Part shown: in pieces, positions 1 to 26,110 of the stretch
How the letters are laid out: every line of letters begins with the position of its first letter
How positions within the stretch are numbered: position 1 is the stretch's first letter
DNA from: a virus
Reading direction: 5' to 3' (one strand)
Virus record (IMG/VR): IMGVR_UViG_3300021959_000329
Coordinates: 1 to 26,110 of that record
DNA length: 26,110 nucleotides
Translations under genes and position numbers: made by a program
The notes under the pieces: generated by a model
What the model saw: the letters and a program-made list of their open reading frames with translations, nothing else
The model's database searches: none
What the model was told of the DNA's origin: nothing

Positions 1-1846
1 GCTTGCCTGTCATCTGGGCATGGGCCGCCCTCTTATCAAACGTATCATCACCCGTTTTCTTCATTGCTTCCAAGCCTTTATTCAAAGCATCTCTAACCCT
101 TTGTGCTTCTGAAGAACCTTCTTCATATACACTTTCGTTTGCTCTCATTAGTGCCTTTTTAACACTAGGATGATCAGCAAGCCCCGGAGCAATTTTATTA
201 ATTATTTCATAAGCGCCTGAATAGTTTCCACCTCTAAATCTAGGATCATTTAGTACACCAAATGCCATTTTAATTTGTTTATCAGTGAATTCCATATTGT
301 CATGATCGTGCTTTTCAGAAAGTTTTTCAATAAAGCCTTTTGCTACTGATGCCGCTCTGTCACCAAATTTCTTTTCTACCATAGTTAGTACGCCTGTTTC
401 GCCTTTTGGAAACTTGCCTGTTTCTTTATCGTAAAAACTGTAAATGAATTTTGCTAGTTCTTTTGAATCTGCTTTTTCGTTAGTAGGTTCTGACGATTCT
501 TCAGTTTCTTCCATGTCACCAAAGTCAAGTTTTGACATAACTTCAGGTGCGTTTGCTTCAACCCATTGTTTAATTAAAGGTCTAATACAACCATCGGAAT
601 CTTCTTTTGCTATTTCTTTAATACGTTGTTCAAGCCTTGGATCATCAATGATGCCTTCTAAACTTGAGATAGCATTTGATCCGTCAACACCTGAAGGAAA
701 ATGCTTGTCAAGTAATTTGTTTAAATCTGTTATTGCTTGATTTTGTTCTTCACTGTCTGAACTTGTAATAGCACTTTCTTCTCCAAGTTCATTAACCCAT
801 GATTCAAATTTGTTAAAGTAGTTTGATAATGTTTCCTTTTCGTTATCGACTACGTCGCTTTCCTGATCAACTTCATCCTCTTTCATCAATCGATGAATAA
901 TAGGAAATACATCTTTCATTTCTTCGTTGAATTTTTTAATTGTAAATTTTGACGTTAGGTCGTCTACAACGTCTTGTGGAACGTCACTGTATTCAGTTGG
1001 AGAAAATTGTTCTTTAAATTGATTGTAATAATTTCTGCTACTTATTTTTTTAATCTCTGTTTTTAAATTCTCAAGAGCATTTTTGCCTCTTTCAACAATT
1101 GAATTTGTATCGTCATTTAAAAGATCATTTCTATTTACATAGTTACTAAAAGATTTTAGTTGAGCAATTTGTTCACTAAGACCTACAATATATTTTCCAA
1201 TATCGTCGTATGGAAGACCGCCTTCTTGAACGTGTCTTTGCATTGCTCTTGCGCCTGATAGGTGAATGAAAGGATATTTAAATCTCTCACCTGCTGAATT
1301 TTCAATAAAAAGTGCTATAATATTTCTTGCTCTAGCACCTGGACTTGTTTCGTCAACTGCCTTATTATGTTTTATAATAAGTTTTGTATTTTCTAATTTC
1401 TGGAAACTAGTTTTTGCTGTTCCATACATCCCTTCGCTCATTACTGATTCCCCTACTTGTGAATTTTTTGAATATTGGCTAAGGAAAGCATAATCTCTTT
1501 TGTCTAGATTATCCTTTGAAATGTCTCTAGTATCAAAGTTCATTAATCTACGTTTAGCAAATGCTCGCATACTCTTTAAAAATGTATACCAGCCGTCTTT
1601 TTGTACTGGATCCATGCTTTCTGTAATTCCAGTACTGTAATATACCTTCATTGAAGATGGTTCAGCAAGACTAATACTTACATGTCCGAGTGGATTTTCA
1701 CCCTCCATGTAGTCAAAGTCAAAAAATACTGCCTCTTCAGGATTGATGGTAACTTCGCCTGTTTCCTTGCCTAGTTTTAGACCAGAAAATCGACTTCTTA
1801 CCTTGTAAAATAGGTCTGTGCTTATACTTCTAAGATTATCTTCCAT
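1..1846 (-). CDS. Large conserved-type phage protein of unknown function, 3' end outside window
   Basis: The reading frame is open from an ATG at 1846 to the left edge, 615 codons without a stop, so the C-terminus is missing. It starts 11 nt after the gp17 stop and is preceded by TAAATA with a 5-nt gap, so it probably has its own late promoter. The N-terminal 130 residues look like a compact alpha/beta domain (motifs EEAVFFDFDYMEGENPLGHV and FLKSMRAFAKRRLMNFD). The rest is mainly charged, helix-prone sequence with acidic stretches rich in E, D and S around the middle. I see no signal peptide, membrane segment or catalytic motif. Position directly after terminase suggests a late, virion- or assembly-related protein, but this is inference. 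I do not recognise a named T4 homologue; I have an unverified impression of similar hypothetical proteins in marine T4-like phages. Confidence 0.85.
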   Translation of the reverse strand, partial: MEDNLRSISTDLFYKVRSRFSGLKLGKETGEVTINPEEAVFFDFDYMEGENPLGHVSISLAEPSSMKVYYSTGITESMDPVQKDGWYTFLKSMRAFAKRRLMNFDTRDISKDNLDKRDYAFLSQYSKNSQVGESVMSEGMYGTAKTSFQKLENTKLIIKHNKAVDETSPGARARNIIALFIENSAGERFKYPFIHLSGARAMQRHVQEGGLPYDDIGKYIVGLSEQIAQLKSFSNYVNRNDLLNDDTNSIVERGKNALENLKTEIKKISSRNYYNQFKEQFSPTEYSDVPQDVVDDLTSKFTIKKFNEEMKDVFPIIHRLMKEDEVDQESDVVDNEKETLSNYFNKFESWVNELGEESAITSSDSEEQNQAITDLNKLLDKHFPSGVDGSNAISSLEGIIDDPRLEQRIKEIAKEDSDGCIRPLIKQWVEANAPEVMSKLDFGDMEETEESSEPTNEKADSKELAKFIYSFYDKETGKFPKGETGVLTMVEKKFGDRAASVAKGFIEKLSEKHDHDNMEFTDKQIKMAFGVLNDPRFRGGNYSGAYEIINKIAPGLADHPSVKKALMRANESVYEEGSSEAQRVRDALNKGLEAMKKTGDDTFDKRAAHAQMTGK

Positions 1847-1851
1847 GTTAA

Positions 1852-1857
1852 TATTTA
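1852..1857 (-). promoter_or_regulatory. Late promoter core TAAATA, 5 nt before ATG at 1846
   Basis: Minus-strand GATAAATA followed by TTAAC and ATG. It matches the T4 late promoter core TATAAATA except at the second base. It lies immediately after the TGA stop of gp17, so the promoter fills the gene junction. With usual late initiation distances the transcript would begin at or next to the start codon. Confidence 0.65.
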
Positions 1858-3447
1858 TCAAAATATGTTGCCGCTGACGAATATTGGCATTGGCATTTGA
1901 TCCTCTGTTAGTTTTTCTGTCATTTTTTCGTAGATTTTAGGATCCCAGTCACTTAGTACATCGGCCATTCTAATACATAATAAGGTAGCACTGACAAGAT
2001 CGTCGTGTTCACCAGTCTTTGCGTTAAAACCAGTACCACTAGCAACAAAGGTTTTTAGTTCTGAAATTAAAGGTTTACTGTGTATTGTCATTTTATATTT
2101 TTCCAGCAAATTTTTCAGTTTTGAACAGGCTGTAATTTTTGTACGATGTGTAGTATTAAATCCTTTGCGGAATCTACGAATGTGTCCTTTTCTAATAGGC
2201 TCACTTAGGAATAACCCTGGGAAGTTTTCTTCTCCAATATCACCAATAACAACAAGTGCGGCTTCACCTAGTGAGTTGTTTTCAACACTGTAGTAAATTG
2301 TTGGAGTACCACCTTTTTCAGCACCCTGTTCCATGATATATTTTAGTATTTCACGCATAATTCTAATTTGTTGTTGTACAGGTGTAGTATTGTGTCGCCA
2401 CTCGCCGACCTGTATCATACTAGGCATTTCAAAAATTTGGATAGCCGCATAGTCGCCACCGGTACCTAACGAAGGATCAAGTGCTATTAGGTATGTACAC
2501 CTTGGATCTATGTTTTTATACCAACGAGTTTGGCCAGTTGTTAGGATAGGGTCCTTGCCTTCGAGTTCTGTGAGCTTAACTGCGTTAATTAGTGTTTCAT
2601 CAAAAATCAAGAATTCGCATTCAAACTCACGTCTAAAACGTTCTTCACCGATTTTTGCCTTTTCAACCCTTGCCCATTCGTCATCCCTATCAGGATGTTC
2701 ACTCCAGTGAGCAAAATATGAACCAAAACCGTTAACACCAACTTTTTGTTCATTGCCATTTTCGTCAAATTTCTTGTTTGCTTCAGTCCAAATCATAGCA
2801 AACTGGTCTTCGTCACTGTTTGGTGTTGAAGTAATAATACATTTACCACCTGTTGCTAGTGTGGGTGATAACGCAGTCCAAAATTCCTTGGCTTTTTCTG
2901 GTGGTTGTACGAAAGCAAACTCATCACAGTAAATTAATGAAAGAGATTTACCACGTCCAGTGTTTTCTGTTGTGGTTGTTGCCTGTATTCTTGCTCCGTT
3001 ATCGTATTCGATGGTATTTCTATTATAACTGTATACACCAGCACGTACAAAGTCGGGCAAATTTTCATATCCAAACCGATATCGATCCATGATATCCTTT
3101 GCGCCTTCATATTTGTGTGCGGCAATAAGAACTTGACAATCAGGAACAAACATCGTGTACCATAATAGGTAGGCAACAGCACAGGTTGTCTTTCCCATCT
3201 GTCTTGGAAGCATAGCAATACACTGTTTGTTTTCAGTATAAGCGTCTAACAGTCTTTCTTGATAATCATATGGGTTAAAAGGAATTGAACCTTTTACAGG
3301 ATGTTGAATCTGTATGAAGTTTCTTGCGAAGTAGAGTGGTCCTGTAACAGGATCCATACACTTTTCTAAGTGTTCAACTTCTTCTAGTGTGTATTTTTGC
3401 TTTTTGTGTGCCTTTTTAATTAAGACACCGTCTAAACTCTTTGCCAT
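1858..3447 (-). CDS. 17: Terminase large subunit gp17 (packaging ATPase and nuclease)
   Basis: This is the motor that pumps DNA into the prohead and cuts concatemers. The 529-aa protein (T4 gp17 is 610) has an N-terminal ATPase with Walker A PRQMGKTT at about residues 81-88, Walker B LIYCDE at 171-176 with the catalytic Glu, and the coupling motif TSTPN at 206-210. The C-terminal RNase H-fold nuclease has acidic residues in ALDPSLGTGGDYA (Asp near 324), SVENN (Glu near 389) and EHDDLVSATL (Asp near 482-483). All key residues are present, so it should be active. The ATG at 3447 gives a start typical of the family and is placed 5 nt after a TAAATA late-promoter core that overlaps the stop codon of the preceding gene. 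No intron or intein is visible. It would act with gp16 (candidate at 5075-5560) and the portal, which is not in this window. Confidence 0.97.
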   Translation of the reverse strand: MAKSLDGVLIKKAHKKQKYTLEEVEHLEKCMDPVTGPLYFARNFIQIQHPVKGSIPFNPYDYQERLLDAYTENKQCIAMLPRQMGKTTCAVAYLLWYTMFVPDCQVLIAAHKYEGAKDIMDRYRFGYENLPDFVRAGVYSYNRNTIEYDNGARIQATTTTENTGRGKSLSLIYCDEFAFVQPPEKAKEFWTALSPTLATGGKCIITSTPNSDEDQFAMIWTEANKKFDENGNEQKVGVNGFGSYFAHWSEHPDRDDEWARVEKAKIGEERFRREFECEFLIFDETLINAVKLTELEGKDPILTTGQTRWYKNIDPRCTYLIALDPSLGTGGDYAAIQIFEMPSMIQVGEWRHNTTPVQQQIRIMREILKYIMEQGAEKGGTPTIYYSVENNSLGEAALVVIGDIGEENFPGLFLSEPIRKGHIRRFRKGFNTTHRTKITACSKLKNLLEKYKMTIHSKPLISELKTFVASGTGFNAKTGEHDDLVSATLLCIRMADVLSDWDPKIYEKMTEKLTEDQMPMPIFVSGNIF

Positions 3448-3452
3448 ATCAA

Positions 3453-3458
3453 TATTTA
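3453..3458 (-). promoter_or_regulatory. Late promoter core TAAATA for gp17, 5 nt before its ATG
   Basis: Minus-strand GGTTAAATA, then TTGAT, then ATG. The TAA of the core is also the stop codon of the upstream gene, so the promoter is encoded in the stop region. There is no Shine-Dalgarno-like sequence between it and the ATG. Confidence 0.65.
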
Positions 3459-3806
3459 ACCAATAACATCGTCGTAATATCCTGTATTGAATCTAGCATC
3501 AAACAGTTTACGGCGATCTTGTTGTATTAGTATAGGTATCAGGGAAGCAAAAGGACCATTTGTTGGCTCGCTCCATAGCCATTCGTACTGTAAACTAGTA
3601 TCTAGGCGTTTACAGAGTTTTTTTAAGCGTCTGCGATTTGTGTTTTTAACTATATAGATGATTGCTTGGTTGTTACCTAAGTGTTCCCACTCGCCATCCC
3701 AAGATCTAATTTTGATTTCACCCTTTTGATAGGCTGTGTAACTCCAAGGGCAAACTTTTTTGATTTTGCTAAAGTAAGCTAACCAATCAACCTTTTCCGC
3801 GACCAC
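3456..3806 (-). CDS. Small protein of unknown function upstream of gp17, non-ATG start
   Basis: The frame is open from about 3869 and contains no ATG. I favour the GTG at 3806, which follows an AAAGG about 8 nt upstream and gives a 117-aa protein beginning just before the folded part (VDWLAYFSKIKKVCPWSY). A GTG at 3869 would add 21 basic residues but overlap the preceding gene by 83 nt; with 3806 the overlap is 20 nt. The sequence has several Trp residues, a central basic helix (NRRRLKKLCKRLD) and ends close to gp17, whose promoter overlaps its stop. The C-terminal part WLWSEPTNGPFASLIPILIQQ looks globular. No catalytic motif or membrane segment is seen. Linkage to gp17 suggests a late or packaging-related role, but I do not recognise it. 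A +1 frameshift fusion to the upstream gene is a less likely alternative. Confidence 0.75.
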   Translation of the reverse strand: MVAEKVDWLAYFSKIKKVCPWSYTAYQKGEIKIRSWDGEWEHLGNNQAIIYIVKNTNRRRLKKLCKRLDTSLQYEWLWSEPTNGPFASLIPILIQQDRRKLFDARFNTGYYDDVIG

Positions 3807-4503
3807 GGCCTTTACCTTTACCGCGCCCCTCAGTTGTTGTTTGATCTTCCATCTTCTTTTTCTTACCACGTCCGCGACCTTCAGTTGTTTGAACGTCTTC
3901 TTTTTTAGCTTCGCTTAGTGCTTTCCAAAGTGCTTCTTTAATTTGTCCACGTAAATCTTTTCCTTCTAAAGCTCTAGGATTGTCTCCGCCTGCTGTTGCT
4001 GGATAAGAACCTTTACGTTTGTGTAAATCGTCTCCGCCTGATGTTACAGCATCAATATCATCGTATTCTGGATCTGGTTCATTGTCCCAGGCTTCGTCTT
4101 TTTCTTTGTCCATTTCCTCTTCGTCACTGCTAGGACCAAAAGTTTTATGGGTTAACTTATCTAAGTCTGTATGAAAATCATCTTCTTGATCTTTACTTGC
4201 GCCTTCTTCATCATTGTCAACACCATCTTTTTCAATTGGGAGTTTAATCATAGGTGGCATTGCCATTTTTGGCTCTGAAGGCTCATCTTTAGGCATCATG
4301 TCTGGATTTACTTTTTGGAATAATTTCATAATTCCTTCAATATTGTCCATGCCCTGTGCGTTCATGCTAACATTCATTGTTGGCTCTGGCGCTTCTGGTT
4401 TTTCCATTGTTGGCATAGGAGCATCCATATGCGGATCGCCACATGCCTCATCTGTTTTAGTATCAAGTTCTCTAATTTTTTGATACAAATCTCTAAAATT
4501 CAT
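3787..4503 (-). CDS. Acidic protein with basic Arg/Gly/Lys tail, unknown function
   Basis: The 238-aa protein begins at an ATG with a good ribosome site (GGGGAG, 6 nt upstream) and lies 2 nt after the preceding gene. Residues 1-15 form a predicted helix (MNFRDLYQKIRELD). Residues 20-90 are rich in Met and Pro, with NVSMNAQGM. Residues 95-160 are strongly acidic (long D/E runs). The last 35 residues switch to a basic low-complexity tail with two copies of TTEGRG followed by runs of K, R and G. Such a charge-segregated, probably disordered protein could bind DNA or a scaffold through its tail. It sits in the packaging gene run between gp16 and gp17, which fits a head or core role, but that is inference. 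I do not recognise a characterised T4 protein. Its last codons overlap the next gene in another frame. Confidence 0.85.
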   Translation of the reverse strand: MNFRDLYQKIRELDTKTDEACGDPHMDAPMPTMEKPEAPEPTMNVSMNAQGMDNIEGIMKLFQKVNPDMMPKDEPSEPKMAMPPMIKLPIEKDGVDNDEEGASKDQEDDFHTDLDKLTHKTFGPSSDEEEMDKEKDEAWDNEPDPEYDDIDAVTSGGDDLHKRKGSYPATAGGDNPRALEGKDLRGQIKEALWKALSEAKKEDVQTTEGRGRGKKKKMEDQTTTEGRGKGKGRGRGKG

Positions 4504-4505
4504 AA

Positions 4506-5066
4506 TTAACTCCCCATTGCGCTTTTAGCGCCTGCTTTATCTTGTTTTTTAGGTTTTTCCATTTTGTATTCTGTTTCTTTTACTCTTTCTTTAGATACTT
4601 TTTGTAAATCTTTTAAGAAAGAAGTATTAAAATCATCACCAAAATAGTCTTTTGCTTTTACTTTGTCACTATCTTTGTAAGTAGGATCATTTAGTACAGA
4701 TTTACCTGAAGGCTCATCCATTGCTGAAACTTCTTGTGCTTCGTATGGGTCGTTAACATTACGAACTCTGAAGTTTGAATATTCCATTCCAGTATTATTC
4801 TTAATTGCTACTGAAATTTCCTGAGGTGTTACAGGATATTCACATGTGTTTTCAAATACTGTAACTTCCATATTTTCTAAATCCGGAAAATCTTTTACTT
4901 GTTTTTGAATAGGTGTATTACCTACTTTTTTAACACCTTGACATCCGTATCTGTGAAGCGAAGCATGTACTTTGTCTTCAAATCCTTCTGGAATGTCACC
5001 CGCGACCTTAATCCTAAAACTATAGGTCTTCTTTGACTCTGTTAGATATTCTTGTAACGACTTCAT
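4506..5066 (-). CDS. Protein with T4-like capsid-targeting N-terminus, unknown function
   Basis: Starting at the ATG at 5066 the protein is 186 aa and begins MKSLQEYLTES, which closely resembles the capsid-targeting sequence of T4 internal proteins (MKTYQEFIAEA pattern). An ATG two codons earlier (5072) has a Shine-Dalgarno GGAGAGG upstream and may be used on read-through mRNA, but the second ATG sits exactly 5 nt after TAAATA, like other late starts here. Residues 15-105 look like a folded alpha/beta domain with two Cys (YGCQGVKK, FENTCEYP). Residues 110-186 are charged and Lys-rich. T4 internal proteins are packaged in the head and trimmed by the gp21 protease; whether this protein is packaged is inference. 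It lies between gp16 and the acidic-tail protein in the packaging run. Confidence 0.85.
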   Translation of the reverse strand: MKSLQEYLTESKKTYSFRIKVAGDIPEGFEDKVHASLHRYGCQGVKKVGNTPIQKQVKDFPDLENMEVTVFENTCEYPVTPQEISVAIKNNTGMEYSNFRVRNVNDPYEAQEVSAMDEPSGKSVLNDPTYKDSDKVKAKDYFGDDFNTSFLKDLQKVSKERVKETEYKMEKPKKQDKAGAKSAMGS

Positions 5067-5071
5067 ACTCA

Positions 5072-5077
5072 TATTTA
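5072..5077 (-). promoter_or_regulatory. Late promoter core TAAATA, 5 nt before ATG at 5066
   Basis: Minus-strand GAATAAATA followed by TGAGT and ATG. The core overlaps both the TAA stop of gp16 (5075-5077) and an earlier in-frame ATG (5072). A GGAGAGG upstream would serve mRNAs coming from further upstream, so two start modes may coexist. Confidence 0.6.
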
Positions 5078-5560
5078 TTCCTCTCCGCGCAATTTCTTCA
5101 ATAATTCGTTGCGATCTGTTAATACAAAACCCTGTCCGTTCATGATATCTTCGGCATCTGGGTTACGATCTGAGTCGATTTTCAATTTTTTGAGTTTTAA
5201 ATCGACTGCTTTTAATTTTTTATCAATTTTAGTGGCTTTTGCATCAATAGCATTCTTTAACATGCTTCCTGCTACTTCAAATATACGTCCACTATACCTT
5301 ACTTCAACATTCATGCCTAAATCCATAAGTTCATCATAGGCATTTTCTGCTTTTTGGGCTAAATTATCAAGCTCACTATCGTTTAGGCTATCTAATTCGT
5401 CTATTTTTGGTAAACTACCAGCAATAGTGTTAACCTCTGTGTAACTTCTTTCCAATGATCTTACTTCGTCCTTAGTAACAGCAGGTTCTTCGGTAGGAAT
5501 TACCTCAGTTTTTGCTTTCTCATCTTCCAAATTAAATAGTTCTTCTAGTTTCTTGGTCAT
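5075..5560 (-). CDS. 16: Probable terminase small subunit gp16
   Basis: The protein is 161 aa from the ATG at 5560, close to T4 gp16 (164 aa). An upstream GTG/ATG-like extension exists but would overlap gp4, and the ATG starts a typical MTKKLEELFNL sequence. Residues 45-150 are almost entirely helical and coiled-coil-like: helix up to YDELMDLGMNVEVRYSG, then IFEVAGSMLKNAIDAKATKI and a Lys-rich coil. The C-terminus has FVLTDRNELLKKL, which resembles the end of T4 gp16 (FMGSPTELMDEI). Small terminase subunits form rings that recognise or load DNA and regulate gp17. The call rests on remembered family shape and the packaging neighbourhood, not on an alignment. The alternative is an unrelated helical head protein. 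Confidence 0.62.
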   Translation of the reverse strand: MTKKLEELFNLEDEKAKTEVIPTEEPAVTKDEVRSLERSYTEVNTIAGSLPKIDELDSLNDSELDNLAQKAENAYDELMDLGMNVEVRYSGRIFEVAGSMLKNAIDAKATKIDKKLKAVDLKLKKLKIDSDRNPDAEDIMNGQGFVLTDRNELLKKLRGEE

Positions 5561-5567
5561 ATTGTAC

Positions 5568-6008
5568 TTATCTTCGTTTGTTGCCTTGGTGAAAAATATC
5601 ATCTTCGTTTATAATACGAAATTTTAGCTGATTTTGCTTACACCACGCATTGGCGGCTTCCCATTTTGCCATATTTTTTACATACTGCTCTTGATTATAC
5701 CTACTTTTACCTACACGTTCACTAAACTGTTGATTACTTGGTTTTACTTCTACAACCTCAGCATTTTTTCTACCATTTTTATCTTTATAAACAATAAAAA
5801 AGTCTGGAACATATATTGTATACTTACCTGTTAAAGGATCTTGATAAGGAATTTGTATACTTTCACTTGCCCAATGTTCAACGCCTGCGTGTTCGTCTAA
5901 CATTCTCATAAAAACAAATTCCCAACTACTTCTAGCCAATGGAGATTTTTTCCCAATGTATTTTTTTGGGTTCTTCATTGTAAACTTTCCTTGAGCAAAC
6001 TTAGGCAA
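5568..6008 (-). CDS. 4: Head completion protein gp4 (TnsA-like nuclease fold)
   Basis: The 146-aa protein has the gp4/gp50 pattern: an N-terminal KFAQGKFTMKNPKKYIG, an SSWEFVFMRMLDEH helix, WASESIQIPY, then VPDFFIVY and EVVEVKPS. The last two form the PD-(D/E)xK nuclease core (Glu in ASES, Asp in PDF, Glu and Lys in EVK), as in the TnsA N-terminal domain. In T4, gp4 is needed to finish packaged heads so that tails can attach. The start is probably TTG at 6008, because the conserved KFxxGKF segment lies before the first ATG (5978), which does have a nice AAGGA site. With TTG the gene overlaps the previous gene by 8 nt. It is followed 7 nt later by probable gp16. Confidence 0.85.
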   Translation of the reverse strand: MPKFAQGKFTMKNPKKYIGKKSPLARSSWEFVFMRMLDEHAGVEHWASESIQIPYQDPLTGKYTIYVPDFFIVYKDKNGRKNAEVVEVKPSNQQFSERVGKSRYNQEQYVKNMAKWEAANAWCKQNQLKFRIINEDDIFHQGNKRR

Positions 6009-6381
6009 GGATAATTCTCTCTTGTTCTGCCGATCTAACTTTTTGAATTCTAAATCCTAACAATGATGTTGGGTATCTATTTTCATTCAAAATATTACCG
6101 ACTAATGAAGATAGTTGTAGCGACTCTAACCCTTCTAATGAATCTAGTAATTCGTAAACTGGAACGTTATCGATTTTAGCTTGTTTTAAAAGAATTACTC
6201 CTGTAACAACAGCGGCTTGCTCTCCAAACCCTTTGCCTTTTAAAAATCCAATAGTAGCATCAACGTCTTCTGCTCTAAACTCTAAACCTTTTTCACCGTA
6301 TTGGTTAAAATATTTTAATGATTTAGTAGCACTATCACTTGATTGTACTTCTTGTGGTAAATTAGAATATGTTGTTTCCAT
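6001..6381 (-). CDS. Small helical protein of unknown function next to gp4
   Basis: The 126-aa protein starts at an ATG 2 nt after the preceding stop, in the same AATTAATAATGG context seen at the gp14-gp15 junction, and it overlaps gp4 by 8 nt, so it is translated within a coupled run. The first 30 residues are polar (Q, S, T). Residues 35-115 look like a compact helical domain (IGFLKGKGFGEQAAVVTGVILLKQAKI, then ELLDSLEGLESLQLSSLVGNILNENR). It ends IQKVRSAEQERIILA. I see no catalytic motif, signal peptide or clear membrane span, although the AAVVTGVILL stretch is hydrophobic. Its position between a baseplate/tube-like protein and gp4 suggests a virion morphogenesis factor. I do not recognise a named homologue. 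Confidence 0.85.
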   Translation of the reverse strand: METTYSNLPQEVQSSDSATKSLKYFNQYGEKGLEFRAEDVDATIGFLKGKGFGEQAAVVTGVILLKQAKIDNVPVYELLDSLEGLESLQLSSLVGNILNENRYPTSLLGFRIQKVRSAEQERIILA

Positions 6382-6383
6382 TA

Positions 6384-7535
6384 TTAATTAGTTCCTTGGC
6401 CTTTAACACCTGATACTGTTCCAAATCTACCAAAACTTACACCCGGAATTCCGCTTGTAATATTTGTTGTTCTGTTAGGAGTTAGTGCCAGGTTCAGTGC
6501 TTCTTGTGTTAGTGTTCCTGAATCGATATTAGATAATTGTTTAGCGAAATTAATAGCACCAAGTGCAGCTTGGAGTGCTCCTATAGTCCCGGGTGTCTTA
6601 TCTTGAAAGTTTTCTTTACCAAAAATTTGTTCAGCGCCTGATAGTGATCCTCCATCGCCGCTGGCTGCCAAGATACCACCTGGACCAAATAAACTTGCTG
6701 TACCTCCGCCTAAAATACTTAAAGGACTTGGTACTTTATCGTAATGTAAATCTCCAAATGCTATCGGTTGTTGATCGTTTGCTGTGTCGATTACTCCAGC
6801 ACCGTAAAGTACAGATTCAAAACCAAGATTCATTGTTGCTTGAACAGTTCCGCCACTTTCAGCATAACTTACATCACCATGATCCCATGTTCTAATATGA
6901 GGATTTACTAATTTATAACTATTAAATCTTCTTTTTGACATTGTATAAATTGTAATACTTTTAAAGAACGGATGCTTAACGCGATCAGAATCTAAACCGT
7001 ATCTAAAGTCACCTTCGTCAGTTAGAATGCCATTGTTATACGGTCCAGTTCCTCCACCAGAAAACGTAGGATCTCCTTCGCCGGCATTGCCGCCGCCGGG
7101 TTCTATTTCCCAAGCTCCCATTGTCTTTTCTCTTTCTGGTGAGTAATAAGAAAGGTACATTGCCCATAGAGCATTAGTAATACCTGTATTATCATCATGA
7201 AATGTTATTTGAAGAGGATCATAATTAATATTTTTATATACAATCTTTTTTCTATTGTATTGATTTTTTACATCAGTATCAAATGTAAATCTTGGTAGTG
7301 TTGATGATTTCACAAGCATACCGATAGTATTAGAATGATTATTTCTAAAACTTGGATTAATTGCTTTATCATTTATTTCAAAAAATACATGAAAAAGAAA
7401 TTTAGTTCTAGGAGCTCTAGCGAATGCATCATCAACAAACATTCGTGACGCATGTCTAGGATCACCTAAATTACCTTTCGGATTTAGTAATCCTGAGCCT
7501 GCGCCTGATAAGAATCTTGTAAATTTGTTTGCCAT
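6384..7535 (-). CDS. Tail-tube-fold structural protein, possibly baseplate tube initiator (gp48/gp54-like)
   Basis: The 383-aa protein starts at an ATG at 7535, not at the TTG further upstream that lies in the terminator. Residues about 40-130 carry the tube-protein pattern: RTKFLFHVFFEIN, then a strand pair ending LVKSSTLPRFTFDT, then KIVYKNINYDPLQITFHDD and a helix NALWAMYLSYYS. Residues 140-175 are a Gly-rich loop. A second strand-rich part (about 185-260) includes FFKSITIYTMSKRRFNSYKLVNP and ATMNLGFESVLYG. The last 120 residues are Gly/Ser/Ala-rich and probably extended. T4 gp48 and gp54 share the gp19 fold and start the tube on the baseplate; the size (320-380 aa) fits. It has its own late promoter downstream of the gp19 terminator. 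The exact T4 equivalent is uncertain. Confidence 0.8.
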   Translation of the reverse strand: MANKFTRFLSGAGSGLLNPKGNLGDPRHASRMFVDDAFARAPRTKFLFHVFFEINDKAINPSFRNNHSNTIGMLVKSSTLPRFTFDTDVKNQYNRKKIVYKNINYDPLQITFHDDNTGITNALWAMYLSYYSPEREKTMGAWEIEPGGGNAGEGDPTFSGGGTGPYNNGILTDEGDFRYGLDSDRVKHPFFKSITIYTMSKRRFNSYKLVNPHIRTWDHGDVSYAESGGTVQATMNLGFESVLYGAGVIDTANDQQPIAFGDLHYDKVPSPLSILGGGTASLFGPGGILAASGDGGSLSGAEQIFGKENFQDKTPGTIGALQAALGAINFAKQLSNIDSGTLTQEALNLALTPNRTTNITSGIPGVSFGRFGTVSGVKGQGTN

Positions 7536-7540
7536 ACTAG

Positions 7541-7546
7541 TATTTA
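7541..7546 (-). promoter_or_regulatory. Late promoter core TAAATA, 5 nt before ATG at 7535
   Basis: Minus-strand GGCTAAATA followed by CTAGT and ATG. It lies only a few bases after the T-tract of the gp19 terminator, so transcription is reset here: the gp18-gp19 unit stops and a new leaderless unit starts. Confidence 0.7.
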
Positions 7547-7551
7547 GCCAC

Positions 7552-7582
7552 AAAAAAAGCCCGGGGTTTTAAGCCGAGCTTT
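7552..7582 (-). terminator. Intrinsic terminator after gp19
   Basis: On the minus strand a 9-bp stem (7574-7582 pairing with 7556-7564, arms AAAGCTCGG and CCGGGCTTT, one G-T pair) encloses a 9-nt loop and runs into seven T residues (7558 down to 7552). It lies 36 nt after the gp19 stop and just before the next promoter. It is the only clear rho-independent terminator in the window. Confidence 0.85.
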
Positions 7583-7617
7583 AATTGTTTCAACAAACTA
7601 TCGTTATCTAACTTATA

Positions 7618-8259
7618 TTATTGTGCTCCACCGCCTGTGGTTAGAACTCCAAGTGTTCTAGCACCAATGTTTCTACCAATACCATCAACGCCGCCACCTC
7701 TGTATTGGATAGCATTGTCGTATCTTAGTGTCATAGAAATCATTGCTGGTTCATTTGATGTATAGTTCAAATCACCGTAGTCAATGTTTTGTACAAACGT
7801 ACCATATAGTTCAAAAGTTTCTAATACGTTTGGTGTTTGTGTTCCATTACCACCATCTAATACTTCGATTAGTGTAGTAAATTTATAGTCTTGACCTGAT
7901 GCAGCTGAAGCCTGCTCAAAGAAATCAAATTGTTTCTGGATTTGCTCACCGCATAATCTTTGAATAGAAGCACTTGCGTCATCACGAACATTAAGTGTAA
8001 TCTGTTCCCAGTTATGTCTACCTGCTAGATAGATACGTGAGTTGTAAACAGGAATTTCCATCTCTTCAAAGTTAATCTTTGGACGAGTTACATCCTGTAC
8101 TTGTTTTGTTAATTCTGTTGGTACTGTACCGTTAGCACCAAAACCTTGTAGTACCACCCTAAAGCGATACTTTAGCTTTGGCATCAACAAGCCTTGGTTG
8201 CTTGATGATGTATCAGTTGCTAAAGGAACTGTAAGTTTTGATAGTGTTGAAATAGCCAT
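7618..8259 (-). CDS. 19: Tail tube protein gp19
   Basis: The 213-aa protein forms the inner tube of the contractile tail. Recognisable tube features are the N-terminal LMPKLKYRFRVVLQGF strand, the loop with VQDVTRPKINFEEMEIPVYN, the AGRHNWEQITLNVRDD strand pair, and the C-terminal ELYGTFVQNIDYGDLNY and AMISMTLRYDNAIQ strands. T4 gp19 is 163 aa; the marine-type protein is longer, with a Gly-rich C-terminus. It starts at an ATG with GGAG 9 nt upstream and a late promoter 25 nt upstream, and it ends before a strong terminator, so it can be expressed as a short abundant mRNA, as expected for a high-copy virion protein. It follows gp18 as in T4. Confidence 0.95.
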   Translation of the reverse strand: MAISTLSKLTVPLATDTSSSNQGLLMPKLKYRFRVVLQGFGANGTVPTELTKQVQDVTRPKINFEEMEIPVYNSRIYLAGRHNWEQITLNVRDDASASIQRLCGEQIQKQFDFFEQASAASGQDYKFTTLIEVLDGGNGTQTPNVLETFELYGTFVQNIDYGDLNYTSNEPAMISMTLRYDNAIQYRGGGVDGIGRNIGARTLGVLTTGGGAQ

Positions 8260-8290
8260 TTAATTTGCTCCGTTTATATAATATTATTTA
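8260..8290 (-). promoter_or_regulatory. gp19 late promoter (TAAATA) with leader and Shine-Dalgarno
   Basis: Minus-strand GCTAAATAATATT (core 8285-8290) lies 25 nt before the ATG, and CGGAGC (GGAG at 8268-8271) provides a ribosome site. Predicted leader is about 20 nt. This differs from the 5-nt arrangement at other late genes in the window. Confidence 0.65.
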
Positions 8291-8297
8291 GCATAAT

Positions 8298-8322
8298 GAG
8301 TGGGGGAATAAATCCCCCTCTC
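8298..8322 (-). other. Strong hairpin between gp18 and gp19
   Basis: Six G-C-rich base pairs (8302-8307 with 8313-8318, five of them G-C), a T-T mismatch, then three more pairs (8298-8300 with 8320-8322) around a 5-nt A/T loop. It begins 3 nt after the gp18 stop. It has no T-tract, so it is more likely an mRNA 3'-end stabiliser, processing site or weak attenuator than a full terminator. Confidence 0.6.
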
Positions 8323-8325
8323 AAA

Positions 8326-11300
8326 TTAGGCTGATGCTTGCCCTTGGATTTCTCCTGTATTTTTAAGTCTTAGTGGAATATAAATGAACTCAATTGATTT
8401 AACTGGTTCAATAGCAATATCCACATAAAGCTCGTTACGATCAATACGTGCCGCAGTGTTGTTTGATTCATCACATACAACAGCAAAGTCATAAAGTGCT
8501 CTTAGACCAACAAGCTCAAGTAGTAAACTTTCAACTGCTTGTTTAATTTCGTCTCTAGTGATCTTATCATTAGGTTCAAAAACAAACGGTTTAGCAAGTC
8601 TGTTAAGTTGTGTTCTTAAGTAAATTACTAAACGTGCTACGTTGATTCTGTCAAGTGCTGAATCACCGGATGCTCTTGTTCTTTGACCATAGTTAACAAG
8701 TCCTACTCCGTTAAAGAACGTAATTGGGTTTACTTTGATATCATACAGTGTATTTCTTTGTGCGTCTGTTAAAGCAACGCTTTGGAAATCACCTGTTGTT
8801 CTATCAACATAACCAACTGAAGTAGCATTTGAAATACCACCACGTCTAATACCTGCTGGAGCAAACCATGGATAACTTACTTGATCACTTAATGCTATAG
8901 TTTTTAGCATCATATGTGAACTTGGAACTACAATAGTATTTCCTGTGTTATCTGTTGTGAGTCCACTTGGATAAAATACGCCTGTGTATTCATCAAATGT
9001 TACAAGTCCTTCGTCGCCGTTATCTGTAGCACCGTTTTGGTTTTGACCCCATGTTACCAAGCTCTGTGTATCTGCTTGTAATCTGAACGGAGAATCAGCA
9101 ACAATAAATGATGTTGTTCCTCTGTCAGTGTTTAGGTCAACCAAGTTCTGTGTTACTTCTGGGTATCCAGGACATGATATTAAGTTAAACTGACGTACTT
9201 CATCTTCTCTAATTTGAGAGTTAGTTGAAATAGTTGCTTTTAGTTTTTCAATAACACTTTGTCTTTGTGCTTTTCTACCAAAAGCCTCACCTGAGTCAGT
9301 AACCCATCTGTCAGTTGCGTAACTTGCCATTGACTGATTGTTCAATCTAACGTTGTCTTGTGATTGATCAATGTAATTTTCTCTGTAAACTTTGATATTA
9401 AATCCTGATCTACGTGTATTGAAAAGGATAATACCTGCTGGATACAGTGCTGGATCTGGAGCATCTGGATCAATGTAGTTTGAAGTTAACAAGTCTTTGA
9501 TTAAACCTGCTTCTTCTTTAGTTCCATCTGTTCCCCATCTAGCGTCAGCAATAACAACACCATCTTCTGATGAAGCATCAGCTTTATCAACTAAACGCCA
9601 TCTATTAGCAATAGGTGTGTTTGACAAGTCATTGTTGTATTTGTAAATTACTGGATAATTTTCCAAGTCGCTTGTGTCAATCCAGATATCACCAGTTTTA
9701 AGTGGTGTACCGTCGCTCTGTTCTACAGGGCGTGTTGGTGAAACCATAGGACCTGCTGGATCAGTTTGATCTGCTAAAGAAGCACTATAGAATGGTGAAG
9801 TAGGATCTTGGTAACCTACCCAAGTATTGCCATTGTGTACCATAATGTCAACTTCGTCAGTTAAACTTGAATACCAACGTTGTCCGTTGCTTGGATCATT
9901 TTGTGGAGCATCATTTGCCGCAATGTAACCATATGTTGTACCAGCTAGTGGTAACCAGTTACTTGCTACAAAATCATAGTCATCACCTTGTGGTGCCGCA
10001 TAAAGATTTGTTGTACCAGTCGATGTTGAATAGTCATAAGCACTATAGCCCATTAAAGCCATTGCGCTGTCAACATCTTCAAATCTAATTTCGCCGCCTG
10101 CGTTGTGAGTAATAACAACTCTACCGCTTACAACTTCTGCTTCAACATGATTTAGTTGAGCATTATTAATAGCAGTAACAACAGTATTAGCATCACTTAC
10201 AGCACCTGCCGCTGTAAATGTTACAGCAGTAGCACTGCTTAGTGCAGCTTGACCAGTGATTGATTCTTTGATGTTGATAGTATAACTACCAGCTCCAAAA
10301 GTGTTAGCATCAATAATACCACTTGTTATAGAAGTATTACCTGTTGCTTTTCTAGTAAAGATTTTAAAGCTACCTGTTTGAGGTGTATTATCGTATCCTG
10401 AATCTTCAGTATAGTTGTACTGTACAAACAATGTATCTTTTGGAATCGATTCTCCGCCAGTTGTTCTATCTAAATTAAAGATAGCAGTCTGTGGATTAAT
10501 GTATAATGGTGCTAAAGACTCAACCCATGTTTCGGTTGCGCCGTCCCATAATTTAACTCTCCAACGAGCTCCTTGATTAGGCTCAGTTGTTTTTACCCAA
10601 ATACTTCCTGAAGGTCTTGGTAACTGTGAACTTGATTTCCACTGTGGCACTGAAGTGTGTGGACTCATTTGAAGTTCTGGACCGTAATAGTTACCTGCCG
10701 CAACGCCGCCTGCTGTACCAAACAATGCGTTAATTGAAGCGGAACCATCAGCCAAAACAATTACGTTTGAGTCAGTACTATCACCTAAACCATCATCTAC
10801 TGTATCTGTAATAAACAATGTAAACTTGCTGTTAACTTTTGCAGCTTTTACACCTTGAATGTTAAGATTGTTAACGATTGTTACAACATTATCAACTGTT
10901 GAGCCTGCTGGCAATGTAACAGTTGTGCCGTTAATTTCGAAAGTTGTTTGTGCTACTTGAGCTGAATGACCATCTCTATCAGCAGTAAACACTGCCCAAG
11001 TCTTGCGCCATCCTTTTGTTCCAATTTCGTTCCATGAAATAGGATTTCCAACAGTTGTATAATCAACACCTTTGTAGTAAATTCTTACAACATCTGATAC
11101 TGTAACAATAGCATAGTCTCCTACTCTACCAACGCCAGTTGATGGAGCAGTACCGCTTAGTTTGTCAGTATCTGTAGCATTAATAATAATCGGTGCTTTG
11201 TTTGAAAAAGCCTGTCCGTCTAGTGTAACTGGATTTCCGTCCCATTCAAAAACACCCCAGTTAGTACTTTGTGTATCTAACCAATATTGACCATCAAATG

Positions 11301-11688
11301 GATCAGCTCCCGGAACAGTTGCTTGTGCTGTTAGTTCATTCAGATCAATATCTGCTCTAACAACGTATGCTGAGTTAGCAACTCCTAAGAAAGAGTATGC
11401 CGCTTGAAGTCCGTATTCGTTTTGTTCGTCAGCGTTTCTAGGACTTCCTGAAACTGTTTGTTTAAAAATTGGTGTACCAAAAAAGTCAACTAGTTCACGT
11501 TGACTAGAAACTCTGTATACTTTGCCCACATTTGCCGCCAATGTTCCTTGTGCGATTCCTGTAGCAGAAGCATTTTGTTTATCTTGGGCTGTAGCGACTA
11601 CGATAAGTGGAGTGGTACCTCCGTCAGCGGGAGTGTAAAAACTCTCGTCTGTTACCGTAACCTGGACGCCTGGTGATTGTAGTGCCAT
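8326..11688 (-). CDS. 18: Contractile tail sheath protein gp18, enlarged
   Basis: The 1120-aa sheath protein is much longer than T4 gp18 (659). The N-terminus (SPGVQVTVTDESFYTP, residues 5-20) and the C-terminal third (from about 750: FNTRRSGFNIKVYRENYID, FNLISCPGYPEVTQ, YPWFAPAGIRRGGI, NPITFFNGVGLVNYGQRT, then the helical FVFEPNDKITRDEIKQAVES and a final strand-rich end) form the conserved sheath core that contracts. Residues about 125-720 are an insertion made of small beta modules: repeated G-x-x-W...DG-x-x-W units near 131-152, 360-392, 600-625 and 665-703, and two related segments near 245-330 and 470-550 that resemble flagellin-type hook domains. The insertion probably projects outward as surface decoration. 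Its start has a strong AGGAG site. It is the first gene of the gp18-gp19 unit. Confidence 0.95.
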   Translation of the reverse strand: MALQSPGVQVTVTDESFYTPADGGTTPLIVVATAQDKQNASATGIAQGTLAANVGKVYRVSSQRELVDFFGTPIFKQTVSGSPRNADEQNEYGLQAAYSFLGVANSAYVVRADIDLNELTAQATVPGADPFDGQYWLDTQSTNWGVFEWDGNPVTLDGQAFSNKAPIIINATDTDKLSGTAPSTGVGRVGDYAIVTVSDVVRIYYKGVDYTTVGNPISWNEIGTKGWRKTWAVFTADRDGHSAQVAQTTFEINGTTVTLPAGSTVDNVVTIVNNLNIQGVKAAKVNSKFTLFITDTVDDGLGDSTDSNVIVLADGSASINALFGTAGGVAAGNYYGPELQMSPHTSVPQWKSSSQLPRPSGSIWVKTTEPNQGARWRVKLWDGATETWVESLAPLYINPQTAIFNLDRTTGGESIPKDTLFVQYNYTEDSGYDNTPQTGSFKIFTRKATGNTSITSGIIDANTFGAGSYTINIKESITGQAALSSATAVTFTAAGAVSDANTVVTAINNAQLNHVEAEVVSGRVVITHNAGGEIRFEDVDSAMALMGYSAYDYSTSTGTTNLYAAPQGDDYDFVASNWLPLAGTTYGYIAANDAPQNDPSNGQRWYSSLTDEVDIMVHNGNTWVGYQDPTSPFYSASLADQTDPAGPMVSPTRPVEQSDGTPLKTGDIWIDTSDLENYPVIYKYNNDLSNTPIANRWRLVDKADASSEDGVVIADARWGTDGTKEEAGLIKDLLTSNYIDPDAPDPALYPAGIILFNTRRSGFNIKVYRENYIDQSQDNVRLNNQSMASYATDRWVTDSGEAFGRKAQRQSVIEKLKATISTNSQIREDEVRQFNLISCPGYPEVTQNLVDLNTDRGTTSFIVADSPFRLQADTQSLVTWGQNQNGATDNGDEGLVTFDEYTGVFYPSGLTTDNTGNTIVVPSSHMMLKTIALSDQVSYPWFAPAGIRRGGISNATSVGYVDRTTGDFQSVALTDAQRNTLYDIKVNPITFFNGVGLVNYGQRTRASGDSALDRINVARLVIYLRTQLNRLAKPFVFEPNDKITRDEIKQAVESLLLELVGLRALYDFAVVCDESNNTAARIDRNELYVDIAIEPVKSIEFIYIPLRLKNTGEIQGQASA

Positions 11689-11729
11689 TCGATTATCTCC
11701 TGATGGTTAATTTCTTGTATAGATATTTA
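11689..11729 (-). promoter_or_regulatory. gp18 late promoter (TAAATA) with leader and strong Shine-Dalgarno
   Basis: Minus-strand CGATAAATATCTATA (core 11724-11729) lies 35 nt before the ATG. CAGGAGAT (AGGAG at 11697-11701) sits 8 nt before the ATG. The predicted leader is about 29 nt. This is the best ribosome binding site in the window, matching the need for many sheath copies. Confidence 0.7.
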
Positions 11730-11784
11730 TCGGCAATAGACAAAAATGCGGGGTAAACAGCGCAGAAAAAGGGATAAAAAAGGG

Positions 11785-11790
11785 TAAGTA
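11785..11790 (+). promoter_or_regulatory. Possible late promoter variant TAAGTA, 5 nt before ATG at 11796
   Basis: Plus-strand TAAGTA, then ATAGT, then ATG: one mismatch to the TAAATA core but the same 5-nt spacing as the clear late starts. An AGGG 11 nt before the ATG could also act as a weak ribosome site. Confidence 0.35.
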
Positions 11791-11795
11791 ATAGT

Positions 11796-12131
11796 ATGAG
11801 ACCATTATGTAAGTGCGGTTTTAGACCGGCCGCTGTTAATTATAAAAAGAACGGACGCACATATTATAGGAAACTGTGCGAGAAGTGTGTTAAGCACGGT
11901 GAAGGGCATGGTATACCTAGATGGTATCAACTAGGCTATAGAATGGAAGATAAGTGTGACAAATGCGGGTTTAAATCTAAACACAAAGAAGTGTTTAATG
12001 TTTATCACATTGACGGCAATCTTAATAACTGTCGTCCTAGCAATTTAAAAACTATTTGTGCTAATTGTCAGAGGACTCTTCAGAAGGAAGGAAGTCGCTG
12101 GAAGCAGGGAGACTTAGTCCCCGATTTTTAA
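11796..12131 (+). CDS. HNH-like zinc-binding protein
   Basis: The 111-aa protein has zinc ligands CKC (residues 5-7), CEKC (28-31), CDKC (54-57) and CANC (88-91), plus an HNH-like centre: H71, D73 and N75 in FNVYHIDGN, followed by N83 in RPSNLKT. In HNH nucleases the last cysteine of the motif is often followed by His; here it is Gln92, so catalysis is doubtful. It may be a nuclease, a nickase or only a nucleic-acid-binding protein. I have an impression of close relatives in many marine T4-like phages, which argues against a selfish homing enzyme. It stands alone on the plus strand, divergent from gp18, and its last 71 nt overlap the 3' end of the convergent kinase-like gene. Confidence 0.85.
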   Translation: MRPLCKCGFRPAAVNYKKNGRTYYRKLCEKCVKHGEGHGIPRWYQLGYRMEDKCDKCGFKSKHKEVFNVYHIDGNLNNCRPSNLKTICANCQRTLQKEGSRWKQGDLVPDF

Positions 12132-12636
12132 AGATTGTGTTCATTAGTATATCCACATTCTTTTGTAGTCTAGAAAGATCGCCGTTGTTGTCAATAGTGT
12201 AATCACACATCCACTGCTCGATAGTCATACTAGAAGCAGGTTCTAAATGACAATGATCTGATCTATCTACCCATATAGCATAGTCAAAAATTTCTTCGTT
12301 TTTCATTGCGAAAAATTCACGCTTGTTACGCAATCCACAATAGATATCATGCTTATCAAATAAGTTACGTCCTAAACGTGCTAGATCATCTTTACAATAG
12401 TCATGGATCATATTATACCATAGTGTACGGTGATTGTGCCTATCGGTATAACACTCTTCTTCATCAGCATAATTGTATTTTTCTTTAAGTTCATTAAAGA
12501 TAAACAATTCTGAGCAAAACTTAGAACTTGATTGAAATGTATACCCATACTGTTCAAGCATTTCGCAAACAGTATCTTTGCCATGACGACCATGTCCAAC
12601 GACTAATAATTTAGGTAACTGTTGATTTGTAAGCAT
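12061..12636 (-). CDS. P-loop kinase, gp1-like (deoxynucleoside monophosphate kinase family)
   Basis: The 191-aa protein has an N-terminal strand and P-loop LLVVGHGRHGKDTVCEML (Gly14 to Thr22), the same layout as T4 gp1 dNMP kinase (SGVKRSGKDTTADF). The following region has GYTFQSSSKFCSEL (substrate-side SSS), LARLGRNLFDKHDIYCG and a later strand FDYAIWVDRSDH, consistent with the NMP-kinase fold. T4 gp1 is 241 aa, so this one is shorter. It would phosphorylate nucleotides for phage DNA synthesis, but substrate cannot be read from sequence. It is preceded by a consensus sigma-70 promoter rather than a late one, fitting early expression. The ATG at 12636 sits where the transcript should begin. 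Its 3' end overlaps the convergent HNH-like gene by 71 nt. Confidence 0.78.
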   Translation of the reverse strand: MLTNQQLPKLLVVGHGRHGKDTVCEMLEQYGYTFQSSSKFCSELFIFNELKEKYNYADEEECYTDRHNHRTLWYNMIHDYCKDDLARLGRNLFDKHDIYCGLRNKREFFAMKNEEIFDYAIWVDRSDHCHLEPASSMTIEQWMCDYTIDNNGDLSRLQKNVDILMNTIFKNRGLSLPASSDFLPSEESSDN

Positions 12637-12642
12637 TCATAT

Positions 12643-12671
12643 AGTATACGATCAAACAGCTAGGCTGTCAA
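12643..12671 (-). promoter_or_regulatory. Sigma-70-type promoter for the P-loop kinase gene
   Basis: Minus-strand TTGACA (12666-12671), exact 17-nt spacer, TATACT (12643-12648): full -35 consensus and five of six at -10. The ATG lies 6 nt after the -10, so initiation near +1 would give a leaderless mRNA. The -35 begins 3 nt after the stop of the upstream gene. Confidence 0.85.
12656..12668. promoter_or_regulatory. Small palindrome inside the sigma-70 promoter
   Basis: ACAGC-TAG-GCTGT, perfect 5-bp arms, occupies most of the -35/-10 spacer and the end of the -35 box. Position suggests an operator; it lacks a T-tract, so a terminator role for the gp13 unit is less likely. It could be chance. 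Confidence 0.35.
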
Positions 12672-12674
12672 CCA

Positions 12675-13016
12675 TTAATACCAAGGTTTGGCTTTTTTAG
12701 TGCTTCTAGGATTGTTCAATCTATTTGCTAATACACTTGCTGTATTAATAGATTTTGTACGCTTTTGATGTCTTGATTGTGTAGGTCCTGTTCTAGCACG
12801 AGTACGCTTCATTTGCTGTGCTCTTGCTACATTAGGATGATCGAAACACTTAGACGGATGACTTACTTGTCTACTTTTTCTAGGACCTGAAGCACAACGA
12901 AACTTTTGTTTTACTGTGCCGCCTCTGGCATCTTTCTTTGCTACGCCCCATACCATTTTAGCGGCTTCCATGTAGTATGCTTCGTAATCTTCTGATGTAA
13001 ACTCTGATGCTTTCAT
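12675..13016 (-). CDS. Small basic protein of unknown function downstream of gp13
   Basis: The 113-aa protein starts at an ATG with AGGA 7 nt upstream, 4 nt after the gp13 stop, so the two are co-transcribed. Residues 1-27 are a mildly acidic helix region (MKASEFTSEDYEAYYMEAAK). From residue 28 it becomes strongly basic: KQKFRCASGPRKSRQVSHPS, KCFDHP, then QQMKRTRARTGPTQSRHQKRTKS. Two Cys (RCASG and KCFDH) and His residues could form a metal site, but the spacing is not a classic zinc finger. The composition suggests nucleic-acid binding. I have an impression of similar proteins in marine T4-like phages, with no known function. Late expression with a neck protein suggests a packaged or assembly-linked DNA-binding protein. 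Confidence 0.85.
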   Translation of the reverse strand: MKASEFTSEDYEAYYMEAAKMVWGVAKKDARGGTVKQKFRCASGPRKSRQVSHPSKCFDHPNVARAQQMKRTRARTGPTQSRHQKRTKSINTASVLANRLNNPRSTKKAKPWY

Positions 13017-13020
13017 GTAA

Positions 13021-13785
13021 CTATCCTATAATTAGACTGTAACCTGAATTATTACTACCTGCTACTGAAGTAGTCAATTCCATTGTAAGTCTTTCTAAAT
13101 CTGCTTGTGCTTCTGCTTTTAGATTAGCACCATTGAGAGCTGTTCCGCCTTGTGGACCAGCAATACTAGCAAACTTTTCACGTGCTTGTGCTAACATCAT
13201 TTTACAGTTAGCAAGTGTATAATCTTTAATCCATTGTCCTGAATACACATCTTTAATTATAGTCACATCAGGTTTTCTGTTATAAACGTGAAGTGCTACT
13301 TCTTCTTCTGATCTCGGTCTTTGATGGATGAATAATTTTTTAGTTTCAGTATGCCAAGTAAACTGAATAAAACTACCAAATGTTTTACCGACACGTTCTT
13401 GATAACCGGCAAATAATTCATATGTAGCAAGTCCGCCCATATTAGTTGAACTTAGTAAGTATGTATTTGTGTAAGCAAGGTTAAATGGTTCAAACACTGT
13501 ACCACCTTGTCCACCACCTGATCTAGATCCAATACTTCTACGCATTACTTCACGCACCATCTGTATTTCATCTGGTAGTGTGTACTCGTTCTGATCTAGT
13601 TCTAATTTTAAAAACGCAAAACTTTCTTCAACAGCATTGTCTGAACGCTGTCTAAAAACACCTAAAGCACGTTCCAGTGCTGTTTCATAGTGCTCGGGGT
13701 CTAGTTCAACGTCAATCATGCCTTCACCTAGCATAGTGCGGCAATAATTGAATACTTTTTGTTTTTCTTGATCTAATTGGCTCAT
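13021..13785 (-). CDS. 13: Neck protein gp13 (head completion)
   Basis: The 254-aa protein (T4 gp13 is 309) belongs to the head-to-tail connector: gp13 and gp14 complete the packaged head before tail joining. Family-like segments are the N-terminal helical part (VFNYCRTMLGEGMIDVELDP, then YETALERALGVFRQRSDNAV), EYTLPDEIQMVREVMRRS, and the C-terminal half QFTWHTETKKLFIHQRPRSE, VYSGQWIKDYTLANCKMMLAQARE and GGTALNGANLKAEAQ. The ATG at 13785 is chosen over a longer frame because it fits the family N-terminus and sits 5 nt after the TAAATA core; the longer frame would read back through the promoter. It is divergent from gp14, so two partners that act together are driven from one shared promoter region. 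Confidence 0.9.
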   Translation of the reverse strand: MSQLDQEKQKVFNYCRTMLGEGMIDVELDPEHYETALERALGVFRQRSDNAVEESFAFLKLELDQNEYTLPDEIQMVREVMRRSIGSRSGGGQGGTVFEPFNLAYTNTYLLSSTNMGGLATYELFAGYQERVGKTFGSFIQFTWHTETKKLFIHQRPRSEEEVALHVYNRKPDVTIIKDVYSGQWIKDYTLANCKMMLAQAREKFASIAGPQGGTALNGANLKAEAQADLERLTMELTTSVAGSNNSGYSLIIG

Positions 13786-13790
13786 ACAAG

Positions 13791-13811
13791 TATTTATCGT
13801 TACGATAAATA
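13791..13811. promoter_or_regulatory. Back-to-back late promoters in a 21-bp perfect palindrome
   Basis: Ten-base arms TATTTATCGT and ACGATAAATA flank one central T. The minus-strand core TAAATA (13791-13796) lies 5 nt before the gp13 ATG (CTTGT gap). The plus-strand core (13806-13811) lies 5 nt before the gp14 ATG at 13817 (TGTTT gap). Polymerases firing in the two directions would share the same DNA, so firing is probably mutually exclusive. Confidence 0.75.
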
Positions 13812-13816
13812 TGTTT

Positions 13817-15133
13817 ATGCCAAGATTAAGTCTATACCGCCCAGAGAAGGGCAACGATTATAAATTTATTGATAAAACTGCGTGGGAAATGTTCCAAGTA
13901 GGGGGTACAGACGTGTTTTTACACAAGTACATAGGTCCCGGTGAACAAGCAGACGGAGAATATAGCCCTACGGTTCCAAATTACGAATCAAGTACATCAA
14001 CTCCTGAAACTAGAATACAAGATATGCTATTTTTAGAGAATAGAGATCGTAAATATGAACCAAACGTATATCCGTTGAGAGGTGTATATAACGTTAACAA
14101 TATTGATTTTAATTTAAGTCAATTTGGATTGTTTTTACAAAACGATACACTGTTTATTACATTCCATATCAATGATACTGTAGAAAAACTTGGTAGAAAA
14201 ATTATGGCAGGTGACGTAATTGAATTACCACATCTGAAAGATGAATTTGCCTTAAACGATTTAACGTTTGCGTTAAAAAGATTTTACGTTATTGAAGAAG
14301 TAAATCGTGCCGCAGAAGGATTTAGTGTTACTTGGTATCCTCATCTGTATAGAGCAAAATGTACTCCACTAGTAGATTCACAAGAATTTAAACAAATACT
14401 TGATAAAGTTGCCGACGACGAAAACTTTAAAGGCAAGTATAATCCAGAAATACAATACGAAATTGGAGATGTTGTAGAATACGAAGGAACAAATTACACT
14501 GTGATTGAACCAGTAAAAGGTATTGCTCCTCCAGATAGTACGTACTATAAATTTGCTGATAGACTTAGAGATATTATGAGTACGTATGAAAAAGAAATGC
14601 AGATTACTGAAGCAGTTCAAGATCAAGCAGAAGCAGATGCTCCTAGGTCTGGTTACGATACAACAAAATTATTTACAATTCCAATTGATCCTGAAACAGG
14701 ACATGTAAAAACTGTTAACGCAAGTAATATTGATACAGATGCTAGTCAGACAGGAAACGCTCAAGACGCTAGTGTTGTATTAGCAACACCGGTAAAAGAC
14801 GGTTATCAAAACTATCATGAAGATGCTATTCCGCCAAACGGAGCACCTTTCACAAGCGGCATTGTGTTCCCAGCATCGCCGGTCGAAGGACAGTTCTGTT
14901 TACGTACAGATTATCATCCAAAGAGAATGTTTAGATTTGACGGGAGACGTTGGGTGAAATATGAAGATAATGTTAGAATGACAATGAGTCAAAATGATAC
15001 AGCAAGTGGCGATCCAAGATTGAATCAGAAAGGATCATTTATTAACAATCCTACTGTAAGTACAATTAACGGTAAGCAAGTTAAAGAAAAACAAAGCCTA
15101 AGCAAAGTGCTTAAACCTAAAGCGGATAATTAA
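13817..15133 (+). CDS. 14: Neck protein gp14 with added surface modules
   Basis: The 438-aa protein is longer than T4 gp14 (256). The first 190 residues carry the neck-protein core: YKFIDKTAWEMFQVGGTDVF, TRIQDMLFLENRDRKYEPN, PLRGVYNVNNIDFNLSQFGL and KIMAGDVIELPHLKDEFA. Next, about 205-245, is a chitin-binding-module-like segment (YEIGDVVEYEGTNYTVIEP). The C-terminal part has a G-x-x-x-LRTDYHPKRMFRFDGRRWVK module of the same type as those inserted in gp18. A GTG/ATG two codons earlier (13811) overlaps the promoter, so the ATG at 13817 is preferred. gp14 works with gp13 at the head neck. It opens a plus-strand operon with gp15 2 nt downstream. Confidence 0.9.
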   Translation: MPRLSLYRPEKGNDYKFIDKTAWEMFQVGGTDVFLHKYIGPGEQADGEYSPTVPNYESSTSTPETRIQDMLFLENRDRKYEPNVYPLRGVYNVNNIDFNLSQFGLFLQNDTLFITFHINDTVEKLGRKIMAGDVIELPHLKDEFALNDLTFALKRFYVIEEVNRAAEGFSVTWYPHLYRAKCTPLVDSQEFKQILDKVADDENFKGKYNPEIQYEIGDVVEYEGTNYTVIEPVKGIAPPDSTYYKFADRLRDIMSTYEKEMQITEAVQDQAEADAPRSGYDTTKLFTIPIDPETGHVKTVNASNIDTDASQTGNAQDASVVLATPVKDGYQNYHEDAIPPNGAPFTSGIVFPASPVEGQFCLRTDYHPKRMFRFDGRRWVKYEDNVRMTMSQNDTASGDPRLNQKGSFINNPTVSTINGKQVKEKQSLSKVLKPKADN

Positions 15134-15135
15134 TA

Positions 15136-16569
15136 ATGGATTTTTTCTACGACGGACAGCTAAGACGGTATGTAACTCAGTTTATGAGAATGTTCATAGG
15201 CTTTAAGTATAAAGATGGGGATGGCGATCTAAAAGCAATACCTGTATCATACGGTGATTTAACAAAACAAGTAGCACAAATTATCAGAGAAAATTCTGAG
15301 AATAAGTTACCTAGTGTTCCTAAAATTGCGTGTTACATTACTGGTTTAGAATTAGATAGATCTAGAACAGCAGATCCAACATTTGTTAGCAAACTTAGTG
15401 TACGTGAAAGAGATTATGATGAGTTTGATAACCAAGGAGACCCAATTTATAAAAATAATCAAGGTCCAGGATATACTGTAGAACGTTTAATGCCTACACC
15501 ATTTAGACTTACAATGAGAGCTGATCTTTGGACATCAAATACTGATCAAAAATTACAAATACTAGAACAAATATTGGTTCTTTTTAATCCAAGTTTAGAA
15601 GTTCAAACAACAGACAATTATATTGATTGGACTAGTTTAAGTGTTGTAGAACTTAGCGGTTTGACATTTTCAAGTAGAAGTATTCCTCAAGGAACAGAAG
15701 TTGATATTGACATAGCAACTATGGACTTTGAAATGCCTATCTATATCAGTCCACCTGTTAAAGTTAAAAAACTTGGTGTTGTACAAAATATTGTAATGAA
15801 TATGTTCAACGAGGACGGAGCAATGAAGTCATTAGGCGAACTTGCTTTCAACACTACTGGAATTGTTGAAAAGAGCGTATTTGCTACTCCTGGAGAATTT
15901 GGTGTATTAATACTAAGTTCTAAAACAGTTACACAAGTCGATACTGGTGATTACTATGTTAGTGTATTAGACAATAACGAAGCAGTACAAGAACTTGGAC
16001 TTAAAACTCCTGTGAAACAAGGTGAAAGAATTGACTGGAATGAAGTGTTGCCAGTATATGGCGGTTACAAAGCCGGCATTAGTCAAATTAGATTTACTAA
16101 ACCAAATGGAATGGAAATTGTTGGAACGTTTACTGTTAATCCATTAGATTCTAGTTACTTGGTAGTATCATTTGATTCTGACACATTACCTGCTAATTCA
16201 ACAGATATACCTACAGTAACTGGTATTATTGATCCAACAACTTTTAATCCAAAAGATCACTTTAATGGTACTATACCGACTGGTACTACATATCTGATAC
16301 TTGAAAATATTGGAGATGTTGATAACACTGACGGTCCTGATGCTTGGAAAAACAGTAATGGCACAGACTTTATAGCAAGTGCTAATGATATTATTAAATG
16401 GGATGGTACTAAATGGAGCATAGTATTTGATAGTAGCAACGAAACCGATGTAAGATATCTACAAAATCAAAATACAATGATCCAATACAAGTGGGATGGC
16501 GAGCAATGGCTTAAATCATTCGAAGGTGAATACACAGCCGGATATTGGGGATTTGATCTAATTCCTTAA
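15136..16569 (+). CDS. 15: Proximal tail sheath stabiliser / tail terminator gp15
   Basis: The 477-aa protein is longer than T4 gp15 (272). The N-terminus FFYDGQLRRYVTQFMRMF matches the T4 gp15 start (YFYNSSFRRYATLMGDLF pattern). Further core signs are PTPFRLTMRADLWTSNTDQK, LEQILVLFNPSLEVQTTD and the later FEMPIYISPPVKVKK near residue 210. In T4, gp15 caps the finished tail and joins it to gp14. Residues from about 250 onward are an extension of beta modules, ending with two WDG-x-x-W repeats (DIIKWDGTKWS and YKWDGEQWLKSF). The ATG follows the gp14 stop by 2 nt, in the same AATTAATAATGG context as the 6381 gene, so coupling is likely. No promoter was seen in between. Confidence 0.92.
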   Translation: MDFFYDGQLRRYVTQFMRMFIGFKYKDGDGDLKAIPVSYGDLTKQVAQIIRENSENKLPSVPKIACYITGLELDRSRTADPTFVSKLSVRERDYDEFDNQGDPIYKNNQGPGYTVERLMPTPFRLTMRADLWTSNTDQKLQILEQILVLFNPSLEVQTTDNYIDWTSLSVVELSGLTFSSRSIPQGTEVDIDIATMDFEMPIYISPPVKVKKLGVVQNIVMNMFNEDGAMKSLGELAFNTTGIVEKSVFATPGEFGVLILSSKTVTQVDTGDYYVSVLDNNEAVQELGLKTPVKQGERIDWNEVLPVYGGYKAGISQIRFTKPNGMEIVGTFTVNPLDSSYLVVSFDSDTLPANSTDIPTVTGIIDPTTFNPKDHFNGTIPTGTTYLILENIGDVDNTDGPDAWKNSNGTDFIASANDIIKWDGTKWSIVFDSSNETDVRYLQNQNTMIQYKWDGEQWLKSFEGEYTAGYWGFDLIP

Positions 16570-16575
16570 TAATTA
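16570..16575 (+). promoter_or_regulatory. Possible late promoter variant TAATTA, 5 nt before ATG at 16581
   Basis: Plus-strand TAATTA, then CTAGT, then ATG. The CTAGTATG part is identical to the 7535 start. One mismatch to the core; a promoter is possible but read-through from gp15 is enough to explain expression. Confidence 0.35.
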
Positions 16576-16580
16576 CTAGT

Positions 16581-16970
16581 ATGCAAAAACGTGCTGGTAT
16601 ATTATTTCTTTCAACAAAAAGCAGTAGAATTTTCCTTATTTGGGATTCCAAATGGACTGTGCCTACTTTTATACGTGAAAACTCAGTTATTGAAGATGCT
16701 CAAGACTTATTAAACAGTTACAATCTACAAGACGCAAAGTTTGTTCCAATTGAACTTTACAAAAGTAAAGATAGTGGCTTTGAGTACAGCACGTATGTAG
16801 TATTAGTTGATAATGATTTTTCTAGCCTTAACGGAACATACTGTTGGGCAAACTTAGACGATTTACCTAAAAACGTTCATGTCGGTCTTAAGAATACTTT
16901 ATCAAATAAAATTACACAGGTTAAGATTGAAACTATTTTAGCAACAGGTAAGAGTTATGATATCGATTAA
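16581..16970 (+). CDS. NUDIX-like protein lacking a recognisable NUDIX box
   Basis: The 129-aa protein has a NUDIX-fold look: strand AGILFLSTKSSRIFLIWDS, WTVPTFIRENS where a GG-PGG motif would be, helix EDAQDLLNSY, strand pair FVPIELYKSK and YSTYVVLVDNDF, and the C-terminal YCWANLDDLPKNVHVGLKNTL that resembles the NUDIX W-x-x-x-x-E/D-L-P end. However, the catalytic box G-x5-E-x7-R-E-x2-E-E is not present: the helix holds no REUxEE run. So it is either a catalytically dead or strongly diverged member, or an unrelated fold. It follows gp15 by 11 nt and overlaps the next gene by 14 nt, so it belongs to the neck operon and could be a regulator or a structural part. Fold assignment is from pattern only. 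Confidence 0.75.
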   Translation: MQKRAGILFLSTKSSRIFLIWDSKWTVPTFIRENSVIEDAQDLLNSYNLQDAKFVPIELYKSKDSGFEYSTYVVLVDNDFSSLNGTYCWANLDDLPKNVHVGLKNTLSNKITQVKIETILATGKSYDID

Positions 16971-17250
16971 AAAAAGTTCAGGTTATCGCAGAGATTGCGA
17001 AATATATGAAAAGTATATTAATTTCATTAGTGGTAAAGAACAAGAAGAGTTTAAAGAAATGTACGAAAAGTTTAAATTACTAGTTGAGGATTTTGATAAA
17101 CAAGCACTAGCACTTGACAGTCATAAAATGACTTACAATACTCATACCCAAATGAAAGATAAATTAAACGCCCACAAGAAAAAGATGGACGATAAAGTTA
17201 AGACTGCGAAACATATTGTTCGAGCGATTGAAAGTCATCGACTACCATAA
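16957..17250 (+). CDS. Small coiled-coil protein at end of neck operon
   Basis: The 97-aa protein begins at an ATG inside the end of the previous gene (14-nt overlap), with AGGTAAGAG just upstream. It is almost entirely helical and charged: YRRDCEIYEKYINFIS, then EEFKEMYEKFKLLVEDFDKQAL, then KMTYNTHTQMKDKLNAHKKKMDDKVK. This looks like a two-helix coiled coil. One Cys, no hydrophobic membrane segment and no catalytic motif. Its last 53 nt overlap the convergent hldD gene. Its role is unknown; placement after gp14-gp15 suggests a late assembly factor. Confidence 0.8.
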   Translation: MISIKKSSGYRRDCEIYEKYINFISGKEQEEFKEMYEKFKLLVEDFDKQALALDSHKMTYNTHTQMKDKLNAHKKKMDDKVKTAKHIVRAIESHRLP

Positions 17251-18082
17251 CTTCAGATAAGTTCCTCATATCAGCTTTAGTAAATATTTGATATTGACCT
17301 TCTAGTTTTCTTGGAAACGCAATTTCTTCTATTGTTGCTTTATACTTGTTAGCAATGATTTCAGCAACGTCTCTAAAACTAATAGGATACCCTGTACCTA
17401 AATTATAAATGCCGTTAAATTTTTGTTTACTAGCATCTACTACTGTTTTAACAACATCGTCTACACAAACAAAATCTCTTTTGTAATTTTCACTGCCTTC
17501 AAAAATATAAATTTTCTTTTTTTCTTTTGCTTGTTTTGAAAATTTATAAACTGGACTCGCTTGATCCCCTTTAAACTGTTCTCCATTTCCATATACATTA
17601 AAATAACGCCATCCTTGTATCTTTGCGTCTGGCTTTACTTTTAATATTTCTTGTACTTTTATATCAATCTTTGCTTTGCTTTCAGCATATAAAGATTTAG
17701 GATTAAGTTCAGCATCTTCCCTGAAATATAAATCTGTACCATACACTCCTGCTGAACTAGCATAAGAAAATAACACATCATGCTCTAAACAATTATGTAA
17801 TAATTTAATACTAGGCTTTATATTATAGTGTTCTATTTTTGTAGCATTTGTTTCGGTTGTGCTACTAATAGCACCTTGATGAAATACAATTTTAACTTTT
17901 TTCCAGTCGTTAAAATTTTTATAGAAATCTCTCATATCAACTAGTTCTTTATATTCACAGCCGACAATATTTTCGGCATTCTTTAGTTCGTCAACTAGTA
18001 ATAAATTTTTCTTTCCTTGTCGATTAAGTTCTTTTACAATATTAGAACCTATAAATCCAAGGGCTCCTGTCACTATTATCAT
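17198..18082 (-). CDS. hldD: ADP-L-glycero-D-manno-heptose-6-epimerase HldD
   Basis: A short-chain dehydrogenase-fold epimerase that converts ADP-D,D-heptose to ADP-L,D-heptose, using bound NADP. The 294-aa protein (E. coli HldD 310) has GALGFIGSN (residues 6-14) for NAD(P), HQGAISSTTET (68-78), the family hallmark of HldD, ASSAGVYG (108-115), catalytic YAESK (Tyr132, Lys136), RYFNVYG (159-165), FEGSENYKRDFVCVDDV and FNGIYNLGTG near the end, and LEGQYQIFTKADM matching the HldD C-terminus. All catalytic residues are present. It is last in the four-gene cassette and starts 4 nt inside the preceding gene (ATGA overlap). Its 3' end overlaps the plus-strand neck operon by 53 nt. Confidence 0.93.
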   Translation of the reverse strand: MIIVTGALGFIGSNIVKELNRQGKKNLLLVDELKNAENIVGCEYKELVDMRDFYKNFNDWKKVKIVFHQGAISSTTETNATKIEHYNIKPSIKLLHNCLEHDVLFSYASSAGVYGTDLYFREDAELNPKSLYAESKAKIDIKVQEILKVKPDAKIQGWRYFNVYGNGEQFKGDQASPVYKFSKQAKEKKKIYIFEGSENYKRDFVCVDDVVKTVVDASKQKFNGIYNLGTGYPISFRDVAEIIANKYKATIEEIAFPRKLEGQYQIFTKADMRNLSEVMVVDDFQSLEQYVSQS

Positions 18083-18372
18083 TTAAAAAAATCTTCCGAG
18101 TTTACTGCTTTGTCGTCAATCCATATATCGTAGTGCGGCTTTCCGGCTCTACAAGATGTGTATTTAACTCCAATCTCTATCAAATATTTTTGAGTATATT
18201 CTTCCCAATTGAGCCCTGTATTTGTTCCGCGAGCTGTGTAGTAATGTATTTCGTGCCCTTGATCAAAAAGAGCATTCATTTTATCTATCCGATCACGAAT
18301 AGGCATACTATTTTCATAGTCACCATTTCTAGTCTTAAGTATAGTTCCGTCAATGTCTACGTAATAGATCAT
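18079..18372 (-). CDS. Small HAD-family phosphatase in the heptose cassette
   Basis: The 97-aa protein has HAD motif I YYVDIDGTIL (Asp6 and Asp8), motif II around YYTARGT (Thr46), Lys78 in AGKPHYD and motif III/IV acidic residues in IWIDDKA (Asp85, Asp86). It has no cap domain and is much shorter than GmhB (about 190 aa). The ADP-heptose pathway needs a phosphatase that removes the C7 phosphate of heptose 1,7-bisphosphate; in E. coli this is GmhB, also a HAD enzyme. This gene lies between the kinase/adenylyltransferase and the epimerase, so it is a candidate for that step. The role is inference. Both ends share 4-nt ATGA overlaps with its neighbours. Confidence 0.85.
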   Translation of the reverse strand: MIYYVDIDGTILKTRNGDYENSMPIRDRIDKMNALFDQGHEIHYYTARGTNTGLNWEEYTQKYLIEIGVKYTSCRAGKPHYDIWIDDKAVNSEDFFK

Positions 18373-18743
18373 TCATTGCCTTTTTGACTATCACCAGGAA
18401 TAATTCTAAAATTATCTTCAACACTATCTGCTGTACTTACCTCAGTAATGCTACTCATTGGTTCTAGAGCCTCTAGTTGGTGAGGTTGTAAAGGAGGATT
18501 GTGCCAAGTATCTCCTTCTTTTAATTCTTTTTCAAACAGCTTTGCTACACTAGTATCAATCCAACGAACTTTAAAACGACCATTGTTAACAAACCATGTT
18601 TCGTCTTTTTCTTTGTGGAAGTGCATGCTAAATTTTGATCCTACTTTCTCAAACACCATAATCTTACCACAGTATTTGTCATTGGTTGCCCAGATTACTT
18701 CGTATCCCCAACCTTTATCTACTTTTCCCGATAGCCTTGTCAT
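18369..18743 (-). CDS. Cupin-fold protein in the heptose cassette
   Basis: The 124-aa protein has a full cupin motif 1: Gly35, five residues, His41, x, His43, four residues, Glu48, six residues, Gly55. The second motif is less regular (GDTWHNPPLQPHQLEAL with His88). Such single-domain cupins are often sugar-phosphate isomerases or epimerases, for example the type II phosphomannose isomerase domain, which this resembles. The ADP-heptose route starts with an isomerase, GmhA, that is not seen in this window; whether this cupin replaces it is speculation. It starts in an ATGA overlap with HldE and ends in an ATGA overlap with the HAD gene. Confidence 0.85.
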   Translation of the reverse strand: MTRLSGKVDKGWGYEVIWATNDKYCGKIMVFEKVGSKFSMHFHKEKDETWFVNNGRFKVRWIDTSVAKLFEKELKEGDTWHNPPLQPHQLEALEPMSSITEVSTADSVEDNFRIIPGDSQKGNE

Positions 18744-19996
18744 TTAGTTTCCTCTAATATTTTAGATGTACTATAATCTTTTACTCTTGGAAATATCAAT
18801 ACTTCTGCTAAATCATTTCCAACTGTTGTTTCTACAGTATAGTCTCCACCTTTTACTATAATATCTGGTTTTATTGTTTTTATTAAGTTATACGGTGTAT
18901 CATCTTCAAAGATAATAACTTCGTCTACTATTGCTAAACTTTCTAGCATTGCTTTTCTATCTTCTTGGTTAAATTTAGGACGACCATCACCTTTTAGTTT
19001 TTTAACACTATCGTCGCTATTAATAGCAACTACTAATTTATCGCCTTTTGACTTAGCAAACTTTAGTAATTTTAAATGTCCTAGATGTAAGATATCAAAG
19101 CATCCGTTTGTAAATACAACTTTTTCTTTTACATCGGCTTCTTTAACACTATAAGTTCCTTGATGGCTTACTGCTACACCTGCTACTTTAGAAGCAATTT
19201 CAAGTGATTCGTCTAACTCTTTATCATTTACTAAACCGTAAACCAGACCTGCTAGTGTACTATCGCCAGCACCGGTTATATCATAGACTTCAGTTTTAAA
19301 ACTTTCTTGTCTTTTAATATATCCATCTTGACCTACTAATATCATACCGTCAGCACCTAATGTAACAAGCATATAAGTAAAATCATATTTTTTACATGCT
19401 AGTATGGCTTTACGAATTAAATCATCATAATCACTAAAGTCATTAACTAATTCTTTAAATTCTTTTTTGTTAGGTTTTACTAGCCAAGCGTGTTTGTAAT
19501 TATAAAGATCTTGTTTAGGATCTACCAAAACTTTTATATCACGTTCTTTTAATTTTTTAAATGAGTCAGAACAATTACCAATAGTACCTTTATTGTAATC
19601 ACTTATAACTAGATACTGTGTATTTTCTCCGCAATAACTCTCTACATTAATTGGATTTTGAAATTTTTCTTCTTTATCTATTCTAGCAATTTGTTGGTTA
19701 TTACAAATTAATCTTCTTTTTGTAATAGTTGGAGCATTGTGATCCTTGACGTAACTTACATATATAGGTGCTAAAAATTCAGAAATTTTTGTTGCTTCGT
19801 CATCAAGTCCAACAATGCCTATAGCATTTACACTACATCCTAATGAATGTAAATTTTGAGCAACGTTTGCCGCTCCGCCGGCGGCATAGTCTGTTTTGTC
19901 AAGTTTAATAATTGGTACTGGAGCTTCTGGAGAGATTCTGTCCGAAGAACCATACTCAAAAATATCCAAAATAAAATCGCCGATAACTGTAATCAT
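18740..19996 (-). CDS. hldE: Bifunctional heptose-7-phosphate kinase / heptose-1-phosphate adenylyltransferase HldE
   Basis: The two fused enzymes are both recognisable. Kinase (residues 1 to about 285, ribokinase/PfkB type): GGAANVAQNLHSLGC (40-54), VDPKQDLY, KPNKKEF, and the GAGDSTLAG signature (242-250, catalytic Asp245). Adenylyltransferase (about 292-418): FTNGCFDILHLGHLKLL with HLGH at 304-307, INSDDSVKKLKGDGRP, VKGGDYTVET and STSKIL near the end. E. coli HldE is 477 aa; this one is 418, with shorter linkers but all key residues. It phosphorylates D-glycero-D-manno-heptose-7-phosphate and then makes ADP-heptose from heptose-1-phosphate. It is the first gene of the cassette. The ATG at 19996 has no Shine-Dalgarno, but a TAACTA element sits 5 nt upstream, a one-mismatch relative of the late cores. 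Confidence 0.95.
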   Translation of the reverse strand: MITVIGDFILDIFEYGSSDRISPEAPVPIIKLDKTDYAAGGAANVAQNLHSLGCSVNAIGIVGLDDEATKISEFLAPIYVSYVKDHNAPTITKRRLICNNQQIARIDKEEKFQNPINVESYCGENTQYLVISDYNKGTIGNCSDSFKKLKERDIKVLVDPKQDLYNYKHAWLVKPNKKEFKELVNDFSDYDDLIRKAILACKKYDFTYMLVTLGADGMILVGQDGYIKRQESFKTEVYDITGAGDSTLAGLVYGLVNDKELDESLEIASKVAGVAVSHQGTYSVKEADVKEKVVFTNGCFDILHLGHLKLLKFAKSKGDKLVVAINSDDSVKKLKGDGRPKFNQEDRKAMLESLAIVDEVIIFEDDTPYNLIKTIKPDIIVKGGDYTVETTVGNDLAEVLIFPRVKDYSTSKILEETK

Positions 19997-20001
19997 ACAA
20001 A

Positions 20002-20007
20002 TAGTTA
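20002..20007 (-). promoter_or_regulatory. Possible late promoter variant TAACTA, 5 nt before HldE ATG
   Basis: Minus-strand GATAACTA, then TTTGT, then ATG. Compare GATAAATA-CTTGT-ATG at gp13. One mismatch to the core, same spacing. It would put the heptose cassette under late control, unless it is read through from the giant gene upstream, whose stop is only 28 nt away. Confidence 0.4.
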
Positions 20008-20034
20008 TCTACGCAGTTAATGATTCCTGTTAAA

Positions 20035-23000
20035 TTAGGCTTGCGCTTCGCCCCATTTTAGAATAATGTTAGCAGTTGTGTCTGTTCCAGATGTTTTATA
20101 AATGTTAATCGCTAGTACATCTGGTCCATTCGGGAATGTACCTCTACCACCTAGTGTAGTATTGGTTAATTCTTTCAACTGTGCTAGATCTAATTGTGAT
20201 CGTTCTCCAGGAACAGCAATAAACGAGAACACTGTTTCGCCTGGCTGAGCATACGCAGGTTCAAAGAATGAAACTGTAACAGTACCTGATCCAGCAACCA
20301 TTGTACCCGAGTATGAATTATTAAATACGACCCTATAATACTCAGTTGTACCAAATGTTTCTGGACTAATACTGTTAATTGATGTGTTAGCAGGAAATGA
20401 TCCAGCACTTGTACCAGTTATAGGAGTACCTAGTGTTGCCGCACTAGTATCAAAACTTGCTTTTTGCGCATAGAAAAAGTTTCTACTGTTAAGATCACCG
20501 CCTCTAGCAAACGTTACTGTAGCATTGGTGCTAACAGTACCACTAAAATTTCTATCCAAATCTATACGTACTTCTTGGTTACCATTGTAACTGTATGGTC
20601 CTACAATTTGTGTAACTGTTGTTCCTGGCTGAATGGTAGCACTACCAGCACTTACAACTTGATCACCCACTTCAAGGCCAATTCCTAGTGTGCCGCCGTT
20701 AGTACCACTGTTATATCTCATGTAGATGTACCTGGTATTTCTAGTTCTATCATTAGTTTGAGCACTAGCATTTATTACACCTTGAGCTGTAATAGTAGCG
20801 GTTGTTGTGGTCTGTGATGTTGTCCATGTAATACCACCACCTGCTGCAACCTGTGCGAAACTTGGTTGTCCCCCTTGTGCTAGTGAACTTAGTCCTGACC
20901 AACCAACACTGCCTGGATTAGTAGGATAGTTCTGTGGATTAAGGATACCTTCAACAATAATACCACCAGTAATTGTATTGTTACTTCCGTCAACACCGTC
21001 TGAAGTAACTTCAATACCTTGTAGCAATAACTGAGCTCTGTTAAGTAGTTCCCTTTCTCCTAGGTCTCCAGGAACAGCATTAGATACACTAGGTGCTAGT
21101 CTAAGCAAGAATGCTGATTGTCTTGTTGTACTAACGTTTAGTCCTGTTTCTGTGTAAGAGAAAATGTAACCTCTATCTTCATCAAAGTTACCATCTGTAA
21201 TAAACGCAGAACCCCAGTGACTAATAAGTGGTGTTGTTGTATTTGTTAATAGTATTACCCCTGTTCTATCTTCGTGTGTTGCTGTAGATCCTGCTGAATA
21301 AACTCTATCTGCTCCTTGAGCAAATAAACCATAAGTTGAAGCTCTTGTAATACCTGTTAGTCGTTGCTGTGCTTGATCTACTGAACTATATCTCATAATT
21401 TCATTATCAACATACACAGTACCTTGAGTAGGAAATCCTTCAATACTATCAAGTTCTAAATATTGCTGAGAATTATCAACATCTGCTACAAGTCTTGCTA
21501 CTGCGCCTTCATTTGTAACTTCATAGCGAACTGGTAAGTTTCCTGAACGCATGTATGCTTCTGTGTTAATGTTTGAGTTTCTAATTCTGTGACAGAATAT
21601 AAAGTTACCATCAGCGCCACGTACCATGTAATCAATGAAACCAGCACCGTACCATGAATATTGTATACCGATCATCTGCATCTTTGTTATATCAATATCG
21701 TATCCGCTTGGTCCAGTACCGTCCATTCTGTCTAAGTTAAAGTCTTTTTGTCTAACTTTTTTATCTTGAACTAAACTTATTTTTGTACCTGAAATTGGAT
21801 TAACACCTCTAAAATCAGGAGCAATATATAAAGTTGTTTGGTTATCAATTTTTGATATAACATGAGTCATACCTTTTATAACAACTCTATCTCCTGCTTT
21901 TAACTGATCTCTAAATCGTGTATTTGTTCCATAAACAATGTTGCTGTCAGGATTAACAGCAATAGTACCTGCTACTTGTTTTGTTGCTGTACGCTGAACA
22001 ACTGCTAATTGTTGTCCGTCATATTCCCAGAAGATACCATTTTGATCATCAAAGATACCAGCCCTTACAATAGCGCCAGTCCATCTTAGTGTTGAAACTT
22101 GACACTCTGGAGTTAGTATTCCTCTTTTAGAACCTAATCTTCTAGTAGAAATATATGTAAATGTTCTTTCATTAATAACATCATCTACATAATATTCGCC
22201 ATTATATCCAGCAGTCTCGCACCCAATAATCCTAATTTCACATCCTGGTTGTAATCCATGATCGTTGTCGCCCAGTTCAACAGTTACAGTCGAACCAACT
22301 TCAATATTAGATGCGTCTATAGTTAAAATATCATATGATGGAGCAAACAACGCACCTGTGGTATACATAATACCTTTACCTGATTGGTACCTAATATATT
22401 TTTTACTTTGACGTATTGCTTGTGCGCCATATTGAGGACCACCTGTTCCTAATTGTACACCTCCATCAAATGGTCTATGTACAAAGAATGAATCCGGTCT
22501 AGTATAAACATCAGCATCAATTAAAGCTTCTGAAGTATCAATTGTTCCTGGTGCTCGAGCATTAAATCTTAAAGTTGAAAGAGATGGTACTTGTGTAGCA
22601 CTAAAACTACCAGATGTTAAATTATGATTGTTAGCTCCATCATCAGATCTAACTACTGTAATAAAGTTTCCTCCAGGCACAATACCATGAGGATATGTAA
22701 AACTTGCTTCAAGAGTAGCCAATGCTTCGTATGTTAATGTTGTTCCTGCTGGTAAATCAAATATTGTGTTTTCACTTATTAAGATAGTACTGTATAAATC
22801 AAAACTTGTACCGGCTACTGGAGTACCACTTGATGCAACTGTTACGATTTCTCCGGCACCGCCGATCGTATTAACAGTAATTGTTAAATCATTGGCCGGT
22901 GTTGTTCCATCAAAAGAATTACCAGGAACTAAAATTCTGTTTCCAGGTTGATAAAGTGTTCCTTCGCTTCCGCCTTCGATTCCTACTGAGTATACTCCGC

Positions 23001-26000
23001 CTGATCTGACAACTTGGAATGAAGCACCTGAACCTTGTGATTGAACATTTGATCCAGGAACATTATAATATATTTGTGTACCATTAGCAGTACCAGAAGA
23101 TGAAAATTGATTAATTCTACCTGTCCCACCGGCTGTGCCAGCAAAGCTATAAGCACTAATAAATCCTGTTCCACCAGCTGTACCTGTTAAGTTAATAACT
23201 GATTGTACTTGTCCTGTTCCACCAGCTGTACCAGAGACTGTAACAGTTCCTAATACACCCGAACCATCATGTGTATCAACTGTCATAACTAAATCGTTAG
23301 CTGGTGTAAGTCCGCCTAGTTGGGTTCCTAAAATACGTATTTCGTCTCCACCGTTGTAGCCTGTACCGCCATTATCAATTACTACTGTATAAGATCCTGT
23401 GCCTGTTTCAACTGTTTTAGTAACAGTAAATACAGCATTTGAACCTATACCTGTAGTAGAACTCTGTGAAAGTCCAGGGTATGTTTTTCCAATTTGAGAA
23501 ACTTCAAATGTAGCATCGTTTGTTACTGTTGTAGCATCGAGATTAGTTCCATCAACTGTAAGTGTTTCTCCGACAGCATATCCGTCTCCGGAATCAACTA
23601 TAACAAGAGAACTATAAGATGTTCCTAATTTTACTAATCCAAATGTTGCTAGTGTACCTGCTACTGATCCTGTTACTGGCAAGTCACTATATACTTTTGC
23701 TATTTCTGTAATTGTAATAGTTAAATCGTTAGCAGGACTTGATCCGCCTAACAAAGTTCCGCTAATCGTAATGGTATCATTTAAAGCATAACCGTCACCA
23801 ATAGTACTGTCTGCCGCTAGTGCCTGAGTAACTGATGTGTATGTAGTTCCTTCTTTGTCGATGTTCCAAAGAGCTCCAGTACCTGTACCTGATGTACTTG
23901 TTTGTGTTACATCACCATATGTATCTGCTATCTCTGTTACAGTTATAGTAACGTCATTAGCAGGAGATGTGCTGTTATTAAAAATGTTTCCAGGAACAGT
24001 AACAATTTCACCTGAAATAAAGTTAATACCAGGATTGTTTAGTGTTATGTTATAAGTTGAAGAACCTCTTTCAATATCAAAAGTTGCTCCACTACCGCTT
24101 CCTGTTGTAGTGTAGACTGTGTCATTGATACCAATAATTGTTTGTGAAGGAATTGCTTGAGCAGTTCCTCTCCATAGAACCGTAGTTACGTTACTTGTAC
24201 TTCCGTCGTCAGCACCAGAAACAGTAACATATAAATCGTTTAATGGAGTTGTTCCTCCAATATCAGAACCTAAAATTCTAATAGTGTCGCCGATTACATA
24301 TCCAAATCCGCCACTATCAACTTCTACTTGTTCGTAACTTGTAATAGATCCTCTAGTAACATTAAATGTTGCTTCTGAACCCGAACCTACTACGTTTGAA
24401 CCTGACACACCCGTGTATGTTTGAACATCACCTGTTAGTGTTCCTGTTAGAGGATCACTTAAATCAATTGTATTACCTACAATATTTTCAACAAGTATTA
24501 AGTTTCCAGAGCCATCGTCTAAACCTAAGTTAGGTACAATTCCAGAGGGATTGCTTACATTCAAACTTGTTGTGCCTGGCGGATATGTTCCTACCAATCC
24601 TGGAGAAACAACTATGCCACCACCGCCAACAACACCAGTAACTTGAGCACCATTGGGTATACCCGATCCAGTAATAGGAGCACCTACTTCAGGTGCTATT
24701 CCTGTAAATGCTATCCTACTAGTACTAATAGGTGTAATAAAATTAGTTGTAATATTGCCAGCGGTACCTTGCGAAACCACTGCTATTGATGGGTTTCCAA
24801 TTGATGCGCCTGTATAAAAACCACCTTCTCTAATTTGTGTAAAAGTAGTTTGGAGTTGTTGTCCGTTTGCTGTTCCGACTTTGCCTTTGGCAAAGTATGT
24901 AAAAGAGTTAGATGTAACTGTAATAATTACAAAAGAACCTTCAGCTCTAGAAGCACCTATAATTGACTGTTCTAAAGCCAAAACAGTAATAGGCTGTCCT
25001 GCCTCAAGTCCGTGTGGCCCAACAGTTGTTACAGTAATAATACTAGAACCTACATCGTCAGTAGTAATAGAAGCATCTGTATGAATTTCAAATACATTTA
25101 ATTCAGTACCTGGAATTTCGTATATACTTGGATAGCCTCTTTGTGTAGCAATAGCACTCCATTTAGTAGGCTGTAAGCCATATTCAAAGTCAGCGTCAAG
25201 CATTGATAATGGGGGTGCAATACGCTGTCTTTCAATAGCATCTGTACCAAAATCGTGCGGTCTAGTTGTGGTAATACTTTTTCCGTTTTCGGTCTGCTCA
25301 ATGAAAACTTGTATATCATCTGTTGCTGAGTCGTTACTGGTATCAGTAGTTAGATGAACCATAGTAACAGCATCTGTTCTTTGATCAAATTTTGCGAAAT
25401 TAGGATCAGTATCATTAAAGATACTTTGATATCTTTCTTGAGTTACTACACCGCCTAGTGTATTAGCACTAAAATTATAAATTACTTGATTGCTAGTTGT
25501 ATTTGTAATAAGCAAAATATCATCAGCTTGATAATTTCCTTGGAAGGTAATTTTAGTGTATCCTGCTTCTACAATATCTGGTAGTGAAGAAAGACCGTTG
25601 CGAATAACATTAATTAATACTTGAGTATCTGCTTCAATTATCTCAGCAGTACCACTTACAAACGCAGTATCTTCAATTATTTGATCAACAGTAGTATTAA
25701 GTTTACCAACATATTCTGTATTGGTAATAATATAATCTTGAATCACATCACTTAGATATCGATGTGTTAGTGTTTCAGGTTGTCTGTCACCATCAATTTG
25801 TGCTGTATCTTTTTCCCAGTAATGTTTAACAACGTATCTAATCTTTTCATTGCCGCCATATCTTAAATCATAAAGATAAGCGTCTAGTACGTATCCAACA
25901 TCTCTTTCACATTTTGATTGATTGTAGGTGTAATTCGCAAAAGGATATGTAGATAAGGTTTCTGTTGGTAAATCAGTTAAACCGTTATCTATTACATTAT

Positions 26001-26110
26001 AAATTATTGAAAATAATTCAGTAACTCTAGATGCTATACCATTTTCTGCCGGAGCATTAAAAACATATTGTGTTTCATAAGTGGAATCTGATGGATTTTG
26101 ATATGAACTA
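20035..26110 (-). CDS. Giant repeat-rich virion protein (baseplate or fibre-like), 5' end outside window
   Basis: The frame is open to the right edge, so at least 2025 residues; a GTG at 25746 is internal, not the start. The N-terminal part visible here has SKCERDVGYVLDAYLYDL and RYGGN, a motif that recurs in large tail proteins of marine T4-like phages, and two copies of a module with I-x-x-VI-x-NGL-x-x-LP about 130 residues apart. The middle holds six repeats of 68-75 residues (22840-24420) with GYxxGDxIxIxG and TPANDLTITV cores, plus a run of four short GTAGGTG units. The C-terminal 700 residues are beta-rich and include NDHGLQPGCEIRIIG, YGTNTRFRDQLKAGDRVVIKG, QYSWYGAGFIDYMVRGADG and FPTQGTVYVDNEIMRYSS. 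No enzyme motif is seen. Likely a long beta-solenoid or baseplate/host-contact protein; its exact T4 equivalent is unclear. Confidence 0.9.
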   Translation of the reverse strand, partial: SSYQNPSDSTYETQYVFNAPAENGIASRVTELFSIIYNVIDNGLTDLPTETLSTYPFANYTYNQSKCERDVGYVLDAYLYDLRYGGNEKIRYVVKHYWEKDTAQIDGDRQPETLTHRYLSDVIQDYIITNTEYVGKLNTTVDQIIEDTAFVSGTAEIIEADTQVLINVIRNGLSSLPDIVEAGYTKITFQGNYQADDILLITNTTSNQVIYNFSANTLGGVVTQERYQSIFNDTDPNFAKFDQRTDAVTMVHLTTDTSNDSATDDIQVFIEQTENGKSITTTRPHDFGTDAIERQRIAPPLSMLDADFEYGLQPTKWSAIATQRGYPSIYEIPGTELNVFEIHTDASITTDDVGSSIITVTTVGPHGLEAGQPITVLALEQSIIGASRAEGSFVIITVTSNSFTYFAKGKVGTANGQQLQTTFTQIREGGFYTGASIGNPSIAVVSQGTAGNITTNFITPISTSRIAFTGIAPEVGAPITGSGIPNGAQVTGVVGGGGIVVSPGLVGTYPPGTTSLNVSNPSGIVPNLGLDDGSGNLILVENIVGNTIDLSDPLTGTLTGDVQTYTGVSGSNVVGSGSEATFNVTRGSITSYEQVEVDSGGFGYVIGDTIRILGSDIGGTTPLNDLYVTVSGADDGSTSNVTTVLWRGTAQAIPSQTIIGINDTVYTTTGSGSGATFDIERGSSTYNITLNNPGINFISGEIVTVPGNIFNNSTSPANDVTITVTEIADTYGDVTQTSTSGTGTGALWNIDKEGTTYTSVTQALAADSTIGDGYALNDTITISGTLLGGSSPANDLTITITEIAKVYSDLPVTGSVAGTLATFGLVKLGTSYSSLVIVDSGDGYAVGETLTVDGTNLDATTVTNDATFEVSQIGKTYPGLSQSSTTGIGSNAVFTVTKTVETGTGSYTVVIDNGGTGYNGGDEIRILGTQLGGLTPANDLVMTVDTHDGSGVLGTVTVSGTAGGTGQVQSVINLTGTAGGTGFISAYSFAGTAGGTGRINQFSSSGTANGTQIYYNVPGSNVQSQGSGASFQVVRSGGVYSVGIEGGSEGTLYQPGNRILVPGNSFDGTTPANDLTITVNTIGGAGEIVTVASSGTPVAGTSFDLYSTILISENTIFDLPAGTTLTYEALATLEASFTYPHGIVPGGNFITVVRSDDGANNHNLTSGSFSATQVPSLSTLRFNARAPGTIDTSEALIDADVYTRPDSFFVHRPFDGGVQLGTGGPQYGAQAIRQSKKYIRYQSGKGIMYTTGALFAPSYDILTIDASNIEVGSTVTVELGDNDHGLQPGCEIRIIGCETAGYNGEYYVDDVINERTFTYISTRRLGSKRGILTPECQVSTLRWTGAIVRAGIFDDQNGIFWEYDGQQLAVVQRTATKQVAGTIAVNPDSNIVYGTNTRFRDQLKAGDRVVIKGMTHVISKIDNQTTLYIAPDFRGVNPISGTKISLVQDKKVRQKDFNLDRMDGTGPSGYDIDITKMQMIGIQYSWYGAGFIDYMVRGADGNFIFCHRIRNSNINTEAYMRSGNLPVRYEVTNEGAVARLVADVDNSQQYLELDSIEGFPTQGTVYVDNEIMRYSSVDQAQQRLTGITRASTYGLFAQGADRVYSAGSTATHEDRTGVILLTNTTTPLISHWGSAFITDGNFDEDRGYIFSYTETGLNVSTTRQSAFLLRLAPSVSNAVPGDLGERELLNRAQLLLQGIEVTSDGVDGSNNTITGGIIVEGILNPQNYPTNPGSVGWSGLSSLAQGGQPSFAQVAAGGGITWTTSQTTTTATITAQGVINASAQTNDRTRNTRYIYMRYNSGTNGGTLGIGLEVGDQVVSAGSATIQPGTTVTQIVGPYSYNGNQEVRIDLDRNFSGTVSTNATVTFARGGDLNSRNFFYAQKASFDTSAATLGTPITGTSAGSFPANTSINSISPETFGTTEYYRVVFNNSYSGTMVAGSGTVTVSFFEPAYAQPGETVFSFIAVPGERSQLDLAQLKELTNTTLGGRGTFPNGPDVLAINIYKTSGTDTTANIILKWGEAQA
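22840..24420 (-). repeat. Six tandem 68-75-residue repeats in the giant protein
   Basis: Each unit reads roughly G-x-G-x-x-A-x-F-x-V ... Y-x-x-V ... G-x-GY-x-x-GD-x-I-x-I-x-G-x-x-(L/I)GG-x-(T/S)PANDLTITV. Conserved PANDLTITV-like cores lie near 22880, 23295, 23510, 23720, 23950 and 24240. The fourth unit has lost the core (VTNDATFEV). Unequal spacing (about 215-290, and 415 where the GTAGGTG run is inserted) shows insertions between units. Confidence 0.85.
23120..23233 (-). repeat. Short DNA and protein repeat GTAGGTG, period 45-48 bp
   Basis: Three nearly identical 21-base blocks (23120-23140, 23165-23185, 23213-23233) encode GTAGGTG, 15-16 residues apart, and a fourth diverged copy (GTANGTQ) follows on the coding strand at about 23080-23100. 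They sit between repeat units five and six and look like recent local duplications. Confidence 0.8.

Follow-up and report, generated by a model that had tools for sequence, protein, structure and literature searches.

Back-to-back T4-type late promoter cores between divergent gp13 and gp14-position genes, and a predicted class of leaderless late messages in a jumbo phage clade

Late transcription of the T4 type is a textbook system in which late mRNAs are treated as leadered. T4 late promoters (TATAAATA; gp55/gp33/gp45) drive virion genes on both strands, and the octamer occupies positions −13 to −6, with variants at −13/−12 in T4 and Aeh1 (PMC2988020). Back-to-back late cores are already known, both from the divergent T4 virion genes 26 and 51 (TATTTATAAATA), where on our reading of the sequence both genes have Shine-Dalgarno (SD) leaders, and from the gp13/gp14 locus of Agrobacterium phage Atu_ph07 and Sinorhizobium phage Phosso, where the same divergent pair is separated by two outward late cores with spacers of 4 and 14 bp and has longer leaders with SD-like sites. 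Divergent starts that are too close for two polymerases and have near-symmetric −10 elements also characterise the E. coli bidirectional promoters (Warman/Grainger; PMC12825309), which use sigma-70, have shared or overlapping −10 elements, and start transcription typically at points 10, 18 or 23 bp apart. The locus described here resembles T4 26/51 in its back-to-back late cores between divergent virion genes and differs from it in having no SD leaders; it differs from the E. coli promoters in lacking a shared −10, with separate cores 9 bp apart, a spacer that varies among relatives, and inferred starts about 32 bp apart. The open-access literature that we searched, which was incomplete, yielded no description of leaderless late genes of the T4 type, and the leaderless placement of such promoters looks undescribed.

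The 26.1-kb window (the whole stretch of DNA analysed) is part of the genome of a T4-related jumbo phage whose closest cultured relative by protein is Atu_ph07, followed by Phosso, PA5oct and more distant jumbo phages. The leftward gene (positions 13021–13785, − strand) encodes a gp13-like neck or head-tail adaptor protein of 254 aa (phrog_211, E 1.4e-34) which is confirmed as a true relative of T4 gp13 (hhalign 97.6%, E 4e-12) and also matches the PDB T4 neck gp13. The rightward gene (13817–15133, + strand) encodes a virion structural protein of 438 aa (phrog_11591 'virion structural protein', E 8e-87) and is followed by a gp15-like gene. It should be noted that gp14 is used here as a positional name, which reflects the phrog_11591 match and a place adjoining gp13 and gp15. 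Profile comparison of the rightward protein with T4 gp14 was not significant (hhalign 0.5%) and no PDB match was found, and we rejected its identification as T4 gp14 as unsupported; the AlphaFold model of the protein (pLDDT 39) was too poor for use. The original prediction had taken the two products to be neck partners, and of this the gp13-like identity of the leftward protein stands while the kinship of the rightward one with T4 gp14 does not find support. An alternative in-frame ATG for the gp14 gene at 13811, which overlaps the rightward core, was also rejected, as homologues begin at 13817 and the methionine at position 3 of the longer reading (M3) does not vary among 16 relatives, which supports a start at 13817.

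The two start codons are 31 bp apart, and between them lie two outward-facing TAAATA cores, one for gp13 (13791–13796, − strand) and one for gp14 (13806–13811, + strand), each followed by N5 and then the ATG of its own gene (at 13785 and 13817, respectively). Read in both directions the sequence is GATAAATA, which corresponds to a T4-type late octamer (TATAAATA-like, with the TAAATA core). Both cores are held within a 21-bp perfect palindrome, TATTTATCGTTACGATAAATA (13791–13811, no strand assigned), with 10-bp arms around a single base (TATTTATCGT-T-ACGATAAATA) and its centre at 13801. In these respects, that is, in the coordinates of the palindrome, the 5-nt gap between each core and its ATG, the distance between the start codons and the identification of both elements as T4-type late promoter cores, the original prediction proved correct. 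The window has no second perfect palindrome whose arms reach 10 bp around a centre of 0–1 base; however, 0.16 such palindromes per window are expected by chance (dinucleotide-preserving shuffles), and the palindrome alone is not significant. The excess over chance lies instead in the arrangement TAAATA-N5-ATG, which precedes six genes in the window compared with 0.24 expected (P = 2e-7).

We compared the locus with 160 IMG/VR loci containing both genes, which yielded 70 distinct gp13/gp14 intergenic regions and 81 distinct upstream sequences, noting that many of the 160 contigs are near-duplicates and that the counts overstate the number of independent events. Both cores were kept in 70/70 regions, and relatives with one core only, which the original prediction had named as evidence that would count against it, were not seen. 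The 10-bp arms of the palindrome, on the other hand, were kept in only 3/70 regions, and in 65/70 the symmetry is limited to the bare 6-bp cores. The core-to-gp13-ATG gap is 5 nt in 81/81 upstream sequences despite 23 different N5 sequences, and a pyrimidine directly precedes the gp13 ATG in all of them, while the gp14 gap is 7 nt in 43 sequences, 8 nt in 25, 5 nt in 11 and 4 nt in one, with the core lost in the last (n = 81). The core-to-core spacer takes values of 0, 5, 8, 9, 10, 19, 20 and 30 bp, with abutting cores in one large relative and the 30-bp spacer at a locus with an inserted HNH-like gene. Because the distance between core and ATG is fixed while the distance between cores varies from 0 to 30 bp, each core is tied to the start codon of its own gene and not to the partner core. 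As the palindrome is also near chance level and lost in 65/70 relatives, we regard it as an incidental by-product of two inverted short late-promoter cores which happen to be 9 bp apart; neither the earlier view of the palindrome as one functional unit nor its treatment as an operator was retained, since the dyad symmetry is not conserved, the spacer varies and the occurrence is near chance.

We note that the core-to-core spacers of the gp13/gp14 gaps cluster at 9–10 and 19–20 bp, roughly a helical turn apart. We do not claim helical phasing, because spacers of 5 and 8 bp also occur, other pairs have 4, 14, 18 and 24 bp, and the independent events are few. At one locus (L131), a 208-aa HNH-like ORF (3586–4212, − strand) sits exactly between the rightward core and gp14, and has taken over this near-leaderless core (TAAATA-N7-ATG), leaving gp14 without one.

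In T4 numbering TAAATA represents the last six bases of the octamer (−11 to −6), so the base after TAAATA-N5 would be +1, and in the window this base is the A of the ATG. The predicted +1 is thus 13785 (− strand) for gp13, where the pyrimidine at −1 in 81/81 sequences agrees with it, and 13817 (+ strand) for gp14, where the start codon is backed by the invariant M3. A gap of 5 nt leaves no room for a ribosome-binding site, and the two mRNAs are thus expected to have no leader or almost none. In bacteria, leaderless genes are recognised by a −10 box located about 12 bp ahead of the start codon (PMC3160421); an element about 10–13 bp from the start codon with no room for an SD site is found in 81/81 gp13 upstream sequences (gap 5) and 79/81 of those of gp14 (gap 5–8). 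According to the same paper, a pyrimidine conserved directly ahead of the start codon may also serve as a signal for translation (PMC3160421). We also attempted to read the start site from genes with SD leaders in the same phages, and abandoned this because the pyrimidine-purine signal was too weak (0.32–0.35 at offsets 4–7 versus 0.15–0.23 at offsets 8–11), and the exact +1 is accordingly given as a prediction.

As in T4, TAAATA precedes the predicted start by one helical turn, and the relatives also encode a sigma factor of the gp55 type: a gp55-like protein (phrog_12791; E 1e-79 to 1e-118) was found in Atu_ph07, Phosso and PA5oct and in 7/7 IMG/VR relatives with a length of 100 kb or more. 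The window fragment itself contains no recognised gp55 gene, and dependence on gp55 is suggested by these relatives. The T4 gp45 sliding-clamp profile matched nothing in any genome searched, and this search was uninformative. At positions −13/−12 the clade mostly has A/G and A, compared with TA in T4.

The explanation we favour, and consider very probable, is that the 31-bp gap contains two independent T4-type (gp55-dependent) late promoters set back to back, each of which would consist of one −10-like element, the TAAATA core, that places the start of transcription on the A of its own AUG, with the palindrome as a by-product. In the window phage both mRNAs would then be leaderless, and in the relatives the gp13 mRNA would be leaderless and the gp14 mRNA would have at most about 3 leader nucleotides. 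Translation would proceed by the leaderless route, with the ribosome binding the 5'-terminal AUG and not an SD site, and the gp13/gp14 pair would be one instance of a genome-wide leaderless late class which exists beside an SD-leader late class in this jumbo phage clade.

The two classes can be distinguished by the distance between core and start codon, with a leaderless-type gap of 4–8 nt for neck and terminase genes and an SD-led gap of 16–40 nt for sheath, tube and fibre genes. Besides gp13 and gp14, the window has leaderless-type cores on the − strand, each followed by N5, before the terminase large subunit gene (core 3453–3458, ATG 3447; gap 5 in 16/16 orthologue upstream sequences with 11 different N5), gene g4506 (5072–5077, ATG 5066; gap 5 in 28/29), the tail-tube-like 383-aa gene g6384 (7541–7546, ATG 7535; gap 5 in 40/43), and an ATG at 1846 (1852–1857). 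In the gap-5 cases of gp13, terminase, g4506 and g6384, a pyrimidine always stands immediately ahead of the AUG. At three further sites in the window the core is 25–35 nt from the ATG, and these include two genes bearing SD sites, also on the − strand: the tail sheath gene (core 11724–11729, gap 35, CAGGAG before the ATG at 11688; gap 30–41 in 51/65 orthologue upstream sequences) and the tail tube gene (core 8285–8290, gap 25, CGGAG before the ATG at 8259; 18–27 in orthologues where a core was found). The same division is seen in relatives of 364 and 353 kb, in which the TAAATA-to-ATG distance is bimodal with a peak at 4–5 nt, a trough at 9–15 nt and a broad hump at 16–38 nt. Permuted hexamers predict 1.2 and 2.0 cases at 4–5 nt, whereas 23 and 30 were counted, respectively (P = 9e-22 and 7e-25). 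Both relatives also have further divergent leaderless-type pairs with cores 19 bp apart (for example, 252946–252976 in the 364-kb relative and 281419–281449 in the 353-kb relative). At two of the window cores (5072–5077 and 3453–3458), the TAA of the core is shared with the upstream gene, whose stop codon it forms; this overlap is found in 2/6 leaderless cores in the window, and in 6/25 and 8/36 of those in the large relatives.

Outside the clade, no excess at gaps of 4–5 nt was found in T4, Atu_ph07, PA5oct, RaK2, Aeh1, a Vibrio jumbo phage or the cyanophage Syn9, and the excess was weak or not significant in Phosso, P-SSM2, SCTP-2, Mosig and Melnitz. In T4 itself, the TAAATA-to-ATG distance peaks near 25–30 nt with no significant excess at 4–5 nt, unlike the clade where many cores are 4–8 nt from the AUG with no leader left. 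Pelagibacter phage HTVC008M, however, has 13 leaderless-type genes compared with 1.5 expected (P = 7e-9), and the start codons annotated in GenBank are the gap-5 ATGs. Its genome also includes two divergent leaderless genes, gene 2 for the DNA end protector and gene 4 for head closure (NC_020484, 18916–18943, locus L320), with the arrangement CAT-GTTAC-TATTTA-TATC-TAAATA-AGGAT-ATG. This is similar to the window pair in that TAAATA cores 4 bp apart are each 5 nt from an annotated start codon, and differs in involving another gene pair in a 147-kb genome of another family (Kyanoviridae). Three gp13-related loci with the leaderless layout belong to two MAGs that carry the labels Rickettsiales MED657 and Ca. 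Pelagibacter; co-binning is possible and we claim no host from these labels.

The original prediction was of a single palindromic promoter unit, mutually exclusive in its two directions, which would balance the amounts of two neck proteins. Both cores are conserved, as this would require, and with outward cores 9 bp apart two polymerases could not occupy both; the T4 sliding clamp, which lengthens the open-complex footprint on its upstream side by another 13 bp (PMC2988020), also counts in favour of exclusion. Steric exclusion on one template is thus plausible, and it is the balancing of dosage that lacks support, as exclusion does not by itself equalise two outputs. At the bidirectional promoters of E. 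coli, steric exclusion between opposed polymerases does occur; basal initiation, however, is too infrequent for them to compete, and one side is repressed only if the other is strongly activated (PMC12825309). There are, in addition, many genome copies late in infection, the palindrome is lost in 65/70 regions and the spacer is not conserved, and the same layout is found at single, non-divergent genes (terminase and g4506), all of which makes a balancing unit improbable. We consider it still harder to credit that the palindrome is the operator of a repressor or other regulator, or a hairpin or terminator, which overlaps the promoters by chance. The perfect 21-bp dyad in the window, and the 3/70 regions in all which have it, would fit such an element, but the symmetry has gone in nearly all relatives where the cores have stayed, and the window has no second perfect palindrome of this size against a chance expectation of 0.16.

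A different reading takes TAAATA-N5-ATG to be a translation-initiation or AT-rich accessibility signal within longer, leadered mRNAs and not a promoter. Translation signals of this sort are known, namely AT-rich upstream elements and dipyrimidines ahead of start codons (PMC3160421), and several of the cores lie on gene junctions where they overlap the upstream stop codon. Yet the same hexamer is found 16–40 nt upstream of SD-bearing genes, permuted hexamers do not produce the peak, T4 and Atu_ph07 have the hexamer without a gap-5 class, and the relatives have a gp55-type sigma factor. Furthermore, a longer mRNA for either of the divergent genes gp13 and gp14 would need a start site within its neighbour. 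A translation signal therefore seems very unlikely in comparison with two independent late promoters producing leaderless messages.

If two independent late promoters are the correct reading, it appears that an aquatic jumbo phage clade, together with one cultured pelagiphage, positions the gp55 promoter such that transcription and translation begin at the same base, and the part played by leaderless translation during infection by a phage would be directly testable in an isolated phage–host pair. The layout shortens gene junctions, as the TAA of the promoter can be the stop codon of the upstream gene, and lets two divergent genes share 31 bp. It also carries a warning for annotation, as gene callers relying on SD sites may misplace starts in these phages. 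Terminase and neck genes are in the leaderless class, and sheath, tube, fibre, spike-like and hub-like genes are SD-led, as is a ribonucleotide reductase. A tentative and rather doubtful extension is that neck, packaging and assembly proteins, as low-copy parts, are made from leaderless messages and the abundant sheath, tube and fibre proteins from SD-led ones, so that the position of the promoter relative to the AUG might set virion stoichiometry through the leaderless pathway of the ribosome, in a layout which may have arisen at least twice (in the clade and in HTVC008M). A strict low-copy/high-copy split was rejected, given that many members are of unknown function and ribonucleotide reductase is SD-led, and we keep the division as a hypothesis.

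Two minor observations can be added. A weak HNH endonuclease match (phrog_1571, E 8e-5) lies at 11796–12131 (+ strand) in the window, adjoining the sheath gene on the opposite strand. In both the 364-kb (L178–L196) and the 353-kb relative (L197–L214), TAAATA is also less frequent than any other arrangement of its letters (145 versus 276–562 occurrences in the 364-kb relative), as if late cores were purged outside promoters.
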